A DNA stretch of 64,000 nt from Acidobacteriaceae bacterium. Its GTDB lineage: Bacteria; Acidobacteriota; Terriglobia; Terriglobales; Acidobacteriaceae. A program made the position numbers and the translations under genes. The notes under the pieces are model-generated. The model was not told the DNA's origin. It saw only the letters and a program-made list of their open reading frames with translations, and searched no databases. Positions 1-64,000 of this stretch are shown piece by piece (position 1 is the stretch's first letter; each line of letters starts with the position of its first letter). Location of the stretch: the NCBI GenBank assembly GCA_030041515.1, contig JASHNS010000039.1, positions 62,001-126,000 on the forward strand. The letters run 5' to 3'.

Positions 1-504
1 ACGGCGGAAACCGAGCCCGGCGGCCTGCCCGAGAACGCCTACCATCACAAGCCGGTGCCCTTTAACGTCGACTACAACGTCGAGGGCTCGCGCGTCGGCT
101 ACAAGTGGTTTGAGTCCGAGCACGAAACGCCGCTCTTTCCCTTCGGCTTCGGCCTCTCCTACACGACGTATTCCTTCTCAAACCTGTCGGTGGATTCCGC
201 TCAGCACGCGGCCACGCTCACCGTCACCAACACCGGCTCGGTCGCGGGCACGGAGGTCGCGCAGGTCTACGCTATCCTCCCCGCTTCCACGGGTGAGAAC
301 ACCTATAAGCGCCTGGTGGGATGGGATCGCGTGACGCTCGGTCCCGGGGAATCGAAGACCGTTACCGTGCCGATGAATCCGCTCACGCTGTCCGTCTTCG
401 ACGTGCGGAAAAACGCCTTCCAGATGGCGCCCGGCGATTACACCATCGTCGCCGGCTCGTCCTCATCGGAGACTCCGCTGCACGCCACGATGCAAATTCA
501 GTAG
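1..504 (+). CDS. GH3 beta-glucosidase, C-terminal part (5' end outside window)
   Basis: Open from the first base in frame 1 to a TAG at 504, so only about the last 167 residues are present. The stretch around KWFESEHETPLFPFGFGLSY, followed by a beta-rich domain (LTVTNTGSVAGTEVAQVY, then KRLVGWDRVTLGPGESKTV), is the typical junction of the GH3 C-terminal alpha/beta domain and its fibronectin type III-like domain. The family hydrolyses beta-linked glucosides or xylosides and is often exported. The catalytic Asp lies upstream and cannot be seen, so substrate is unknown. Confidence 0.9.
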   Translation, partial: TAETEPGGLPENAYHHKPVPFNVDYNVEGSRVGYKWFESEHETPLFPFGFGLSYTTYSFSNLSVDSAQHAATLTVTNTGSVAGTEVAQVYAILPASTGENTYKRLVGWDRVTLGPGESKTVTVPMNPLTLSVFDVRKNAFQMAPGDYTIVAGSSSSETPLHATMQIQ

Positions 505-658
505 TCGGTGGTCAGTAGCCAGTCGTCCCCCGGGTGCCCCGCATCCGCCTGAATTTGGCAGATAGGAACAGCAGAAATACCAAAGGCTCCGCATCGCGTT
601 CGCACCCGGAGCCTTGTACTGATTACAGGTCACTGACTAACGACTACCCAGTCCTGCA
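505..658. terminator. Convergent intergenic region with bidirectional terminator-like hairpin
   Basis: A perfect 9-bp stem AAGGCTCCG (583-591) / CGGAGCCTT (607-615) with a 15-nt loop lies between the convergent GH3 and bactofilin genes, so it could end transcription from both sides. There is no long T-tract on either strand. It is flanked by degenerate GTAGTCAGTAGTCAG-like repeat units (505-530 and about 617-655). Confidence 0.5.
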
Positions 659-1063
659 TCATCCCGCAAACAGAGCGCCCGAGGGCGTCGCGCTCGGGGT
701 GGCCTGGGTTGCCGCCGCGGGCTTCTCTCCGGCGGCCGGAGTGTTCAGTTCCACCTTGCCGGAGAAGATCGCGTTCTCCTCGATCGAAAGCCGCGAAGCG
801 TGGATATCGCCGGTCATGTGGCTGCCGGCGCGGAGTTCGACCCGTCCTGTGGCATGGGCATCGCCCTGCAGCGTTCCCTGCACCACCACGTCGCGCGCGG
901 AGACGTTGGCCTGCACGCGCGCATTCGACCCGACAGTGAGCCGGTTGTCGTTCAGCGTGATCGTACCCTCCACCAGACCCTCCACCAGCAGGTCTTCGTT
1001 GCCCTTCACTTCGCCTCGAATCTGCACTGATTTCCCAATCACGGCTGCTGCCTCTCCCGGCAT
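659..1063 (-). CDS. Bactofilin family cytoskeletal protein
   Basis: 134 residues. The core from VIGKSVQIRGEVKGNEDLLVEG onward shows the regularly spaced Gly/Val/Ile pattern of the bactofilin (DUF583) right-handed beta-helix, followed by a short Pro/Ala-rich tail. Bactofilins polymerise without nucleotide into membrane-associated filaments used in cell shape, stalk or polar organisation. The frame stays open upstream to 1225, but the ATG at 1063 has a strong ribosome site (AAAGGAG, 6 nt upstream) and matches the usual family N-terminus. No peptidase partner gene is adjacent. Confidence 0.88.
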   Translation of the reverse strand: MPGEAAAVIGKSVQIRGEVKGNEDLLVEGLVEGTITLNDNRLTVGSNARVQANVSARDVVVQGTLQGDAHATGRVELRAGSHMTGDIHASRLSIEENAIFSGKVELNTPAAGEKPAAATQATPSATPSGALFAG

Positions 1064-1187
1064 GTCGGCTCCTTTATTCCCGCTGCTGCGCTTTGCTCGC
1101 ACTATACGCAACCGCGCCTCGGGCCGCAACCGCACTTTGTAACAAAATCCATCGAAAGTTGGTTGTGTGCGCGCCCCTGCCACAGGC

Positions 1188-2033
1188 ATGATGGCGAAAC
1201 TTATGCTCAAAGCCTGTGCGGGCATTTTTCTTATCGCGGCTGCGCTCTCCGCGCAGGCTCAAAACAACTTCTTCGGGAGGTGGGAAGCGCGCGCCACGGC
1301 GACCCAGTCAAAGCAGCCCGCGTGGACGCCGCCTCTGGTCACCACCTTCGTGCCCCTGATTCAGGTCTACCGCGGAGACTTCGTGCGCCAGATCGGCCCC
1401 ACCCACGCCATCACGTGGAATTACGACGGCAGCAAGGGACTCAACCTGATTCCCTGGGCGAAGACCGAATTCGACATCGATCTTCCGCCCCTGCTGACGC
1501 ACAGCAGCCCTGCCACGGTGGACGGCGCCGGCGACCTGTCTTTTCTGGGCAAGTACCGAATCCTCACGGGCAATGCGCATCACGGGAACTACGCCATCAG
1601 CGCGTTTACCGCTGCCACCGTTCCCACCGGGAGCTATAAAAACGGAAGCACGGATGCGACCGTCTCGCCGGGGATGGGATTCGGCAAGGGCTTCGGCAAT
1701 TTCAACCTGCAGAGCACGCTCAGCGCCGCTCTGCCCACGGGCGATACGACGAAGCTCGGCCGCCCGGTCACGTGGAATACCGCTGCCGAGTTCCACCTGG
1801 CCAAATACTTCTGGCCCGAAGCGGAGTTCAACGCCACCTACTTTCATGGAGGGCCGAACGACGGCAGGACGCAGGCCTTCATGACGCCGGGCCTGTTGGC
1901 GGCTCGCAAACTCCGCCCCTCCCGCGACCGCAGCCGTTTAGGCTTGTGCGTCGGCGCCGGCGAGCAGATCGCGACCAGCTCGTTCCACAGCTACAACCAT
2001 GAACTGATCTTTACGGGGCGTCTGGTCTTCTGA
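1188..2033 (+). CDS. Secreted/outer-membrane beta-barrel-like protein
   Basis: About 281 residues from the ATG at 1188; ATGs at 1191 and 1203 are equally possible. The N-terminus has a hydrophobic signal peptide ending ALSAQAQ. The rest is a series of short amphipathic beta strands (GNYAISAFTAATVPTGSYKN, FNLQSTLSAALPTGDT, WNTAAEFHLAKYFWPEAEFN) ending in Phe, as in outer-membrane barrels of the phenol-degradation MetA-like/transporter type. Substrate is not known. Transcribed divergently from the bactofilin gene. Confidence 0.6.
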   Translation: MMAKLMLKACAGIFLIAAALSAQAQNNFFGRWEARATATQSKQPAWTPPLVTTFVPLIQVYRGDFVRQIGPTHAITWNYDGSKGLNLIPWAKTEFDIDLPPLLTHSSPATVDGAGDLSFLGKYRILTGNAHHGNYAISAFTAATVPTGSYKNGSTDATVSPGMGFGKGFGNFNLQSTLSAALPTGDTTKLGRPVTWNTAAEFHLAKYFWPEAEFNATYFHGGPNDGRTQAFMTPGLLAARKLRPSRDRSRLGLCVGAGEQIATSSFHSYNHELIFTGRLVF

Positions 2034-2097
2034 GCGCGGAGGCGCCCCCGAATGCCGGCCTGCCGGGGCGATCTGCGCACGACGTACAAGGCCTCTG

Positions 2098-2142
2098 TTG
2101 CACGAAACTGTACATATTTCGAAATTTGCACTAAACTGTGCA
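2098..2142 (+). promoter_or_regulatory. Operator pair A overlapping the satD promoter
   Basis: Two copies of a palindromic site, TTGCACGAAACTGTACA (2098-2114) and TTGCACTAAACTGTGCA (2126-2142), 28 bp apart, 15 of 17 bases identical. Each contains TGCAC-N6-GTRCA. A perfect palindrome ATTTCGAAAT (2116-2125) lies between them. A sigma70-like pair TGTACA (2109-2114) - 17 bp - TAAACT (2132-2137) uses one half of each site, which predicts a start near 2144 and a nearly leaderless message beginning at the ATG at 2146. Bound protein would block the promoter. Confidence 0.65.
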
Positions 2143-2145
2143 CGG

Positions 2146-2805
2146 ATGAAAACGCCATCCAGCGCAGCGTCTTTGCCCCACGCGGTCGTGACCGCCGATG
2201 TGGTCGACTCTCGCCGGACGGCCGCGTTCCCTGCTGTCAGAGATCGGAAATTGAAAGCGGCCACCGCGCTGCACACCCGGCAGAAACTGATCGTCTCCCC
2301 GTACACGATCACGGCGTGGGACGAGTTTCAAACCGTGCTGACCAGGCCTGGGCATGTCCCCCGCCTGATTCTGGACCTCCGCCGCATATTCTTCCCTCTC
2401 GAACTCCGGATTGCGGTCGGGCTCGGGGCCGCCAGCGGGGTCAGACGGAATCCCATCAACATCCACGCGGGAGGAGAGGCTTTCGAGCGGGCTCGCCAGG
2501 CCGCGGACTGGCTGAAATTCGGGAGCTCCAAGTTCCGCGTTCTCACCCGGTTTGAAACCGGCAGCGCGACCCTCAATCTCGTCGCGAACACCATCTACGG
2601 GCTTCAGGATTCGCTGTTGGAGAGAACAACCGCAAAACAATGGGCTGCGATCGGGGTGCAACTGGAAACCGGCAGCCAGGACCTGACCGCGAAGAAGCTC
2701 AGGCTTCGTGCCTCCACGGTTTCACGCAATCTCCGGCGGGGCCACTACTGGCAGCTGGTTGAAGCCGCCCGGGCGATGGAGTCCATCCTGAATGCAGATC
2801 TGTGA
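2146..2805 (+). CDS. SatD-family protein: cyclase-like fold plus helix-turn-helix
   Basis: 219 residues from the ATG at 2146, right after the operator pair; the in-frame TTG at 2098 lies inside the operator and is unlikely. SatD (PF16264) was named from the streptococcal secretion and acid tolerance operon, but its biochemical role is not established. The N-terminal two thirds resemble a class III nucleotide cyclase/palm fold: TADVVDSR (residues 16-23, like FADIVGST), AWDEFQ (57-62, like GDxF), LRIAVGLG (87-94, like RIGIHTG) and GGEAFERA (109-116). Asp18, Asp21 and Asp59 could bind metal. Residues about 180-202 (LTAKKLRLRASTVSRNLRRG) look like a helix-turn-helix. It is probably co-transcribed with the DUF3307 gene and probably self-regulated through the flanking operators. 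Catalytic activity is only a hypothesis. Confidence 0.75.
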   Translation: MKTPSSAASLPHAVVTADVVDSRRTAAFPAVRDRKLKAATALHTRQKLIVSPYTITAWDEFQTVLTRPGHVPRLILDLRRIFFPLELRIAVGLGAASGVRRNPINIHAGGEAFERARQAADWLKFGSSKFRVLTRFETGSATLNLVANTIYGLQDSLLERTTAKQWAAIGVQLETGSQDLTAKKLRLRASTVSRNLRRGHYWQLVEAARAMESILNADL

Positions 2806-2853
2806 GTTGCACATTTTCGTACAACTCCTGAGAAATGGACGTTTTCATGCAAC
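2804..2853 (-). promoter_or_regulatory. Operator pair B between satD and DUF3307 gene (inverted orientation)
   Basis: Two further copies of the site seen upstream of satD, in the opposite orientation: GAGTTG-N12-CAACTC (2804-2827), containing TGCAC-N6-GTACA, and TGGAC-N6-ATGCA (2836-2851). On the minus strand they read TTGTACGAAAATGTGCA and TTGCATGAAAACGTCCA. The two sites are again exactly 28 bp apart. The second overlaps the possible ATG of the next gene. The 24-bp palindrome could also form a hairpin in the mRNA after the satD stop codon. Confidence 0.6.
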
Positions 2854-3635
2854 CCCTCACGCTCACATTCATGGCTCTGCTGCTGGCCCATCTGCTCGCG
2901 GACTTCCCTTTGCAGCCGGAATGGATCGTTCGCAAAAAGGGCGACAGGCTTCTGGCGCTGGGTTGCCACGGACTCATCCATTGGATTTGCGCGTGGGCGT
3001 GCCTCCTCGTTTTCGCCGGGACGCATCCTCTGTCGTGGCGCGCGCAAGCCGTGGTCGCCGCGTATACCGCCGCGCATTTGCTGATCGATCGCTCGAAATG
3101 CCGGCTGACCGCAAAAGCATGGAGCGACAACGCCGCCGTCTTCTCGGCCGATCAGGCAGCGCACCTCCTGATGGTGGGCATCGCCAGCCTTTTACTCACC
3201 AGGACCCGTCCCGGAGCGCTTCGGCACGATTTGCTGCTCCCCCTTTCGGCAAGGGCGCATGCGCTCGAAATCGCCATTGTGTATCTGGCTGTGGTCATTC
3301 CCGGCGGATACCTGATCCGCTATCTTACAAAGGACTTTCGAAGGTCCACCGGCGAAGGGTCCGAGCGCGGCGCGAACGCTGAGAACGGACTAAAAAACGC
3401 GGGCCTCTATATCGGCTATCTCGAGCGCTTTCTTATTGTCACTGCAATCGTCGCGCAATCCGCCACTCTGGTGGGGCTGATCCTGACCGGAAAATCCATC
3501 GCCCGCTTTCCTGAATTCAAAAAAGCGAGCTTTGCCGAATACTTCCTCGTCGGAACGCTGCTGAGCATATCTCTTGCATTAGTCGGGGGGCTGCTTCTCC
3601 AGAAGCTGCTCTATGGAGCCATCGTCTTCAAATAG
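2835..3635 (+). CDS. DUF3307 integral membrane protein
   Basis: 266 residues if started at the ATG at 2835; ATGs at 2847 and 2871 are alternatives, and 2847 gives a more usual family N-terminus. The segment MALLLAHLLADFPLQPEWIVRKKG with the following LGCHGLIHWICAWACLLVF and a second half with several long hydrophobic stretches (GLYIGYLERFLIVTAIVAQSA and YFLVGTLLSISLALVGGLLL) matches DUF3307 (PF11750), a polytopic membrane family of unknown function often encoded next to SatD. The His, Asp and Arg residues inside membrane segments are conserved-looking. It converges on cysQ with an 8-bp overlap (3628-3635). Confidence 0.85.
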   Translation: MDVFMQPLTLTFMALLLAHLLADFPLQPEWIVRKKGDRLLALGCHGLIHWICAWACLLVFAGTHPLSWRAQAVVAAYTAAHLLIDRSKCRLTAKAWSDNAAVFSADQAAHLLMVGIASLLLTRTRPGALRHDLLLPLSARAHALEIAIVYLAVVIPGGYLIRYLTKDFRRSTGEGSERGANAENGLKNAGLYIGYLERFLIVTAIVAQSATLVGLILTGKSIARFPEFKKASFAEYFLVGTLLSISLALVGGLLLQKLLYGAIVFK

Positions 3636-4431
3636 CCGCGCCGCGGGCCACAAATCCGGGGTTGAGGAGCACCGGCTTGTTGTAGACCATGGGATTGCCG
3701 TCGATATCGGTCACCGATCCGCCCGCCTGCTCCACCACGCATTGCGCGGCCGCTGTGTCCCACTCCATCGTGGGGCCGGTGCGCGGATAGATGTCGGCGG
3801 CTCCCTCCGCGACCAGGCAGAACTTGAGGGAGCTGCCCATGGTGACAAATTCGCAGTCCTTATCGCCCCCCGTGAAGCGGCCCAGGTTATCCTCCATCGA
3901 CGCATGCGAGCGGCTCGTCACGACGCGCGTGCGTCCGTGCGCCGCGCGCCCAATGCGAATGGCGGCGACCGATCCGCCCTGCGCCTTCCACGCACCGGCT
4001 CCCCGGGCTGCGTAGTACATCTTGTCGATGGCGGGGGCGTAGACGACGCCCAGAATCGGATGACCCTCCTCCATCAGCGCAATGTTGACCGTGAATTCGC
4101 CGTTGCGCTTCAGGAATTCCTTCGTCCCGTCCAGCGGATCGACCAGCCAGAACCGCTGCCAGCCGCTGCGCCGCTCGAACGGAATTTCCTTCGACTCTTC
4201 GGAAAGAACGGGCCACTGGGGCGCGATGCGCTGCAGCCCTTCATCGATCACGTGGTGCGAGGCCAAATCCGCCTGGGTGAGCGGCGAATTGTTCTCCTTA
4301 TATTGCACCGACGGATTCACCTCGGCGTAGAGGCGCATGATCGCCTCCCCCGCCTGGCGGGCGATCTCGACCACCTGGGGCAGAAGCTCGCGGAATTCGT
4401 TGTCCTCGTGCGCGTCGCTCACCGAGCTCAC
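3628..4431 (-). CDS. cysQ: 3'(2'),5'-bisphosphate nucleotidase CysQ
   Basis: 267 residues. An inositol monophosphatase-fold phosphatase that removes the 3' phosphate from PAP or PAPS made in sulfate activation. Key motifs are LSEESKE (first metal Glu pair), [21 protein letters not shown] (the DPxDGT motif) and [17 protein letters not shown] (the WDxAA motif). The start is a GTG at 4431 that overlaps the cysNC stop (GTGA) and has AAGGAG a few bases upstream; the frame is open further upstream but that part lies inside cysNC. Last gene of the cys operon, placed to recycle the nucleotide made by its neighbours. Confidence 0.93.
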
Positions 4432-6281
4432 TGCTCCTTCCCTTTTTCCCGAATTCCCTGCTCGAGAAAGTGCAGGATCCGGTCCACGCACTGCTCCACC
4501 GACTCGCTGTCGGTGTGCAGGTGAATCTCAGGCGCGACCGGCGGCTCATAGCCGCTGTCGATGCCGGTGAAGTTCCTGAGCTCTCCGCGCCGCGCCTTGG
4601 CGTAAAGGCCTTTGGGATCGCGCTGCTCGCAGATGGCCAGCGGGGTGTCCACGAACACCTCGATGAACTCGCCCGCCTCAAAGCGCGACCGCGCCAGTTC
4701 CCGTTCCGCGCGATAGGGGCTGATGAACGAGACAATCGTCACCAGACCTGCGTCCACCAGCAGCTTCGCGACCTCGGTGACGCGCCGGATGTTCTCAGCG
4801 CGATCCGCTTCGGTGAATCCCAGATCGCGATTCAGTCCGTGCCGCACGTTGTCGCCATCGAGCATGTAAGTGTGCTTGCCCGCCGCGAACAATCGCTTCT
4901 CCAGCAGGTTCGCGATCGTCGATTTGCCCGAGGCTGACAGCCCCGTGAACCACAGGCAGACCGGCTGTTGCAGCTTTTGCCGGGCGCGCGCCTGCTTATC
5001 GATGTCCACGTGCTGCCAGTGGATGTTCGCAGCCCGCCGCAGCGAGAAGTCGATCATCCCCGCGCCGACCGTCTCATTCGTGATGCGATCCACCAGAATG
5101 AAGCTTCCCAGCCGCCGGCAGCGCTCGTACGGCTCGAAGGGCACAGGGCGATCGGTGGAGAGATTGACCACGCCGATGTCGTTCATCTCCAGAGCCCGTG
5201 CCGCCTCGTGGCTTCCCGTGCGCACGTCCACCCGGTGCTTGATGGCGGTGATGGTGGCCACGGCCTGCGAAGTGTGGAGATTCATCAGGTAGGAGCGCCC
5301 CGCAACCAGATGATGCCCGGAAAGGCAGATGACGCGCGCCTCGAACTGATCGCTCAGGTCCACTGGGTCGGCCGCCGACACCAGAACGCTGCCGCGTGAG
5401 ACATCCACTTCATCGGCCAGGCACAGGGTGATGGACTCGCCCGCGGCCGCCGACGGCAGTTCCTTCTGCCAGCCGACAATCGAGCGGATCTTCGTCTCCT
5501 GGCCACCGGGAACCACGCGCACCCTGTCGCCGGGCTTCGCTGCGCCGCTGGCGATGCGGCCGCAGTAGCCGCGGAAGTCGTGCGTGGGCCGATTCACCAG
5601 CTGCACGGCCATGCGGAACTTCAGATCCGGCACGTCCGTGGTCGCGTCCACCTCTTCCAGGTACCGCAGCAGCGCCGGCCCTTTGTACCAGGGCGCTGCC
5701 TCACTCCGCTCCGTGATGTTGTCGCCGTTCAGCGCCGAGACCGGAATCGGCTGGAACGACTGGAATCCCAGCTGATGGGCGACCGGCCGAAACTCCTCGA
5801 CGATCTTCTCGAACACTTCTTCGTCCCACTCCACCAGGTCCATTTTGTTGATGGCCATGACCAGGTGGCGAATGCCCAGCAGCGACACGATGCGCGCGTG
5901 GCGGTGCGTCTGAACCATCAGACCTTTGCCGGCGTTCACCACCAGCACGGCCAGCTCCGACGTCGAGGCGCCCGTGGCCATGTTGCGCGTGTACTGCTCG
6001 TGGCCGGGCGTGTCGGCGACGATGAACCGCCGCCGGGGGGTCGCGAAAAACCGGTAGGCCACGTCGATGGTGATGCTCTGCTCGCGCTCCGACTGCAGCC
6101 CGTCGACCAGCAGGGCAAAATCGATGGCATCGCCCTGGGTGCCGTAGCGCGTGGAGTCGCGTTCCAGCGCAGAGAGATGATCCTCGAAAACCTGCTTCGA
6201 TTCCCACAACAGCCGCCCGATCAGCGTCGACTTCCCGTCATCCACGCTGCCGCAGGTGATAAACCGCAACACATCCTGCAT
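4428..6281 (-). CDS. cysNC: Bifunctional sulfate adenylyltransferase subunit 1 / APS kinase CysNC
   Basis: 617 residues. The N-terminal half is the EF-Tu-like GTPase CysN: P-loop GSVDDGKST (11-19), [12 protein letters not shown] and NKMDLVEW. It stimulates ATP sulfurylase CysD. The C-terminal 171 residues are APS kinase CysC, with P-loop GLSASGKST (447-455), [16 protein letters not shown] and the [10 protein letters not shown] segment, making PAPS. The ATG at 6281 shares one base with the cysD stop (TGATG), so translation is coupled. The open frame upstream of 6281 is read-through in cysD, not part of the protein. Confidence 0.96.
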
Positions 6282-7177
6282 CAGAAGTAGCCCTCCACTT
6301 TTTTCTTCTCCATGGACCCCGCCTGATCGTGATCGATCAGCCGGCCCTGGCGCTCGGAGGTCCGCGCCGTCTGTGTTTCTTCCACAATTTCGGCGATGGT
6401 GGTCGCCGTGCTTTCGATGGCCGCCGTCAGCGGGTAGCAGCCCAGCGTCCGGAAGCGCACCATGCGCATCTCCGGCACTTCGCCGGGATCGAGCGGCATC
6501 CGCTCGTCGTCCACCATAATCCACTGGTTGGATCGCCGCACCACCGGCCGCATCGCCGCGAAATACAGCTTCACAATCTCGATGTTCTCGTCCGCGATGT
6601 ACTGCCAGATGTCGGCTTCCGTCCAGTTCGACAGCGGAAAGACGCGGATCGATTCGCCGGGATGAATGCGCGCGTTGTAGATGTTCCACAGCTCGGGCCG
6701 CTGCAGTTTGGGATCCCAGCGATGGCCGGGCGAGCGGAAGGAGAAAATCCGCTCCTTGGCGCGCGATTTCTCCTCGTCGCGCCGCGCACCGCCGATGATC
6801 AGGTCGAACTGGCCCTCATCCAGCGCCTGCTTGAGGGCCTCGGTTTTCATCAGGCCGGTGTACGTATCCGAATCGTAGGTGAAGGGGTTCACCCCTTCTG
6901 CCTTGCGCTTGTGATTCGTATGCACCAGCAGCTTCATCCCGCATTCCCGGGCGATACGGTTGCGGAATTCGATCATCTCCCGGAATTTCCAGGTGGTGTC
7001 GACATGCAACAGCGGAAACGGAGGCGGCGCGGGCCAGAAGGCCTTGCGCGCCAGGTGGAGCATCACGGAGGAATCCTTGCCGATCGAGTACATCATCACG
7101 GGCTTTTCGGCCAGCGCGACGGCTTCGCGAAGAATTTCAATGGATTCCGCTTCAAGAGAGGCGAGGTACCCGCTCAT
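6281..7177 (-). CDS. cysD: Sulfate adenylyltransferase subunit 2 CysD
   Basis: 298 residues, the normal full length. It forms APS from sulfate and ATP together with CysN. The PP-loop appears as [19 protein letters not shown] and is followed by [15 protein letters not shown], a CysD hallmark; the C-terminus has the RTSERQGR(L)IDHD and EKKKVEGYF tail. First structural gene of cysD-cysNC-cysQ, 66 nt downstream of the cysteine-rich leader peptide. The SD before its ATG is weak, which fits control by the leader. Confidence 0.97.
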
Positions 7178-7243
7178 TCATGACCATCCGGGGAATGTGA
7201 AGTAGGAACAAAAAGGCAGGACTTCGGAGTGGATCGGGAAGGA

Positions 7244-7327
7244 CTAGCGACAGCCGCAGCAACAGAAAAAGGGCTTCTCGATCAGGTGGCCGCTCGACCC
7301 GGCCCGTTTTGCATGGCAGGCTTTCAT
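7244..7327 (-). CDS. Cysteine-rich 27-residue leader peptide upstream of cysD
   Basis: Short frame from ATG (7327) to TAG (7244-7246). The peptide begins MKACHAKRAGSSG and ends EKPFFCCCGCR: four of its last six residues are Cys, with a fifth near the start. It lies 66 nt upstream of cysD on the same strand and about 11 nt after the predicted transcription start, with no Shine-Dalgarno. Poly-cysteine leader frames before cysteine or sulfur genes act as cysteine-responsive attenuators in mycobacteria; the same role is inferred here: ribosomes stalled at the Cys codons when cysteinyl-tRNA is scarce would alter translation or termination before cysD. Confidence 0.75.
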   Translation of the reverse strand: MKACHAKRAGSSGHLIEKPFFCCCGCR

Positions 7328-7344
7328 TGGGGTTCGGTAGGGCC

Positions 7345-7353
7345 ATCATAACA
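7345..7353 (-). promoter_or_regulatory. Extended -10 promoter for the cys leader and operon
   Basis: On the minus strand the bases read TGTTATGAT, a match to extended -10 (TGnTATAAT) with one mismatch. No good -35 is present, as is common for extended -10 promoters. Transcription would start near 7338 and give a 5' leader of about 11 nt before the leader-peptide ATG at 7327. The upstream gene on the same strand ends at 7377, so the promoter gives cysD its own transcription. Confidence 0.55.
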
Positions 7354-7376
7354 GAGCGATGCGCGCAGATGCGTCG

Positions 7377-8486
7377 TCACTGGCGCCGGCGGATCGAAAT
7401 AACCGCCGCGTTCCGTCCTCGATCCCTGACTCCTGGCTCCTCCATGTTCGCTTTTTCCCACAGCTCTCCCTGCAAGGGCCATACCGGCTGCGGCTCTTTG
7501 CGCGCCCCTTCGCTGAACCGCTGCCCCAGCCCGTATTTCCGCACCACCGCCTGCACCAGGGCTTTCACCCGCTCCTGATACGCCCGCGGCACAAACGCGC
7601 GATCCCGATACCGCGCCTCGTACTGCGATTCAAGCGCGGGAAACTGTTCGTGGATGAACCGCATGAACACCGGCCGCGAGCACGGCTTGAGGAACAGCGG
7701 CTGCGCGCCGAAGAAGCTCGCCCCCACCCGCTGCGCCCGCCGCGCCATCCCCTCCAGCGCCGCGCGCGTGTCCGTAATCCCCGGCAGCAGCGGCGAGCAT
7801 AGAATCCCCGTCCGCAATCCCGCCGCCCGCAACCGCTCGACGGTCCTGAAGCGCAGATCGGGCCTGGGCGCCCGCGGCTCCAGCACCCGCGCCAGCTTCG
7901 CGTCCGGCGTCGTGATGGTCAGGCAAATCCGCAGCACATTGTGCTCGGCAATCCGCCGCAGCAGCTCCGCGTCGCGCTCAATCAGCGTCGACTTCGTCAC
8001 AATCCCCAGCCGCAGCCCCTCGTGCTCGGCAAAAACCTCCAGCAGGCTGCGCGTCACCTGTGCGCGCCGCTCAATCGGCTGGTACGGATCGGTGGCCGTC
8101 CCCAGCGCGATCTCCTCGCCCGCCCGCACCTGCTTCAGCTCCTGCCGCAGCAGCCACGCCGCGTGATCCTTGATGTAGATCTCCCGCTCGAACAGCTCCG
8201 GGTCGTTCCTGTCCATGAACTCGTGCGTGTATCGCGCATAGCAGTAGCGGCAGCCAAATTCGCACCCGCGATACGGATTGATCCCCCAGGCGAAGAACGG
8301 CATCCGCTTCGAGACGATGCGGTTCAGGACGGATCGCGTCGCCAGGGTGCGAAACTCGACGCCATGGCCGTCCCGCCCAGCGTCCGCCTCGACAGACTGC
8401 GCGGCCAGCCGGGCGACGCCCACCGGCCCCTGATTCAGGATCGGAAACAGAGCCGGAAACAGTATATTCGCTTTTTCTTCGCCCAT
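7377..8486 (-). CDS. SPL-like radical SAM protein (PA0069/Rv2578c family)
   Basis: 369 residues. The cluster motif CEFGCRYCYA (CxxxCxxC, near residue 75) binds the 4Fe-4S cluster and is preceded by FAWGINPYRGC, typical of this spore-photoproduct-lyase-like family, as is LGTATDPYQPIER. The family has no established reaction; it is found widely, often as a stand-alone gene. The C-terminus carries a short Arg-rich tail. It lies upstream of the cys leader on the same strand with a 49-nt gap, but the separate promoter for the leader argues it is not a required part of the cys operon. Confidence 0.85.
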   Translation of the reverse strand: MGEEKANILFPALFPILNQGPVGVARLAAQSVEADAGRDGHGVEFRTLATRSVLNRIVSKRMPFFAWGINPYRGCEFGCRYCYARYTHEFMDRNDPELFEREIYIKDHAAWLLRQELKQVRAGEEIALGTATDPYQPIERRAQVTRSLLEVFAEHEGLRLGIVTKSTLIERDAELLRRIAEHNVLRICLTITTPDAKLARVLEPRAPRPDLRFRTVERLRAAGLRTGILCSPLLPGITDTRAALEGMARRAQRVGASFFGAQPLFLKPCSRPVFMRFIHEQFPALESQYEARYRDRAFVPRAYQERVKALVQAVVRKYGLGQRFSEGARKEPQPVWPLQGELWEKANMEEPGVRDRGRNAAVISIRRRQ

Positions 8487-8549
8487 GCGGATAAGCTACG
8501 CCCGGGCGCTTCGCTCGTCAAGCCGATCTCTTCGCTCGTCGAGACTGGG

Positions 8550-9398
8550 CTATTGCAGAGCCAGAGTCCCCGTTCCGACATCCAGCGTGCACCCGCCGCC
8601 GCTCACTGCGTAATTCGCAGTAATTGTCTTCCCATCCTGGGAGAGCGTGCCGCCCAGGCTCAGCGTCGCTCCGCCCGACGAGGCGTTCATCGTCACCCCG
8701 AACTGATTGCCCAGGAACCCGGAGTTCTGTTCGGACCCGCCCCCCGTCGCCGACGTCAGGCATGGATACCCGCTTACCATAGCCGTTCCGTCGACATTGA
8801 GGAATCCTCGTGCGTTTACCGGGCTGCTCTGCTGCAGGCTGGCCGAGAACACGTAGCTCTGTCCCGTGTCTACAGAAGTCATGGCGCCCACATACGTCCC
8901 GTCCAGCTCCGGCAACTCATACCCCGTCAGCGTCCCCGAATCCGGACAGCCCCCGGTCAGCGAAAACGTCCCGTTGGTCACTGTCCCACCGCTCAGGGTG
9001 CCCGTCATGCTGAAGACAGGTCCGCCGTTGGGCACTGCGGATCCCAGCGTGAGGCTTCCGCTGGAGCCCATCGCTCCCGTCAGCGAATCGTTGAAGTCCG
9101 CAAACGGCCCGCTGCAGCACTCGGGCGTGCAATCCAGAGGAAATGCGATCTGGATCCACGCCATGCCGGAAACCGTGCTCCCCGTTTCCGTCAGGTAGAC
9201 GCCGAAGGGCACTGCCCATCCGTTGCTATTGGTCGCCGTGAACTCCCAGTTGCCCGGGATCATCGTGGACGGTGGCGGAGGACTGCCAGTCATGTTGCCG
9301 CTGCCGGCACAGCCGGCAAGACCGCCGGCAATCAGGGTTACAGAAAAGGAAATCAGCGCTGCGCAGCCGGACGCGGCCGCTCGCTTCCAGGAGGACAT
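8550..9398 (-). CDS. Secreted lipoprotein, unknown function
   Basis: 282 residues from the ATG at 9398, which has GGAGGGG upstream; the frame extends to 9428 without better signals. A signal peptide ends in the lipobox GGLAGC, followed by a Gly/Ser/Pro-rich spacer and a domain beginning IPGNWEFTATNSNGWAVPFGVYLT. Repeated strands such as LTLGGTL/SLGGTLSQDGKTITANY suggest a beta-sandwich or lipocalin-like barrel. Several Cys residues may form disulfides. Such lipoproteins are frequent in acidobacteria; no function is known. Confidence 0.75.
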   Translation of the reverse strand: MSSWKRAAASGCAALISFSVTLIAGGLAGCAGSGNMTGSPPPPSTMIPGNWEFTATNSNGWAVPFGVYLTETGSTVSGMAWIQIAFPLDCTPECCSGPFADFNDSLTGAMGSSGSLTLGSAVPNGGPVFSMTGTLSGGTVTNGTFSLTGGCPDSGTLTGYELPELDGTYVGAMTSVDTGQSYVFSASLQQSSPVNARGFLNVDGTAMVSGYPCLTSATGGGSEQNSGFLGNQFGVTMNASSGGATLSLGGTLSQDGKTITANYAVSGGGCTLDVGTGTLALQ

Positions 9399-9656
9399 AC
9401 TCGCGCCCCTCCCCAGGCTTTCGCCCATCTTAGACGTGTTTCCGGCCCACGAGTCTCACTATTCTTCATCTCTCAACCGCGATGGATCGCTCCGCCCGCG
9501 CTATCCTAGAGTCAGGCTGCCCGGCAGCCCGCCCGACTTCAATCGCCCGCGGCGTTTTGCATGCCCGATCGGGAATCTCTTCGGGCGCCCCACATCGGCG
9601 TGAGTTTGGCGGATGTGGCCGACAGACGAGCCGCAAAGGACTCAAATCCGTTGTTG

Positions 9657-10184
9657 ATGCCGCACATCACGCCCTTTGAATACGGTTGTTCCATCCTCGT
9701 CGGCGGCGCCGCCGTCATCGTCTGGCGCATCCGCGAGACCCGTACCGCCGTCACGCTGAAGAAAATCCTCATCCCCCCGGCCGGCATGTCCACCGGATTC
9801 TCCATGTTCGCCGTTTCGGACTTTCGCATTCCCTGGCTGTGGGCACTGATCGCCTTTGCTACCGGAGCCACCCTTTTCGCCTGGCCGCTGGTGGCCACCA
9901 CTAAACTCCGCCGCCAGGGCGCCGTCATCATGATGAAGCGCTCTCCGGCCTTTCTCGTGGTCATCTTCGCTTTGCTCGCCATCCGCTTTTTCGCCGATGG
10001 ATTCTTCTCGAGATTCCTCACCGTCCCGCAAACCGCGGGAACCTTCTTCATCCTCGCTTTCGGCATGATCGTGGTCTGGCGCGGCAGCCTGTTCCTGCGA
10101 TATCGGAAGCTGGCCGCGCAGCTGCCCACGCTGGATGCTGATCCTGCAGATACGCCCCGCTCTCTCGATGCAGAAGAAGCGTGA
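9657..10184 (+). CDS. CcdC-like multi-pass membrane protein (DUF1453)
   Basis: About 175 residues from the ATG at 9657; TTG codons at 9651 and 9654 lie closer to a possible AAAGGA site (9635-9640). Four to five hydrophobic segments are visible (FEYGCSILVGGAAVIVW, LWALIAFATGATLFAWPLV, PAFLVVIFALLAIRFFADG, AGTFFILAFGMIVVWRG). The segment IRETRTAVTLKKILIPPAGMSTGF resembles the CcdC/DUF1453 family named for cytochrome c maturation, but its role is uncertain and no other cytochrome maturation gene is near. Confidence 0.65.
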   Translation: MPHITPFEYGCSILVGGAAVIVWRIRETRTAVTLKKILIPPAGMSTGFSMFAVSDFRIPWLWALIAFATGATLFAWPLVATTKLRRQGAVIMMKRSPAFLVVIFALLAIRFFADGFFSRFLTVPQTAGTFFILAFGMIVVWRGSLFLRYRKLAAQLPTLDADPADTPRSLDAEEA

Positions 10185-10198
10185 AAGACGGAAGACCG

Positions 10199-10290
10199 TA
10201 GTCAGTAGTCAGGGGTCAGTAATCCGCAAGTGCCGGCGCCCGGGGCAGTCCCATCGCTGACTGCTGATCACTGAATACTGACTACTGCTT
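10199..10290. repeat. CAGTAGTCAG / GATCACTGAA interspersed repeat cluster
   Basis: Between the CcdC-like gene and the convergent M61 gene are short near-copies: GTAGTCAGTAGTCAGGGGTCAG, then CTGCTGATCACTGAATACTG and ACTGACTACTGC running into the 3' end of the peptidase gene. The same family recurs near 27.6, 35.1-35.2 and 37.1 kb. No gene is seen here. Confidence 0.5.
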
Positions 10291-12132
10291 CGCCGCAATC
10301 AGCTCATCCAGATAATCCGGCTTCCCTTCCTCGCGGACCAGGTGGGGATAGCGCTGCCCGCCGTGATAGTCCACATTCGCCGTTCGGTAGTAGTCGTCGT
10401 CCACAACGAGCAACTGGATCGGCGCGGAGCTGTGCTGGGCCTCGTCGATCGCATCTTCCAGATCATCCGGGGTATACACGCGCCCGTTCACGCCGACCAG
10501 TTTCATCCCCGAGGTCACGCCCGCCTGGTACGCAGGGCTGCCCATAATGGAGTCGAAGATCGTCCCATCGGGACCCACCTGCAACCCCAGCGAATACGCG
10601 TCGCCGAATCCGCCTCGCCGGCCCGGCAGCCGCACCGGCTCGCTGTTCAGCACGGGCTTCCAACCGGCGTTTTCGATTCCCGCCACGGGCGGCTGGGGCG
10701 ACGTGGAATCCAGATGCTGGTGGAAGAACGCCGCCCAGTCGTAGGGGGCCACCTGGTTCAGCGTGTCGACCAGCTGCTGGAAGGTGTAGGTCTTCACCTG
10801 AGGCCCAAGGTTCGGGCCGCCGTGGAAGAGATGGCAGAAATCGTCAATCGATTTCTGCCCGTGCGTGGTGTCGTGGATGATGGTGGCCACTTCCAGCCAC
10901 ATCAGATCTCCTTCGTCGTAATAGTCCGTGCCGCGGCGCCAGTTGATCCATCCGCCGCGCCCGAAGCCGAGGCCCGGTTCGGCCACGGCCGTATCCAGCA
11001 GCGGACGCCACGTGCGCCCGGGCCGTCCCAGGCCCAGTTCCTCGGCGATGCTGGCCAGAAACTCGCGATATTCTTCGGGCGTCCACAAGCCGCTGCGCGC
11101 CGCCAGCATCGGACCCAGATATTCGGTCAGCCCTTCGTAGCCCCACAGCAGATCCGTCTCCTCGGCCTGCTCGTAGTAGGGCGTCGTCAGATCCGCCGGG
11201 CGCCGGAATTTCCCGTTCCACGAATGAACGTACTCATGCGGAAGCAGGCTGCCGACGACAAAACCGGCGCTCGGCTCCAGCAGCGTGCGCTCCGGCAGGC
11301 GGCTGTCGTTCGATTCGTGGTGCTCCAGGCCAAAGTGCGCCACGTGATCGCTGAGCGCCAACAGGAAGTGATAGTCGCGGTAGTGCCGTGTGCCAAACAG
11401 CAGCCCCGCCTGCTTCACCAGATTCGTCAATTCCTGCTGCACCGCGGGACTCATGTTCAGCGCCGCGGCGCTGTCCGCCACCAGGTCGATCTCATGATGG
11501 ATGGGCTCTCCTGGCGGTGTAATGTCGATCGCTCGGTAATACTCGCCCTCGTCCACCGGCGAATCCACGAGCCGGTTGAGCGCGACGGGCGTGAAGGTAA
11601 CCTCGTTGCCGGACTGGCTTTTCACGGGCAGCGCGGTGCCGAATTTCCAGCCTTCCGGCAGAATCAGCTTCGCCGCAAAAATCTGTTGCTGCGCCGGGAC
11701 CTTCGTCGGGTCGAGATAGAGCGCGACCTCGTTCCACTCCAGCACCAGCAGCTTGTCCGTCGCGGAGTATCCATCCGGTTCCAAAAAATCGAACTGCGCA
11801 TGCAGTTCCGATGCGCCCGCGGGCACGTCCAGGTGGAAGGTGAAAACATCGAGCAGATCGCGCCGCCACGGCACCATCTTGCCGTTCGCTTCGAACTTCA
11901 GACCGGTGAGGCTGGAGATCGGTCCGGAGGGTGAATGATTGCCGGGAATCCACTTGGGGTAATTGAGCGTCAGCGGACCCGGCTCGACCGGAATCGTCTC
12001 GCTGACATGAAGAATCTTCAGCGGCGACTGCGTTGTGTCCACGGTGAGAGAGATCTGCGACTGCCCCCACGCCGCCGGCAGCAACAGAGCCGCCATCACG
12101 ATGCCCAACAGACGAAAACACACCCGTCCCAT
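10282..12132 (-). CDS. M61 family peptidase with PDZ domain
   Basis: 616 residues with an N-terminal signal peptide (LLGIVMAALLLPAAWG), so exported. The beta-rich N-domain includes LTLNYPKWIPGNHSPSGPI, a family hallmark. The zinc site is HEYVHSWNGKFRRP (HExxH) with a downstream Glu in YEGLTEYLG. A PDZ domain near residues 510-590 (FDSIMGSPAYQAGVTSGMKLVGVNGR) follows. The family includes glycyl aminopeptidase. The ATG has AGGAG 8 nt upstream. Codes alone; its 3' end runs into the interspersed repeat cluster. Confidence 0.92.
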   Translation of the reverse strand: MGRVCFRLLGIVMAALLLPAAWGQSQISLTVDTTQSPLKILHVSETIPVEPGPLTLNYPKWIPGNHSPSGPISSLTGLKFEANGKMVPWRRDLLDVFTFHLDVPAGASELHAQFDFLEPDGYSATDKLLVLEWNEVALYLDPTKVPAQQQIFAAKLILPEGWKFGTALPVKSQSGNEVTFTPVALNRLVDSPVDEGEYYRAIDITPPGEPIHHEIDLVADSAAALNMSPAVQQELTNLVKQAGLLFGTRHYRDYHFLLALSDHVAHFGLEHHESNDSRLPERTLLEPSAGFVVGSLLPHEYVHSWNGKFRRPADLTTPYYEQAEETDLLWGYEGLTEYLGPMLAARSGLWTPEEYREFLASIAEELGLGRPGRTWRPLLDTAVAEPGLGFGRGGWINWRRGTDYYDEGDLMWLEVATIIHDTTHGQKSIDDFCHLFHGGPNLGPQVKTYTFQQLVDTLNQVAPYDWAAFFHQHLDSTSPQPPVAGIENAGWKPVLNSEPVRLPGRRGGFGDAYSLGLQVGPDGTIFDSIMGSPAYQAGVTSGMKLVGVNGRVYTPDDLEDAIDEAQHSSAPIQLLVVDDDYYRTANVDYHGGQRYPHLVREEGKPDYLDELIAAKQ

Positions 12133-12231
12133 TCCGAGCTCCTGGCCTGACCGAAATCAGTGAACCGCAACATCCTACCCTGAATGGCCCTGAGTCGGCG
12201 CGGACGGTCCCGCATCTTGTCTGGCGGGATG

Positions 12232-12630
12232 CTATCCGCCGGCTTTCGCCGCCAGCTTCTCGGCCGCGCCCAGCACTCCCTTCATCTCTTCCGGCAGCCC
12301 GTATCTCTGCTGCAGATACTCAGGGCTGTTCCACGAGAGCCAGGTCGCGCCCTCGCGGTCCTGCCACACCAGGATTTTCAGAGGCAGGTCGATCGCGAGC
12401 CCGGGCGCGGCCAGCATCAGCGAAGTGCCGGCCGCCGGATTGCCGAAGATCAGCAGCTTCGTCGGCGGCATGATGTGAATGCCTGCCTTTTCCGCTTCGC
12501 CGCTGTGATCGATCAGGGCGAACAGCTTCACGTTTCCGGCATCCAGCAGCTTCTTCAGCCGATCGACTGTCTCGTCCACCGGATATTGACTCCGGCGGCT
12601 CACCACTCCGTTTCCAGCTTCAGGTGTCAC
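12232..12630 (-). CDS. DUF302 domain protein
   Basis: 132 residues from a GTG at 12630 with AGGAAGG upstream; the frame is open to 12657 but without support. Motifs FALIDHSGEAEKAGIHIMPPTKLLIFGNPAAGTSLM and LPLKILVWQDREGATWLSWNSPEYL are those of DUF302, a small alpha/beta fold of unknown function, often cytoplasmic or secreted. No signal peptide. A DUF1398 gene follows upstream on the same strand (66-nt gap to 12696), so the two may be co-transcribed. Confidence 0.85.
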   Translation of the reverse strand: MTPEAGNGVVSRRSQYPVDETVDRLKKLLDAGNVKLFALIDHSGEAEKAGIHIMPPTKLLIFGNPAAGTSLMLAAPGLAIDLPLKILVWQDREGATWLSWNSPEYLQQRYGLPEEMKGVLGAAEKLAAKAGG

Positions 12631-12695
12631 GGCGCACCTTCCTCTCGAGCCACGCAAGCAGAATGCCCGAATTCGCCCAGGTTGGCCAGCCAGCG

Positions 12696-13088
12696 TTAAT
12701 TCGCAGCCGGAAACTTCTCTACGTGCTGCTCGCCCCTGCGCCCCAGATAGACCACCTGGCGCCCAGTGAGAAACGCCCAGTATCCGATAACGCCGGCCGC
12801 CGTCGCCCGCTTCACAAACTCGGGATAGCGGATCGTGTCGCCCTGCGCGGCGCGAATCGCGTCCACGATCTTCTCCGCCGAGAACTCCGCGGCGACGGGA
12901 TGAGGCTGCAGCGTCATGGTTTCCGTGTGGGTTTCGCCGTTGGCGAGGTAGTGGGTTTTGCGTCCCGCGGCAAAGTCCACCAGATACGACTCCACGCCCA
13001 CCGCCATCAGCTGCTGCACTCCCTGGGGGAAGGTCATGTGCCCCGCATCGGTCTGCTCCGTCACCTCATGCATCGTTTTCGTGTCCAT
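12696..13088 (-). CDS. DUF1398 family protein
   Basis: 130 residues from the ATG at 13088 with GCGAGGA upstream. FPQGVQQLMAVGVESYLVDFAAGRKTHYLANGETHT, FSAEKIVDAIRAAQGDTIRYPEFVKRATAAGVIGYWAFL and GRQVVYLGRRGEQHVEKFP match DUF1398, a small soluble family (E. coli YbcV-like) of unknown role. Probably transcribed with the downstream DUF302 gene. Confidence 0.85.
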   Translation of the reverse strand: MDTKTMHEVTEQTDAGHMTFPQGVQQLMAVGVESYLVDFAAGRKTHYLANGETHTETMTLQPHPVAAEFSAEKIVDAIRAAQGDTIRYPEFVKRATAAGVIGYWAFLTGRQVVYLGRRGEQHVEKFPAAN

Positions 13089-13251
13089 GGCTGGTCCTCG
13101 CTTCGAGTCATCAAATTCTCCCACCTTCGCCCTGATTCTGCCGACTTGCGTAGTTCACCTCGGCATTTGGCCTGGCGGGACATCGCCCGTTCGCCGCGCC
13201 TCCATCCAAATGGATAGACCGGCATTCGCAGTCCCCTCGAGGTGCGCAACC

Positions 13252-13851
13252 ATGGCTTCCCCGCAACGTCGTCCCGACCCTGAGAACCTCCGCCAACTGG
13301 AAGATATGCGGCACCGTGACGTGCAGCGCGAGGTCGGTCCTGGCTGGCGTTTCGGCTTCTGGTGGATCTGGATTCTTGTCTTTGTTGCGATCTGGTGGGT
13401 CGCCTTCGGATGGGGCAATTCCGGCGGATATGTGTGGGGCCACGGCCGCGCGGTTGCGACGGAGCCCGCCAATGATGCGGTTCTCAGCGGTCCCGGCCTG
13501 CCCATCCTCAACGCCGCAACAACCAGTAAGCATATCTACATCGGGCAGGCATTCACGATCCGTAACGTGCCCGTAGAGCGCGTCGCCGGCGCGCAGGCTG
13601 TGTGGATCGGCAATGCCCAGAACTCCACACCGATGCTGCTGATCCTGCCCTCCGGCAGCAACACGTCCGCGCTGGCCCCCGGCGAGTGGCTCAATGCCGC
13701 AGGCCGGATCCGGAAAGCTCCCGCCGCAGCGAAGGCTCAGCAGCAGTGGGGATTGAGCGCCGCCGACGCGCAGGCCCTTGAAAAACAGGGAGCGTTCATT
13801 CAGGGCACAGAGGTGATCCGCGCAGCCGGCCACTCGGCTACGGGCAGGTGA
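13252..13851 (+). CDS. Single-pass membrane protein, unknown function
   Basis: 199 residues from the ATG at 13252, with GAGGTG about 8 nt upstream. A charged cytoplasmic N-terminus (PQRRPDPENLRQLEDMRHRD) precedes one strong membrane segment (GFWWIWILVFVAIWWVAFGWG), then an external domain with a small beta-fold (IYIGQAFTIRNVPVERVAGAQAVWIGNAQNS). It resembles uncharacterised acidobacterial proteins. The 3' end overlaps the convergent lipoprotein gene by 14 bp. Confidence 0.7.
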   Translation: MASPQRRPDPENLRQLEDMRHRDVQREVGPGWRFGFWWIWILVFVAIWWVAFGWGNSGGYVWGHGRAVATEPANDAVLSGPGLPILNAATTSKHIYIGQAFTIRNVPVERVAGAQAVWIGNAQNSTPMLLILPSGSNTSALAPGEWLNAAGRIRKAPAAAKAQQQWGLSAADAQALEKQGAFIQGTEVIRAAGHSATGR

Positions 13852-14272
13852 GCTGGGCGCTGACAGAGACGCGACCACATCCCGGGCCACAGACGTCGAT
13901 GACATTGCAAATGGGCCCCGAGCTGCCGTATTGCGGATCCCACGCGAAGACGTTGTAGGTCCCCGTGGCTGCTTTGGCGCAGGTCGCCAGCCCCTTCGAG
14001 GAAACCGTCACGTCGGTGGTCAAGCCCACGGTTGCTCCCGCCGTGCATGCGACCCAGTTCGCCGGCATCGGCACTTCTGTGGCCGGTGATGCGCTCCAGT
14101 GGCCCGTTGCCGTAAACTGCACCGACGAGCCGTTTGCTGTAGCCGTGGCCGGGCTGATGCTCAGCGACTCCAGCTCGCGATTGCCGGTGCCGCATCCAGC
14201 CATCAGCAGCACAGCTGCCGCCAGCGGGCATACCAGCTGAGGGAAAACCTGCTCATAGCCTCGCCTCCTCAA
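13838..14272 (-). CDS. Small secreted lipoprotein with Ig-like (BIG2-type) domain
   Basis: Up to 144 residues. A signal peptide with lipobox LLMAGC is followed by LESLSISPATATANGSSVQFTATGHW, the start of a bacterial Ig-like domain, then a Cys-rich C-terminal part ending VSAQLTCP. The only reasonable in-frame start is a TTG at 14272; the GAGGAGG site at 14263-14269 instead precedes an ATG in the wrong frame, so start or frame is uncertain. Repetitive extracellular lipoproteins of this kind are common in acidobacteria. Confidence 0.6.
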   Translation of the reverse strand: MRRRGYEQVFPQLVCPLAAAVLLMAGCGTGNRELESLSISPATATANGSSVQFTATGHWSASPATEVPMPANWVACTAGATVGLTTDVTVSSKGLATCAKAATGTYNVFAWDPQYGSSGPICNVIDVCGPGCGRVSVSAQLTCP

Positions 14273-14365
14273 TTTCCACTATTGGACCGCAATTCTTCAT
14301 TGCGCGTCTCAATAAAGCTGTTTCCGTCCTACACCCTCTCCCATAAACCCGATACCCTAAGGACA

Positions 14366-15451
14366 ATGAAAACCGGCATTATCGGCCTGCCGCAGGTAGG
14401 CAAGACCTCGCTCTTTCGCATCCTCACCCGCGCCAAACTGGAAGATCGCGGCTACTCCAATCCGCGCGAAGCACATCTCGGTGTCGCCAAAGTTCCCGAC
14501 GATCGCCTCGACCGCCTGGCCGCGGTCTACAACCCGAAAAAGCTGATCCACGCCACCGTGGAATACGCCGACGTCGCCGCCATCGGCCAGGAAGCGCTCA
14601 AGGAGACCGCTTTCCTCACCTCCCTGCGCAACGTCGACGCGCTCATCCACGTGCTGCGCGCCTTCGAAGACGACTCCATCCCCCACGTCGGCGCCATCGA
14701 TCCGCTGCGCGACGCCAAGTCCGTCGAGTTCGACCTCATGCTCTCCGACCTCACGCAGGTGGAAAAGCGCCTCGAGCGCCTCGAAAAAGATCTGAAGAAG
14801 ATGCGCACCGCCGATCTGGAAAAAGAGAACGCGCTGCTGCTGCGCTCGAAGGCCGCGCTCGAAGCAGAAATGCCCCTGCGCGAGCTGGAAATGTCGGCCG
14901 AGGAGAAAAAGCTCATTCGAGGCTTCATGTTCCTCTCCCAGAAGCCGGTCCTGTACGCGGTGAATCTGTCGGAAAGCGCCACGCTGGGCGACGATCTCGA
15001 GAAAACCGGCGAGAAGCACGGCCTCACGGCCATTGCCGCGCGTCCCAATGCCGGACTCACGGCTTTCTGCGGCAAGGTGGAAGCCGAGCTCGCCGAAATG
15101 GACGATGAGGAGGCGCAGGAATTCCTGGCCTCGTATGGGTTGAAGGAGTCCGGGCTGGTCCGTCTCATCCGCCGCAGCTATGAGCTGCTCGGACTCATCA
15201 GCTTCTTCACCGTCGGCGAAGATGAGTGCCGCGCCTGGACCGTGCCCGCCAACTCGCGCGCGCAGGAAGCCGCCGGGGCCATCCACACGGACCTCGAAAA
15301 GCATTTCATCCGCGCGGAGACCATCCACTGGGACACGCTGCTGGCCGCCGGTTCGGAGGCCGTTGCCCGCTCGCAGGGCACGCTGCGCCTCGAGGGCAAG
15401 GACTACCTCGTCCAGGACGGCGACGTCCTCCACATCCGCCACAGCGGCTGA
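14366..15451 (+). CDS. ychF: Redox-regulated ATPase YchF (OLA1 family)
   Basis: 361 residues, normal length. An Obg-like P-loop protein that prefers ATP and binds ribosomes. P-loop GLPQVGKTS is near the N-terminus. The fourth nucleotide motif is AVNLSES (NxxE type) in place of NKxD, the known reason for ATP preference. A coiled-coil insertion (TQVEKRLERLEKDLKKMRTADLEKENALLL) and a C-terminal TGS domain (SFFTVGEDECRAWTVPANSRAQEAAGAIH) complete it. The ATG at 14366 has AAGGA 3-8 nt upstream; the longer open frame before it is not coding. Confidence 0.95.
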   Translation: MKTGIIGLPQVGKTSLFRILTRAKLEDRGYSNPREAHLGVAKVPDDRLDRLAAVYNPKKLIHATVEYADVAAIGQEALKETAFLTSLRNVDALIHVLRAFEDDSIPHVGAIDPLRDAKSVEFDLMLSDLTQVEKRLERLEKDLKKMRTADLEKENALLLRSKAALEAEMPLRELEMSAEEKKLIRGFMFLSQKPVLYAVNLSESATLGDDLEKTGEKHGLTAIAARPNAGLTAFCGKVEAELAEMDDEEAQEFLASYGLKESGLVRLIRRSYELLGLISFFTVGEDECRAWTVPANSRAQEAAGAIHTDLEKHFIRAETIHWDTLLAAGSEAVARSQGTLRLEGKDYLVQDGDVLHIRHSG

Positions 15452-15489
15452 AGATCCCCTATACCCTGTACGCTGTACCCTGATCGCCT

Positions 15490-16209
15490 ATGCTTCTCGC
15501 CCTGCTTCTCGGTGCCATCGCCGGCTTCGCCAACATCTTTGGCGGCATGGTTGCGGTGCGCCGCAACTGGCCGCATCATTATCTGCGCTACTTCATCTCT
15601 CTCGGCGCGGGATTCATGATGGCCGTCGCTCTCCTCGACATGCTGCCGGAGAGCCTGAACTACTCGCCCCACTGGGCCCCCGCTCTGCTCCTGGCCGGCT
15701 ACTGCATCACCCACCTCATCGAGCACACCATCACGCCGCACTTCCACGTCGGCGAAGAAACCCACGCCGAAGAATTCCTGCACCGTCACACGGGCTACTC
15801 CGTCCTGCTCGGCCTCTCCGTCCACGCCATCTTCGACGGCGTCGCCATCGCTTCGGGATTTGTCGTGTCCACCTGGCTCGGCTGGCTCATCTTCATTGCC
15901 ATCTTCCTGCACAAGATTCCCGTCGGCTTCACCGTCGCCTCGGTCACACTGGCATCCGGCCGCTCCCGGACCGCCGCGGTCCTCTCGGCCTCGGTTTTGG
16001 CGGCTTCCACCCTTGTCGGCGTACTGGCCATCAGCCTCATTCCCAGTTGGGTCCGCGTCGGATTGCCCGTCTCCGCCGGGGTCACAATGTACGTCGCCGC
16101 CACCGATCTGCTGCCCGAAGTCAACCGCGAGCCCGGCATCCGCATGGCCCTGGTCTTCCTGCTGGGGGTCGGAATCTTTCTGCTCATCCGGCTGCTTGCA
16201 CCGGTATAG
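15490..16209 (+). CDS. ZIP family divalent metal transporter
   Basis: 239 residues with about seven to eight hydrophobic segments. Metal-site motifs are HAIFDGVAIASG (membrane segment 4) and HKIPVGF (segment 5). A His/Glu-rich loop (TPHFHVGEETHAEEFLHRH) lies between segments 3 and 4, as in ZIP importers of zinc or other divalent metals. Direction and metal are inferred from family. Starts 39 nt after ychF on the same strand. Confidence 0.9.
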   Translation: MLLALLLGAIAGFANIFGGMVAVRRNWPHHYLRYFISLGAGFMMAVALLDMLPESLNYSPHWAPALLLAGYCITHLIEHTITPHFHVGEETHAEEFLHRHTGYSVLLGLSVHAIFDGVAIASGFVVSTWLGWLIFIAIFLHKIPVGFTVASVTLASGRSRTAAVLSASVLAASTLVGVLAISLIPSWVRVGLPVSAGVTMYVAATDLLPEVNREPGIRMALVFLLGVGIFLLIRLLAPV

Positions 16210-16219
16210 ACCGCGTCCC

Positions 16220-16591
16220 TCATCGGTGAAAGAACACGCTGTACAGCAGGATCACCAGCACCAGGCTGCTGACCACCACATACATCTTGTCGCGCTCGAA
16301 GGCGAACCCCACCACGCACATGCCCACCCGCGCAATCGGGGTGAGAATCAGCAGCAGCAGGCCGAACATGATGATGCTGCGCGGCTCCAGCGTGGCGATG
16401 CCTTCCGCCGCTCCGCGCAGCGTGGCGAACGTGGCCGGCTCGCCATGGAACGTGCTGTAGTCGGGCCGCGGCCCCTTGTTCTGCATCACGTACAGAACCC
16501 CGCCCACCAGCACCACGGCTGCCGCCAGCAGCACGCCGATGCGCAGCAGCATGCCCACCCACGTCTCGACTCGTTGGTCGTTCCAGCTCAT
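16220..16591 (-). CDS. DUF1634 membrane protein
   Basis: 123 residues from the ATG at 16591, which overlaps the TSUP stop by 4 bp (ATGA). Three hydrophobic segments: MLLRIGVLLAAAVVLVGGVLY, IIMFGLLLLILTPIARVGM and MYVVVSSLVLVILLYSVFF. DUF1634 is regularly encoded next to TSUP permeases and is probably an accessory subunit. Last gene of a minus-strand unit. Confidence 0.88.
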   Translation of the reverse strand: MSWNDQRVETWVGMLLRIGVLLAAAVVLVGGVLYVMQNKGPRPDYSTFHGEPATFATLRGAAEGIATLEPRSIIMFGLLLLILTPIARVGMCVVGFAFERDKMYVVVSSLVLVILLYSVFFHR

Positions 16592-17424
16592 CGGAACCTC
16601 ATCGCGCTGTTCACGATCATCTGGATTCCCATCGCGATGATCAGCAGCGAAAACACAATCTTCAGCGTCCGCACATGCACCCGCACCAGCAGCTTCGATC
16701 CGATCAGCGAACCCACCAGCACTCCCAGCATCACCGGCATGACCAGCCCGGGCGCCAGGTAACCGCTGCGCAGATACAGCCCGGCGCTCGCCGCCGCCGT
16801 CACCCCGATCATGAAATTGCTCGTCGTCGTCGACACCTTGAAGGGCAGCTTCATCGCCTGATCCATCGCGATCACCTTCACCGCGCCCGACCCGATGCCG
16901 AGCAACCCCGACAGCACGCCGGCCAGCCACATCAACCCAAAGCCGATGGGCACCCTCTGCGCAACGTAAGGCTGTTCTCCACCATCCGGCAGGGGCAAAT
17001 CGCCCTTCAGCTTCAGCCAAAGAGCCAGCTGATCGGGATGCTCCGTGATCTCCTCGTGCTTCTGCTTGAGCGAGACATACGCCGAATACAAAAGCACCAG
17101 CCCGAAGACCAGGCCGATCACCTCCGTGGGAGCCTTCGTGGTCAGCCATGCGCCGAACAGAGCGCCCAGCGTGGTCGCAATCTCAAGGAACATGCCGATG
17201 CGGATGTTCGAGAAGCCCTCGCGCACGTAGGCTGCCGCTGCTCCCGAAGACGTCGCAATGACCGACACCAGCGAGGCACCAATCGCATATTTGATGTCCA
17301 CGTGAAAAGCGATGGTGAGCAGCGGCACAATCACCACGCCGCCGCCCAGCCCGCTCAGTGCCCCCAGCAGTCCCGCCCCGATGGAGCTGAGCCCCACAAT
17401 TACCACGAACCAGAGATCGTTCAT
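16588..17424 (-). CDS. TSUP (TauE/SafE) family permease
   Basis: 278 residues, eight or so hydrophobic segments with the paired Gly-rich motifs LLGALSGLGGGVVIVPLL and LLGIGSGAVKVIAMDQ of TSUP transporters. The family moves sulfite, sulfonates, sulfur compounds or other organic anions. Start ATGA overlaps the treZ stop and its stop overlaps the DUF1634 start, so the three are translationally coupled. Substrate unknown; sulfur genes lie 10 kb away but not in the same unit. Confidence 0.88.
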   Translation of the reverse strand: MNDLWFVVIVGLSSIGAGLLGALSGLGGGVVIVPLLTIAFHVDIKYAIGASLVSVIATSSGAAAAYVREGFSNIRIGMFLEIATTLGALFGAWLTTKAPTEVIGLVFGLVLLYSAYVSLKQKHEEITEHPDQLALWLKLKGDLPLPDGGEQPYVAQRVPIGFGLMWLAGVLSGLLGIGSGAVKVIAMDQAMKLPFKVSTTTSNFMIGVTAAASAGLYLRSGYLAPGLVMPVMLGVLVGSLIGSKLLVRVHVRTLKIVFSLLIIAMGIQMIVNSAMRFR

Positions 17425-19181
17425 TTGTACGCAGAGTCGTCCTGATCGGAAATAGCGCGCGTTACCACCGCAACGGCATCCGGCGGCAACGTCAGCTTCC
17501 CCTCTCGCAGGCTAACATCCGCGGCTGACGCCAGTGTCAGCGCCGATCCGGCCGGCGCTTCGAAAGTAACCGGCTTCTGCGCCAGCGAAAACGCGACCGT
17601 CACGTTACCGCGCTCCAGCAGCAGCCATCGTTCGGCTTCGTTGAACCGCACGTTCACCCTGCGCAAATTGCCATCCATCAGCGCCGGCGTCGCCTTGCGC
17701 AGCGCGATCAGCTGGCGGTACCACGCCAGCATCTCGGCGTGCTCGCCCTCGGTGCGCTCGGCCCAGTTCAGCTTCGAGCCCTCCCAGGTCGCCCGCGCCT
17801 GCGGATCGGGCACGTCCCCGGGGTTCCAGCCGAATGCCGCGAATTCCTGCCTGCGCCCTTCGGAGACGAGTTTTCCCAGTTCCGCATCGTGGTCCGTGAA
17901 GTACTGAAACGGCGCCGATGCAGCCCACTCCTCACCCTGGAAGATCATCGGCACAAAGGGCGCCGTCAGCTCCAGCGCCGCGGCGATCTTCGCGCGTCGC
18001 AATCCGGCCAGGTGCACGAGCCGCTCGCCCTTCGCCCGATTGCCCACCTGATCGTGGTTCTGTGAGTAGCCGAAAAATCGCCAGCCCGGCAGCCCCCGCA
18101 CCGGTCGACCGTGCACGCGGTCGCGATACGGTGAGTACCGCCCGTCGTACACGAATACCTCGCGCAGCGACTTCGCCAGATCACCGAGCGTGCCGAAATC
18201 CCGATAATAGCCGCCGCCCTCCCCCGTCAGAACAGTGAACAGCGCGTGATGAAAGTCGTCGCTCCACTGCGCGTCCATGCCGTACCCGCCTGCCTCCGGC
18301 GCTGTCACCAGCCGCGGATCGTTCAGGTCGCTCTCGGCAATCACCACATAGTGCCGGCCTGTCTCGGCCTCCAGTTCATGCGCCTCGGCGGCGAGCTGTT
18401 CCATAAAATTGATTGCAGAGCGGTCCATATACGCATGCACCGCGTCCAGCCGCAGCCCGTCGATGTGGTAATCCCGCAGCCACATCTTCGCGTTGTCGCA
18501 GAAGAATCGCCGCACCTCATGGCTGCCTGCGTCTTCCAGATTCACCGCGTCGCCCCAGGGCGTGTGGTGGGAGCTTGTGAAGTAAGGCCCAAACTTGCCG
18601 GCGTAATTCCCTGCCGGCCCGAAGTGGTTGTAAACCACGTCCAGCAGCACCGCCAGACCCTTCCCGTGGCATGCGTCGACGAAACGCTGGAATCCTTGCG
18701 GACCCCCGTACGGCTCATGCGGCGCAAACAGATCCACCCCATCGTAGCCCCATCCCTGCCGTCCCGGGAACGAATTCACCGGCATCAGCTCCACGTGCGT
18801 GATGCCCAGATCCCGGAGCCCGTCCAGCTTCTCGCGCGCCGCGTCGAACGTTCCCTCCGGCGTGAACGTCCCGATATGCAGCTCGTAGACAATCCCGCTC
18901 TTCAGCGGAGGCGCCTGCCATTCGGCATCGCTCCACGCAAACTCGGCCGGGGCGACCACGCGCGAGGGCCCGTGCACGCCCTCCGGCTGCCAGAGCGAGC
19001 GCGGATCCGGCAACGCGAGTTCCTCGTCGTCCAGAAAATACGCGTAATCCGTGCCGGGTCCGGCCTCAGCGACATCGGCCTGCCACCAGCCGCCGCCGGC
19101 CTGCGTCATCGCATGCCGCTGTCCCGCCGCCTCCAGGCGCACACGCTTCGCTTTCGGCGCCCATACGCGAAACCGATGCAT
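17421..19181 (-). CDS. treZ: Malto-oligosyltrehalose trehalohydrolase TreZ
   Basis: 586 residues. Releases trehalose from maltooligosyltrehalose formed by TreY. An N-terminal CBM48-like domain (FRVWAPKAKRVRLEAAGQ) precedes a GH13 barrel: HVELMPVNSFPGRQGWGYDGV, DVVYNHFGPAGNY, GLRLDAVHAY (nucleophile Asp), VIAESDLNDPR (acid/base Glu) and YSQNHDQVGNR (third Asp). No treY is in the window, so the partner must be elsewhere. Followed by TSUP and DUF1634 in overlapping frames. Confidence 0.93.
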   Translation of the reverse strand: MHRFRVWAPKAKRVRLEAAGQRHAMTQAGGGWWQADVAEAGPGTDYAYFLDDEELALPDPRSLWQPEGVHGPSRVVAPAEFAWSDAEWQAPPLKSGIVYELHIGTFTPEGTFDAAREKLDGLRDLGITHVELMPVNSFPGRQGWGYDGVDLFAPHEPYGGPQGFQRFVDACHGKGLAVLLDVVYNHFGPAGNYAGKFGPYFTSSHHTPWGDAVNLEDAGSHEVRRFFCDNAKMWLRDYHIDGLRLDAVHAYMDRSAINFMEQLAAEAHELEAETGRHYVVIAESDLNDPRLVTAPEAGGYGMDAQWSDDFHHALFTVLTGEGGGYYRDFGTLGDLAKSLREVFVYDGRYSPYRDRVHGRPVRGLPGWRFFGYSQNHDQVGNRAKGERLVHLAGLRRAKIAAALELTAPFVPMIFQGEEWAASAPFQYFTDHDAELGKLVSEGRRQEFAAFGWNPGDVPDPQARATWEGSKLNWAERTEGEHAEMLAWYRQLIALRKATPALMDGNLRRVNVRFNEAERWLLLERGNVTVAFSLAQKPVTFEAPAGSALTLASAADVSLREGKLTLPPDAVAVVTRAISDQDDSAYK

Positions 19182-19302
19182 ACACCCTTCCTTCCTGCCT
19201 CATTTGTAACAATGACGGATCGAATTCGCTCTGTGTTTCCAGCCATCCGCCACGGGAGCGCGCGAAGCGCATTTGCCTGGACGGCCAGTCCCGCCCGGAC
19301 GG

Positions 19303-21132
19303 CTAGTCCCCATGCGCGGAATCTCCGCCCGAACGGCCCGCCGCCTTCGGGTTCGCTCTCTGCCGCGCCCCGTCCTTGCCTTCCAGATCGAACGCCGCGT
19401 TCACCAGCGCAATATGCGAGAACGCCTGCGGGAAATTTCCCACCTGCCGCTTCTGCTCCACGTCGTATTCCTCGCTCAGCAGGCCCAGATCGTTGCGCAG
19501 CTCCAAAAGCCGCTCAAACAGCATGCGCGCGTCATCTTCCCGGCCAATCGCCTTCAGACAGCTCACCAGCCAGAAGCTGCACGCCACGAACGCTCCCTCG
19601 CCCGGCGGCAATCCATCTTCAATGCGCTGCGTCTCGTAGCGCATGACAAAGCCGCCACACATCAGCTCCCGCTCCACCGCCTCGATCGTCCCTTTGATCC
19701 GCTCATCCGTCGCCGGCAGAAAGCCCACCAGCGGCATCAGCAGCAGCGAAGCGTCCAGCGCGTCCGCCCCGTAGTCCTGCACGAAGCTGTTCTTCTGCTT
19801 GTCGAAACCAGCCCGGCATATCTGCTCATGAATCGCGTCCCGCACCTCTTTCCACTTCTCCACCGGCGCATCGATTCCCAGCCGCTCCGCGATCAGCACC
19901 GCGCGGTCGAACGCCACCCACGCCATCACTTTCGAATACGTGAACTGCTTCTTCCCTCCGCGCGTCTCCCAGATGCCCTCGTCGGGATCCTTCCAGATGG
20001 TCTCCAGGTGATCCAGCAGCAGCGTCAGCGCCCTGAAATCCTCCACCGTGTGCTTGCCCATCCCTTTCAGCGCATGGAAAAACGTGTCCAGCATCTCTCC
20101 GTAGATATCCAGCTGCACCTGTGTGGAGGCCGCGTTCCCGATCCGCACGGGCTTCGATTTCTCATACCCCTCCAGCCAGTCCGCCTCCCACTCCGTAAGC
20201 GACCGCTCACCCTTCAGTCCGTACATGATCTGCACCTGATCAGGACTGCCGGCGATCGCGCGCAGCAGCCAGTCCTGCCACTGGCACGCCTCGTCGAAAT
20301 ACCCCGCCGTCGTCATCGCCAGCAGCGTGAACGTCGTGTCCCGCAGCCAGCAGTAGCGGTAATCCCAGTTGCGCGAACCGCCCAGCTGCTCCGGCAGCGA
20401 TGTCGTGGGCGCGGCGACCACGCCGCCTGAGGGACGAAACGTCATCGCCTTCAGCGTAATCAGCGACCGCTCCACCGCCTCGCGGTACCCGCCGTCGTAA
20501 TTCATCTTCCCGACCCACTTTGTCCAGAACTCCTCCGTGTCTTCCAGCGCCTGCTTCGCGTCAATCGGCTCCGGATCGGGCTTGAACGAATCGCCGTAGG
20601 TCAGCGTGAACCATACCTGCTGGCCCTTCCTGACTGTAAATTCCGCAGCCGTCTTCAGCCCCTCGCCATGCACCGGCACCGACGCATGCAGCACCGCCAC
20701 ACCAGGCCCCGCCACCGCGCGGATCCCGTCCTCGATGGCCGTCACCCAGGGCACCGTCCGCCCGTAATCGAAGCGCAGCGACAGATCCATGCACAGGTTC
20801 ACGCTGCCCCGGATGCCTTCCACAATCCGCACCACGTCGGAGTTCTTATCGCGCACCGGCATAAAGTCGATCAGCCTGACCGCCCCGTCGTCGCACTCGA
20901 ACGTCGTCTCCAGAATCAGGGTGTGTTCGCGGTATTGACGGCTGGCCCGCCACGCCTGCCCTTCCGGGCAAATCCGCCACAGCCCGTTCTCCTCGGTGCC
21001 CAGCATGGCCGCGAAGCACGCCGGCGAAGAGAAATCCGGCCAGCACAGCCAGTCAATCGATCCGTGCCGGTCCACCAGAGCGGCCGTCTCGCAGTCGCCG
21101 ATCAGTGCGTAATCCTCAATCCTCGATGCCAT
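19303..21132 (-). CDS. GH15 family glycoside hydrolase (glucoamylase or trehalase type)
   Basis: 609 residues from the ATG at 21132 (an ATG at 21141 is also possible); the longer open frame upstream is the shadow of the SDR gene. N-terminal DUF5911-like domain begins SRIEDYALIGDCETAALVDRHGSIDWLCWPDFSSP, typical of bacterial GH15. The (alpha/alpha)6 barrel shows GSRNWDYRYCWLRDTTFTL (substrate loop), IWETRGGKKQFTYSKVMAWVAFDRA (first catalytic Glu) and LLSEEYDVEQKRQVGNFPQAFSH (second Glu). No signal peptide, so it acts in the cytoplasm on trehalose, maltose or oligosaccharides. It lies between an SDR and treZ on one strand. Confidence 0.92.
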   Translation of the reverse strand: MASRIEDYALIGDCETAALVDRHGSIDWLCWPDFSSPACFAAMLGTEENGLWRICPEGQAWRASRQYREHTLILETTFECDDGAVRLIDFMPVRDKNSDVVRIVEGIRGSVNLCMDLSLRFDYGRTVPWVTAIEDGIRAVAGPGVAVLHASVPVHGEGLKTAAEFTVRKGQQVWFTLTYGDSFKPDPEPIDAKQALEDTEEFWTKWVGKMNYDGGYREAVERSLITLKAMTFRPSGGVVAAPTTSLPEQLGGSRNWDYRYCWLRDTTFTLLAMTTAGYFDEACQWQDWLLRAIAGSPDQVQIMYGLKGERSLTEWEADWLEGYEKSKPVRIGNAASTQVQLDIYGEMLDTFFHALKGMGKHTVEDFRALTLLLDHLETIWKDPDEGIWETRGGKKQFTYSKVMAWVAFDRAVLIAERLGIDAPVEKWKEVRDAIHEQICRAGFDKQKNSFVQDYGADALDASLLLMPLVGFLPATDERIKGTIEAVERELMCGGFVMRYETQRIEDGLPPGEGAFVACSFWLVSCLKAIGREDDARMLFERLLELRNDLGLLSEEYDVEQKRQVGNFPQAFSHIALVNAAFDLEGKDGARQRANPKAAGRSGGDSAHGD

Positions 21133-21230
21133 AGCCCTCATCGCCCCGGGGGCGCTCCACATCTGCCCGAGTTTGGAAGATGTGGGTGAGCTCACCGTTC
21201 CGTCCCTGGCCGCCCCACCCCTGTCTGCTT

Positions 21231-22004
21231 TTACTGTTCGTGATAATTCCGCATCAGCCCGCCATCCACCAGGAAGGTCGCGCCGGTTACATAGGATGCT
21301 TCGTCCGAGGCCAGAAAGGCCACCATTTGCGCCACGTCTTCGACCGTGCCCAGCCGCCCCAGCGGGATATTGCGCAGCAATGCGTCCAGCTTCGGCTTGT
21401 CCGCCAGCAACGCTTTGTTGATGGGCGTTGAAATCGCGCCCGGCGCAATGTTGTTGATGGTGATGCCCAGCGGCCCCAGCTCCACGGTCAGATTGCGCAT
21501 CATCATCCGCATCCCGCCCTTGCTGCAGCAATAGGTGGTGAACCCCGGGAACGCCATGTCCTCGTGCACCGAGCTGATGTTGATGATCCGCCCCGGCTTC
21601 TTTGCCGCGCGCAGCCGCTGCACAAACGCCTGCGCCAAAAAGAAGGGCCCGCGCAGATTCACCGCCATCACCTTGTCGTATTCCTCTTCCGTCGTCTCCC
21701 AGAAGTCCGACCGGATCTCCATCCCCGCGTTGTTGACCAGAATGTCCGCACCACCGAAGCGCTTCCACGCCTCATCCACCAGGCTGCGCACGTCATTCAT
21801 GTTGGTCACGTCGCCGCGCACGATGTCGCCGCCGCCCTGGCCGGCGCATTCCTGGATCGCCTTCAGCGTCTCCTCGGCGCCTGCCTCGCTGCCTATGTAA
21901 TCAATGACGACCTTCGCTCCTTCGCAACCCAGCTGTTTCGCGATCCCCTGCCCAATGCCCGATCCCGCCCCGGTCACAATGGCCACTTTCCCTGCCAGTC
22001 GCAT
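21231..22004 (-). CDS. SDR family oxidoreductase (glucose 1-dehydrogenase-like)
   Basis: 257 residues. Cofactor motif TGAGSGIG (11-18), NNAG, catalytic Ser in NISSVHEDM and the YxxxK pair as YCCSK. NADP preference cannot be settled. The ATG at 22004 has GAGGAG upstream. First gene of a probable minus-strand unit SDR-GH15-treZ-TSUP-DUF1634 (gaps 98, 121, then overlaps). Together with GH15 it could oxidise the glucose released; this is inference. Confidence 0.85.
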   Translation of the reverse strand: MRLAGKVAIVTGAGSGIGQGIAKQLGCEGAKVVIDYIGSEAGAEETLKAIQECAGQGGGDIVRGDVTNMNDVRSLVDEAWKRFGGADILVNNAGMEIRSDFWETTEEEYDKVMAVNLRGPFFLAQAFVQRLRAAKKPGRIINISSVHEDMAFPGFTTYCCSKGGMRMMMRNLTVELGPLGITINNIAPGAISTPINKALLADKPKLDALLRNIPLGRLGTVEDVAQMVAFLASDEASYVTGATFLVDGGLMRNYHEQ

Positions 22005-22350
22005 GGACTTCTCCTCATCACTGCTGTATTCAGGGTCCCGTTTCTTCCATTGGATGCCGAAAAGGGCGTCCAACCCGCCCTTTCGGCCGAGACCGCAATT
22101 TTCACAGTTGGCTCTGAAAGCACGTGCGGTCACCGGTCAACGCCCGCCGGTTTCCCGGCAAAAGCCGTGGTTCCTGCCCCCGACGACGGTCTTCTGACTC
22201 CTGTCTCCAGCCACCTGTCTCGGGGAACCTTCCCCGCCCTTCCCGCGTATTCTCTTCTGTCCGCCGCGTCTGGCGGGCCGGCTCATTCCGGCCGCGGTTC
22301 TGACCGGGTTATGCTGTTGAAGATTTGTGTGTGCCGGGAGGGACAGGGTT
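22005..22350. other. Divergent intergenic region with hairpin in SDR leader
   Basis: 346 bp between the divergent SDR (minus) and PspC (plus) genes. A perfect 8-bp stem AAAGGGCG (22061-22068) / CGCCCTTT (22076-22083) with a 7-nt loop lies about 57-79 nt upstream of the SDR start, possibly in its 5' leader. No coding frame with a ribosome site is convincing; the rest is GC-rich sequence with no recognised element. Confidence 0.4.
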
Positions 22351-22695
22351 ATGGCTATTTATTGCAGAAATTGCGGCAAAGCGCTCGCGGACGATGCACG
22401 CTTCTGCTCGGGCTGCGGATCGCAAACTGTTCCTCCTGCGGCAGCGCCGTACCCTCAATCCGTTACCCGTCTGGTCCGCCCCCGCGCCGGGCGCATGCTC
22501 GCCGGCGTCTGCCAGGGCCTCGCCAACGCCTACGCCTGGGACGTGGTCTGGGTACGCGTCGTCACCGTACTGCTGACCGTCTTCGGTGGCGGCTCCGGTC
22601 TGCTGGCCTACGTGATCTTCTGGATCGTCATGCCGGAGGAGCCGGTGATCTTTCCGCCGCCTCCCACCCCCTACCAGCCCCCGACGCAGCCGTGA
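22351..22695 (+). CDS. PspC domain protein with N-terminal zinc ribbon
   Basis: 114 residues from the ATG at 22351 (GGAGGG upstream). Zinc ribbon YCRNCGKALADDARFCSGCG (CxxC...CxxC), then the PspC domain: LVRPRAGRMLAGVCQGLANAYAWDVVWVRVVTVLLTVFGGGSGLLAYVIFWIVMPEE with one to two membrane passes, and a Pro-rich tail. PspC domains act in envelope-stress sensing; here the phage-shock partners are absent. Cytoplasmic ribbon facing in is likely. Confidence 0.88.
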   Translation: MAIYCRNCGKALADDARFCSGCGSQTVPPAAAPYPQSVTRLVRPRAGRMLAGVCQGLANAYAWDVVWVRVVTVLLTVFGGGSGLLAYVIFWIVMPEEPVIFPPPPTPYQPPTQP

Positions 22696-22735
22696 TCGGC
22701 TGGCCCCCGCCTGCGGGCTGCTATACCCTGTCCTT

Positions 22736-23551
22736 GTGTTCTTCCACTCCGAGGGCGATAAGCTCTTCTACACCACCATGGGCGAAGGGCCCACCGTGAT
22801 GTTGCTCCATCCCACGCCCGTCGACCACCGCTTCTGGCTCGCCGCCGCCGACATCCTCGCCACGCGTTACCGGCTCATTCTGCCCGACCTGCGCGGCCAC
22901 GGGCAGTCGGACGCCGACCATGATTTCCCCCCCGCCCCTATCACGATCGAAAAACTCGCCGCCGATGCGGTCCGTCTCCTCGATCATCTCGGCATCTACC
23001 GCGCCATGTTTGCCGGCTGCTCCATCGGGGGTTACACGCTCTACGAGCTGTGGCGCACCATTCCGTCGCGCGTGGAAGCTCTGGCGTTCTGCTGCTCCAA
23101 GCCTCAGGCTGACGACGAAACGGCCCGCGCCAAACGCCAGGAGAATATTGAAAATATCAGGAGGAGCGGCGCCGCGCCCTTTATTGACGCGACGCTCCAG
23201 TCTGTCATCGGACCCACAGCGCACCGCCGCTGGCCCAACAAGGTTGCTGAGGCGCGCGAGATGATGCTCGCCGTTCCCGTCCCCCATTTGATCGCCGTAC
23301 AACAGGGGCTGGCGGAACGTCCCGACTCCGTCGCCACCGCTCGCACCCTCCGGGTGCCCTGCTGCATCGTCGCCGCCGGCGAAGACCCAGGCAGCACCCC
23401 GGCCGACATGCGTCTGCTCGCCGAGCAGATTCGCAACGGCGGCTATGGCGCGGAGTACCACGAGATTCCGGACGCCGGACACTTCGCTCCCTTCGAGCAG
23501 CCCGAAATGGTCGCCCACATCCTCCGCAGCTTCTTCGATTCCGTGGTATAA
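22736..23551 (+). CDS. Alpha/beta hydrolase
   Basis: 271 residues, starting at GTG 22736. Oxyanion region LLHPTPVDHRFW, LPDLRGHGQSD, nucleophile elbow GCSIGGYTLYEL (Ser), and catalytic His in IPDAGHFAPFEQPE. Fits carboxylesterase or enol-lactone hydrolase (PcaD-like) families; substrate is not deducible. No signal peptide. Confidence 0.88.
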   Translation: MFFHSEGDKLFYTTMGEGPTVMLLHPTPVDHRFWLAAADILATRYRLILPDLRGHGQSDADHDFPPAPITIEKLAADAVRLLDHLGIYRAMFAGCSIGGYTLYELWRTIPSRVEALAFCCSKPQADDETARAKRQENIENIRRSGAAPFIDATLQSVIGPTAHRRWPNKVAEAREMMLAVPVPHLIAVQQGLAERPDSVATARTLRVPCCIVAAGEDPGSTPADMRLLAEQIRNGGYGAEYHEIPDAGHFAPFEQPEMVAHILRSFFDSVV

Positions 23552-23676
23552 CGGCCTCCAGCCTCGCCCCGCAACTTCGCTCAGGGCGCCGTGTTTCATA
23601 TCTTTAAGAAATTCAGAGAGCGCCGCAGGCAGGCACTCCGCAGGAAGCAGGCCCTGCAGGGCTGAAAGGAAAACCC

Positions 23677-25128
23677 ATGAAGACGCACTTCGAACGTTTG
23701 CCCTTAGCCGGATTTCCCGGCACCACGAGAGGAATGCGCCGCCTGGCCGCCGTTTCTTTCGACCTGGCCCGCCGGGGCATCGCCCTGGGGCTGATCTGGC
23801 TGTTGATTCCCCTCAGCCTTCCGATGGCCGCTTCCGCTCAGCAGCAGGCGCCGCCGCCTCCACCTCCCGATCAGCAACAGGGTCCACCGCCCCCTGAGGA
23901 TCAGGGTCCTCCGCCCCAGCAATACAACCCGCTGGGAGCCGATCAGCTCGATCAGCTGGTCGCGCCCATTGCGCTCTATCCCGATTCTCTGGTCGCGCAG
24001 ATTCTCGCCGCGTCCACCTATCCCGAGCAGGTGGCCGATGCCGACCATTTCGTCCAGAGCAATCAGGGCGCCCCTCCCGAGCAGATCGCGCAGATGGCGA
24101 ACGGCCAGCCGTGGGATCCCAGCGTCAAAGCGCTGACTGCGTTTCCCACGGTGCTTGCCAACATGGACCGCAACCTCGACTGGACCACGCAGCTCGGCAA
24201 TGCCTACTACAACCAGCCCCAGGACGTGATGAACGCCGTGCAGGCGATGCGCCAGCAGGCATACAACCGGGGTGACCTGCGTAGTACGCCGCAGGAATCC
24301 GTCGAATATGCGCCCGGCAACATCGTCATCGCTCCGGCGAATCCCGCCGTGGTGTACGTGCCCTACTACAATCCCTGGACGGTCTGGGGATTCCGTCCCT
24401 GGTACGCGTACTATGTAGCTCCTCCGCCTCCGGGCATCGCCTTTGTCGGCGGGCTGGCTCTTGGTTTCGGCTTTGGCGTGGTCATTGGCGCCTGGGGTCA
24501 CTGGGGCTGGGGCTGGGGTCACTGGGGATTCGCATGGGGTCCGCATCCCTACGTGATGTACAACCACTTCACCTACGTCTCGCGCAGCGTCACAGTCGTC
24601 AACTACGGCCACTACGGATACTTCGATCGTGGGCCGGGAGCGCGCGCCTTCAACGCCCGCTACGCGCAGAACTACAACGCAGCCTATCGGCGCGGAGTTG
24701 TGGCGGGCTACAACCGCGGCTTTGAGCAACACCAGGCCGCCGCCTACAACCGGGGCTTCAACCGCGGCCAGGCCAATGGCTACAACCGCGGCTACAACCA
24801 GGGCGCCCGCAACACTTACAACCGGCCTGCGCAGAATTACAATCGCCCGGCCCAGAACTACAACCGGCCTGCGCAGAATTACAACCGGCCTGCGCAGAAT
24901 TACAATCGCCCGGCCCAGAACTATAGCCGGCCCGCACAGAATTACAATCGGCCCGCGCAAAACTACAACCGGCCTGCGCAGAATTACAATCGCCCGGCCC
25001 AGAACAATCGGCAGAATTACAACCGGCCGCAGCAGCAGCGGCAAAGCCACCCGCAGGGCAACAGCCGGCCGAAAGCCCAGAGCAAGCCGCACAACAGCGG
25101 GGGCGACCACCCGCACGGACGCCGCTAA
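23677..25128 (+). CDS. DUF3300 secreted protein with C-terminal YNRPAQN repeats
   Basis: 483 residues. A long signal region (ALGLIWLLIPLSLPMAASAQ) leads to a Gln/Pro-rich linker and the DUF3300 domain (DQLDQLVAPIALYPDSLVAQILAASTYPEQVADADHFV, then WDPSVKALTAFPTVLANMDRNLDWT). A Gly/Trp-rich middle (WGHWGWGWGHWGFAWGPHP) and a low-complexity tail of about nine tandem YNRPAQN units follow. Exported and perhaps surface-attached; function unknown. The ATG at 23677 has AAGGA upstream. Confidence 0.9.
   Translation: MKTHFERLPLAGFPGTTRGMRRLAAVSFDLARRGIALGLIWLLIPLSLPMAASAQQQAPPPPPPDQQQGPPPPEDQGPPPQQYNPLGADQLDQLVAPIALYPDSLVAQILAASTYPEQVADADHFVQSNQGAPPEQIAQMANGQPWDPSVKALTAFPTVLANMDRNLDWTTQLGNAYYNQPQDVMNAVQAMRQQAYNRGDLRSTPQESVEYAPGNIVIAPANPAVVYVPYYNPWTVWGFRPWYAYYVAPPPPGIAFVGGLALGFGFGVVIGAWGHWGWGWGHWGFAWGPHPYVMYNHFTYVSRSVTVVNYGHYGYFDRGPGARAFNARYAQNYNAAYRRGVVAGYNRGFEQHQAAAYNRGFNRGQANGYNRGYNQGARNTYNRPAQNYNRPAQNYNRPAQNYNRPAQNYNRPAQNYSRPAQNYNRPAQNYNRPAQNYNRPAQNNRQNYNRPQQQRQSHPQGNSRPKAQSKPHNSGGDHPHGRR
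24826..25012 (+). repeat. 21-bp tandem repeat coding YNRPAQN heptads
   Basis: About nine direct copies of a 21-bp unit (TACAACCGGCCTGCGCAGAAT and synonymous variants with CCCGGCCCAG). All lie in frame within the DUF3300 gene, and the copies vary mainly at third positions, so the protein repeat is kept while the DNA drifts. One unit reads YSRPAQN. Confidence 0.85.
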
Positions 25129-25149
25129 AAGCGAACCGTCTAACCTCGA

Positions 25150-25184
25150 GAGGGATGGCCCGCCAGCCATCCCTCATTTTCTTT
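25150..25184 (+). terminator. Rho-independent terminator of the DUF3300 gene
   Basis: Perfect 10-bp stem GAGGGATGGC (25150-25159) / GCCATCCCTC (25166-25175) with a 6-nt loop, followed by ATTTTCTTT. It lies 22 nt after the stop codon. Confidence 0.85.
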
Positions 25185-25200
25185 GCCTCCTGCCGATGGC

Positions 25201-25262
25201 CCACCGGTTTTCGCTGACCGCCTTTTAGCTGCCCGGCCTTTAGCTGACCGTTCCATCGCTGT
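25201..25262. repeat. CGGTTTTCGCTGACCG-type repeat, copy 1
   Basis: The segment ACCGGTTTTCGCTGACCG, then CTTTTAGCTG and TTTAGCTGACCG, is a close relative of 30588-30648. It sits between the DUF3300 terminator and the aldo/keto reductase gene. No gene is visible. Confidence 0.6.
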
Positions 25263-25310
25263 TCCTCTGTGGTAAAACGGTTTGTTACCTCCTCCAAACG
25301 AGGTCCCGCC

Positions 25311-26396
25311 ATGAAACCTCCCACCCGTCCGGATCGCCGCGCTTTCCTGAAGGGAAGCACCGCCGCGGCTGCCGCGGTCTTTGCCGGATCCGCTGCCGGC
25401 TCTGCCCTGTCCGCCGCCGCTGCAACCAGCCATGCCATCGGCCCGCGCGCGCTACCCAACAATCCCCGCACGCAGGATGCAATGCCCACTCGCAACCTCG
25501 GCAAAACCGGCTACAAGGTTGGCATCTTTTCGCTCGGCGGCCAGGCCGCGCTCGAGCAGCCCAACAATGCCGAGGTCGCCGTGCCCATCATCCAGCGCGC
25601 TCTCGATCTCGGCGTCAATTACTGCGACACATCTTCGATCTACGGCGGCCCCATGCGCTGGAGCGAGCGCTACTATGGCGAAGCGCTGAAGAACCGCCGC
25701 AACGAGACATTCCTCGCCACCAAAACCAAGGAGCGCACCCGCGAAGGCTCGCTGCGCATGATCGATGAGTCGCTCAAGCTCCTCCAGACCGACCACGTCG
25801 ACCTCTGGCAGCTCCACGACATCGGCACCATGACCGACGTCGATCAGATCTTCGCCAAAGGCGGAGCTATCGAGGCTCTCCTCGAAATGCAGCAGCAGGG
25901 CGTCGTCCGCTACCTGGGCATCACCGGGCACTATCGCCCCGATGCGCTGATGGAGGCCATGCACCGCCATCCTTTCGACACCATCCTGATGGCGCTGAAC
26001 GCTGCCGATCCGTGGCACTTCAGCTTTGAAGACAAGCTGCTGCCCCTCGCCGTCGAAAACCAGATGGGCATCATCGGCATGAAAATCCCCGGCCGGGGCC
26101 GCATCCTCACCAGCTATAATCCGCCGCCCGTCGACGTCCAGAAGCACATGTGGGAAGGCATGGTGATCGCTACGCAGCCCGGCACGCTCAGCATGAAAGA
26201 GGCGATGGGCTACACGCTCACCCGTCCCGTTTCCACCATCATCATCGGCTGCGACACGATCCCGCAGCTGGAGGAAAACGTCCGCATTGCCGCGGAGTTC
26301 ACGCCCTTCACCGCGCAGCAGATGACCGACCTCGCCCAGCGCGCGCAGGTCGTCTCGAAACCGTCCCTCTTTTTCCGTTTTTACGATCGCGCCTGA
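25311..26396 (+). CDS. Tat-exported aldo/keto reductase
   Basis: 361 residues from the ATG at 25311 (GAGGT upstream). The N-terminus DRRAFLKGSTAAAAAVFAGSA is a twin-arginine signal, so the enzyme is exported folded. The AKR barrel has LGVNYCDTSSIYGGPMRWSE (Asp, Tyr), the Lys in FLATKTKERTREGS and LLQTDHVDLWQLHDIG (His). NADP binding in a Tat substrate is usual for this acidobacterial group. It is followed 48 nt later by the M24-like gene; the two may be one unit. Confidence 0.88.
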   Translation: MKPPTRPDRRAFLKGSTAAAAAVFAGSAAGSALSAAAATSHAIGPRALPNNPRTQDAMPTRNLGKTGYKVGIFSLGGQAALEQPNNAEVAVPIIQRALDLGVNYCDTSSIYGGPMRWSERYYGEALKNRRNETFLATKTKERTREGSLRMIDESLKLLQTDHVDLWQLHDIGTMTDVDQIFAKGGAIEALLEMQQQGVVRYLGITGHYRPDALMEAMHRHPFDTILMALNAADPWHFSFEDKLLPLAVENQMGIIGMKIPGRGRILTSYNPPPVDVQKHMWEGMVIATQPGTLSMKEAMGYTLTRPVSTIIIGCDTIPQLEENVRIAAEFTPFTAQQMTDLAQRAQVVSKPSLFFRFYDRA

Positions 26397-26444
26397 ACGC
26401 GACCAACTGCATGGGAGCCGCTGCCGGCTCCGAGGATCCCGACC

Positions 26445-27566
26445 GTGACCACCACTGCTCTCGCACCCGATGTTGCTGCCCAGGAAATTGAAACGAAACA
26501 GGACCGCCTCAGCACGCTGATGGACGAACGCGGCTGGTCCGCCGTCCTCTTCAGCCGCCACGAGAACATCGCCTGGATCACCGCCGGGCGCGTGGAAGCC
26601 CGCGTTGCTCTGGGCACAGAGACAGCCGTCTGCTCGCTGCTCCTCACCCGCCGGGGTCAGCGCTTCTATATCGCTCCGGAAAATGAAGGCCCGCGCCTCG
26701 CCGCAGAAGAGTTCGCCGGCCTGGGCTTTGAGCCGCTGCTCTACCCCTGGACCGACAACACCACCGACGAGCTGGCCCACAAAGCCGGCGGTCCGGAAAT
26801 CGGCGCCGATACAGCGATGCCCGGCTTCTACCCCCACAACTTCACCGCGCTGCGCGCACCGCTGCTTCCGGCCGAAGTCGATCGCCTCCGCCAGGTGGCG
26901 GCATCCGTTGCCGCATCCACCACGCGCGTGCTGAAAACCTTCACCCCCGGCATCACCGAAGACGAGATGGCCGCGCGCATTTCTGCCGACCTGCTGGCCC
27001 GCCACATTACCCCCAGCGTACTGCTCATGGGCACCGGGGAGCGCATCTTCCGGTACAAGCACGCCGTCCCGCGCGCCGGAGTCCTGAAGCACTACGGCAT
27101 GCTGAACCTGTGCGCGCGGCAACACGGCATGGTCATTTCCATCACCCGCTTCATCCACTTCGGGCAGCTGCCCGCGACGCTGGCCGCAAACTTCGAGAAG
27201 GCCGCGCGCATCAACGCCGAGCTGCTCCACGCCACGCGCGCCGGCGCCACCTCCGCCGCTCTCTACGCTGTCGCGGCAAAAGGCTACGCCGCCGCCGGCG
27301 TTCCCGACGAGATCACCAAGCACCATCAGGGAGGCGCCTGCGGTTATCTGGAGCGCGACTGGGTCGCCACACCAAGCGGAACCCAGACAGTCGAAGCGGT
27401 ACAGGCCTTCGCCTGGAACCCTTCGCTCCAGGGCGCGAAAGCCGAAGACACCGTGCTTCTGAATAACGGCGCAATCGAAATTCTCACCGCAACCCCGGAT
27501 CTGCCCGTCATCGAGACAACCATCAGCGGTAAAATTTATCGATCCGCTGGAGTCTTTTTGCCGTAG
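26445..27566 (+). CDS. M24-fold protein with degenerate metal site
   Basis: 373 residues from a GTG at 26445. The fold of Xaa-Pro aminopeptidase/creatinase (pita-bread) is clear: N-terminal creatinase-like domain (ERGWSAVLFSRHENIAWITAGR) and a C-terminal domain with ERIFRYKHAVPR (proton-shuttle His206), HHQGG (293-297) and WNPSLQGAKAEDTVL. Compared with the usual five ligands (D, D, H, E, E), the first Asp region reads LNLCA (Asn221), the second ISITR (no Asp), the first Glu is Asn325, and only His and Glu334 remain. Metal-dependent peptidase activity is therefore unlikely. Creatinase is a metal-free relative, so another hydrolase role is possible. Confidence 0.8.
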   Translation: MTTTALAPDVAAQEIETKQDRLSTLMDERGWSAVLFSRHENIAWITAGRVEARVALGTETAVCSLLLTRRGQRFYIAPENEGPRLAAEEFAGLGFEPLLYPWTDNTTDELAHKAGGPEIGADTAMPGFYPHNFTALRAPLLPAEVDRLRQVAASVAASTTRVLKTFTPGITEDEMAARISADLLARHITPSVLLMGTGERIFRYKHAVPRAGVLKHYGMLNLCARQHGMVISITRFIHFGQLPATLAANFEKAARINAELLHATRAGATSAALYAVAAKGYAAAGVPDEITKHHQGGACGYLERDWVATPSGTQTVEAVQAFAWNPSLQGAKAEDTVLLNNGAIEILTATPDLPVIETTISGKIYRSAGVFLP

Positions 27567-27587
27567 CTCTCGGATACTCACAACTGC

Positions 27588-27657
27588 CGGGTGCCCCGCC
27601 CTGATCGCCGCAGGCGACAGGGTGGGTTCTGATCACTGACAACTGATCACTGATCGC
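27588..27657. repeat. GGGTGCCCC hairpin repeat plus GATCACTGACAACTGATCACTGA
   Basis: Hairpin CCGCCCTGATCGCC / GGCGACAGGGTGGG with a GCA loop, followed by GATCACTGACAACTGATCAC and a further TGATCGC unit. Same layout as the copy at 35127-35196. Located between the M24-like gene and the GH42 gene. Confidence 0.75.
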
Positions 27658-27677
27658 CGATTTCGGAGAATTTCATC

Positions 27678-29783
27678 ATGCGCCTGTCGCGCTTTCCTGC
27701 TGGAAACGTTTTCATCGCCCTCCTCATCGCCGCCGCGTCGCAGCTTCCCGCCCAAACCGCCCCCTCCGCCTCCAATTGGAACGCCGCAACCGCCACCGAC
27801 TTCCCTGGGGCGCCACCCCTGCTGGTTGGCGCCGCCTGGTATCCCGAGCAGTGGCCCGAAGCCCGCTGGGACAAAGATCTTGCCCTGATGGAAGCCGCCC
27901 ACATCGACGTGGTGCGCGTCGGCGAGTTCGCCTGGTCGACCATGGAGCCTTCCGAGGGCCAGTACGACTTCGGCTGGCTCGACCGCGCCATTGCCGACGC
28001 CGCCCGCCACCACATCTACGTCGTCCTCGGCACGCCCACTGCGGCGCCCCCCGACTGGCTCACCACCAAATATCCGCAGACCCTCCGCATCAAGCAGAAC
28101 GGCCAGCGCGCCCAGCACGGCAACCGCCAGCAGTTCTCCTTCACCGATCCGCTCTACCGCAAATTCGCACGCGACATCGCGGAGCAAATGGCCATCCACT
28201 ACGGCCACAACCCCGACGTTGTCGGCTGGCAGCTTGACAACGAATACGGCAGCGTCGATCTGGGACCCACCGCGCAGCAGCAGTTCCACCAGTGGCTCCA
28301 GAAGAAGTACGGCACTATCACCAACCTCAACCAGAAATGGGCCACGGCATACTGGTCGCAGACCTACGACAACTTCGACGAGATTCCCGTCCGCCCCACC
28401 GACGAGAACCCCGCGCTGCTGCTCGACTGGAAGCGGTTCGTCTCCGATGTGTGGAAGAGCTACTCCATCAACCAGATTTCCGCGATGCGCCCCCATCTCG
28501 ACCCGCGCCAGTTCATCACCACCAACACCATGGGATGGTTTGACGGATTCAACGAGTACACCGTCCACTCCGTCCTCGACATGGCTGCGTGGGACGACTA
28601 CATCGACAGCGACCACTACGACTACCTCGGCAACGGCGCGACCCACGACCTGACGCGCGGCTACAAGAACAAGGATTTCTGGGTGATGGAAACCGAGCCC
28701 GCCTTCGTGAACTGGCGCTCGACGAACACGCCGCTGCTCCAAGGCCAGGTGCGCGACATGGCCTGGCAGGCCATCGGCCACGGCGCCAACACCGTCGAGT
28801 ACTGGCAGTGGCGCTCGGCCCCCAATGGCCAGGAAGAATACCACGGCGTCCTCGTCGGCGCCGATGGCACGCCCGTCCCGGTTTACTACGAGGTGCAAAA
28901 GGTCGGTAAAGAATTTGCCGAAGCCGGCTCCGCCCTCGCCGGCACCACACCCCACTCGCAGGTCGCGCTGGTCAACGATTACGACTCGCGCTGGGCGATC
29001 ACCTTTCAGCAGCACAGCGCCGGCTTTAACCCGGTCGGCGAAATGCTCGCCTTTTACGATCCGCTCCGTACGCAGACCCAGGCCGTCGACGTCATCTCCG
29101 TCGACACGCCACTCAACGGATATAAGGTCGTCGAACTACCCGCGCTGAACGTCATCTCGCAACCCATCGCCGACCGCCTCATGGCCTACGTCCGCCAGGG
29201 CGGACACCTGCTCCTCGGCCCCCGCACCGGCATGAAGAATGAGTTCAACGGCCTCCAGCCCGAACGCCAGCCCGGTCCGCTCGTCAATTTCCTCGGTGGC
29301 CGCGTCGACCAGTTCTACGCGCTGGACTATAACGTCCCGGTCAGTGGAACCTGGGGGGACGGCACCGCGAACGTCTGGGCTGAGCAACTCTCCACCTCAT
29401 CGCCCAACACGACGGTTCTGATGACCTATGGCGAGAGCAATGGCTGGCTTGATGGACAGCCCGCCGCCATCACGCGCCAGATCGGCAATGGAACCATCAC
29501 CTACGTCGGCGCATGGCTCGACCCCACGCTCATGAGCCACCTTACCTCCTGGCTCCTGCAGCAGGCGGGCGTCCGGCCCATCCTCGCCAATGTGCCCGAT
29601 GGCGTCGAAGTCTGCCGCCGCACGGGCGAGGGCAAATCGGTCCTGATTCTGATCAACCACAATCAGCAGCCGGAGCATATCGACCTGCCGGCGCCCATGC
29701 GCGAGCTTATCGACCACCCCGGCGCCGTTACCTCTGTCGACTTGCCAAAATTCGGCGTCGCCGTACTGGAGCAGCAAAAGTAG
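27678..29783 (+). CDS. GH42 beta-galactosidase, exported
   Basis: 701 residues with an N-terminal signal peptide (FIALLIAAASQLPAQ), so periplasmic or secreted. The GH42 barrel begins LLVGAAWYPEQWPEARWDKDLALM. Acid/base Glu189 in GWQLDNEYG and nucleophile Glu338 in WVMETEP are visible, followed by the trimerisation-like flavodoxin fold (VDVISVDTPLNGYKVVELPALNVI) and a C-terminal beta domain. Hydrolyses terminal beta-galactosides, probably plant galactan fragments. Confidence 0.95.
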   Translation: MRLSRFPAGNVFIALLIAAASQLPAQTAPSASNWNAATATDFPGAPPLLVGAAWYPEQWPEARWDKDLALMEAAHIDVVRVGEFAWSTMEPSEGQYDFGWLDRAIADAARHHIYVVLGTPTAAPPDWLTTKYPQTLRIKQNGQRAQHGNRQQFSFTDPLYRKFARDIAEQMAIHYGHNPDVVGWQLDNEYGSVDLGPTAQQQFHQWLQKKYGTITNLNQKWATAYWSQTYDNFDEIPVRPTDENPALLLDWKRFVSDVWKSYSINQISAMRPHLDPRQFITTNTMGWFDGFNEYTVHSVLDMAAWDDYIDSDHYDYLGNGATHDLTRGYKNKDFWVMETEPAFVNWRSTNTPLLQGQVRDMAWQAIGHGANTVEYWQWRSAPNGQEEYHGVLVGADGTPVPVYYEVQKVGKEFAEAGSALAGTTPHSQVALVNDYDSRWAITFQQHSAGFNPVGEMLAFYDPLRTQTQAVDVISVDTPLNGYKVVELPALNVISQPIADRLMAYVRQGGHLLLGPRTGMKNEFNGLQPERQPGPLVNFLGGRVDQFYALDYNVPVSGTWGDGTANVWAEQLSTSSPNTTVLMTYGESNGWLDGQPAAITRQIGNGTITYVGAWLDPTLMSHLTSWLLQQAGVRPILANVPDGVEVCRRTGEGKSVLILINHNQQPEHIDLPAPMRELIDHPGAVTSVDLPKFGVAVLEQQK

Positions 29784-29882
29784 CCGGTCGCCTCTGCCAG
29801 CGACCCACCGGGAGCAGCGGGCATGGGTACCCTTCGTCCCACGCCCGCGTCCAACGGGACAGGTGCGCGAGGTCGCCATCCC

Positions 29883-30581
29883 ATGAAACTCCTCCGTCTC
29901 GCCCTCCTTCTGCTCTTCCCGCTGGCGCTGTCGGCGCAGGCCATCCCCGCCGGAACCATCCTGCCGGTGCAGCTTGAGACAACGCTGCATGCCGGCAAGC
30001 TCCGCGCCGGTCAGGCCATTCATGCGCGCGTGATGCAAAACATCCCCGGCACGGCGATTCACCGCGGCGCAAAGGTCGTGGGCCGCATCACCGCGGTCAC
30101 GCCGAATTCCGTCTCGCTCCGCTTCAACGCCGTCATCAGTCACGGGCACCGCATCCCTGTCTCGACGAATCTCCGCGCTCTGGCTTCCATGATGGAGGTG
30201 TCGGAGGCTCATCTTCCGGAAGAGCAAGCCTCCCGCGGCCTGGTTCCTGAGAACTGGACCACGCAGCAAATCGGAGGCGATATGGTCTATCGCGGCGGAG
30301 GCCACGTGATGGGGGCGAATGGCTTCGTGGGCAATCCTACGGCGTATGGCGTCCGCGATCGCCTCACTGCGAACGGACCCTGCCGCGCCGCCGTGGACGG
30401 CAACGGCCGGCCCCAGGCGCTGTGGCTCTTTTCTTCCGCGGCCTGCGGCGTCTACGGCATTCCCGGACTGACCATCATCCACGCCGGCCGATCCTCCGGA
30501 GCCATCGACCTGGCCTCACCCTCGCATCCGCTGCTCATCCGCAGCGGCGGCGGCCTGCTGCTCCGCGTCCGCGGTTCATAG
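29883..30581 (+). CDS. Secreted protein of unknown function
   Basis: 232 residues from the ATG at 29883. Signal peptide LLRLALLLLFPLALSAQA, then PAGTILPVQLETTLHAGKLRAGQAIHARVMQNIPG, a small beta-barrel-like domain reminiscent of the C-terminal part of TrbI/VirB10 or SLT-associated folds but not assigned. The second half (GPCRAAVDGNGRPQALWLFSSAACGVYGIPGL) is common among acidobacterial hypotheticals. Two Cys could pair. Confidence 0.7.
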   Translation: MKLLRLALLLLFPLALSAQAIPAGTILPVQLETTLHAGKLRAGQAIHARVMQNIPGTAIHRGAKVVGRITAVTPNSVSLRFNAVISHGHRIPVSTNLRALASMMEVSEAHLPEEQASRGLVPENWTTQQIGGDMVYRGGGHVMGANGFVGNPTAYGVRDRLTANGPCRAAVDGNGRPQALWLFSSAACGVYGIPGLTIIHAGRSSGAIDLASPSHPLLIRSGGGLLLRVRGS

Positions 30582-30587
30582 CGCGCC

Positions 30588-30648
30588 AACCGGTTCTTCG
30601 CTGACCGCTTCTTAGCTGACCGTCTTATCGCTGACCGCATCACCGCTA
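30588..30648. repeat. CGGTTCTTCGCTGACCG-type repeat, copy 2
   Basis: AACCGGTTCTTCGCTGACCG, then CTTCTTAGCTGACCGTC and TTATCGCTGACCGC, homologous to 25201-25262. Directly upstream of the ABC-F gene, where it must be part of the promoter or leader. Confidence 0.6.
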
Positions 30649-30658
30649 GAATGGAGTC

Positions 30659-32632
30659 ATGCTGCAACTCTCCGGCGCCGGCAAGCGCTTCGGTCCGCGC
30701 CTCCTTTTTGAAAACGCAGACTGGCTGATCACTCCGAACGAGAAGACCGCGCTCGTCGGCGCCAACGGTGCGGGAAAATCCACGCTGATGAAGATCCTCG
30801 GCGGCATGGACTCGCTCGACTACGGCTCCGTGCAGCGCATGAAGGGCATGAGCATCGGCTACCTGCCCCAGGACGGCCTCGCGCTCTCCGGCCGCACCGT
30901 TTTCGACGAGTGCCTTTCCGTCTTCGATGAGCTGCGCGCCATGGAGGGCGAATTTGAGCGCCTCGCGCATGCGCTGTCCGAGCTCGACCCCGAAAGCGCG
31001 GAATACGCCGCCGTCGCCGACCGCTACTCGCACGTCGAGGCCCGCCTGCGCCATCACGACGTCTACGCCCTCGACGCGCAGGTGGGCGCCGTCCTCACCG
31101 GCCTCGGCTTTTCCAAGGAGGACTGGACCCGCCGCACCGAGGAATTCTCCGGCGGCTGGCAAATGCGCATCGCCCTCGGCAAACTGCTCCTCGAGCAGCC
31201 CGACCTGCTCCTCCTCGACGAGCCCACCAACCACCTCGACCTTGAAACCCGCAACTGGCTGGAAAACTACCTCGTCAGCTGGCCCAACGGATACATCCTC
31301 ATCTCGCACGACCGCTACTTCCTCGACGTCACGGTCAACAAGATCATCGAAATCTGGAACAAGGCTCTGCACGTCTACCACGGCAACTACGAGAAATACC
31401 TCACGCAGAAAGCCGAGCGCCGCGCGCAGCTTGAATCCGCCTACCGTAACCAGCGCGAGCGCATCGAGCACCTCGAAGTCTTCATCAATCGCTTCCGCTA
31501 TCAGGCGACGAAAGCCAAACAGGTCCAGAGCCGCATTAAAGAGCTCGAAAAAATCGAGCGCATCGAAATCCCGCTCGAAGAGCCCGTCCCGCACTTCACC
31601 TTTCCGCAGCCGCCACCCTCCGGCCGCAATGTCGTGGACGTGGTTGGCCTCTCCATGCAATACGGCGAAAAGCGCGTCCTCGAAGATGTGAACTTCACCA
31701 TCGAGCGCGGCGACCGTATTGCGCTCGTCGGCGTCAACGGCGCCGGCAAGTCTACGCTCATCCGCCTGCTCTCCGGCCAGGAATCCCCGACCACGGGCAC
31801 GCTGAAGCTCGGCCACAACGTTGTCGCCGAATACTTCGCGCAGGATCAGTACAAGGTCCTCGATCCCGACGCTCGCATGCTGGACGACATCGGCCGCACC
31901 GCCCCCAAAGTGCCGGAAACCGATCTGCGGTCGCTCCTCGGCTGCTTCCTTTTCTCCGGCGACGACGTTTTCAAGCGCCTCGGCGTGCTCTCCGGCGGCG
32001 AACGCAACCGCTACGCGCTGGCCCGCATTCTCGTCAGCCCCGCCAATTTCCTCCTCCTCGACGAGCCGACCAACCATCTCGATCTCCGCGCCAAAGACGT
32101 CCTCCTCGAAGCCATCGGCAAATTCAACGGGACGGTCATCTTCGTCTCGCACGACCGCTACTTCATCGACGGGCTGGCGCAGAAGGTCTTCGAGATCGCA
32201 AAGACCGACGACCCTGCGCGCGGGTCCACGCTGCACGTCTACCCGGGCAACTACGAAGATTATTTGTGGAGGAAGGAAGGCGGCGCGGCGCATCTGGCCG
32301 CGGAAACTGCGGCACGGGCCGCGGAGAAAGAATCCGTCACTGTTGTTTTGCAATCGGCTCCCGAGGAAGCGCCGCTGGCAGCGCAGGCCCATGCGAAGCG
32401 CCTCAATCCGATCAAGCTCCGCCAGATGCAGGATCGCCTCGCCCAACTCGAAGCGGAAATCCCCCGCGTGGAAGCACTGATCGCCGTCACCGAGGAAGCG
32501 CTCGGCGTCTACGTCAGCGCCGACGAAACCCAACGCCTCACCGCCGAGCTCACCTTCCTCCGCGAACAGCAATCCACGCTCACGGCGGAATGGGAGGAAT
32601 TATCAATGCAGCTGGAAGGTGTCGTCAGCTAG
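30659..32632 (+). CDS. ABC-F family ATPase (ribosome-associated type)
   Basis: 657 residues, two ABC domains and no membrane segments. Walker A motifs GANGAGKST and GVNGAGKST, signatures FSGGWQMR and LSGGERNR, Walker B LLLLDEPTNHLDLE and FLLLDEPTNHLDLR. The linker between them (RRAQLESAYRNQRERIEHLEVFINRFRY) is the P-site tRNA-interaction motif region. A C-terminal coiled coil (IKLRQMQDRLAQLEAEIPRVEAL) is present. ABC-F proteins act at the ribosomal E site; some confer antibiotic protection, most (Uup/EttA/YbiT-like) do not. Subtype not decided. Confidence 0.93.
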   Translation: MLQLSGAGKRFGPRLLFENADWLITPNEKTALVGANGAGKSTLMKILGGMDSLDYGSVQRMKGMSIGYLPQDGLALSGRTVFDECLSVFDELRAMEGEFERLAHALSELDPESAEYAAVADRYSHVEARLRHHDVYALDAQVGAVLTGLGFSKEDWTRRTEEFSGGWQMRIALGKLLLEQPDLLLLDEPTNHLDLETRNWLENYLVSWPNGYILISHDRYFLDVTVNKIIEIWNKALHVYHGNYEKYLTQKAERRAQLESAYRNQRERIEHLEVFINRFRYQATKAKQVQSRIKELEKIERIEIPLEEPVPHFTFPQPPPSGRNVVDVVGLSMQYGEKRVLEDVNFTIERGDRIALVGVNGAGKSTLIRLLSGQESPTTGTLKLGHNVVAEYFAQDQYKVLDPDARMLDDIGRTAPKVPETDLRSLLGCFLFSGDDVFKRLGVLSGGERNRYALARILVSPANFLLLDEPTNHLDLRAKDVLLEAIGKFNGTVIFVSHDRYFIDGLAQKVFEIAKTDDPARGSTLHVYPGNYEDYLWRKEGGAAHLAAETAARAAEKESVTVVLQSAPEEAPLAAQAHAKRLNPIKLRQMQDRLAQLEAEIPRVEALIAVTEEALGVYVSADETQRLTAELTFLREQQSTLTAEWEELSMQLEGVVS

Positions 32633-32654
32633 GAAACTTCGTTAAGAAACAGGC

Positions 32655-32768
32655 TGACATCCTGAGCGAGCGTGCCGAAACCGTCGCCCAATTCGCTTGC
32701 GAACCGCGGTCTTGACGAGAGCAATCCACCCGCAGAAAGAAAAAGACCTGTCATCCTGAGCGAAGTGG
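32655..32768. repeat. CATCCTGAGCGA interspersed repeats
   Basis: Two units, TGACATCCTGAGCGAGCG (32655-32672) and TGTCATCCTGAGCGAAGTGG (32749-32768), the second followed by the palindrome GCGCGCTCAGCGCG and GTCAAAGGACCTGCATTT. No gene lies between the ABC-F stop and the convergent FmdB-type gene (32828). Confidence 0.6.
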
Positions 32769-32827
32769 AGCGCGCGCTCAGCGCGATCCACGCAGTCAAA
32801 GGACCTGCATTTCAAACCGCTCAGCCG

Positions 32828-33169
32828 CTATTCGCTTTTCTTCGCCGCCGTGCCGGACGAACTGGATGAACTCGCCCCACTCTCACTCGACGATGCCGCC
32901 GGTTTCTCCGCCGACGAACCACCCTCGCTCGGCTTCGCGCCGTCCGTCTTCGCCGCCCCATCCGCCGAAGCCTTCATCGGCCCCGATTTCTTCGCGGCGT
33001 AGTCGTTCACGTACCAACCCGATCCCTTGAACTGGATCGCCGGCGCGGAGAGCAGACGCTCCACTTCACCCCCGCACACCGGGCACTCTTTCTCTTCCGG
33101 AGCGCTGAAGCTCTGGATCTTCTCAAACTGATGTCCGCACTGCCTGCAGCGGTATTCATATAGCGGCAC
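32828..33169 (-). CDS. FmdB-type zinc ribbon protein
   Basis: 113 residues. MPLYEYRCRQCGHQFEKIQ...CPVCGGEVERLLSAPAIQFKGSGWYVNDY is the FmdB/putative regulatory zinc ribbon (CxxC...CxxC) with the usual GSGWY tail. The remaining half is a low-complexity Ser/Ala/Lys linker. The family is abundant and small; a regulatory role is proposed but not shown. Confidence 0.9.
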   Translation of the reverse strand: MPLYEYRCRQCGHQFEKIQSFSAPEEKECPVCGGEVERLLSAPAIQFKGSGWYVNDYAAKKSGPMKASADGAAKTDGAKPSEGGSSAEKPAASSSESGASSSSSSGTAAKKSE

Positions 33170-33285
33170 AGCGCTTTCCCTCGCAATTCAAAAAAGCAAG
33201 CTTGTTGAGGATCGGCCCCTCCGGCCCGCATCCCACGCGCAGCCGCTGGGAATGGAACCGCCCTCTGCGTCTATTCTAGCCGCGC

Positions 33286-33333
33286 CGGGTGCCCCACACC
33301 TGTTCGCAGTCTCACCGAGAACAGAGTGGGACC
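33286..33333. repeat. GGGTGCCCC hairpin repeat, copy near serA 3' end
   Basis: GGGTGCCCCACACCTGTTC, then GCAGTCTCACCGAGAACAG and AGTGGGACCC. The inner arms TGTTC/GAACA differ from the copies at 27.6 and 35.1 kb but still pair. Intergenic between the FmdB gene and serA. Confidence 0.6.
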
Positions 33334-33352
33334 CGCCGCTGACCGCTGGCAG

Positions 33353-34942
33353 CTATAAGGTCACCTGCCGCACGCCCGTGATCGCCGGCTCCGCCCGCAG
33401 CTTCTGGATCACCGCTTCCGGCGCTTCCCCGTCGATCTGCAGCACCGCCAGCGCCGTCGCGCCGCCGCCGCCATTGGCGCGCCCCAGCGCAAAGTTCGCA
33501 ATGTTGATCTTGTGCTCGCCCAGAATCGTCCCGATGCGCCCAATCACGCCCGGCACGTCATGGTTCCGGATCGCCAGCAGCGTGCCCTGCAGCGGCGCTT
33601 CAATGTCGATGCCGTCCAGCCGCAGCAGCCGCGGCTGCTCGCCGTGCAGCACCGCGCCGCTGGCCGCGATCTCCGCGGTTCCCGTGCCTCCCGTCGTGTG
33701 CAGCGTGAGTTGCACCACGCTGCCCGCGCCGCCCGCCGAAGCTTCTCGCTTCTCCTCGTGCAGGCGAATCCCCCGCTCCGCTGCAATCGACGCCGCGTTG
33801 ATCCGGTTCACCGCCTCCAGATGCCCCAGCACGCCCGCAATCGCCGCGTTGCGCACCAGATCCGTCTTCAGCTCCGCTACGCGCCCGCGGTACTTGATCC
33901 CAATGCTGTCGATCGTCCCTCTGGGGAACTGCGCGAGGAACGTGCCCAGCCGCTCCGCCAGCGTCATGTACGGCGCCAGCTCCTGGAATTCCTCGTGTGT
34001 CAGCGACGGCAGATTGACCGCATTCTGCACCACGCCCGACTTCAGATACTCCTTCACCTGCAGCGCAATCTGCACGCCCACCGCTTCCTGCGCCTCCGCC
34101 GTCGACCCCGCAATGTGCGGGGTCAGAATCACGTTCGGCAGCCCGAAGAACGGCGACTCCTTTGGCGGCTCTTTCTCAAACACATCCAGCGCCGCGCCCG
34201 CTACCTGACCGCTCTTCAGCGCCTCCGCCAAATCCTTCTCGACGACCAGCTCGCCGCGCGCGCAATTCACAATGCGCACGCCCTTCTTCATCGTCCTGAG
34301 CGTGGCCGCGTTGATGATCCCCTGCGTCTGCGGCGTGAGTCCCACGTGCAGTGTCAGATAATCCGCCTCCGCAAACAGCTCCTCGGCACCCACCAGCCGA
34401 ATCGCGTTCTCCCTCGCAATCGACGCCGATACAAACGGATCGTGCCCCACCAATTCCATCCCAAAGCTCCGCGCCCGCCGCGCCACTTCGAGGCCAATCC
34501 GTCCCAACCCCAGAATGCCCAGCTTCTTCCCGCGCAGCTCCGCACCCTGCAGCGACTTCTTCTCCCACTTGCCCGCGTGCATCGTCTCCGTCGCTCGCGG
34601 GACCTGCCGCGCCAGCGCGACCATCAGTCCCAGCGTCAGCTCCGCCACAGCCACGGCGTTCGCGCCCGGCGTATTCATCACCACAATCCCGCGCCGTGTC
34701 GCCGCGTCGGCGTCGATATTGTCCACGCCCACGCCCGCGCGCCCAATCACGCGCAGCTTTTCTGCCGCCGCCATCAGCGCATCATCCACCTGTACCGCCG
34801 ACCGCACCACCAGAGCATCGGCGTCCTTCACCGCCGCCGGCAGATCCTTCACCTGGTCGTGCGTCAGCACCTGCCATCCCGCCTCAGCTGCAAACACCTC
34901 TACCGTCGCCGGAGACACTTTTTCCGCCAGTACGATCTTCAT
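33353..34942 (-). CDS. serA: D-3-phosphoglycerate dehydrogenase SerA
   Basis: 529 residues, the long (type I-like) form. Oxidises 3-phosphoglycerate in serine synthesis. NAD site GILGLGRIGLEVARRA, catalytic NCARGELVVEK (Arg), the Glu in DVFEKEPPKE and the His in LTPHIAGST, then an intervening domain and a C-terminal ACT domain (LRLDGIDIEAPLQGTLLAIRNHDVPGVIGRIGTIL) for serine feedback. The gene upstream on the same strand is a class V aminotransferase (gap 257 bp of repeats). Confidence 0.95.
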   Translation of the reverse strand: MKIVLAEKVSPATVEVFAAEAGWQVLTHDQVKDLPAAVKDADALVVRSAVQVDDALMAAAEKLRVIGRAGVGVDNIDADAATRRGIVVMNTPGANAVAVAELTLGLMVALARQVPRATETMHAGKWEKKSLQGAELRGKKLGILGLGRIGLEVARRARSFGMELVGHDPFVSASIARENAIRLVGAEELFAEADYLTLHVGLTPQTQGIINAATLRTMKKGVRIVNCARGELVVEKDLAEALKSGQVAGAALDVFEKEPPKESPFFGLPNVILTPHIAGSTAEAQEAVGVQIALQVKEYLKSGVVQNAVNLPSLTHEEFQELAPYMTLAERLGTFLAQFPRGTIDSIGIKYRGRVAELKTDLVRNAAIAGVLGHLEAVNRINAASIAAERGIRLHEEKREASAGGAGSVVQLTLHTTGGTGTAEIAASGAVLHGEQPRLLRLDGIDIEAPLQGTLLAIRNHDVPGVIGRIGTILGEHKINIANFALGRANGGGGATALAVLQIDGEAPEAVIQKLRAEPAITGVRQVTL

Positions 34943-34979
34943 GTTTCCCTTTCTGAAATGCGCCGCAACCTGCCGCTTT

Positions 34980-35042
34980 GTATCAGGGCACGACTTCAGT
35001 CGTGCTGAAAAGTGCGAAAAAGCTATAGGCTTGAGCCCCCGT
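34980..35042. repeat. GTATCAGGGCACGACTTCAGTCGTGC palindromic repeat
   Basis: Begins GTATCAGGGCACGAC-TTCA-GTCGTGC (7-8 bp stem with TTCA loop) and runs to AGGCTTGAGCCCC. A second copy is at 61041-61102. Intergenic, between the aminotransferase and serA genes. Confidence 0.8.
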
Positions 35043-35053
35043 GTCTGCTCGTC

Positions 35054-35122
35054 GTGTACCCACCCTTGTTCGCGATCTCATCGCGAACAGAGTGAGCTCG
35101 GATCACTGACAACTGATCACTC
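35054..35122. repeat. Hairpin repeat with TGTTCGCGAT arms plus GATCACTGACAACTGATCAC
   Basis: CACCCTTGTTCGCGAT / ATCGCGAACAGAGTG form a 10-bp perfect inner stem, then GATCACTGACAACTGATCAC. Adjacent to the next unit at 35127. Confidence 0.75.
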
Positions 35123-35126
35123 AGTT

Positions 35127-35196
35127 TGGGTGCCCCACCCTTATCGCCGCAGGCGATAGGGTGGGTTCTGATCACTGACAACTGATCACTGGCAAC
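35127..35196. repeat. GGGTGCCCCACCC hairpin repeat plus GATCACTGACAACTGATCAC
   Basis: CCCACCCTTATCGCC / GGCGATAGGGTGGG with a GCA loop, then TTCTGATCACTGACAACTG and ATCACTGG. Almost the same as 27588-27657. Together with the preceding units it fills the 257 bp between the aminotransferase and serA genes. Confidence 0.78.
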
Positions 35197-35199
35197 CGA

Positions 35200-36402
35200 C
35201 TACGCATGCACCAGCTCGGCCGTCTGTACGCCCGTGCGCTCCGCGTACACCTGCTGCGCCGCCGCAACCGCCTTGCCCCATGCGAATCCCGGCAGCTTCA
35301 GCCTCACCGCGGCCACCTGCTCCAGCGCACCGAGAATGCCGATCGTGTCCATGTAGTCGAACAGGCCAATATGCGCGATGCGGAACAGCTTCCCTTTCAT
35401 GTCGCCCTGGCCGTTCGTCACAATCGCCGCAAACCGGCTCTTCAGCTCCTTCACCACGACGCCCGAATCCACGCCCTCCGGCGGCAGCACCGCCGTGGCC
35501 GCAGCCGCATACGGACCGGGCCCAAAGAGCCGCAGTCCCAGCGCCTGGACCGCCGCACGCGTCATCGCTGCGCACGTCTCCGCGTTCTCCACCAGCGCGT
35601 CGCGACCCGCAGCCAGATCGCCGCCGCCCTGGGCCGCAATCCAGTCCAGCGACGCACCCAGCGCCGCAATCAGCGCCACCGCCGGCGTGTAGCTGCTCTC
35701 GCCCTTCTGCGCGTTCTTCCGCTCCTTGCGCAGATCGAAGTAGTACCGCGGATTTTTGCTCGTCTCCGCCGCCTTCCACGCGCGGTCGCTCAGGCTCAGA
35801 TAGGCGAGGCCCGGCGGAATCATCACCGCCTTCTGCGATCCGCCGATAATGACATCCACGCCCCAGCCATCCACGTCAAGTTTCGTTGTGCCCAGCCCCG
35901 TAATCGCATCCACCACCAGCAGCGCCTCGCTGCCCGCGCTCTTCAGCAGCTTCGCAATCCCCGCCACGTCATGCCGCACTGCCGTCGACGACTCCGTCGC
36001 CTGCACAAACACGGCCTTCGTCTCCGCCTTCAGCGCCGCCTTGATCTGCTCCGCCGCAAACGTCTCGCCATACGGCGCGCTCACCACGTCCACTGCGCAC
36101 CCAAAGGCCTTCGCCAGCGCTTCCCACCGTTCCCCGAACTTCCCCGCTGTCAGCACCAGCACGCGGTCGCCCGGCGACGTCAGATTCGACACCGCCGCCT
36201 CCATCGCGCCCGTTCCCGACGAGGCGAGCAGCAGCACATCGTTCTTCGTCCCCACAAAGGTCTTCAGTTGCCCCAGCACCCGCTCGTACAGCGCGCGAAA
36301 CTCCGCGGTGCGGTGATGGATATCGGCCGCAGCCATGGCAAACTGCGCAGCCGGCAGCAGCGGCGTCGGTCCCGGAGTAAATAATCTGGTTTTCCGAATC
36401 AT
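35200..36402 (-). CDS. Class V aminotransferase (alanine-glyoxylate / phosphoserine type)
   Basis: 400 residues from the ATG at 36402 (GAGGGG upstream). PLP-dependent fold type I: LFTPGPTPLLP, SSGTGAMEAAVSNL, VVDAITGLGTTKLDVD (Asp), and Schiff-base Lys in GGSQKAVMIPPGLA. Annotated families include alanine-glyoxylate and serine-pyruvate aminotransferases. Being just upstream of serA with no other serC in view, it may be the phosphohydroxypyruvate aminotransferase of serine synthesis; that is inference. Confidence 0.9.
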   Translation of the reverse strand: MIRKTRLFTPGPTPLLPAAQFAMAAADIHHRTAEFRALYERVLGQLKTFVGTKNDVLLLASSGTGAMEAAVSNLTSPGDRVLVLTAGKFGERWEALAKAFGCAVDVVSAPYGETFAAEQIKAALKAETKAVFVQATESSTAVRHDVAGIAKLLKSAGSEALLVVDAITGLGTTKLDVDGWGVDVIIGGSQKAVMIPPGLAYLSLSDRAWKAAETSKNPRYYFDLRKERKNAQKGESSYTPAVALIAALGASLDWIAAQGGGDLAAGRDALVENAETCAAMTRAAVQALGLRLFGPGPYAAAATAVLPPEGVDSGVVVKELKSRFAAIVTNGQGDMKGKLFRIAHIGLFDYMDTIGILGALEQVAAVRLKLPGFAWGKAVAAAQQVYAERTGVQTAELVHA

Positions 36403-36648
36403 GATGACGTCTCCCCTCTGAATGAAGAAAATCCCTGCGCCCTGCTTCAATAAGAAACGTATGCGGGAAGTCTGAACGGAATACGGGTCCAGGCCTCATG
36501 TTTCCGGCCTCGACGCTGCACTCTGAACGCTGATCGCTGTTCCCTCTGTTGATTTTATCCGCCGCTGCTCCCCGCCGTTTCCCGATAGAATGGGAAGGTT
36601 TGGCCTTCTCGCGGCCCGCGCGCCGCCGCCCAACGGAGAACCCACGCC

Positions 36649-37101
36649 ATGAGCCTCGTCCATCAGATCGACCGCGACATGATCGCCGCCATGAAAGCGC
36701 ACGACACCGAACGTACCTCGACGCTGCGCATGGTCAAGGCCGCGCTCAAAAATCGAGAGATTGAAAAGCGCGAGGCCCTTACCGACACCGAAGCGCAGCA
36801 GGTCTTCACCACCATGATCAAGCAGCGCCGCGAATCTATCGAGCAGTTTCAGAAGGGCAACCGGCCCGAACTGGCCGCGAAGGAAGCCCGCGAAATCGTC
36901 GTCATCGAGAGCTATCTGCCCAAAACCGCAAGCGACGACGAGATGCAGAAGCTCATCGACGAAGCCCTCGCCGGCCAGACCCTCAGCCTGCGCGACATGG
37001 GGCCGGCTATGAAAGCGGTGCAGGCGCGCGTCCAGGCTTCCGGCCTGCGCGCCGATGGCCGCCGCCTCTCGGAACTGGTGAAAGCCCGCCTGGGGCAATA
37101 A
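36649..37101 (+). CDS. GatB/YqeY domain protein
   Basis: 150 residues. MSLVHQIDRDMIAAMKAHDTERTSTLRMVKAALKNREIEKR and VIESYLPKTASDDEMQKLIDEAL match YqeY, a helical domain also at the GatB C-terminus that binds tRNA. Role as a tRNA-linked accessory protein is unproven. Monocistronic. Confidence 0.93.
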   Translation: MSLVHQIDRDMIAAMKAHDTERTSTLRMVKAALKNREIEKREALTDTEAQQVFTTMIKQRRESIEQFQKGNRPELAAKEAREIVVIESYLPKTASDDEMQKLIDEALAGQTLSLRDMGPAMKAVQARVQASGLRADGRRLSELVKARLGQ

Positions 37102-37172
37102 GAACGCACTCTTCTTCGCCGAACAACTGGGCACGCCACGCTACTGCTGATCATTGAATACTGATCCCTGCT

Positions 37173-37655
37173 TCATCTCACATACGTCAGCAGCTCGCAG
37201 ACATTCTGCGATTTCGCCATCGCGTCCGTCGTCAGCGCCGGGATCGCGTCCCCCGAGAAGAACGCCACATCCAGCGAGCGCCCGTCCGACCACGTTGCCA
37301 TCCACTGCGTCTCCTGCTCGCCGCACAGGGTGTTGTGGTGCGCAAACCGCTTCTCCGCCGGAACATCCAGCCGATACAGGTTTCCGCCCCCCTGCGCATC
37401 CGCGTCGGCGCCAAAGATGGCAGTCGCCTGCGCCGGAGTCAATTCCAGGATCTGTGCAATCGTGAACCGCGAAAAACCAATCGAGACCTTCAATTCCGAG
37501 ATCGAGATGTCGCCGGTGACGTCGCGCGCCGTGTCGCTCGCTGCCTCCCAATAGCCCCGGTCCTGCTTCGCCTCCTGCGCCCGCGCCTGCATCCCGGCGC
37601 ACGCGACCAGCCCCAGCACCCCCGCCGCCATGCCGTACACCCATCTTCTCTTCAT
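37173..37655 (-). CDS. Secreted protein of unknown function
   Basis: 160 residues from the ATG at 37655. A signal peptide (VYGMAAGVLGLVACAGMQARA, possibly a lipobox VACAG is too early to be sure) precedes DVTGDISISELKVSIGFSRFTIAQILELTPAQATAIFGADADAQGGGNLYRL. The family is seen in acidobacteria without function. Two Cys (in LCGEQ and NVCELL) may pair. Confidence 0.7.
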   Translation of the reverse strand: MKRRWVYGMAAGVLGLVACAGMQARAQEAKQDRGYWEAASDTARDVTGDISISELKVSIGFSRFTIAQILELTPAQATAIFGADADAQGGGNLYRLDVPAEKRFAHHNTLCGEQETQWMATWSDGRSLDVAFFSGDAIPALTTDAMAKSQNVCELLTYVR

Positions 37656-37673
37656 GCATCTGAGTATGACATC

Positions 37674-37716
37674 CGGGTGCCCCACCCTTGTCGCGCCTTT
37701 TGCTACAGGGTGGGAT
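37674..37716. repeat. GGGTGCCCCACCC hairpin repeat, short form
   Basis: CCCACCCTTGTCGC, CCTTTT, GCTACAGGGTGGG: arms pair with small mismatches. Lies between the two divergent genes at 37655 (minus) and 37736 (plus). Confidence 0.6.
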
Positions 37717-37735
37717 ACGATCCCTGTAACGCATC

Positions 37736-38161
37736 ATGATGGACGCAGAAAGCCTCCGCGCCTTTCTCCTCACCCTGCCGCACGTCGCCGAAACCATGCA
37801 GTGGGGCGACAATCTCGTATTCTGGACAGCGAACAAATCCCAGGGCGGCAAAATGTTCGCGGTCCTCGTGCTCGACTCGCCCCGCGCCGTGCTCTCCTTC
37901 GCCGCCGGCCCCGAGCGCTTCGCCGAGTTGATCGAGCGCGAAGGAATCTTCCCTGCTCCGTACCTTGCCCGAGCGCACTGGGTTGCCCTCGAGCGCTGGG
38001 ATGCGCTCCCCGCCGCCGAGCTCAAATCTCTGCTCCGCGACGCGCGCGATCTTGTCTACGCGAAACTCCCCGCCCGCACCCGCTCGCGGATCGAAGGCTC
38101 TACAACGCAACGGAAATCCGCAAAAAAGAAATCCCCGGCACGCAGGCAGCGATCCCGCTGA
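37736..38161 (+). CDS. MmcQ/YjbR family DNA-binding-fold protein
   Basis: 141 residues. LRAFLLTLPHVAETMQWGDNLVFWTANKSQGGKMFAVL and PAPYLARAHWVALERWDALPAAELKSLLRDARDLVYAKLPARTR are the MmcQ/YjbR (CyaY-like alpha/beta) pattern. A Lys/Arg-rich tail follows. Function of the family is unknown. ATG at 37736, next to a second ATG at 37739. Confidence 0.85.
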   Translation: MMDAESLRAFLLTLPHVAETMQWGDNLVFWTANKSQGGKMFAVLVLDSPRAVLSFAAGPERFAELIEREGIFPAPYLARAHWVALERWDALPAAELKSLLRDARDLVYAKLPARTRSRIEGSTTQRKSAKKKSPARRQRSR

Positions 38162-38215
38162 TGCGGCATGCGGCAACTCGGGCCCGCCACCGAGGGAACG
38201 GTCGGGGACCGGCAG

Positions 38216-39415
38216 CTAAGGATTCAAAGTTGTAAACGCCGTCGCCAGCCCCTGGCTTCCTGTCAGCCCTGCGCTCGCCAACGTACCATCGCTGTTCACG
38301 GTGAACACCGAAACCGCACCGTCCTCATTCGTCACGTAGACGAACTTCCCGCTGGGGTCGAAAGCGATGCGGAACGGATCCGAGCCGGCGGCGACCACGC
38401 CCGTCGAGTTTGTCGCCGTTGTGTTGGGACTCAAATCCCCGCTGTTCGGGTCGATCGTATACATCGACACGCTGCCATCCTGCCGGTTCACCACATAGGC
38501 ATAGGTGCTCGTTGGATCGACCGCTATCTCCGTCGGCCCGTTCCCCGCGGCTACGGCCACCTGCGCATTGGGCGTCAGCACGCCCGTCTCCGGATTCACG
38601 GTATATTCCCACACACCGTCCGTCATCGAGCCGCCAGCATCGTTGTTCACCACATACGCAAACTTCTCCGATGGGGTGACCACGACCTGCCATGGCCACC
38701 CCCCGGTGGAGACCGCCGCGGGGGACATGGGCGTCAAGAGCCCCGTCGTCTGGTTGATGTCGTACATCAGCACCGCTGCGCCGTAACTCTGCAGCTCCGT
38801 CACATACAGGAACTTTCCACTGGGGTCGACCGTCAGGAAACTGGGCTGCGACAAAAGCTGCCCCGCCTGCATCGTCGACACCGACGCCGGCGCCGTCGGC
38901 GTCAGCACCCCTGTCCTCTGGTTGATCGTGAACATCGACACCGTAGCATCGTCCGTATTGGCGGTGTAGACGAACCGCCCCTTCGGATCGATCGCAATCT
39001 CCTGCGGAAACCAGCCCGTAGCGACGGTCGCGGGCGAGGTCGGCGTCAGGATCCCGGTCGATGCGTTGATCGTGTACATCGAGATGGTCGACAGGTCCGA
39101 CGAATTCGAAACCAGATTCGCCACGTAGGCAAACCGCCCCAGCGGGTCGGCGACCATCTCTTCCGCCTCCATCTGCGGGGAAGCATATCCCGTGCTCACG
39201 GAAGCCGGCGTCGTCGCGCTGAATTGCCCGGTGCAGGAGTTCAAGCTGAACATGTTCACCTGGTAGCCGGTGAGAACATAGGAGGTTTCCCAATCGGGAG
39301 TCGGCACACAGGCAGGGGATGATTTCACGGAGGAGGTTGAAGTACCACCCCCGCAACCGCATACAAACAGCGCTGCAACACCGAGAACCGCAGAAGAGAA
39401 GCAGACCGCTTTCAT
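38216..39415 (-). CDS. Beta-propeller (lactonase-like) lipoprotein
   Basis: 399 residues from the ATG at 39415 (AAAGGGG upstream). Signal peptide with lipobox LFVCGC. Repeats of the type VSMYTINxxTGxLTPxxPAxVxTG, and FxPxGKFxYVxN, build a seven-bladed 6-phosphogluconolactonase-like propeller. Lacks evident catalytic residues; acidobacteria have many such proteins, probably surface or binding proteins. Confidence 0.88.
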   Translation of the reverse strand: MKAVCFSSAVLGVAALFVCGCGGGTSTSSVKSSPACVPTPDWETSYVLTGYQVNMFSLNSCTGQFSATTPASVSTGYASPQMEAEEMVADPLGRFAYVANLVSNSSDLSTISMYTINASTGILTPTSPATVATGWFPQEIAIDPKGRFVYTANTDDATVSMFTINQRTGVLTPTAPASVSTMQAGQLLSQPSFLTVDPSGKFLYVTELQSYGAAVLMYDINQTTGLLTPMSPAAVSTGGWPWQVVVTPSEKFAYVVNNDAGGSMTDGVWEYTVNPETGVLTPNAQVAVAAGNGPTEIAVDPTSTYAYVVNRQDGSVSMYTIDPNSGDLSPNTTATNSTGVVAAGSDPFRIAFDPSGKFVYVTNEDGAVSVFTVNSDGTLASAGLTGSQGLATAFTTLNP

Positions 39416-39533
39416 AAGGCCCCTTTCCAATGCCATCCACTCTGCCGGAAGAAAAGCGCCAACCCGTCCGGATAACTCGCTCCTTAGACGTTCCGTGGCG
39501 CTGAATTGTTTCAGCCAGCGGCTTCTGATCCAG

Positions 39534-40580
39534 TTAGATCCCGCGCGCCCGCGCCAGTTCCACAATCTTATCGATCATCTGCGTGTACGAGTAATCCGCC
39601 TTCTTCGCAGCCATCGCGAACTCGGCGCCGCTCGCCAGCCACGGATTCGGATTCGCTTCGATCACGTACACCTCGCCCTTCTTGTTCAGGCGCATGTCGA
39701 TGCGGCCGTAGTCGCGCAGCTTGAGCGCGCGGTAGGCGGCCAGCGCGGTGTCCTGCAGCTTCTTCGTCGTCTCCTCGCCGAGATCTTCAGCCAGCGCGGA
39801 TTTTGTCAGCTTGTACGCTTCGGTATCGCGGAAGAACTTCACGTCCTGCCCCGCGATCCGCGGCGTCCCCTTGGGCAGCTTCGACAGGTCCAATTCGATC
39901 AGCGGCAGAACCTCGGGAGAGTCGTTGCCCAGAATGGCTGCGTAGATTTCGCGCCCCTCGATGTATTCCTCAATCAGCGCCGGGCTGTCGAATTCTTCAT
40001 GAATGTAGTGGATGCGCTCCATCAGCTCTTTCACGCTGTCCACCACCGAGCCGTTGTCGATGCCAATCGACCCGTCTTCCGACACCGGCTTGACGATCAG
40101 CGGAAACTCGATGTCATGCGAGTGATCTGTCCGCCCTTTGTAAGAAGTTGCGAAATCCGGAGTCTTGATCTTGTGAAAGTCGAATATCTTCTTCGCCAGC
40201 GACTTATCCTGCGCGAGATACAAAGCCTGCGGGCCGCCGCCGGTGTACGGAATATGCAGCAGATCCAGATACGCGGCGATGTTCTTGTCCATGGTGTCGT
40301 CGCCGGCGTACGATTCGGTCAAATTGAAGATCAGGTCGGCGCCACACCTGGCCAGCGCCAGCAACGACTGGTTCTTGCCGTCGAGCACGTGATACGAAGG
40401 CTCGTGGCCCAGTTTCGTCAGCGCCTCAAAGATCTCCTCGCGATCGTGCAGGGGATCCTTTTTCTTTTTGCGCCGTTTGCCCTTCTTGCCCGCGGCGGCC
40501 TTGACCGGCTCCGGCTCGGGCTCAGGCAGGTTGTCCTCTTCCCAAACGTCGTGCAGGATCGTGATTTTCAGATTTGCCAT
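39534..40580 (-). CDS. ATP-grasp ligase (D-Ala-D-Ala ligase-like) with basic insert
   Basis: 348 residues. ATP-grasp motifs: SLAKKIFDFHKIKTPDF, LIVKPVSEDGSIGI (Lys164), LIEEYIEGREIYA (203-213) and VIEANPNPWLASG (Glu308, Asn310). Residues 31-42 (GKKGKRRKKKKD) form a very basic insertion near the N-terminus, absent from real Ddl enzymes. Not a housekeeping Ddl by context. The zinc metallopeptidase gene begins 37 nt upstream and is co-directional, so the two form a unit that may make or modify a peptide-like bond. Confidence 0.88.
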   Translation of the reverse strand: MANLKITILHDVWEEDNLPEPEPEPVKAAAGKKGKRRKKKKDPLHDREEIFEALTKLGHEPSYHVLDGKNQSLLALARCGADLIFNLTESYAGDDTMDKNIAAYLDLLHIPYTGGGPQALYLAQDKSLAKKIFDFHKIKTPDFATSYKGRTDHSHDIEFPLIVKPVSEDGSIGIDNGSVVDSVKELMERIHYIHEEFDSPALIEEYIEGREIYAAILGNDSPEVLPLIELDLSKLPKGTPRIAGQDVKFFRDTEAYKLTKSALAEDLGEETTKKLQDTALAAYRALKLRDYGRIDMRLNKKGEVYVIEANPNPWLASGAEFAMAAKKADYSYTQMIDKIVELARARGI

Positions 40581-40617
40581 GCTGCCTTATGCCTTCCCGG
40601 TTTGGGCCCACGTTCGC

Positions 40618-41631
40618 TCAGGGCTGAATGAACTTGCCCCGCGCCATGTAGTTCATCGCCATGGCTGTTGCGTACACGCTTACTTCGGTCAGATAGTCTC
40701 TTTCAGATTTTATGTCCGCGCGCAGGCCCAGGTCGCTCACTTTGTCCACGATCGTTTCCACCAGCTTCTTCACCAGCGGTCGCTGCACTCCGCTCCAGTA
40801 CGTCACCTTGTCGATCAGCACCTTGCGATTTTCCTTCAGCAATTCCACCGCCGGCCGCACGTTCTTTCTGCGCCGCTTCGAAACATTGAAGATGTCGCGC
40901 AGGTCGGTGTCGAGCGGCAGGTCGTCCGGCGTGAGCTGCTGGTCGAGCGCCCGCTGATAGAACTCGCCCACCGTCACGTCCATCTCGTCCACGGTGATGT
41001 CCGTGTCGCCGTGCGCCACCACGGGATCGACATCGCGCAGTTGATGGCCGATGCGGTCCATGTACAACAGTTTCTTCATCGCGCCCCAGCCTTTGTACCG
41101 CCTGCGCCAGTTGGAGCGCGGCGTCAGCCACACCGCAAATGTCTCTGCAAAATCCTCGTCGGGATGCTTCTGCGCATACCAGCCCTCCATGTGCCGCACG
41201 AACTGCCGCGAGAAGGGCACCGGCTTGTAGTTGTCCCGGTAAGGGCGCCGAAATGGGCCGAAGAGGCTGCGCCATTCCTCCGTCCGGTACAGCGCATAGG
41301 CGTAATTGAACGCGTGGCCGGCTTCGTGGCGCATGTACATCATCACCTGCCGCGCGTCTTCCACGTCGTTCATCTCAGCCTCAAGACGCTGCAGCTTCGG
41401 ATCGGCCAGGTAGAACGGGATGCCGATCACCGGCTCCATGTTCGGGCAGCCCCACTCATCCGTCAGATAGCACCGCGGCCGAAACTTGTTCAGTCCCTTC
41501 GCGCTCAGTTCTTTGTAGAGTTGCTCGACGAAGCGCTCGAGAGGTGAACCTTCCAGCTTCAGGCCGAGCTGCTGGATGGGCTTCGAAAGAATCTCCTGAA
41601 CTTCCGCCGGCGCTCTTTCGAAATTGGCCAC
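40618..41631 (-). CDS. Putative zinc-binding metallopeptidase
   Basis: 337 residues from a GTG at 41631 with no clear SD. Zinc motif RHEAGHAFNY (HExxH, 102-106) and a third-ligand Glu in DEDFAETFAVWL (near 163) fit the putative zinc-binding metallopeptidase family (PF15887 type). The C-terminal half is helical with KRRRKNVRPAVELLKENRK. No signal peptide, so cytoplasmic. Directly upstream of the ATP-grasp gene; reported function for the family is lacking. Confidence 0.85.
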   Translation of the reverse strand: MANFERAPAEVQEILSKPIQQLGLKLEGSPLERFVEQLYKELSAKGLNKFRPRCYLTDEWGCPNMEPVIGIPFYLADPKLQRLEAEMNDVEDARQVMMYMRHEAGHAFNYAYALYRTEEWRSLFGPFRRPYRDNYKPVPFSRQFVRHMEGWYAQKHPDEDFAETFAVWLTPRSNWRRRYKGWGAMKKLLYMDRIGHQLRDVDPVVAHGDTDITVDEMDVTVGEFYQRALDQQLTPDDLPLDTDLRDIFNVSKRRRKNVRPAVELLKENRKVLIDKVTYWSGVQRPLVKKLVETIVDKVSDLGLRADIKSERDYLTEVSVYATAMAMNYMARGKFIQP

Positions 41632-41683
41632 AATTGGCCGAAGAGTAGCACAGCAGCCATGCGTTTCGGCTTATCGCCCGTTC

Positions 41684-41782
41684 AGGGGTACCCATTTGTG
41701 GAATGCTGCGCCACGAATCCCCGGCGGCCCGTCTCTCTCGCCGAGCGGGCATTTCCAGCCACTATTTTTTTAGGGGTACCCC
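41684..41782. repeat. Two AGGGGTACCC boxes upstream of the winged-helix operon
   Basis: AGGGGTACCC at 41684-41693 and the 10-bp palindrome GGGGTACCCC at 41773-41782 (with TTTTTTTA before it). Between them is GC-rich sequence without a gene. A TATAGT (41816-41821) could be the -10 for the operon starting at 41857. Confidence 0.45.
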
Positions 41783-41856
41783 AGGCGCGCGCCTCTGCGC
41801 CGCCATGCTTCTGTCTATAGTGGGGGGATGTTCGGAGCGGAGAGGCGGCGAACCGG

Positions 41857-42249
41857 ATGAGAGCTCCTAACCCCGGCGTCGATCCCTACGACTTCATTCT
41901 CGAGAAGATCGATAGTGTGCCGCACCTCGAAGCTCTGGTCCTGCTCTGGAACAGCCGCCCCGTCGGCTGGACCTGCGAGGAGCTTGCTTCCCGCCTCTAC
42001 CTTCCCGCGGAACGAACCGCGCAGGTGCTCCGCGATCTCCTGCGCATGCAGCTCATCGCCGAAAACCCCGGTCCCCCGCCCCGATGCTCGTATGTGCACC
42101 AATCGGAAGCGCAGGACGAATTGCTCGCTTCCCTCGAAAACGCCTGGCGCAAGGATCTCGTCAGGATTTCGTCGATGATACATTCAAAGGCGTCTTCCTC
42201 GGTGCGGGAATTTGCCCGCGCCTTCAATCTCAAGCAGGAGAAGAAGTGA
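41857..42249 (+). CDS. Winged-helix-like cytoplasmic protein
   Basis: 130 residues. VPHLEALVLLWNSRPVGWTCEELASRLYLPAERTAQVLRDLLRMQLIA reads as a winged helix-turn-helix domain; the rest is helical. It is the first of three genes with overlapping ends and probably controls or senses for the two DUF5985 membrane proteins. ATG at 41857 with GGAGAGG upstream. Confidence 0.75.
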   Translation: MRAPNPGVDPYDFILEKIDSVPHLEALVLLWNSRPVGWTCEELASRLYLPAERTAQVLRDLLRMQLIAENPGPPPRCSYVHQSEAQDELLASLENAWRKDLVRISSMIHSKASSSVREFARAFNLKQEKK

Positions 42250-42509
42250 CCCTGGCCGTCGCACTGTACCTCATCACGATCCTTGTCACCCTGTGTTGCG
42301 CGGTCCTGCTGCTGCGCGCCTGGGCCCGGGTCCGCCGAGGCCTCCTGCTCTGGAGCGGACTCTGTTTTGTTGGCCTCACCATCGACAGTTTTCTCGTTCT
42401 GGCCGACATGCTGCTGTTTCCTTCCCTCGACCTGTACCACTGGCGTCTCGCCTCGGTCGCCGTGTCAGTCTCACTGCTCGTCTTTGGAATGATCTGGGAA
42501 CGGATATGA
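42246..42509 (+). CDS. DUF5985 membrane protein 1
   Basis: 87 residues from a GTG at 42246 that overlaps the previous stop (GTGA), with CAGGAG upstream. Three membrane segments: VALYLITILVTLCCAVLLLRAW, LLLWSGLCFVGLTIDSFLVLADML and LASVAVSVSLLVFGMIW. DUF5985 is a small membrane family of unknown function that occurs in tandem. Confidence 0.85.
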   Translation: MTLAVALYLITILVTLCCAVLLLRAWARVRRGLLLWSGLCFVGLTIDSFLVLADMLLFPSLDLYHWRLASVAVSVSLLVFGMIWERI

Positions 42510-42808
42510 ACCTCTACACCAACGGCCTGGTTCCCATCGCTCACCCGACCCTCGACCTCTTCCTGCTCGGCTACATCGCCGCTCTTTGTGCCGCGGCTGC
42601 CGTCTTTTTCCTGCGTTACTGGAAAGAAACCCGGGACTTTCTCTTCCTCGCTTTTGCTGTCTTCTTTATCGTCGAAGGCGGCACGCGCATCCTGGATCTT
42701 TCCAGCCCCAGCCCCAACCTCATCGTCGGCTGGGTCTATATTCTTCGGCTGTTGGCGGTTTTGCTGATCGTCGCCGCCATATTGCGCCGGAACACGCGCC
42801 CCGCATAA
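42506..42808 (+). CDS. DUF5985 membrane protein 2
   Basis: 100 residues from the ATG at 42506, overlapping the previous stop (ATGA). Membrane segments LFLLGYIAALCAAAAVFFLRYW, FLFLAFAVFFIVEGGTRILDL and VGWVYILRLLAVLLIVAAIL. Paralogue of the preceding gene; the pair probably forms a heteromer. Confidence 0.85.
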   Translation: MNLYTNGLVPIAHPTLDLFLLGYIAALCAAAAVFFLRYWKETRDFLFLAFAVFFIVEGGTRILDLSSPSPNLIVGWVYILRLLAVLLIVAAILRRNTRPA

Positions 42809-42840
42809 TTGCCAGCGCCAGCACCGGCCGGCACATGCAA

Positions 42841-43368
42841 TTACTCCTGCGCCGCCGCCATCAGCGCCGCCCGTAATTGCGGCGTCATCGCTCCGCTCGC
42901 TCGCCACAGGATCCGTCCCTGGCGATCCACCAGCAGCGCCACCACCTGCTTCATGTCCGGAATCTCAAGCTCATGCATCAGCTTGCCCCGCTCCACGAAC
43001 AGCGGCACGATCCACGGCCACATCTGCGGGTCGTTCTGCTCGCTGCGCAGCGACGAAGTGTCCCACCAGCGGAAGACGAAATTCTCCCGCCCCTCGACCG
43101 GAAGCTGGTAGTAGTGGAACTGGAAGTTCATGTGCTGCAGCGCCTGGGCCGCCGGCAGCCAGCTGTCCACATCCTTTTGCTGTTCCGGTTCAAACGAAAC
43201 CAGCAGCAGGTCGGTGGTTCCCGCCATCCCCCCGGGCAGAGTCACCTTCTGCTTGTTCAGGTCGTAGCCTGTCAGCGGCGGAAACGTTCCTCCTGCCTGC
43301 GCAGCGCCCCCCGGCGCCACCATGCAACCCAGCAGCAAAGCAACAAACCATGTTTTCGATTGCGGCAA
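42841..43368 (-). CDS. Secreted thioredoxin-like protein without CxxC
   Basis: 175 residues; a TTG start at 43368 is the most plausible. Signal peptide FVALLLGCMVAPGGAAQAGG, then LNKQKVTLPGGMAGTTDLLLVSFEPEQQKDVDSWLPAAQAL with a fold like ATP10/TlpA proteins, ending VVALLVDRQGRILWRASG. The redox Cys pair is missing, so it is not an oxidoreductase in the usual sense. Confidence 0.68.
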   Translation of the reverse strand: MPQSKTWFVALLLGCMVAPGGAAQAGGTFPPLTGYDLNKQKVTLPGGMAGTTDLLLVSFEPEQQKDVDSWLPAAQALQHMNFQFHYYQLPVEGRENFVFRWWDTSSLRSEQNDPQMWPWIVPLFVERGKLMHELEIPDMKQVVALLVDRQGRILWRASGAMTPQLRAALMAAAQE

Positions 43369-43477
43369 TCGACCGTCCAGGGCAGATACGGGGTTTTGTT
43401 CAGAGAACCTTGTCGAATGGTATCATCGCCCCTGCGCGCCTCTGGGCCGGCTGTGCCGAATCCGTTAGCATGATGCT

Positions 43478-43696
43478 GTGCGCAGCTTCACCAGCGGCTT
43501 GAACATTCGGCAGCTCCTTCGCCTCTGCGGACTCCTCTTTCTCCTCGCCGCTGTCGCCTTCGCCTTTAGCCCCATCAAGTGGATGGCCGCGGTCGAAGGC
43601 ATTGCCGGGATTGTGCTGCTGGCAGGTTCTTTCCGCGTCTCGGCGGCTTTGGCGCCGCCCGCCCGCCGCCCCCCGCGCCGCCGCGGCCGGCCCTGA
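43478..43696 (+). CDS. Small membrane protein
   Basis: 72 residues from a GTG at 43478. Two hydrophobic segments (LCGLLFLLAAVAFAFSPIKW and GIAGIVLLAGSFRVSAALA) and a basic C-terminus (RRPPRRRGRP). No SD is evident. Ends 42 nt before mqnE and may be co-transcribed with it. Could be spurious. Confidence 0.45.
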   Translation: MRSFTSGLNIRQLLRLCGLLFLLAAVAFAFSPIKWMAAVEGIAGIVLLAGSFRVSAALAPPARRPPRRRGRP

Positions 43697-43738
43697 CGCC
43701 ATTTCCTGCGCCGCGCCCTCCCGCCGTATCATAAAAAG

Positions 43739-44866
43739 GTGACGCCGCATCCCTTTCAGACGGACGATCCCCGCCTCCTGCCCATCGCTGACAAAGTCGC
43801 CGCAGGTGAACGCCTCGGTTACGACGAGGGCCTCGCTCTCTATGGCTCTCCCGACGTCCTCGCTGTCGGCTGGCTGGCCAACTCCGTCCGCGAGCGCATG
43901 CACGGCGATATCACGTACTTCAACGTCAATCGCCACATCAATCCGACGAACGTCTGCGTGGCCGCCTGCCGCCTCTGCGCCTTCGGCCGCACCAAAGGCT
44001 CCGCCGGCTCCTACACCATGGCTCTCGAGCAGGCGTGGGAAACGGCTGCGTCCGGCTACAGCGAAGCGGTCACGGAGTTCCACATCGTCGGCGGCCTCCA
44101 TCCCGACCTCCCCTTCCAGTACTTCCTCGATCTGGTCCGCGGCCTCCGCGAGCGCTTCCCGCAGGTTCACATCAAGGCCTTCACCATGGTCGAAATCGCC
44201 TTCCTGGCAAAGCGCGCGAAGCTCACCATCCCCGAGACGTTGAAGCAGCTGAAGGAAGCTGGAGTCGACTCCATGCCGGGCGGCGGCGCGGAAATCTTCG
44301 CCGATCGCATCCGTCACCTCATCTGCGACCACAAAATCGATGGCGACGAGTGGCTGGAAACCGCGCGCATGGCGCACCAGATGGGCCTCAAATCCAACGC
44401 GACCATGCTCTACGGCCACATTGAGAACGACGAGGACCGGGTCGATCATCTCCTCCGCCTGCGCGCCCTCCAGGACGACACCGGCGGCTTCCAGACCTTC
44501 ATCCCGCTGGCGTTCCATCCAGACAACACGCCGCTCGATCACCTGCCGCGCACCACTGGCCTGACCGACATTCGCCAGATCGCCGTCAGCCGCCTGCTGC
44601 TCGACAATTTTCCGCACATCAAGGCCTACTGGCAGATGATGACCCCGAAGATCGCGCAGATCGCGCTGCGCTTCGGCGCCGACGACATTGACGGGACGGT
44701 GATTGAAGAGAAGATTTACCACGACGCCGGCGCCACCACGCCGCAGGGCATGACCCGCGCCGAGCTGATGCGCCTGATCACAGCGGCCGGCCGCGTACCC
44801 GTCGAGCGCGATACCCTCTATCGCGCCGTCACGCGCAACGAGGAAAGCTTCACCGTCGCCGTCTGA
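43739..44866 (+). CDS. mqnE: Aminofutalosine synthase MqnE
   Basis: 375 residues from a GTG at 43739. Radical SAM enzyme of the futalosine menaquinone pathway, joining chorismate-derived enolpyruvyl-hydroxybenzoate to SAM adenosine. Cluster motif CVAACRLC (CxxxCxxC) after NRHINPTN, then VGGLHPDLPFQYFLDL and SMPGGGAEIF, features of MqnE rather than MqnC. No other mqn gene is in the window. Confidence 0.93.
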   Translation: MTPHPFQTDDPRLLPIADKVAAGERLGYDEGLALYGSPDVLAVGWLANSVRERMHGDITYFNVNRHINPTNVCVAACRLCAFGRTKGSAGSYTMALEQAWETAASGYSEAVTEFHIVGGLHPDLPFQYFLDLVRGLRERFPQVHIKAFTMVEIAFLAKRAKLTIPETLKQLKEAGVDSMPGGGAEIFADRIRHLICDHKIDGDEWLETARMAHQMGLKSNATMLYGHIENDEDRVDHLLRLRALQDDTGGFQTFIPLAFHPDNTPLDHLPRTTGLTDIRQIAVSRLLLDNFPHIKAYWQMMTPKIAQIALRFGADDIDGTVIEEKIYHDAGATTPQGMTRAELMRLITAAGRVPVERDTLYRAVTRNEESFTVAV

Positions 44867-44872
44867 CTTCGG

Positions 44873-46084
44873 CTAACGAACCAGATCCGCCGCCTCGCTC
44901 TTCACCGGAACGCACGCCGGCTCCAGCATCCTCTCAGCAGCTTCCGGCGCAGGAACCGATCCCGCAGGCTTCTTCGCCTTCTTTGCTCGTTTCTTCGTCA
45001 CCTCGCGCAGAGCGACAAAGAACAGCGCCACAAACGTGGCGGACGTCAGCACGATCGCGGTGCGCCATCCCAGTTGTGTCATGTCGCCGTACAGCAGCGC
45101 CAGCCCCGCGAAGACGAAGAACAAATGCGCGCAGAAGACCTGCAGCGACGCTTTGCCCATGGTCAGGAATGGCTCGCGGTGGATGGCCAGCACCACCCAT
45201 TTGCGCAGCCACCAGAAAAAGATGGTAAACGCGATGAGATTCACGACGCGCAGGGGCCCCAGTTGCCACTTGTCCACCAGCAGTCCCAGGGCCGGCCAGT
45301 TCAGATGCGGCCCCAGCCATCCGTAGCGGCAAAGAAGGAAAAAAACGCACAGCAAGCCGCTCACCGGAATCGTCCAGCGCGGGATTCGATTCAGCGGCAC
45401 ATCGCCGCGCGCCGACGCCGATCCCATCCACAACCCGGTCACCCAAACTGCCTGCCAGGCGAACAAGTTGAACGCTCCCGTCTCATGCACTGGAATATGC
45501 AGCTGCGTCACCTGGTTCAGCGCGTGATCGAACGCCGCCTTCAGTCCGAATTGTGCGCCGAGCCACAGCGCGGCGCTGGCCGCCAGCACCGTTCCCCACT
45601 TCACCCGGCGCGCCAGCGAGAGCACCAGCGGCGACAGAAACAGAAACAGCACATACATCGGCAGAATGTCCAGCAGCGGCGGACAATACAGCAGAAACAG
45701 CGCACCCACTGCGCCGGCGACCGGATGGACCAGATAAAAATCCAGCATGTTCATCAGGGCCAGCCGGTGCACGTGCACCGCATACGCCGCGACCACGGTG
45801 AATGTGAACGTGATCAGCGCCAGATGGTAGCCGTAGATTTTCAGCGAGCGCCGCCACAAATGCCGGCGCACCCCATCCGCATCTACGCTGTGTTCGCGCG
45901 AATAAATCCGCGCCACCAGCAGCGCCGAAAGAAAGACAAATCCTTCAGCCGCCGAAACAAATCCGAAGGGCTGCGCGGCAAAATCGCTGAAGCGCGTCGG
46001 CAGATGCACGAAGATCATCCACGCCAGGAAGATTCCCCGGAGTGCATCCAGTTCGGGCCGTCGCTCGAGCTTGGGAAAGTGCAT
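44873..46084 (-). CDS. OpgC-domain membrane protein
   Basis: 403 residues with about ten hydrophobic segments. RRPELDALRGIFLAWMIFVHLPTRFSDF and YCPPLLDILPMYVLFLFLSPLVL are signatures of the OpgC family, membrane acyltransferase-like proteins that succinylate periplasmic glucans in other bacteria. The basic C-terminal tail (REVTKKRAKKAKKP) is cytoplasmic. The 5' flank (46091-46143) holds an imperfect GCGGCCTG/CAGGCCGC stem. Confidence 0.9.
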   Translation of the reverse strand: MHFPKLERRPELDALRGIFLAWMIFVHLPTRFSDFAAQPFGFVSAAEGFVFLSALLVARIYSREHSVDADGVRRHLWRRSLKIYGYHLALITFTFTVVAAYAVHVHRLALMNMLDFYLVHPVAGAVGALFLLYCPPLLDILPMYVLFLFLSPLVLSLARRVKWGTVLAASAALWLGAQFGLKAAFDHALNQVTQLHIPVHETGAFNLFAWQAVWVTGLWMGSASARGDVPLNRIPRWTIPVSGLLCVFFLLCRYGWLGPHLNWPALGLLVDKWQLGPLRVVNLIAFTIFFWWLRKWVVLAIHREPFLTMGKASLQVFCAHLFFVFAGLALLYGDMTQLGWRTAIVLTSATFVALFFVALREVTKKRAKKAKKPAGSVPAPEAAERMLEPACVPVKSEAADLVR

Positions 46085-46173
46085 GAAGGCGCGGCCTGCG
46101 TATCCAGACCATATTGGTTAGACGCCAGGCCGCTATCCGGGTTGCGCCATCCCCCAGGTTGCCTTCAACTACC

Positions 46174-47364
46174 TCAATAAGCTGGGATTCCCGTCACGCT
46201 CTGCCCGATAATGAGCGTGTGAATATCGTGCGTTCCTTCGTACGTCTTTACGCTTTCCAGATTCATCATGTGCCGCATCACCGGGTAATCGTCCGTGATG
46301 CCGTTCGCTCCCAGCACGTCGCGCGCCAGTCGCGCGCATTCGAGCGCCATCCAGACGTTGTTCCGCTTCGCCATGGAAATGTGCTGGAACTCGGCCTTGT
46401 TCTGATCCTTCAGCCGTCCCACCTGCAGCACCAGCAGTTGCGCCTTGCTGATCTCCGTGATCATCCAGGCCAGCTTATCCTGCACCAGCTGATGGCTGGC
46501 GATCGGCTTGTCGTGGAACTGCTTGCGCAGCAGCGAGTAGCGCAGCGCCGTGTCGTAGCACGACATCGCCGCGCCCACCGCTCCCCACGCAATCCCATAC
46601 CGCGCCTGGCTCAGGCACGACAGCGCCGACTTCAACCCATCCGATTTGGGCAGCAGATTCTTCGCCGGAACTCGCACATCCTGCAGCGACAAGCCCGACG
46701 TCACCGATGCCCGCAGCGACCATTTCCCATGCACATCGTAGGCGCTGAATCCTGGCCGATCGTTCTCCACCAGAAAGCCCCGCACCTGCCCCTCTTTTGT
46801 ATCGGGATCGCCATACACCCGCGCCCACACCACCGAGACATCGGCGATCGTCCCTGAAGTGATCCACATCTTCTCGCCGTTCAGCACGTACTCATCGCCG
46901 GACTTGTCCGCTCGCGTTCGCATGCCTCCCGGATTCGATCCAAAATCCGGCTCCGTCAACCCAAAGCAGCCCAGCTTCTCGCCCGTCGCCATCTTCGGCA
47001 GCCAATAGTCCTTCTGCTCCTCCGATCCGAAAGCGTGAATGGGATACATCACCAGCGCCGACTGCACGCTCACAAAGCTGCGTACCCCGGAGTCGCCGCG
47101 CTCGAACTCCTGCATCACCAGGCCATACTCCTCGTTCGACATCCCGGCGCAGCCATACCCCTGCAGATTGGCCCCGAAAAACCCCAGCTGCCCCATCTGC
47201 GGCACCAGTTCGCGGGGGAACCGCCCCTCCCGGTTGCATTCCTCGATGACAGGAATGAGGTTATCTTCGATGAACTGCCGCGCCGTGTCCCGTGAAAGCC
47301 GCTCGTCATCGTTCAGCAGGCTGTCAAAACCGACAAAGTCCACACCCTGAAAAGGAAAAGCCAT
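46174..47364 (-). CDS. gcdH: Glutaryl-CoA dehydrogenase-like acyl-CoA dehydrogenase
   Basis: 396 residues from the ATG at 47364 (GGAG upstream). Acyl-CoA dehydrogenase fold with LGCFGLTEPDFGSNPGGM (FAD), LNGEKMWITSGTIADVSVVWA and the catalytic Glu in KTYEGTHDIHTLIIG. Residue pattern EFERGDSGVRSFVSVQSALVMYPI is that of glutaryl-CoA dehydrogenase, which oxidises and decarboxylates glutaryl-CoA in lysine/tryptophan breakdown. Stands alone. Confidence 0.9.
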   Translation of the reverse strand: MAFPFQGVDFVGFDSLLNDDERLSRDTARQFIEDNLIPVIEECNREGRFPRELVPQMGQLGFFGANLQGYGCAGMSNEEYGLVMQEFERGDSGVRSFVSVQSALVMYPIHAFGSEEQKDYWLPKMATGEKLGCFGLTEPDFGSNPGGMRTRADKSGDEYVLNGEKMWITSGTIADVSVVWARVYGDPDTKEGQVRGFLVENDRPGFSAYDVHGKWSLRASVTSGLSLQDVRVPAKNLLPKSDGLKSALSCLSQARYGIAWGAVGAAMSCYDTALRYSLLRKQFHDKPIASHQLVQDKLAWMITEISKAQLLVLQVGRLKDQNKAEFQHISMAKRNNVWMALECARLARDVLGANGITDDYPVMRHMMNLESVKTYEGTHDIHTLIIGQSVTGIPAY

Positions 47365-47522
47365 AATTAAGTTTTCTCCGAAACCGTCCATCATACCGGT
47401 CCGGATGCCCCTCTGGATACCGCCCCGGCGCCCCGGCCCAATCGAAGGTCACCCGCGCTTCCGGGTTTACGGATTTCGCGAAATAGAGGATGATTGGCGT
47501 ACGTACCCCAGTGAGGACTGAA

Positions 47523-47828
47523 ATGGCGGGAGATTTACAACTTATCTGCAGCGACTGCGGTCGGGAGTTCACCTTTACCAGCGCCGACCAGGCGTTTTTC
47601 CAGGAGCGCGGCTACTCGGCACCGAAACGCTGCAAACCCTGCCGTCAGTCCCGCAAAAATGACGGCGGCGGAGGAGGCGGCTATCAGCGCAGCGAATCGC
47701 GCGGAACCAGCGTCATCTGCTCCGGATGTGGCCAGCAAACCACCGTGCCCTTCGAGCCGCGCGGCGATCGCCCCGTCTATTGCCGTGATTGCTATCAGGC
47801 GCAAAAGGGCAGCGGCCGCGGCCGCTAA
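47523..47828 (+). CDS. Two-zinc-ribbon small protein
   Basis: 101 residues from the ATG at 47523 (GAGGA upstream). First ribbon LICSDCGREFTFTSADQAFFQERGYSAPKRCKPC and second SVICSGCGQQTTVPFEPRGDRPVYCRDC, joined by a Gly-rich, Arg/Ser loop (DGGGGGGYQRSESRG). Zinc-finger families CxxC-x-zf (zinc-ribbon, DUF/probable zf) of this type are common in acidobacteria and may bind RNA or DNA. The stop is followed by the hairpin CGAGGGCC/GGCCCTCG (47857-47877). Confidence 0.88.
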   Translation: MAGDLQLICSDCGREFTFTSADQAFFQERGYSAPKRCKPCRQSRKNDGGGGGGYQRSESRGTSVICSGCGQQTTVPFEPRGDRPVYCRDCYQAQKGSGRGR

Positions 47829-47856
47829 CAGGCCATCCTGATCCAGTCTCACTCAA

Positions 47857-47877
47857 CGAGGGCCGCGGTGGCCCTCG
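47857..47877 (+). terminator. Hairpin after the zinc-ribbon gene
   Basis: Stem CGAGGGCC (47857-47864) / GGCCCTCG (47870-47877), loop GCGGT, one more A-T pair outside. No T-run, so termination is weak or factor-dependent. It also lies just past the end of the convergent small gene at 47899. Confidence 0.5.
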
Positions 47878-47898
47878 TCGCATCTCTGCGTCTGCGCG

Positions 47899-48081
47899 TC
47901 AGGCCGCGCGTTCCGGCTCTTTTCCCTTCCCTCGCTCCGAGGGTGGCTCGCCAATCTCCCGCGGATCGGTTGGATCCTCGCGTCCGGTTTCGTCCTGCCG
48001 CCGCTGCTCCGGGTGCTCTCGTACCTCCGGATGACTGCGGCTCGATTCCTGCTTCTGCTCTCGCTTCTGCTCGTGGTCCAT
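47899..48081 (-). CDS. Small highly charged protein
   Basis: 60 residues, MDHEQKREQKQESSRSHPEV at the start, rich in Glu/Arg/Pro and without hydrophobic core, so probably disordered. AGAGGTGATCG precedes the ATG. It lies 25 nt downstream of the fused acyltransferase gene on the same strand. Overlapping frame 47849-48088 on the same strand is less likely. No homology recognised. Confidence 0.5.
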   Translation of the reverse strand: MDHEQKREQKQESSRSHPEVREHPEQRRQDETGREDPTDPREIGEPPSERGKGKEPERAA

Positions 48082-48106
48082 CGATCACCTCTTCACGATC
48101 AGATGC

Positions 48107-50707
48107 TCACGGGCGCTCCAGCATCTCCCTGAGCCGATCGTGCAGTTGCTCCGTAATGTCTTCCGGCGATTCTTCCGGCCCAAATCGGATCGGCTCGCCG
48201 ACCCGCACCGTCAACCGTCCCGAACGGAACCATCCCCGCCCCTGACGTTTCAGTTCGCTCAGCCCCGCCAGCGCCACGGGAACCACCGGCACGCCCGATT
48301 CCTTCACCAGCAGCCCGATGCCCGGCCGGAATGCCGCCAGTCCCGCCTCCGTCCGATGCCCTTCGGGAAACACCAGCACGTTGTAGCCGCGGTCCAGCGC
48401 TTCGCCCGCGTGCTGAAACGATCGCCGGAAGCCCGCGCTCCGCGGCAGCGGGAATGCGTTGAACAATCCGGTGATCAGTACGTACGCGCCCGGCCCGAGA
48501 TAATCCAGCCCCGCCGGGCCCAGATTGCGCATGTGCCGGAAATCCCGCAGCATATCGCCCGCCATCGCTGCTGCTACGCGCCGCCGCATCCTTCCCGGCA
48601 GCGCGTACAGGACCAGCGGCACATCGTACGTCGTCACGTGATTCGCAATCAGCAGCACCGGCCCCTTCGGATTGAAATCGCCTGGCCGCTCGACGCGCGG
48701 CGCAGCCAGAAACCGCGTCAGCGGCTGCGACACCAGTTCCAGAAATCCGTTGCGGACCATCCGGAACGGCCAGCGCCACGGCCAGCGCGGATAAGTGTCT
48801 TCCTCATGCTCGTGCCGTGGGTGCCCCACCTTGGTCGGGGGTCCCATCCCGGACAGGGTGCGACCTGCCTCAACCGGCGCTGTCTCGGCGGCCAGGTGCA
48901 TGCCGGATTCCTGCTCGCCCAATCCCAGCGCCCGCCGCAAATCCCGCAGCGTCTCCGCGCGTTCCAGCGCTTCATCCTCCACCGCGAGCCCGAGCTTCTG
49001 TTCCACCTCCGACTGCAACTGCACGCGCCCCAAACTGTCCAGCCCCAGATCCTCTGAGAGCCGCGCGTCGTCTCCGGTCTTCGCCGGCGTCGCGTGGCTG
49101 ATGGAGAGAATCAGCGCCAGAAGCGGGTCCGCTGTCGCCTCCGCGCCCTCCATGCGCTGTGCATTCACCCACTCCGTCACTTTCGGTCGCCGAATTTTTC
49201 CCGTCGACGTCCGCGGCAAATCCAGCTCCGGCCACAGCCGCCATTGCCGCACCTGCTGGTACTCCGCCAGTTGACGATTTGCCGCCACGACTGCCTGCTG
49301 CGCCGCTTCGAGCCCGCCGCGAACCAGAAGCACCGCCACCGGCTCCGTGCCGGCCGGCGTCAGCAGCGGCACCACCGCCGAAGCCTGCACGCCCGCCTGC
49401 GCATTCAGCGCTGCTTCCACGTCTTCCGGATGCACGTTCAGTCCAGCCGGCGTCACGATCACCTGGCTCTTGCGCCCCACAAAGCGCAGTTGCCCCTGCT
49501 CATCCTTCTGCGCCAGATCGCCGGTCTCCAGCCACTCGCTCTCGTTCTTCCGGAGCGCGCCCTGCTGCCAGGTCGCGCCCGAAACCATGTCGCCGCGCAC
49601 CAGAATCTCGCCTTCATCCGTGATCTTCACGTCGCGTCCCGGCAGCACTTTGCCAATTGTCCCTTGACCCGGCTTGAACGGATGGTTCAGTGTGATCAGC
49701 GCCGAGGTCTCCGTCATCCCGTAGCCCTGCACCAGCGCAAAGCCCAGCGTCGTCCAAAATCCTTCCAGTTCGGATCCGAGCGATGCACCGCCGCACACGA
49801 ACGCCCAGAATTTCAAACCGAAGAGGCGATGAATCTTGCGGAAGCGCCACCACCGCTTCCACGCCTTCTCGCCGGCCGCGGCCGCAATCGCGCCCGCCAA
49901 CTCCGGATACGCCGCCAGCAAATGCGCCCGCAGCAGATCGAGCACGCGCGGCACCGAACACACGACGGAAATCCGCTCGCGGTGAATCATCTCTACAATC
50001 CGCTGCGCCTGCAGCCGATTTTCGAAGTGCACTTCGCCCGCCAGCAGCGGCGGAATCCACAACCCCATGAACTGCCCAAAGACATGGCTCAGCGGCAGCG
50101 TGTGCAGAAAACGGATCGGATGAAAGATCCGCTCGTACTTCAGATACTTCGGCACCTCGCGCTCGATCGGATCCAGGCTGGCCAGCACATTGCGGTGCGT
50201 ATGCACAATGCCCTTCGGCTCCGCCGTCGTGCCCGACGTAAACAGAATCTGAAACGGCGAGTCCAGTGTCAGCGCCGCCTCGCGCAGATCGCGCCCCGGC
50301 ACCTGCGGCAAAGCGCTCGCGAAATCATCGAACGCCAGCCGCGGCACATCTCCTGGAATTTCCCGCAGCCGCTCCTCGTCGCCCACCACCAGCCGCGGCC
50401 GCGTGTTCTCGATCACCCGGTTCGCAAAGTCCGCCGCGCCGCCTGGATCGAGCGGCACCGCAATGACTCCCCGCTGCAGGCATCCGAAAAACGCGCCCAT
50501 CCACGCGAGGCCATTCTGCCCCCACAGCACCACGCGCTCGCCCATGGGAATCTCGCGACGCATCAGCTCCGCGGCGAAGCGATCCGCCATCGCGGCCAGC
50601 TCCGCCCATGTTGAAGCGATCCGCCGGTTCCCGCGATACACCACGATCGCCGTGGCATCGCCATGCCGTCGGAAATCATCGAGAAACGTGGCAAGATTCG
50701 CGCGCAT
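48107..50707 (-). CDS. Fused adenylating enzyme - carrier - PlsC acyltransferase
   Basis: 866 residues. Residues 1-515: AMP-dependent synthetase/ligase with FTSGTTAEPKG (156-166), GYGMTETSALITL and TGDLAQ. Residues about 525-595: acyl carrier domain, phosphopantetheine Ser558 in DLGLDSLGRVQL. Residues about 650-866: PlsC-type 1-acylglycerol-3-phosphate acyltransferase with NHVTTYD (689-695, the NHxxxxD motif) and FPEGHRT (FPEGTRS variant). The protein may activate a fatty acid, load it onto its own carrier and transfer it to a lipid acceptor. The linker (615-630) is coded by a genomic repeat. Similar Aas-like fusions are known in other bacteria, mostly in the opposite domain order. Confidence 0.9.
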   Translation of the reverse strand: MRANLATFLDDFRRHGDATAIVVYRGNRRIASTWAELAAMADRFAAELMRREIPMGERVVLWGQNGLAWMGAFFGCLQRGVIAVPLDPGGAADFANRVIENTRPRLVVGDEERLREIPGDVPRLAFDDFASALPQVPGRDLREAALTLDSPFQILFTSGTTAEPKGIVHTHRNVLASLDPIEREVPKYLKYERIFHPIRFLHTLPLSHVFGQFMGLWIPPLLAGEVHFENRLQAQRIVEMIHRERISVVCSVPRVLDLLRAHLLAAYPELAGAIAAAAGEKAWKRWWRFRKIHRLFGLKFWAFVCGGASLGSELEGFWTTLGFALVQGYGMTETSALITLNHPFKPGQGTIGKVLPGRDVKITDEGEILVRGDMVSGATWQQGALRKNESEWLETGDLAQKDEQGQLRFVGRKSQVIVTPAGLNVHPEDVEAALNAQAGVQASAVVPLLTPAGTEPVAVLLVRGGLEAAQQAVVAANRQLAEYQQVRQWRLWPELDLPRTSTGKIRRPKVTEWVNAQRMEGAEATADPLLALILSISHATPAKTGDDARLSEDLGLDSLGRVQLQSEVEQKLGLAVEDEALERAETLRDLRRALGLGEQESGMHLAAETAPVEAGRTLSGMGPPTKVGHPRHEHEEDTYPRWPWRWPFRMVRNGFLELVSQPLTRFLAAPRVERPGDFNPKGPVLLIANHVTTYDVPLVLYALPGRMRRRVAAAMAGDMLRDFRHMRNLGPAGLDYLGPGAYVLITGLFNAFPLPRSAGFRRSFQHAGEALDRGYNVLVFPEGHRTEAGLAAFRPGIGLLVKESGVPVVPVALAGLSELKRQGRGWFRSGRLTVRVGEPIRFGPEESPEDITEQLHDRLREMLERP
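48819..48865. repeat. GGGTGCCCCACC hairpin repeat inside the fused acyltransferase gene
   Basis: GGGTGCCCCACCTTGGTCGG, then GGTCCCATCCCGGACAGGGTG, the same family as the intergenic hairpin repeats at 27.6, 35.1 and 37.7 kb. It is read on the minus strand as RTLSGMGPPTKVGHPR, in frame, in the linker between carrier and PlsC domains. Confidence 0.7.
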
Positions 50708-50845
50708 CCGTCCTAACCTGGTACTACGTTATAGGACGCGCGTTTTCGAAGCGCGGATCGGGCGGCCTTGGCGGGCCTCACCCGCAGCCGAATGCCTTCC
50801 ACGCGCTGCAGGCAGGCGTCCGGAGGTCGGCATGAGAATCTCCGG

Positions 50846-51475
50846 TTACTGCGGCTGCGACGAAGGGGTGTTGAGCGGTGGATTGACCATTTGCATGTAG
50901 CAATGTGCGCAATACTGCTGATCGATGGTTTTGCTTAGGATGGCATAATCAGCATCGCCAAGATCGGACTGGATTTGCGAGAATGCTTGTCGGAAAATGG
51001 CAGCTCCAGAGGCCTCGTTGCGACGCAATGGAGCCAGCGTGGAGGGATTAGGATCATTCCAATATTGCTGGCGGAGCCGCCCAAATTCGCGATCGTTCTG
51101 TTCTGTTTTCAGGTGTGCGTCAATAATAATCGCGAAGACAAGCGATATCTCATCCCGGCTCAGGTGCGTGAGGCGTGTCCAGTCGTCAATCCAGTGTGAC
51201 TCGGGCTCCTCCTGAGGCCGTCCCGCCGCGAGATCCCGCTGGTCGCCGTCATAGACGGCTGAATAATGATCAAAGAACAGAGAAATCGCACCCAGATGGC
51301 CGATCTGTGGACCGCGTGTTGTCGGAGAATATTTGCGACTCCTTATGACGGGAGGAGGAGTGGGCGGAGTGGGTTGCGAAGGACTGCTCGTGGCCCCGGA
51401 TTGTGCGACCGCAGCGCCTGCGGTACAGAGAATGAGTACACCAACCGAGAGAAGCGAGTGCGCCTCACGCAGCAT
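50846..51475 (-). CDS. Secreted protein of unknown function
   Basis: 209 residues from the ATG at 51475. Signal peptide SLLSVGVLILCTAGAAVAQSG, Pro-rich linker, then GHLGAISLFFDHYSAVYDGDQ and RLTHLSRDEISLVFAIIIDAHLKTEQNDREFGRLRQQYW, mostly helical. Codon use is less GC-rich than its neighbours, hinting at transfer. An upstream ATG at 51556 would add residues resembling an antitoxin (see the pseudogene entry); the signal peptide favours 51475. Confidence 0.6.
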   Translation of the reverse strand: MLREAHSLLSVGVLILCTAGAAVAQSGATSSPSQPTPPTPPPVIRSRKYSPTTRGPQIGHLGAISLFFDHYSAVYDGDQRDLAAGRPQEEPESHWIDDWTRLTHLSRDEISLVFAIIIDAHLKTEQNDREFGRLRQQYWNDPNPSTLAPLRRNEASGAAIFRQAFSQIQSDLGDADYAILSKTIDQQYCAHCYMQMVNPPLNTPSSQPQ

Positions 51476-51556
51476 TCCCCGCCGAGCGGGCCGCCTCTGT
51501 CGAATGGAGGTAATCACCAACTCACGAAAATCTTCGGTTAATGGCGCCGCCTTCAT
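51476..51556 (-). pseudogene. Antitoxin-like N-terminal remnant upstream of the secreted protein
   Basis: From the ATG at 51556, in frame with the secreted-protein gene, the 27 codons read LTEDFRELVITSIRQRRPARRG and continue as MLREAHSLLS. That is the N-terminal pattern of addiction-module antidote (HigA-like) proteins, which usually continue with a conserved HTH. No HTH or toxin follows. It could be a decayed antitoxin gene whose start region joined the signal peptide gene, or a chance similarity. Confidence 0.35.
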
Positions 51557-51564
51557 CTCATTCG

Positions 51565-53034
51565 TCACTCCCGTGCGAAGTCGATATACCCCCGCTCCGG
51601 ATCCGTCCGCACCAGCTTCACCCGCACCCGATCGCCCACGTCGATGCCCTTGCCGTCGTGCACCAGCATGCCGTCCACGTGAGGCTGCAGCGTGCGCACA
51701 AACGTCCCGTGATCGCCCACCCCGGTCACAATCGCGTCGAAACTTTGTCCCACCCGGCCCGCCAGCGCCACCGCCGCAATGCGCTTCTGCATCTCGCGCG
51801 ACAGCTTCCGTTCCGCATCCTCCATCCGCGTGCACTGCGCCGCCACCTGGGCCAGTTCGTCATCCGAATACGGCGACTTCTCTCCCGCCATCATCGCCTT
51901 CAGCAGCCGCTGCATCACCAGATCCGCATAGCGCCGGTTCGGCGCCGTCGAATGCGTGTAGTGCTCCACCGCCAGACCAAAATGTCCCTGCGCCAGTTCG
52001 CCCGGCTTCTCCAATACGTATTCGCCCGGGCCCAGCAGCTTGATCACCGCCAGCGACAAATCCGGAAAATGCTCTGGATCCTTCGCCTGCTGCTCGCACA
52101 AAAAATCATGCAGCGGCTTCGGATCGGGCTCAGCCGGCAGCTTCGTTCCCTTCTGCGCGGCCAGCTCCACAATGCGATCCCACCGCTTCGGCGTCTTCAC
52201 CACGCGCCGGATCGACGAGTACCCCTTCGCGTCCAGCATCCGCGCCACCACGCCGTTGGCCGCGATCATGAAGTCCTCAATCAGCTGCGTCGCCTGGTTC
52301 TTCACTTCGCCTTCCAGCTCAATACTCCCATCGCTCACCAGAATCGCCTGGGTTTCCAGGGTCAGCAAATTCAGCGCTCCGTGATTCGACCTCTGCAGCC
52401 GCAGCCGCTGCGCAATCTCATCCTGCATCTTCAGTTGCTGCGCGAGCTCCGCCGACGCCGCCACCTTTGCCGGCGCCTCTGCCTCCCCCGCCAGCCACGC
52501 GCCCGCCGACTTATACGCCAGTTGCCCCCGGTTCACCACGCGCGCCCGGTACACGTCGCTCGCCGTGATCTGCGCCTGCGCGTCCACCGTGAACTCGCAT
52601 ACGACAGCCGCACGTTCCTGGCCCTCCAGCAGCGAAGTCTCTCCCGTCGAGAGCTCATCCGGCAGCATCCCGAAATTCTCAACGCCGGTGTACACCGTGG
52701 TCGTCTCGCGCAGCGCGTGCTGGTCGATCGCCGAGCCCTTCGGCACGTACGCATCCACGTCAGCAATCCCGATCAGCACCCGGTGCCCGCCCGCGACCGC
52801 TTCCGCGTATTCGATCTGGTCCAGATCCCGCGACGTGTCGTTGTCGATCGACGACCACAACAGCCCGCGCAAGTCCCGCGCCGCCGCCGGCTCTGTGGGC
52901 GGGTGCTCCCGCAGTTCCTCCAGCTGCTGCTTCACCGCTGCCGGATATTCCGGCTCGAAGCCGTGCTCGACCATCGACCGCCGCGCCGCCGCCTTCAGAT
53001 CGAACGCATGCGCATGATTCCCCGAGTGTCCCAT
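51565..53034 (-). CDS. RNB-domain ribonuclease (RNase II/R family, short form)
   Basis: 489 residues, shorter than RNase II because the two N-terminal cold-shock domains are missing. RNB catalytic region SSIDNDTSRDLDQIEYAEAV with several Asp ligands, HRVLIGIADVDAYV, then HYTHSTAPNRRYADLVMQRLL (Arg) and a C-terminal S1 domain (FDAIVTGVGDHGTFVRTLQPHVDGML). Degrades single-stranded RNA 3' to 5'. Confidence 0.9.
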   Translation of the reverse strand: MGHSGNHAHAFDLKAAARRSMVEHGFEPEYPAAVKQQLEELREHPPTEPAAARDLRGLLWSSIDNDTSRDLDQIEYAEAVAGGHRVLIGIADVDAYVPKGSAIDQHALRETTTVYTGVENFGMLPDELSTGETSLLEGQERAAVVCEFTVDAQAQITASDVYRARVVNRGQLAYKSAGAWLAGEAEAPAKVAASAELAQQLKMQDEIAQRLRLQRSNHGALNLLTLETQAILVSDGSIELEGEVKNQATQLIEDFMIAANGVVARMLDAKGYSSIRRVVKTPKRWDRIVELAAQKGTKLPAEPDPKPLHDFLCEQQAKDPEHFPDLSLAVIKLLGPGEYVLEKPGELAQGHFGLAVEHYTHSTAPNRRYADLVMQRLLKAMMAGEKSPYSDDELAQVAAQCTRMEDAERKLSREMQKRIAAVALAGRVGQSFDAIVTGVGDHGTFVRTLQPHVDGMLVHDGKGIDVGDRVRVKLVRTDPERGYIDFARE

Positions 53035-53148
53035 GAAGCCCTCGCAAAGAACGGAAGGCCAAGCCTATCACGCCTGCCCCGCAAAAACGCCACCCGCGCC
53101 GCCAACTCCATCCAACCACCTCCGCGCTTTGGCCCTCCAAGGCAGGAC

Positions 53149-53970
53149 ATGCCGCTGCGCAACGTCAAGGTCGACCCCAGCCCGAAAGAGACGCCGCCCT
53201 CGCTGCAGCGTAATCTCGACCGCCCCACGGCGACCGACATCTTCGAGCAGGTCTCCCGCAATGCCCGCCGCGAACTCAGCCGCCCGTGGCGCGCTCTGGC
53301 CATCTCCGGTCTCGCCGGCGGGCTCTCGATGGGCCTCACCGGCCTTAGCGTCTCGGTGGTCACCGCAACCCTCGGAACCGCTCCCTGGGCCCAGTTCGTT
53401 GCCCTGCTCCTTTATCCCATGGGATTTATGGTCGTCATCATCGGCCGCGGCCAGCTCTTTACCGAAAACACCCTCTATCCCGTCGCCCTCATCCTCGCCG
53501 AGCGCCGCCACTTCTGGACTACCCTCCGCCTCTGGGGCATCGTCTTTCCCACCAACGTTCTGGGAGCGCTGCTCTTCGCCATCCTCGCCGCCCGCACCAG
53601 AGCTCTCCAGCCCGCAATTCTTCACGCGCTCACCCTCATGGGCACGACCGCCGCTGCGCCTACCCAGCGCCACATCTTCTGGAGCGCTGTGGTCGGCGGC
53701 TGGATGATCGCCATGGTCGCCTGGCTGGTCAGCAGCAGCCACTCGATCACCGGCTCCGTCGCCCTCATCTGGCTGTTGACGTTCGTCGTCGGCGCCGGCC
53801 ACTTCGCCCACTGCATCGCCACCAGCGGCGAAATCCTCGTCGCGGTCCTCGGCCACGCCATTCCCGCCTCCGCCTATCTCCGTTGGATTCTCCCTGCCAC
53901 GCTGGGCAATATCTGCGGCGGCGTCCTCCTCGTTACCCTCCTCGAATACGGGCAGGTCAAACTCGACTAA
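53149..53970 (+). CDS. Formate/nitrite transporter family channel
   Basis: 273 residues from the ATG at 53149 (AAGG upstream). Six membrane segments; motifs FMVVIIGRGQLFTENTLYPV and VGAGHFAHCIATSGEILVAVLGH match FNT-family relatives (YfdC-like). The N-terminal extension (VDPSPKETPPSLQRNLDRPTATDIFEQVSRNARRELSR) is cytoplasmic. Anion or formate transport is inferred. Confidence 0.88.
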   Translation: MPLRNVKVDPSPKETPPSLQRNLDRPTATDIFEQVSRNARRELSRPWRALAISGLAGGLSMGLTGLSVSVVTATLGTAPWAQFVALLLYPMGFMVVIIGRGQLFTENTLYPVALILAERRHFWTTLRLWGIVFPTNVLGALLFAILAARTRALQPAILHALTLMGTTAAAPTQRHIFWSAVVGGWMIAMVAWLVSSSHSITGSVALIWLLTFVVGAGHFAHCIATSGEILVAVLGHAIPASAYLRWILPATLGNICGGVLLVTLLEYGQVKLD

Positions 53971-54016
53971 ACCCCTCGCTCTGTTCCGCATCCCATACCA
54001 GGAGGAGTCGTTGGGA

Positions 54017-55204
54017 ATGTCCTTTTTTAACGGCCTGGTTCAGTACTTTCAGCGCAATTGGCACTCCCTGATGGGTGCGGCCATCATCCTCGTTGGCTCC
54101 ATCGTCATTTCGCTCATCATTCGCGCCATTGTGTTCTGGGTGCTGCGCCGTTTCACGCGCACCCGCGGCAAACTCATCGGCCATTCGCTCGTCACCCACG
54201 GGCAGAAACCCACCTGGTGGATCTTCCCCCTTCTCGCCTGCCTCATCGTCCTGCCCGGCCTGCCTCTCCCCCATACGGCCATGACCGTGCTCGAGCACAT
54301 CGCCGGCATCGGCCTCATTGCGGCGATGGCGTGGCTCGTCATCCTCTGCATTGAAGTCATTGCGGACATCCTCACGAACCGCTACCGCATCGACGTCGCC
54401 GATAATCTGACCGCCCGCCGCATCCAGACGCAGTTTCAGATGCTGCACCGCATCACGGTCATTCTGGTTATCTTCGTCGCCACCGCCATCTGCCTGATGA
54501 CCTTTCACTCCATCCAGCGCTTCGGCGACAGCATCCTCGCCTCCGCCGGCGTCGCCAGCCTCGTCGTCGGCCTCGCTATGAAGGGCACTCTCGAGAACCT
54601 CGTCGCCGGCATCCAGATCGCCTTCACCCAGCCTTTCCGCATTGAGGACGCCGTCGTCATCGAAGGCAATTGGGGTTGGATCGAAGACATCGGCACCATG
54701 TATGTCACGGTGCGCATCTGGGATCTCACCCGCCTGGTCGTCCCGCTCTCCTGGTTCCTCGAGAACCCCTTCCAGAACTGGACCCGCACCAGCGCCGAGC
54801 TCCTCGGACACTGCTACGTCTATGTCGACTATTCCGTCCCCGTCGAGCCGCTCCGTCAAGAGCTCAAGCGCATTCTGGAATCCACCAAACTCTGGATGGG
54901 CAAGGTCTGCGTCCTCCAGGTTTCCGACTTCATGCCCAACGTCATGCAGCTCCGCGCTCTCATGGACGCGCGCAACTCCGGCGACGCCTGGGATCTCCGC
55001 TGCTACGTCCGCGAGCACCTCATCGATTTCATCCGGAAGAATTACCCCGGCGGTCTCCCGCGCTACCGCGGCGAGCTCGACATGAATGCCCAGGAGGGCG
55101 GACAGAAGCCGGAAAAGCAAGGCCTGCTCAGCGGTCCGCATCAGGGCAAAGAGGGCCAGGAAGCCGCGCCCCTTCCCGGCGATCCGCTCCGCCCCGCGGC
55201 ATAG
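54017..55204 (+). CDS. MscS-family mechanosensitive channel
   Basis: 395 residues from the ATG at 54017 with GGAGGAG 10 nt upstream (a TTG at 54011 is too close). N-terminal membrane segments LMGAAIILVGSIVISLIIRAIVFWVL, WWIFPLLACLIVLPGLPL, IAGIGLIAAMAWLVILCIEV, then ILASAGVASLVVGLAMKGTLENLVAGIQIAFTQPFRIED, the pore and beta-domain signature of MscS. Soluble C-terminal domain follows. Releases osmotic pressure. Confidence 0.92.
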   Translation: MSFFNGLVQYFQRNWHSLMGAAIILVGSIVISLIIRAIVFWVLRRFTRTRGKLIGHSLVTHGQKPTWWIFPLLACLIVLPGLPLPHTAMTVLEHIAGIGLIAAMAWLVILCIEVIADILTNRYRIDVADNLTARRIQTQFQMLHRITVILVIFVATAICLMTFHSIQRFGDSILASAGVASLVVGLAMKGTLENLVAGIQIAFTQPFRIEDAVVIEGNWGWIEDIGTMYVTVRIWDLTRLVVPLSWFLENPFQNWTRTSAELLGHCYVYVDYSVPVEPLRQELKRILESTKLWMGKVCVLQVSDFMPNVMQLRALMDARNSGDAWDLRCYVREHLIDFIRKNYPGGLPRYRGELDMNAQEGGQKPEKQGLLSGPHQGKEGQEAAPLPGDPLRPAA

Positions 55205-55277
55205 CTCCGCGGCTCGTCACGCGCGCTTCGTGAGAAGATAGTCGGTTCTTCCGCCGCGGAGTGGCTCTGCCTCGCCC

Positions 55278-56714
55278 ATGCGACCCCAGGAATCCGTCCT
55301 GCTCTGGTTCCGGCGCGATCTGCGCCTGGCCGACAATCCCGCCCTGCGCCACGCCGTGGCGGCGGGCCTGCCCATCGTTCCAGTCTTCCTCCGGGATCCG
55401 GAAGGCGAGGGCCAGCCCGGTCCCGGCGCGGCCTCCCGCTGGTGGCTGCATCAGTCCCTGTTCCGCCTCGATGAATCTCTCCGCGCTCACGGCTCGCGCC
55501 TGATCCTTCGCCACGGGCCCGCTGCCACGTGCCTCGCACATCTCGCCGAGGAAACCCACGCCCGCGCCGTCTTCGCCAACTGCGTCTACGATCCTTCCGC
55601 CCAGCACCTCGATGCCAGCGTGGCCGCCCAGCTTCGCGCCGCCGGCATCACGCTCGAGCTCTCCCACACCGGCCTGCTTTGGCCGCCAGGATCGATTCGC
55701 ACCACCACCGGCGGCGTTTTCCAGGTCTTTACGCCTTTCTGGCGGGCCTGCTGGAATCGGCGCGGCGAACTCGGCCCTCCATTATCCGCCCCGCGCACGC
55801 TGCCCAGGCCGGGCCGCTGGCCCTCCTCGCTCCTGCTCAACGAATTCAACCTCGAACCGAAGATCGACTGGGCCGCCGGCATCCGCGCGGCATGGACCCC
55901 CGGCGAATCCGCAGCGCTCGCCCGCCTCCGCTCCTTTACCCGCAACGGACTCGCGGATTACCCTACCGAACGCAACCGTCCCGACCACGACGGCGTCTCG
56001 CGCCTCTCGCCTCACCTCCACTTCGGGGAAATCAGCCCCCTCCAGATCTGGCACGCGCTGGCCGGTAACTCCAGCGCCGAACCGTTTCTCCGCCAGATCG
56101 CATGGCGCGAGTTTGCCCACCATCTCCTCGCCGAGTACCCGCACATCCCGCGCGAATCCTGGAATCCCCGCTTCCGCCATTTCCCGTGGCGCCGCAATCG
56201 ACGCTGGCTCGCCGCCTGGCAGCACGGCCGCACCGGTTACCCCTTCGTCGACGCCGCCATGCGCCAGCTGTGGACGACTGGCTGGATGCACAATCGCGCG
56301 CGCATGGTCGTCGCATCTTTCCTCGTGAAAGATCTGCTGATTCCCTGGCAGGACGGCGCAGCCTGGTTCCTCGACACGCTCGTCGACGCCGATCTCGCGA
56401 ATAACACGCTGGGCTGGCAATGGGTCGCCGGCTGCGGTTTCGATGCCGCCCCGTACTTCCGCATCTTCAACCCCATCGCCCAGGGCGAGAAGTTCGATCC
56501 CGAGGGCGAGTACGTCCGCCACTGGATCCCCGAGCTGCGCAAGTTTCCTTCAAAATGGATCCACCAGCCCTGGCTCGCTCCGTCTGCCGAACTGGCGGCC
56601 GCCGGCGTTCGCCTGGGCAGGGATTATCCGCGTCCCATCGTCGATCACGCACACGCGCGCACCGCCGCTCTCGCCGCTTTCGCAGCAACCAAAACCTCCG
56701 CATCCAAATCCTGA
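55278..56714 (+). CDS. phrB: Deoxyribodipyrimidine photolyase
   Basis: 478 residues. MTHF/antenna domain start VLLWFRRDLRLADNPAL and FAD domain: RLSPHLHFGEISPLQIW, WREFAHHLL, GYPFVDAAMRQLWTTGWMHNRARMVVASFLVKDLL and NNTLGWQWVAGCGFDAAPYFRIFNP. These fit class I CPD photolyase, which splits cyclobutane dimers with blue light. Confidence 0.95.
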   Translation: MRPQESVLLWFRRDLRLADNPALRHAVAAGLPIVPVFLRDPEGEGQPGPGAASRWWLHQSLFRLDESLRAHGSRLILRHGPAATCLAHLAEETHARAVFANCVYDPSAQHLDASVAAQLRAAGITLELSHTGLLWPPGSIRTTTGGVFQVFTPFWRACWNRRGELGPPLSAPRTLPRPGRWPSSLLLNEFNLEPKIDWAAGIRAAWTPGESAALARLRSFTRNGLADYPTERNRPDHDGVSRLSPHLHFGEISPLQIWHALAGNSSAEPFLRQIAWREFAHHLLAEYPHIPRESWNPRFRHFPWRRNRRWLAAWQHGRTGYPFVDAAMRQLWTTGWMHNRARMVVASFLVKDLLIPWQDGAAWFLDTLVDADLANNTLGWQWVAGCGFDAAPYFRIFNPIAQGEKFDPEGEYVRHWIPELRKFPSKWIHQPWLAPSAELAAAGVRLGRDYPRPIVDHAHARTAALAAFAATKTSASKS

Positions 56715-56742
56715 TTTGCCCTGGAATATCGCGCCCTCTACC

Positions 56743-57252
56743 ATGACCGGTATGAGTACGTATGTCGCAGAGGATGATTCCTACGCGGGGTTCGACAGCA
56801 CTGGAAAGTATTTCGGGTACTTTGGCCTCGCGGCGGCCGCGGTGGGCCTGACGGGATGGGCGGCAGCACATGGGCATCTGCCGGGATTGAAACCCGCGGA
56901 GGTCGGAGACCAACTCCTTCTGTTCGCAATGCAGTGGATCGGATTTGGATTGTTCGTAATTTTGGCTCTCGCTGCACTGGGTTCGCTTATTTTGTCGAGC
57001 AAATCGCGCGGGACGGTAACAATCGATGATTCAGGAGTGACGAGGCAGATCGGAGAGAGGAGCCGGACGCTCAAGTGGCAGGAGATCGAGGGCTACGTAA
57101 CAGTCAGCGGGGGGGTCACACTGGTCCCGCGCGAAGGCAACCAGATGATAGAGATTCCGCGATTTCTGGAGGATTATCGCGGATGTATTGCGGAGATTGA
57201 GGCACGGGGAGTTGGAAGATTGCCGCCGAGCAAGCTAAAGCGGTGTTGGTAG
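56743..57252 (+). CDS. Two-pass membrane protein with PH-like tail
   Basis: 169 residues from the ATG at 56743 (alternative 56752). Two hydrophobic segments (YFGYFGLAAAAVGLTGWAAAHG, LLFAMQWIGFGLFVILALAALGSLIL) and a small beta domain (GTVTIDDSGVTRQIGERSRTLKWQEIEGYVTVSGGVTLVPRE), like bacterial PH domains. Codon choice has more A/T at third positions than its neighbours, suggesting recent acquisition. Function unknown. Confidence 0.65.
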   Translation: MTGMSTYVAEDDSYAGFDSTGKYFGYFGLAAAAVGLTGWAAAHGHLPGLKPAEVGDQLLLFAMQWIGFGLFVILALAALGSLILSSKSRGTVTIDDSGVTRQIGERSRTLKWQEIEGYVTVSGGVTLVPREGNQMIEIPRFLEDYRGCIAEIEARGVGRLPPSKLKRCW

Positions 57253-57382
57253 GCCTTTGGGACCCGGCGGTTCCCCGGGCATTCCCGAAGCTTCGTTGGC
57301 AGCCGAAGGCGATCTCCGAGTCGTCGGCTGCACGACCCTCCCACAAACTTTCCTCGGCGGCTCTTTCCCCAACGGATCTCCC

Positions 57383-57871
57383 CTAGAACCGCCCGCGCGC
57401 CTTCATCCGTTCGATCACGAACTTCGGCACCAGCCCATCCACCGACCCGCCCAGCCGAAACACATCCTTCACCAGCCGCGAGCTCACAAACGAGTACTGC
57501 GCGTCCGGCATCAGAAAAATCGTTTCCAGATCCGGCGACAGCCGCCGGTTCATCAACGCCATCTGCAGCTCGTATTCGTAGTCGCTGATGGCGCGAATGC
57601 CGCGCACGATGGCATGCGCCTTCTGCTCATGAGCGAAATCCACCAGCAGCCCGTCGAACGTCGACACCGAAACGTTCTCGAACTCTGCCGTCCCCTCTGA
57701 CAGCATCGCCACCCGCTCTTCCACCGTAAACAGCGGCGCGCTTTTTGAAGCATTGCGCAGAATGGCGACCACCAGGTGATCGAAGATCTTCGCCGCGCGT
57801 GCGATCAGGTCCAGATGACCGTTGGTCACCGGGTCGAAGCTGCCGGGATAGATGGCCTTGACCGTGTTCAC
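57383..57871 (-). CDS. coaD: Phosphopantetheine adenylyltransferase CoaD
   Basis: 162 residues from a GTG at 57871. AIYPGSFDPVTNGHLDLIARAAKIFD (TxGH nucleotidyltransferase motif), LVDFAHEQKAHAIVRGIR, YSFVSSRLVKDVFRLGGSV (SSxxVK/R motif). Converts 4'-phosphopantetheine to dephospho-CoA, penultimate CoA step. Confidence 0.96.
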   Translation of the reverse strand: MNTVKAIYPGSFDPVTNGHLDLIARAAKIFDHLVVAILRNASKSAPLFTVEERVAMLSEGTAEFENVSVSTFDGLLVDFAHEQKAHAIVRGIRAISDYEYELQMALMNRRLSPDLETIFLMPDAQYSFVSSRLVKDVFRLGGSVDGLVPKFVIERMKARGRF

Positions 57872-57919
57872 GCCTGTTGCATTGTATCGAGTTTCACGGC
57901 AGGTCGCGGAAATCGACGC

Positions 57920-59056
57920 TTACGCCCCGCGTTTCGCCCCACCCGCGATCGGGTGGCCGTTCTGGTCCGCCAGCGCATGTCGACGCACCGGCCCCGTCGA
58001 CTCGCGCACCACCAGTTCCGGCTCCATCACAATCTCTGCCGGCCATTCCTGCGACGGATTCGCAATCCGGTCCAGCAGTACCTGGGCCGCCCGCGCTCCC
58101 ATCTCCTGCAGCGGCTGCTTCACCGTGGTCAGGCTTGGCTTGCAATAGGCCGCCGCGATGATGTCGTCGAAACCCACCACCGAAATGTCGTCGGGCACGC
58201 GCAGGCCCGCGTCCATAATGGCGCGCATCGCCCCCAGCGCCGAAATGTCGTTGAAGCAGAACACCGCGGTAAACTCCCGCGTCCGCTTCAGCAGCTCTTT
58301 CATCACGTGGTATCCGGCTTCCGGCGTCTGCCGCGTCTCTTCCAGCTGCACCGAAAGCTCCGGCCGCACCGCGATACCCATCTCTTTCGCCATGCTCAGA
58401 ATGCTCTTCCAGCGATATTTCGCGTCGGTAATCCCCTGCGCGCCCTGCATGAATGCGATCCGTTCATGCCCGAGCTTTTTCAGGTGGGTCAGCGCCAGCC
58501 GCGCCGCCAGATCGTGATCCAGCACCACATTCGTCACGCCCGGCGCGGGATTGTGCGACGACACCGCGACCGCCGGCGCCGGCACCTGAATCTGCGCCGG
58601 CGTATCCAGCAGCAGCAACCCATCCACAGCACGCTCCATCAGCCGCCGCGAATACTCTTCCACCAGTTCCGGCCGCCGGTAATGGCTGGCGGTCACGTAG
58701 AAATAGTGCGCCTTCAGCAGCCGCTTCTCGATGGCGCTCATCACCACGGGAAAATATCCGTCGCTCAGGTCCGGCACAATCACGCCCACCGACATGCTGC
58801 GGCTGTTGCGCAGGGAGCGCGCAAAGTAGTTCGGGCGGTAATGGAATTTACGCGCCGCCTCGAAGACCCGATCGCGCGTGCGCTGCGGAATCGACCGCCC
58901 GGCCGGCGAGTTGTTCAGCACCAGCGACACCGTCGTCTGCGACAAACGCAGGTGCTCGGCCAGCTGCCGCAGATTCAGCGTCGATTTCGCGGATTGGGCG
59001 CTTCCGGTTTTGCTCCGGTGCGGGGTGGCTGTGCTTTCCTGCTTTCCCTGAGTCAT
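57920..59056 (-). CDS. LacI-family transcriptional regulator
   Basis: 378 residues from the ATG at 59056 (a TTG/GTG-type start at 59095 is possible). HTH and hinge NLRQLAEHLRLSQTTVSLVLNNSPAGRSIPQRTRDRVFEAARKFHYRPNYFA, then a periplasmic-binding-like ligand domain SVGVIVPDLSDGYFPVV with VVGFDDIIAAAYCKPSLTTV. Ligand unknown, likely a sugar. No adjacent sugar gene. Confidence 0.92.
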   Translation of the reverse strand: MTQGKQESTATPHRSKTGSAQSAKSTLNLRQLAEHLRLSQTTVSLVLNNSPAGRSIPQRTRDRVFEAARKFHYRPNYFARSLRNSRSMSVGVIVPDLSDGYFPVVMSAIEKRLLKAHYFYVTASHYRRPELVEEYSRRLMERAVDGLLLLDTPAQIQVPAPAVAVSSHNPAPGVTNVVLDHDLAARLALTHLKKLGHERIAFMQGAQGITDAKYRWKSILSMAKEMGIAVRPELSVQLEETRQTPEAGYHVMKELLKRTREFTAVFCFNDISALGAMRAIMDAGLRVPDDISVVGFDDIIAAAYCKPSLTTVKQPLQEMGARAAQVLLDRIANPSQEWPAEIVMEPELVVRESTGPVRRHALADQNGHPIAGGAKRGA

Positions 59057-59119
59057 CTGCCTCGCACGCCCTGGTCCGGACGCCTCGTGCAACACCCCAC
59101 GATATCAGATTCCCATCGC

Positions 59120-60919
<1,800 letters not shown>

Positions 60920-60985
60920 AGGCGCGCCGCCTTGCAGCACGCAAGCTTCAGGGCTCAGCGCAAGACCTCAATTCGGTCCCGGCTC

Positions 60986-61102
60986 GTATCAGGGCACCAC
61001 CCCACAGGTTGCGAAAAGCCCTCCGAGACAGAGGCCTTGTATCAGGGCACGACTTCAGTCGTGCCGCACAGGTCGCAATAGGAATGTGGCTTTAGCCCCT
61101 GA
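60986..61102. repeat. GTATCAGGGCAC...CGTGCC palindromic repeat, two tandem units
   Basis: First unit GTATCAGGGCACCACCCCAC (60986-) is degenerate; second unit GTATCAGGGCACGAC-TTCA-GTCGTGCC (61041-) is complete and is followed by GGCTTTAGCCCCTGAG. Same family as 34980-35042. It runs into the 3' end of the GT2 gene. Confidence 0.8.
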
Positions 61103-61868
61103 GAGACGCGCGTCCCAGCTCCCACGCCTTCGCATACTTCCAGCTCACATATACCGAGTGGTACAGATGCTGCAGCAGCCCCTCGCGCCCATCCAGAAAT
61201 CCCAGGCGCAAAAAGTAGTTGTATTTGAACGTCGCCACCGGCGTCAGATACACGTTCCAAACAAATCCCGCCCAGCTCCGGCTCGTCTTGCCCTTCGCCA
61301 TCGCCTGCTGTGCGCCCAGCGTGCTGTAGCGGTTCATATGCTCCAGGTACTCCTCCAGCGTGGGATAGGCATGGTGTATCAGCCACCCCTGCAGCGTTCC
61401 CCTCCGCCCCGCGCAGTGCGCCGTCTCGTGTACCGCCCGCTCCTCAAACGCCGCCGCGCCCCTCCGAAACAGCCGCAGCTTCTCGTCCGGCCAGTACCCT
61501 CCATGCCGCATCCACCGTCCCAGAAAAAAATTCCGCCGGGGCAGAAAATATCCGTCGCACTCCGGCGCGCCGCTCAGCAGCGCCTGAATCTCCCTGGCCA
61601 GCTCCACGCTCACTTCCTCATCCGCATCCAGCGCCAGCACCCAGTCGCCCGTACACTTCTCCAGGGCCGCGTTCTTCTGCGCCCCGAATCCTTTCCACTC
61701 CTCTAGGAAAAATCGCGCTCCAAACTCCTGCGCAATCTCCTCCGTCCGGTCCGTCGATCCGCAATCGACGATCACGATCTCGTCCGCCCAGCGCACACTC
61801 TGGAGCGTCCGCCCCAGGTTCGCTTCCTCGTTCTTCGTGATCAGCGCCACCGACAGCTTCAGGCTCAT
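61092..61868 (-). CDS. GT2 glycosyltransferase (LPS core type)
   Basis: 258 residues. LSVALITKNEEANLGRTLQSVRWADEIVIVDCGSTDRT, DWVLALDADEEVS (DxD) and RRNFFLGRWMRHGGYWPDEKLRLFRRG (family hallmark of WaaE/KdtX-like GT2). The C-terminus is helical. Transfers a sugar in lipopolysaccharide or lipid-linked glycan assembly; inner membrane face. Confidence 0.9.
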   Translation of the reverse strand: MSLKLSVALITKNEEANLGRTLQSVRWADEIVIVDCGSTDRTEEIAQEFGARFFLEEWKGFGAQKNAALEKCTGDWVLALDADEEVSVELAREIQALLSGAPECDGYFLPRRNFFLGRWMRHGGYWPDEKLRLFRRGAAAFEERAVHETAHCAGRRGTLQGWLIHHAYPTLEEYLEHMNRYSTLGAQQAMAKGKTSRSWAGFVWNVYLTPVATFKYNYFLRLGFLDGREGLLQHLYHSVYVSWKYAKAWELGRASLRG

Positions 61869-62027
61869 CGTCTTTCCGAACTCCAGGTTGTCGGAAGTGT
61901 AACAAGGCGGGTTGCCTGACCGGTTTCTCTTCCAGCCGTTTCACCCAATCGTCAGCCATATTTCACGCAATTCCCAAACAACTCCGTCACGCTGCTGCTG
62001 GATCACATTATTTGGCCGAGAGACCTG

Positions 62028-63038
62028 ATGCCCGAACCCGGAAAATTCGCCATCCCGCTCCTGGCCGTTGCCCTTGCCGTACCCCTCGCCGCGCAGCAGC
62101 CAAAGTCTCCACCGGAATCCGCGCAGCAGCTCGCCCGCGACGTGATCTGGAATGAGCTCCACGACCGCAACCCCCTCATCCACTGGCAGTATCTCAGTAC
62201 ACGCACCTCCGCCGGGCAGACGCTTCTCCGCGAGCATGTCGAAACCAGCGACGGTCCCGTCTCCCGCGTCCTTGAGCGCAACGGTGTGCCACTCACCGCG
62301 GACGAGCAGCAGCAGGAAACGCAGCGCCTCGACGCCTACATTCACGATCGTTCCGCTGTCGCCCGGCTCCAGCGCGATCACCAGCAGGATAAGGCCCGCC
62401 TCACCGCTGTGCTGCAGATGATCCCCGACGCCTTCCTCTTCACCTGGCAGGGCGAACCATCCGGCGACGTCGCGCGTCTCAGCTTCCGCCCCAATCCTGC
62501 TTTCGATCCTTCCGGATGCGACGCCCGCATTCTCCATGCGCTGACCGGAACCCTGACCGTCAACCTGCGCTACAAACGCCTCGTCGAAATGCAGGGCACC
62601 ATCGCGCGGCCCGTTGACATCGGCTACGGCCTGCTTGGTTCCATCAAGCCCGGAGGAACCTTCGAAATCCATCGCCGCCTCGTAAGTCCCACCCAGTGGA
62701 AGACCGATCTGATTGAGATCCATGTCCGCGGCCGGATTCTGCTGATGAAGGGCATCAGCAAGGACGAGCGAGAGGCACGCTCCGATTTCCGCCAGGTCCC
62801 CGAAAACCTCACGCTGGCGCAGGCCAACAGCCTGCTCAGCCAGGCGGCCGCCCATTCCGCGCTTCAGGTACAGCTCGGCGCCGCCACCATTTCGGCCCCC
62901 ACACCGGCCCTCGCCGACGCCGGGCTCAGTCCAGACCGCCAGCCCGCGGTCCCGGTCCGTGCCGCTCGCTTTCGGAGTGCTTTACCCGCTCCTGCGGCTC
63001 CGGCCTCCGCGCTCTCCCCGTCCACACGAACAGAATGA
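62028..63038 (+). CDS. Secreted protein of unknown function
   Basis: 336 residues with signal peptide FAIPLLAVALAVPLAAQQ. WNELHDRNPLIHWQYLSTRTSAGQTLLREHVETSDGPVSRVL and LQMIPDAFLFTWQGEPSGDVARLSFRPNPAF are typical of an acidobacterial secreted family without known function; the central part resembles a lipoprotein-carrier-like beta fold. C-terminus is Ala/Pro-rich and overlaps the antisense small gene 62926-63084. Confidence 0.72.
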   Translation: MPEPGKFAIPLLAVALAVPLAAQQPKSPPESAQQLARDVIWNELHDRNPLIHWQYLSTRTSAGQTLLREHVETSDGPVSRVLERNGVPLTADEQQQETQRLDAYIHDRSAVARLQRDHQQDKARLTAVLQMIPDAFLFTWQGEPSGDVARLSFRPNPAFDPSGCDARILHALTGTLTVNLRYKRLVEMQGTIARPVDIGYGLLGSIKPGGTFEIHRRLVSPTQWKTDLIEIHVRGRILLMKGISKDEREARSDFRQVPENLTLAQANSLLSQAAAHSALQVQLGAATISAPTPALADAGLSPDRQPAVPVRAARFRSALPAPAAPASALSPSTRTE

Positions 63039-63084
63039 CCAGCCCCAGAATCACCAACACAAAGAGCAGTGCGATGAAGATCAT
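62926..63084 (-). CDS. Small single-pass membrane protein (52 residues)
   Basis: Begins MIFIALLFVLVILGLVILFV, one membrane segment, then a basic/hydrophilic tail (WTGRARRPEPQERVKHSESE). GAGAGG lies 6-11 nt before the ATG. Those SD bases pair with CCTCTC through a 6-nt loop (63090-63107), so translation might be gated by that hairpin. The coding region overlaps the 3' end of the convergent secreted-protein gene by 113 bp. Confidence 0.5.
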   Translation of the reverse strand: MIFIALLFVLVILGLVILFVWTGRARRPEPQERVKHSESERHGPGPRAGGLD

Positions 63085-63149
63085 AATCGCCTCTCTTCAT
63101 TGAGAGGTCGCTGGCCTCAGCAGAGGTTATCCAACGGCCGGCAAACGCC

Positions 63150-63599
63150 TCACGCCTGCAGGCCGTCCCACGACCAGCGCGGAATCCGAAGCCCCTCCGG
63201 CACATCATCGGCGGTGCGGTGGTAGCGGGCCATCGTGGTCGTTGTCGCCCACGCGAAATAATCGTGCAATGCCTGCCTCAGCGGGCCGTCATCCGCGAGC
63301 CCGGTATCAATCAAGGCCTGGTCGAAGCAGGCAATGGCGCGCCGATCCATTTCCTCGTGCTCGCCGTTGCCGCTGTGCATCCTCACCACAAACGTCTCGT
63401 CGCCGTAGGCGCTGGAATACGCCGGCGGGCCGCCAAGCGCTTCGGCCCAGTAAGCCGCCAGCCGCTCCGTGTGCTCCGCATGAAAGCCATGGCTGAACGC
63501 GTGCGCTACAACCTCGTCCACCAGAACCCGGCGGTGCCACGCGTCGGCCAGCCGGCGCATCCCGTCCATGCCGCCCGCGGCCTCGAACAGACTTTGCAT
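63150..63599 (-). CDS. Truncated haemoglobin (group II type)
   Basis: 149 residues from the ATG at 63599. FEAAGGMDGMRRLADAWHRRVLVDEVVAHAFSHGFHAEHTERLAAYWAEALGGPPAYS matches group II truncated globins; the His in FHAEHTERLAAYW is the proximal ligand candidate. Binds O2, NO or H2O2 species; role usually detoxification. Stands alone. Confidence 0.88.
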   Translation of the reverse strand: MQSLFEAAGGMDGMRRLADAWHRRVLVDEVVAHAFSHGFHAEHTERLAAYWAEALGGPPAYSSAYGDETFVVRMHSGNGEHEEMDRRAIACFDQALIDTGLADDGPLRQALHDYFAWATTTTMARYHRTADDVPEGLRIPRWSWDGLQA

Positions 63600-63660
63600 G
63601 CACCCATCATCGCAGTCCGCTCCTCGCTCCACAAGGCCGCTGCCCACCGCGCAAAGTCGC

Positions 63661-64000
63661 TCACCGCTTCTGCGGCTTTCCCTTCGCGCCCGGCGGCTTG
63701 TGCGATGTCAATCCCTTCGAGAGGAATTCTCGCATCAGGTTCACCGCTGCGTCCGTACCCAGAACAATGAACCCATCCCGCATCGTGATTCCGAAGCCTC
63801 GATCGGCCGGGTCGTGATAGATGTTGGCGATGCCTGCTGCCGCGAAATCGCCGAGAATCCGCGAGTAGCAGAACTGTTGCCGCTTGTCGTCGCCGCGGCA
63901 CATGGGGACTTCCTGGAGCGCGTAAACAAATCGTCTCCACACATTCGGGCCGCCGTGGTAGAAGTAACGCGGGTCCTGGTGAAACACCGACGGCAACAGC
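63661..64000 (-). CDS. Conserved acidobacterial protein, 5' part outside window
   Basis: The frame is open to the window edge, so the N-terminus is missing. Visible residues: PSVFHQDPRYFYHGGPNVWRRFVYALQEVPMCRGDDKRQQFCYSRILGDFAAAGIANIYHDPADRGFGITMRDGFIVLGTDAAVNLMREFLSKG. This is the C-terminal part of a family common in acidobacteria (secreted, unknown function). Ends in Lys/Pro-rich tail. Confidence 0.75.
   Translation of the reverse strand, partial: LLPSVFHQDPRYFYHGGPNVWRRFVYALQEVPMCRGDDKRQQFCYSRILGDFAAAGIANIYHDPADRGFGITMRDGFIVLGTDAAVNLMREFLSKGLTSHKPPGAKGKPQKR

Follow-up and report, generated by a model that had tools for sequence, protein, structure and literature searches.

What controls the sulfur operon cysD-cysNC-cysQ in an acidobacterium, and does the short cysteine-rich reading frame ahead of it serve as a cysteine-sensing leader peptide? 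Cysteine leader attenuation is known from Actinobacteria and, for cysS, from Rhodobacterales. Candidate cys leader peptides have been on record in Mycobacterium, Propionibacterium acnes, and Bifidobacterium since 2005 (PMC1262725), and mycobacterial polycysteine leaderless sORFs respond to cysteine, according to passages in three articles (PMC9094748, PMC9031893, PMC13236596) that cite Canestrari et al. 2020. The uORFC-8-2 motif of Rhodobacterales contains two tandem Cys codons, controls cysS, and ends in an intrinsic terminator (PMC8632094). Hardly any of the attenuators predicted in Acidobacteriota had been assigned a function, according to one paper (PMC2965389).

A cysteine-rich frame lies between an extended -10 promoter and cysD

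The window—the whole stretch of 64,000 nt that we analysed—had been described in an earlier note as carrying a 27-codon frame with the ending CCCGCR between an extended -10 box and cysD, preceded by only about 11 nt of transcript and no Shine-Dalgarno (SD) sequence. All of these features were found in place (Table 1), with the length of the 5′ UTR referring to a predicted start ~7 nt past the -10 box. The sequence before the leader ATG, CUACCGAACCCCA, contains no purine-rich SD, and no -35 element upstream of TGTTATGAT passed a consensus scan, nor was a two-hexamer promoter found. Given the predicted 5′ UTR of 11 nt, the window leader would not be translated from a leaderless transcript. Its last Cys codon is separated from the stop by a single Arg codon. 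A search against Rfam returned no family match anywhere in the window.

Table 1 Features of the leader, its operon, and the further cysteine leaders of the same genome
Feature	Position	Strand	Description
Extended -10 promoter	7353-7345	minus	TGTTATGAT; read from sequence
Predicted 5′ UTR	7328..7338	minus	~11 nt; placed from the -10 position
Leader frame	7327→7244	minus	MKACHAKRAGSSGHLIEKPFFCCCGCR, then stop; 27 codons, ATG at 7327, 84 nt
Control-codon block	7250..7264	minus	TGT TGC TGC GGC TGT (CCCGC); within the best-conserved stretch of the frame (window, G001, G006)
Gap, leader stop to cysD	7178..7243	minus	66 nt; C-rich, G-poor, with a T run; candidate Rho-loading or SD-masking segment (putative function)
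cysD	6281..7177	minus	Sulfate adenylyltransferase small subunit; NCBIfam, Pfam
cysNC	4428..6281	minus	Sulfate adenylyltransferase large subunit + APS kinase fusion; NCBIfam, Pfam
cysQ	3628..4491	minus	3′(2′),5′-bisphosphate nucleotidase; NCBIfam, Pfam
Second Cys leader	L219:3578-3646 (G000:C40)	minus	MSLCPSLVACCVCCCTLRRTCG; before a cysH-like gene; leaderless promoter, intrinsic terminator
Third Cys leader	L230:903-971 (G000:C94)	plus	MALCPMPVMCCACCCALRRTCG; before a sulfite/nitrite-reductase family gene (sir); leaderless promoter, terminator-like hairpin

The cysteine-rich end of the frame is conserved in two sister species

Among the 61 genomes searched, the upstream DNA of the window leader is common to only two others, G001 and G006, both of the same genus; with the window they form a trio. 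G008 and G019 have a related cysD and no such leader, which counts against reading the frame as an attenuator. In G001 and G006 the frame spans exactly 27 codons and ends at the same stop, encoding MEPHNAKWASWSGQLPEESRACRRCCR and MNSWYTNGLTLSAFLIAKARACCRGCR, and the Cys-rich ends of the trio read CCCGCR, CRRCCR, and CCRGCR. Alignment of the three sequences places indels immediately ahead of the ATG and in the 60-66 nt that separate leader and cysD, and none within the 84 nt of the frame. The distance from TGTTATGAT to the ATG is 17 nt in the window and 17-23 nt across the trio, and the TGnTATGATGGC of the promoter box is unchanged in all three genomes.

Substitutions within the frame are not enriched at third codon positions, so most of the peptide can evidently change freely. 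The last seven codons, in pairwise comparison, differ at 4, 1, and 3 of 21 sites, as against 22, 25, and 28 of 60 in the remainder of the frame; pooled over pairs that are not independent, this amounts to 8/63 versus 75/180 sites (p = 2e-5). Moreover, neutral simulations on a star tree preserved the frame in both sisters in 0.35% of cases, and did so with at least three terminal Cys residues in 0.015%. The earlier note had offered non-conservation of the peptide or of its Cys codons as grounds for dismissal: the frame and its Cys-rich end have been kept while the peptide itself has drifted, which is the pattern a leader peptide should display if only its control codons matter.

Cysteine leaders recur before sulfur genes of Acidobacteriota

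The same note had suggested looking for CCCGCR-like peptides before cysD and cysH of other acidobacteria, and such frames were indeed found at both genes. For each of 132 acidobacterial cysD upstream regions, we searched 450 nt for ATG frames of 8-50 codons and kept the best one. At least four Cys within ten residues were present at 34% of the loci, whereas the reverse strand gave 3.8% and dinucleotide-shuffled 450-nt regions gave 0.3%; for at least five Cys the respective values were 22.7%, 0.8%, and 0%. These counts overstate independence, since some sequences are near-identical species pairs. Only one of 76 comparison cysD loci from a genome collection—nearly all from other phyla, mostly Proteobacteria—had a frame with at least four Cys. 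Within the home family of the window, a Cys-rich frame precedes 47 of 57 cysD loci at a threshold of at least three Cys in ten residues and 38 of 57 at a threshold of at least four, and 14 of 30 sulfite/nitrite reductase loci are likewise preceded by Cys leaders. Outside this family, some Cys-rich frames occur in three families (f2, f33, and f55) and none in many others. Representative cysD leaders are MSFAPTPAVCCACCCVMPGLWGTKL (L030), MVVFVNRACCCCRMLPCPCPRCCR (L020), and MRACCQCRNCCPAHPVAVCCRVR (L011). A family-wide scan for leaderless -10 boxes combined with Cys runs returned mostly chance matches and was abandoned.

Read in this light, the window leader is one case of more general putative cysteine leaders at acidobacterial cysD, cysH, and sulfite reductase genes. 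Our literature search, which covered few subscription papers, found no earlier report of cysteine leaders in Acidobacteriota; the leader type is known elsewhere and, in this phylum, apparently undescribed.

Leaders with and without intrinsic terminators

The genome of the window harbors two further Cys leaders, before a cysH-like gene and before sir (Table 1). Each has a TTGACG or TTGACC box and an A+T-rich -10 element, followed 6-7 nt on by the ATG—the spacing of a leaderless transcript—and a terminator-like hairpin, its arms GCCCGCG and CGCGGGTTTT, ~24-30 nt past the stop. By their sequence, both look like textbook cases that combine a leaderless sigma-70 promoter, a Cys run, and an intrinsic terminator.

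These features are widespread in the group. A TATAAT-like box lies 4-10 nt before an in-frame ATG in 23 of 53 leaders but before only 1 of the 242 other ATGs in these regions, so many transcripts of the group are presumably leaderless or nearly so. Similarly, a strong hairpin with a T run at most 120 nt past the leader stop was detected in 21/53 leaders, 2/265 shuffles, and 2/74 leader-less cysD regions. Codon choice is distinctive as well: TGT makes up 222 of 313 Cys codons in the 53 cysD/cysH leaders as against 6 of 112 in downstream cysD genes. When 61 leaders were examined, 24 had a terminator, including the cysH leader of the window genome, and the other 37, including that of the window, had none. 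In terminator-type leaders, pairing of the segment after the Cys run with the 5′ arm of the terminator (2:3 pairing) beat shuffles in nine of 24 cases at p < 0.05, which is modestly consistent with an antiterminator; 1:2 pairing was not clearly above shuffles (3/24 at p < 0.05). Terminator-less leaders have more C-biased gaps (mean C/(C+G) 0.60 vs 0.55 with terminators, p = 2e-4) and a last Cys codon nearer the stop (p = 0.008), and consensus folds of three groups of them gave no convincing common structure. The window leader has neither the leaderless start nor the terminator typical of the group, and this, too, counts against its being an attenuator.

No intrinsic terminator was found in the gap of the window, G001, or G006, and no antiterminator in the window leader. 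One candidate terminator inside the leader (GGGCC...AAGCCC-TTTTT) was rejected, as it is absent from G001 and G006. The window leader RNA does not fold better than its shuffles (z +1.5), three sequences being too few for covariation. C/G counts of the gap are 24/10 in the window, 16/14 in G001, where the C bias is weak, and 16/11 in G006; its T run is kept in all three.

A proposed mechanism and its rivals

We consider the 27-codon frame to be probably a cysteine-sensing leader-peptide attenuator of cysD-cysNC-cysQ. From what can be read directly in the DNA—the frame, its promoter box, its conservation, the recurrence before sulfur genes, and the lack of an intrinsic terminator—we infer that the window leader is translated, responds to cysteine, and acts through a downstream step. 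Transcription would start at the extended -10 box, and a ribosome would load at the near-5′ AUG without the help of an SD. With Cys-tRNA abundant, the peptide would be completed and the ribosome would depart, exposing the C-rich, G-poor gap, whereupon transcription would end before cysD, most likely via Rho. With Cys-tRNA scarce, the ribosome would pause at Cys codons 22-26 beside the stop, shielding the first part of the gap, and transcription would run on into the operon. For the earlier note's claim that a poly-cysteine leader controls the operon, this means that the reading is largely supported, by the conserved end, the 47 family loci, and the further cysH and sir leaders, with attenuation an inferred step that no intrinsic terminator accounts for.

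The tryptophanase operon leader of E. coli, tnaC, responds to tryptophan via nascent-peptide arrest. A stall near the leader stop beside a C-rich, presumably Rho-accessible segment is common to tnaC and to our proposal, whereas the window leader would sense charged-tRNA starvation. Its Cys codons abut the stop, it lacks an intrinsic terminator, and its gap is rich in C and poor in G, which together make a tnaC-like shielding of a Rho-loading segment plausible. For mycobacterial cys leaders of the same anatomy, Rho-dependent termination was proposed by authors who called their own prediction weak (PMC1262725). Taken alone, Rho-dependent termination as the output step is a tentative assignment, to which we give somewhat less than an even chance.

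The main rival retains the sensing of cysteine and makes the control translational: the leader region and the gap would keep the cysD SD (GGATGG) hidden, and stalling of a ribosome would expose it. A gap of merely 60-66 nt would suit such a switch, as would the potential of GATCCACTCCG in the window to pair with CGGATGGTC across the SD, and the mycobacterial system has been described as translation attenuation (PMC13236596). However, the masking hairpin that is possible in the window is not preserved in G001 or G006, and its partner strand begins ~8 nt beyond the leader stop, about where a stalled ribosome would end. We regard SD masking as rather unlikely, and favor Rho over it as the downstream step only slightly.

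The remaining readings dispense with cysteine sensing. A functionless chance frame, conserved because its DNA holds a promoter or is bound by a protein, would fit the observation that the DNA pattern TGYTGYTGYNNNTGY is no commoner than its reversed control (51 vs 47 occurrences in the genome), and what is conserved at the end might also be a site that works as DNA or RNA. The pattern by itself is unremarkable; position and conservation carry the weight, and it is the rarity with which neutral simulations keep the frame and its Cys end, together with the location of the frame ahead of cysD, a gene that has such a frame at most of its loci in this family, that makes this explanation improbable. 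Still a little less probable is a translated frame whose only effect comes from coupling or reinitiation, or from the loading of ribosomes at its 5′ AUG, with its Cys codons incidental. Reinitiation from leader genes near structural genes may boost translation, a pattern also reported for Acidobacteria (PMC4833913), but the effect peaks at ~10-16 bp, as against the 66 nt between leader and cysD, and incidental codons would leave unexplained why no part of the frame is better conserved than its Cys-rich end and why such leaders are found repeatedly, at cysD, cysH, and sir alike. Finally, a longer frame at 7349-7152 (65 aa), which starts with an ATG inside the -10 box and overlaps cysD, is open in the window, but its counterpart in G001, read by eye, stops after ~7 codons; that this is the true upstream gene is most improbable.

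Relation to known leader systems

With actinobacterial cys leaders, the window leader shares a short frame, a Cys run near the stop, the lack of an intrinsic terminator, and a position upstream of cys genes. On testing, it displayed their Cys-run frame before a sulfur operon, their run near the stop without a hairpin, and their conservation between species; it differs from them in belonging to an unrelated phylum and in its unrelated peptide, and from the leaderless polycysteine sORFs of mycobacteria in its predicted 5′ UTR. Like uORFC-8-2, it is an upstream frame with tandem Cys codons that would act as a ribosome-mediated attenuator, as far as its sequence tells. The terminator of uORFC-8-2 has counterparts in the cysH and sir leaders of the window genome, whereas the window leader itself precedes cysD rather than cysS and lacks a terminator. 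With trp-type attenuators it shares a leader peptide that contains a run of control codons and precedes biosynthetic genes. Their terminators reappear in the cysH and sir leaders, and their alternative pairing reappears in some leaders of the group; in contrast, neither terminator nor antiterminator was found in the window leader.

The occurrence of leaders at cysD, cysH, and sulfite reductase genes in several families of a phylum abundant in soil suggests convergent and wide use of this form of control, and provides a regulation hypothesis for Acidobacteriota. Moreover, with both designs present in one genome, terminator-based output and Rho-dependent or translational output become directly testable side by side.

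Origin and neighborhood of the operon

The window cysD shares up to 75% identity with proteobacterial CysD as against ~59% with the other acidobacterial cysD type, which suggests horizontal acquisition of the cysD-cysNC-cysQ operon. The cysH leader of the same genome resembles the cysD leaders of the congeners G003 and G011, whose cysD is of the type ~59% identical to that of the window. The lineage has likely swapped its cysD-cysN for the acquired cysD-cysNC-cysQ and kept the old leader before cysH, the Cys leader of the new operon being unrelated. On a broader reading, to which we give only just less than an even chance, Acidobacteriota would possess a cysteine-attenuation regulon that comprises cysD/cysH operons and sulfite reductase and uses two interchangeable outputs, one an intrinsic terminator and the other a C-rich segment that lacks a terminator. 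The second, probably horizontally acquired cysD-cysNC-cysQ operon of this genus would then have gained an independently evolved Cys leader, so that leader attenuation would re-evolve readily at sulfur genes.

Within the operon, the listed ORF of cysNC extends back to 6689, and its family match begins near 6278. Directly upstream of the leader, on the same strand, lies a gene for a radical SAM protein (7377-8486, minus) that is related to the Rv2578c/PA0069 families at scores below the curated cut-offs.
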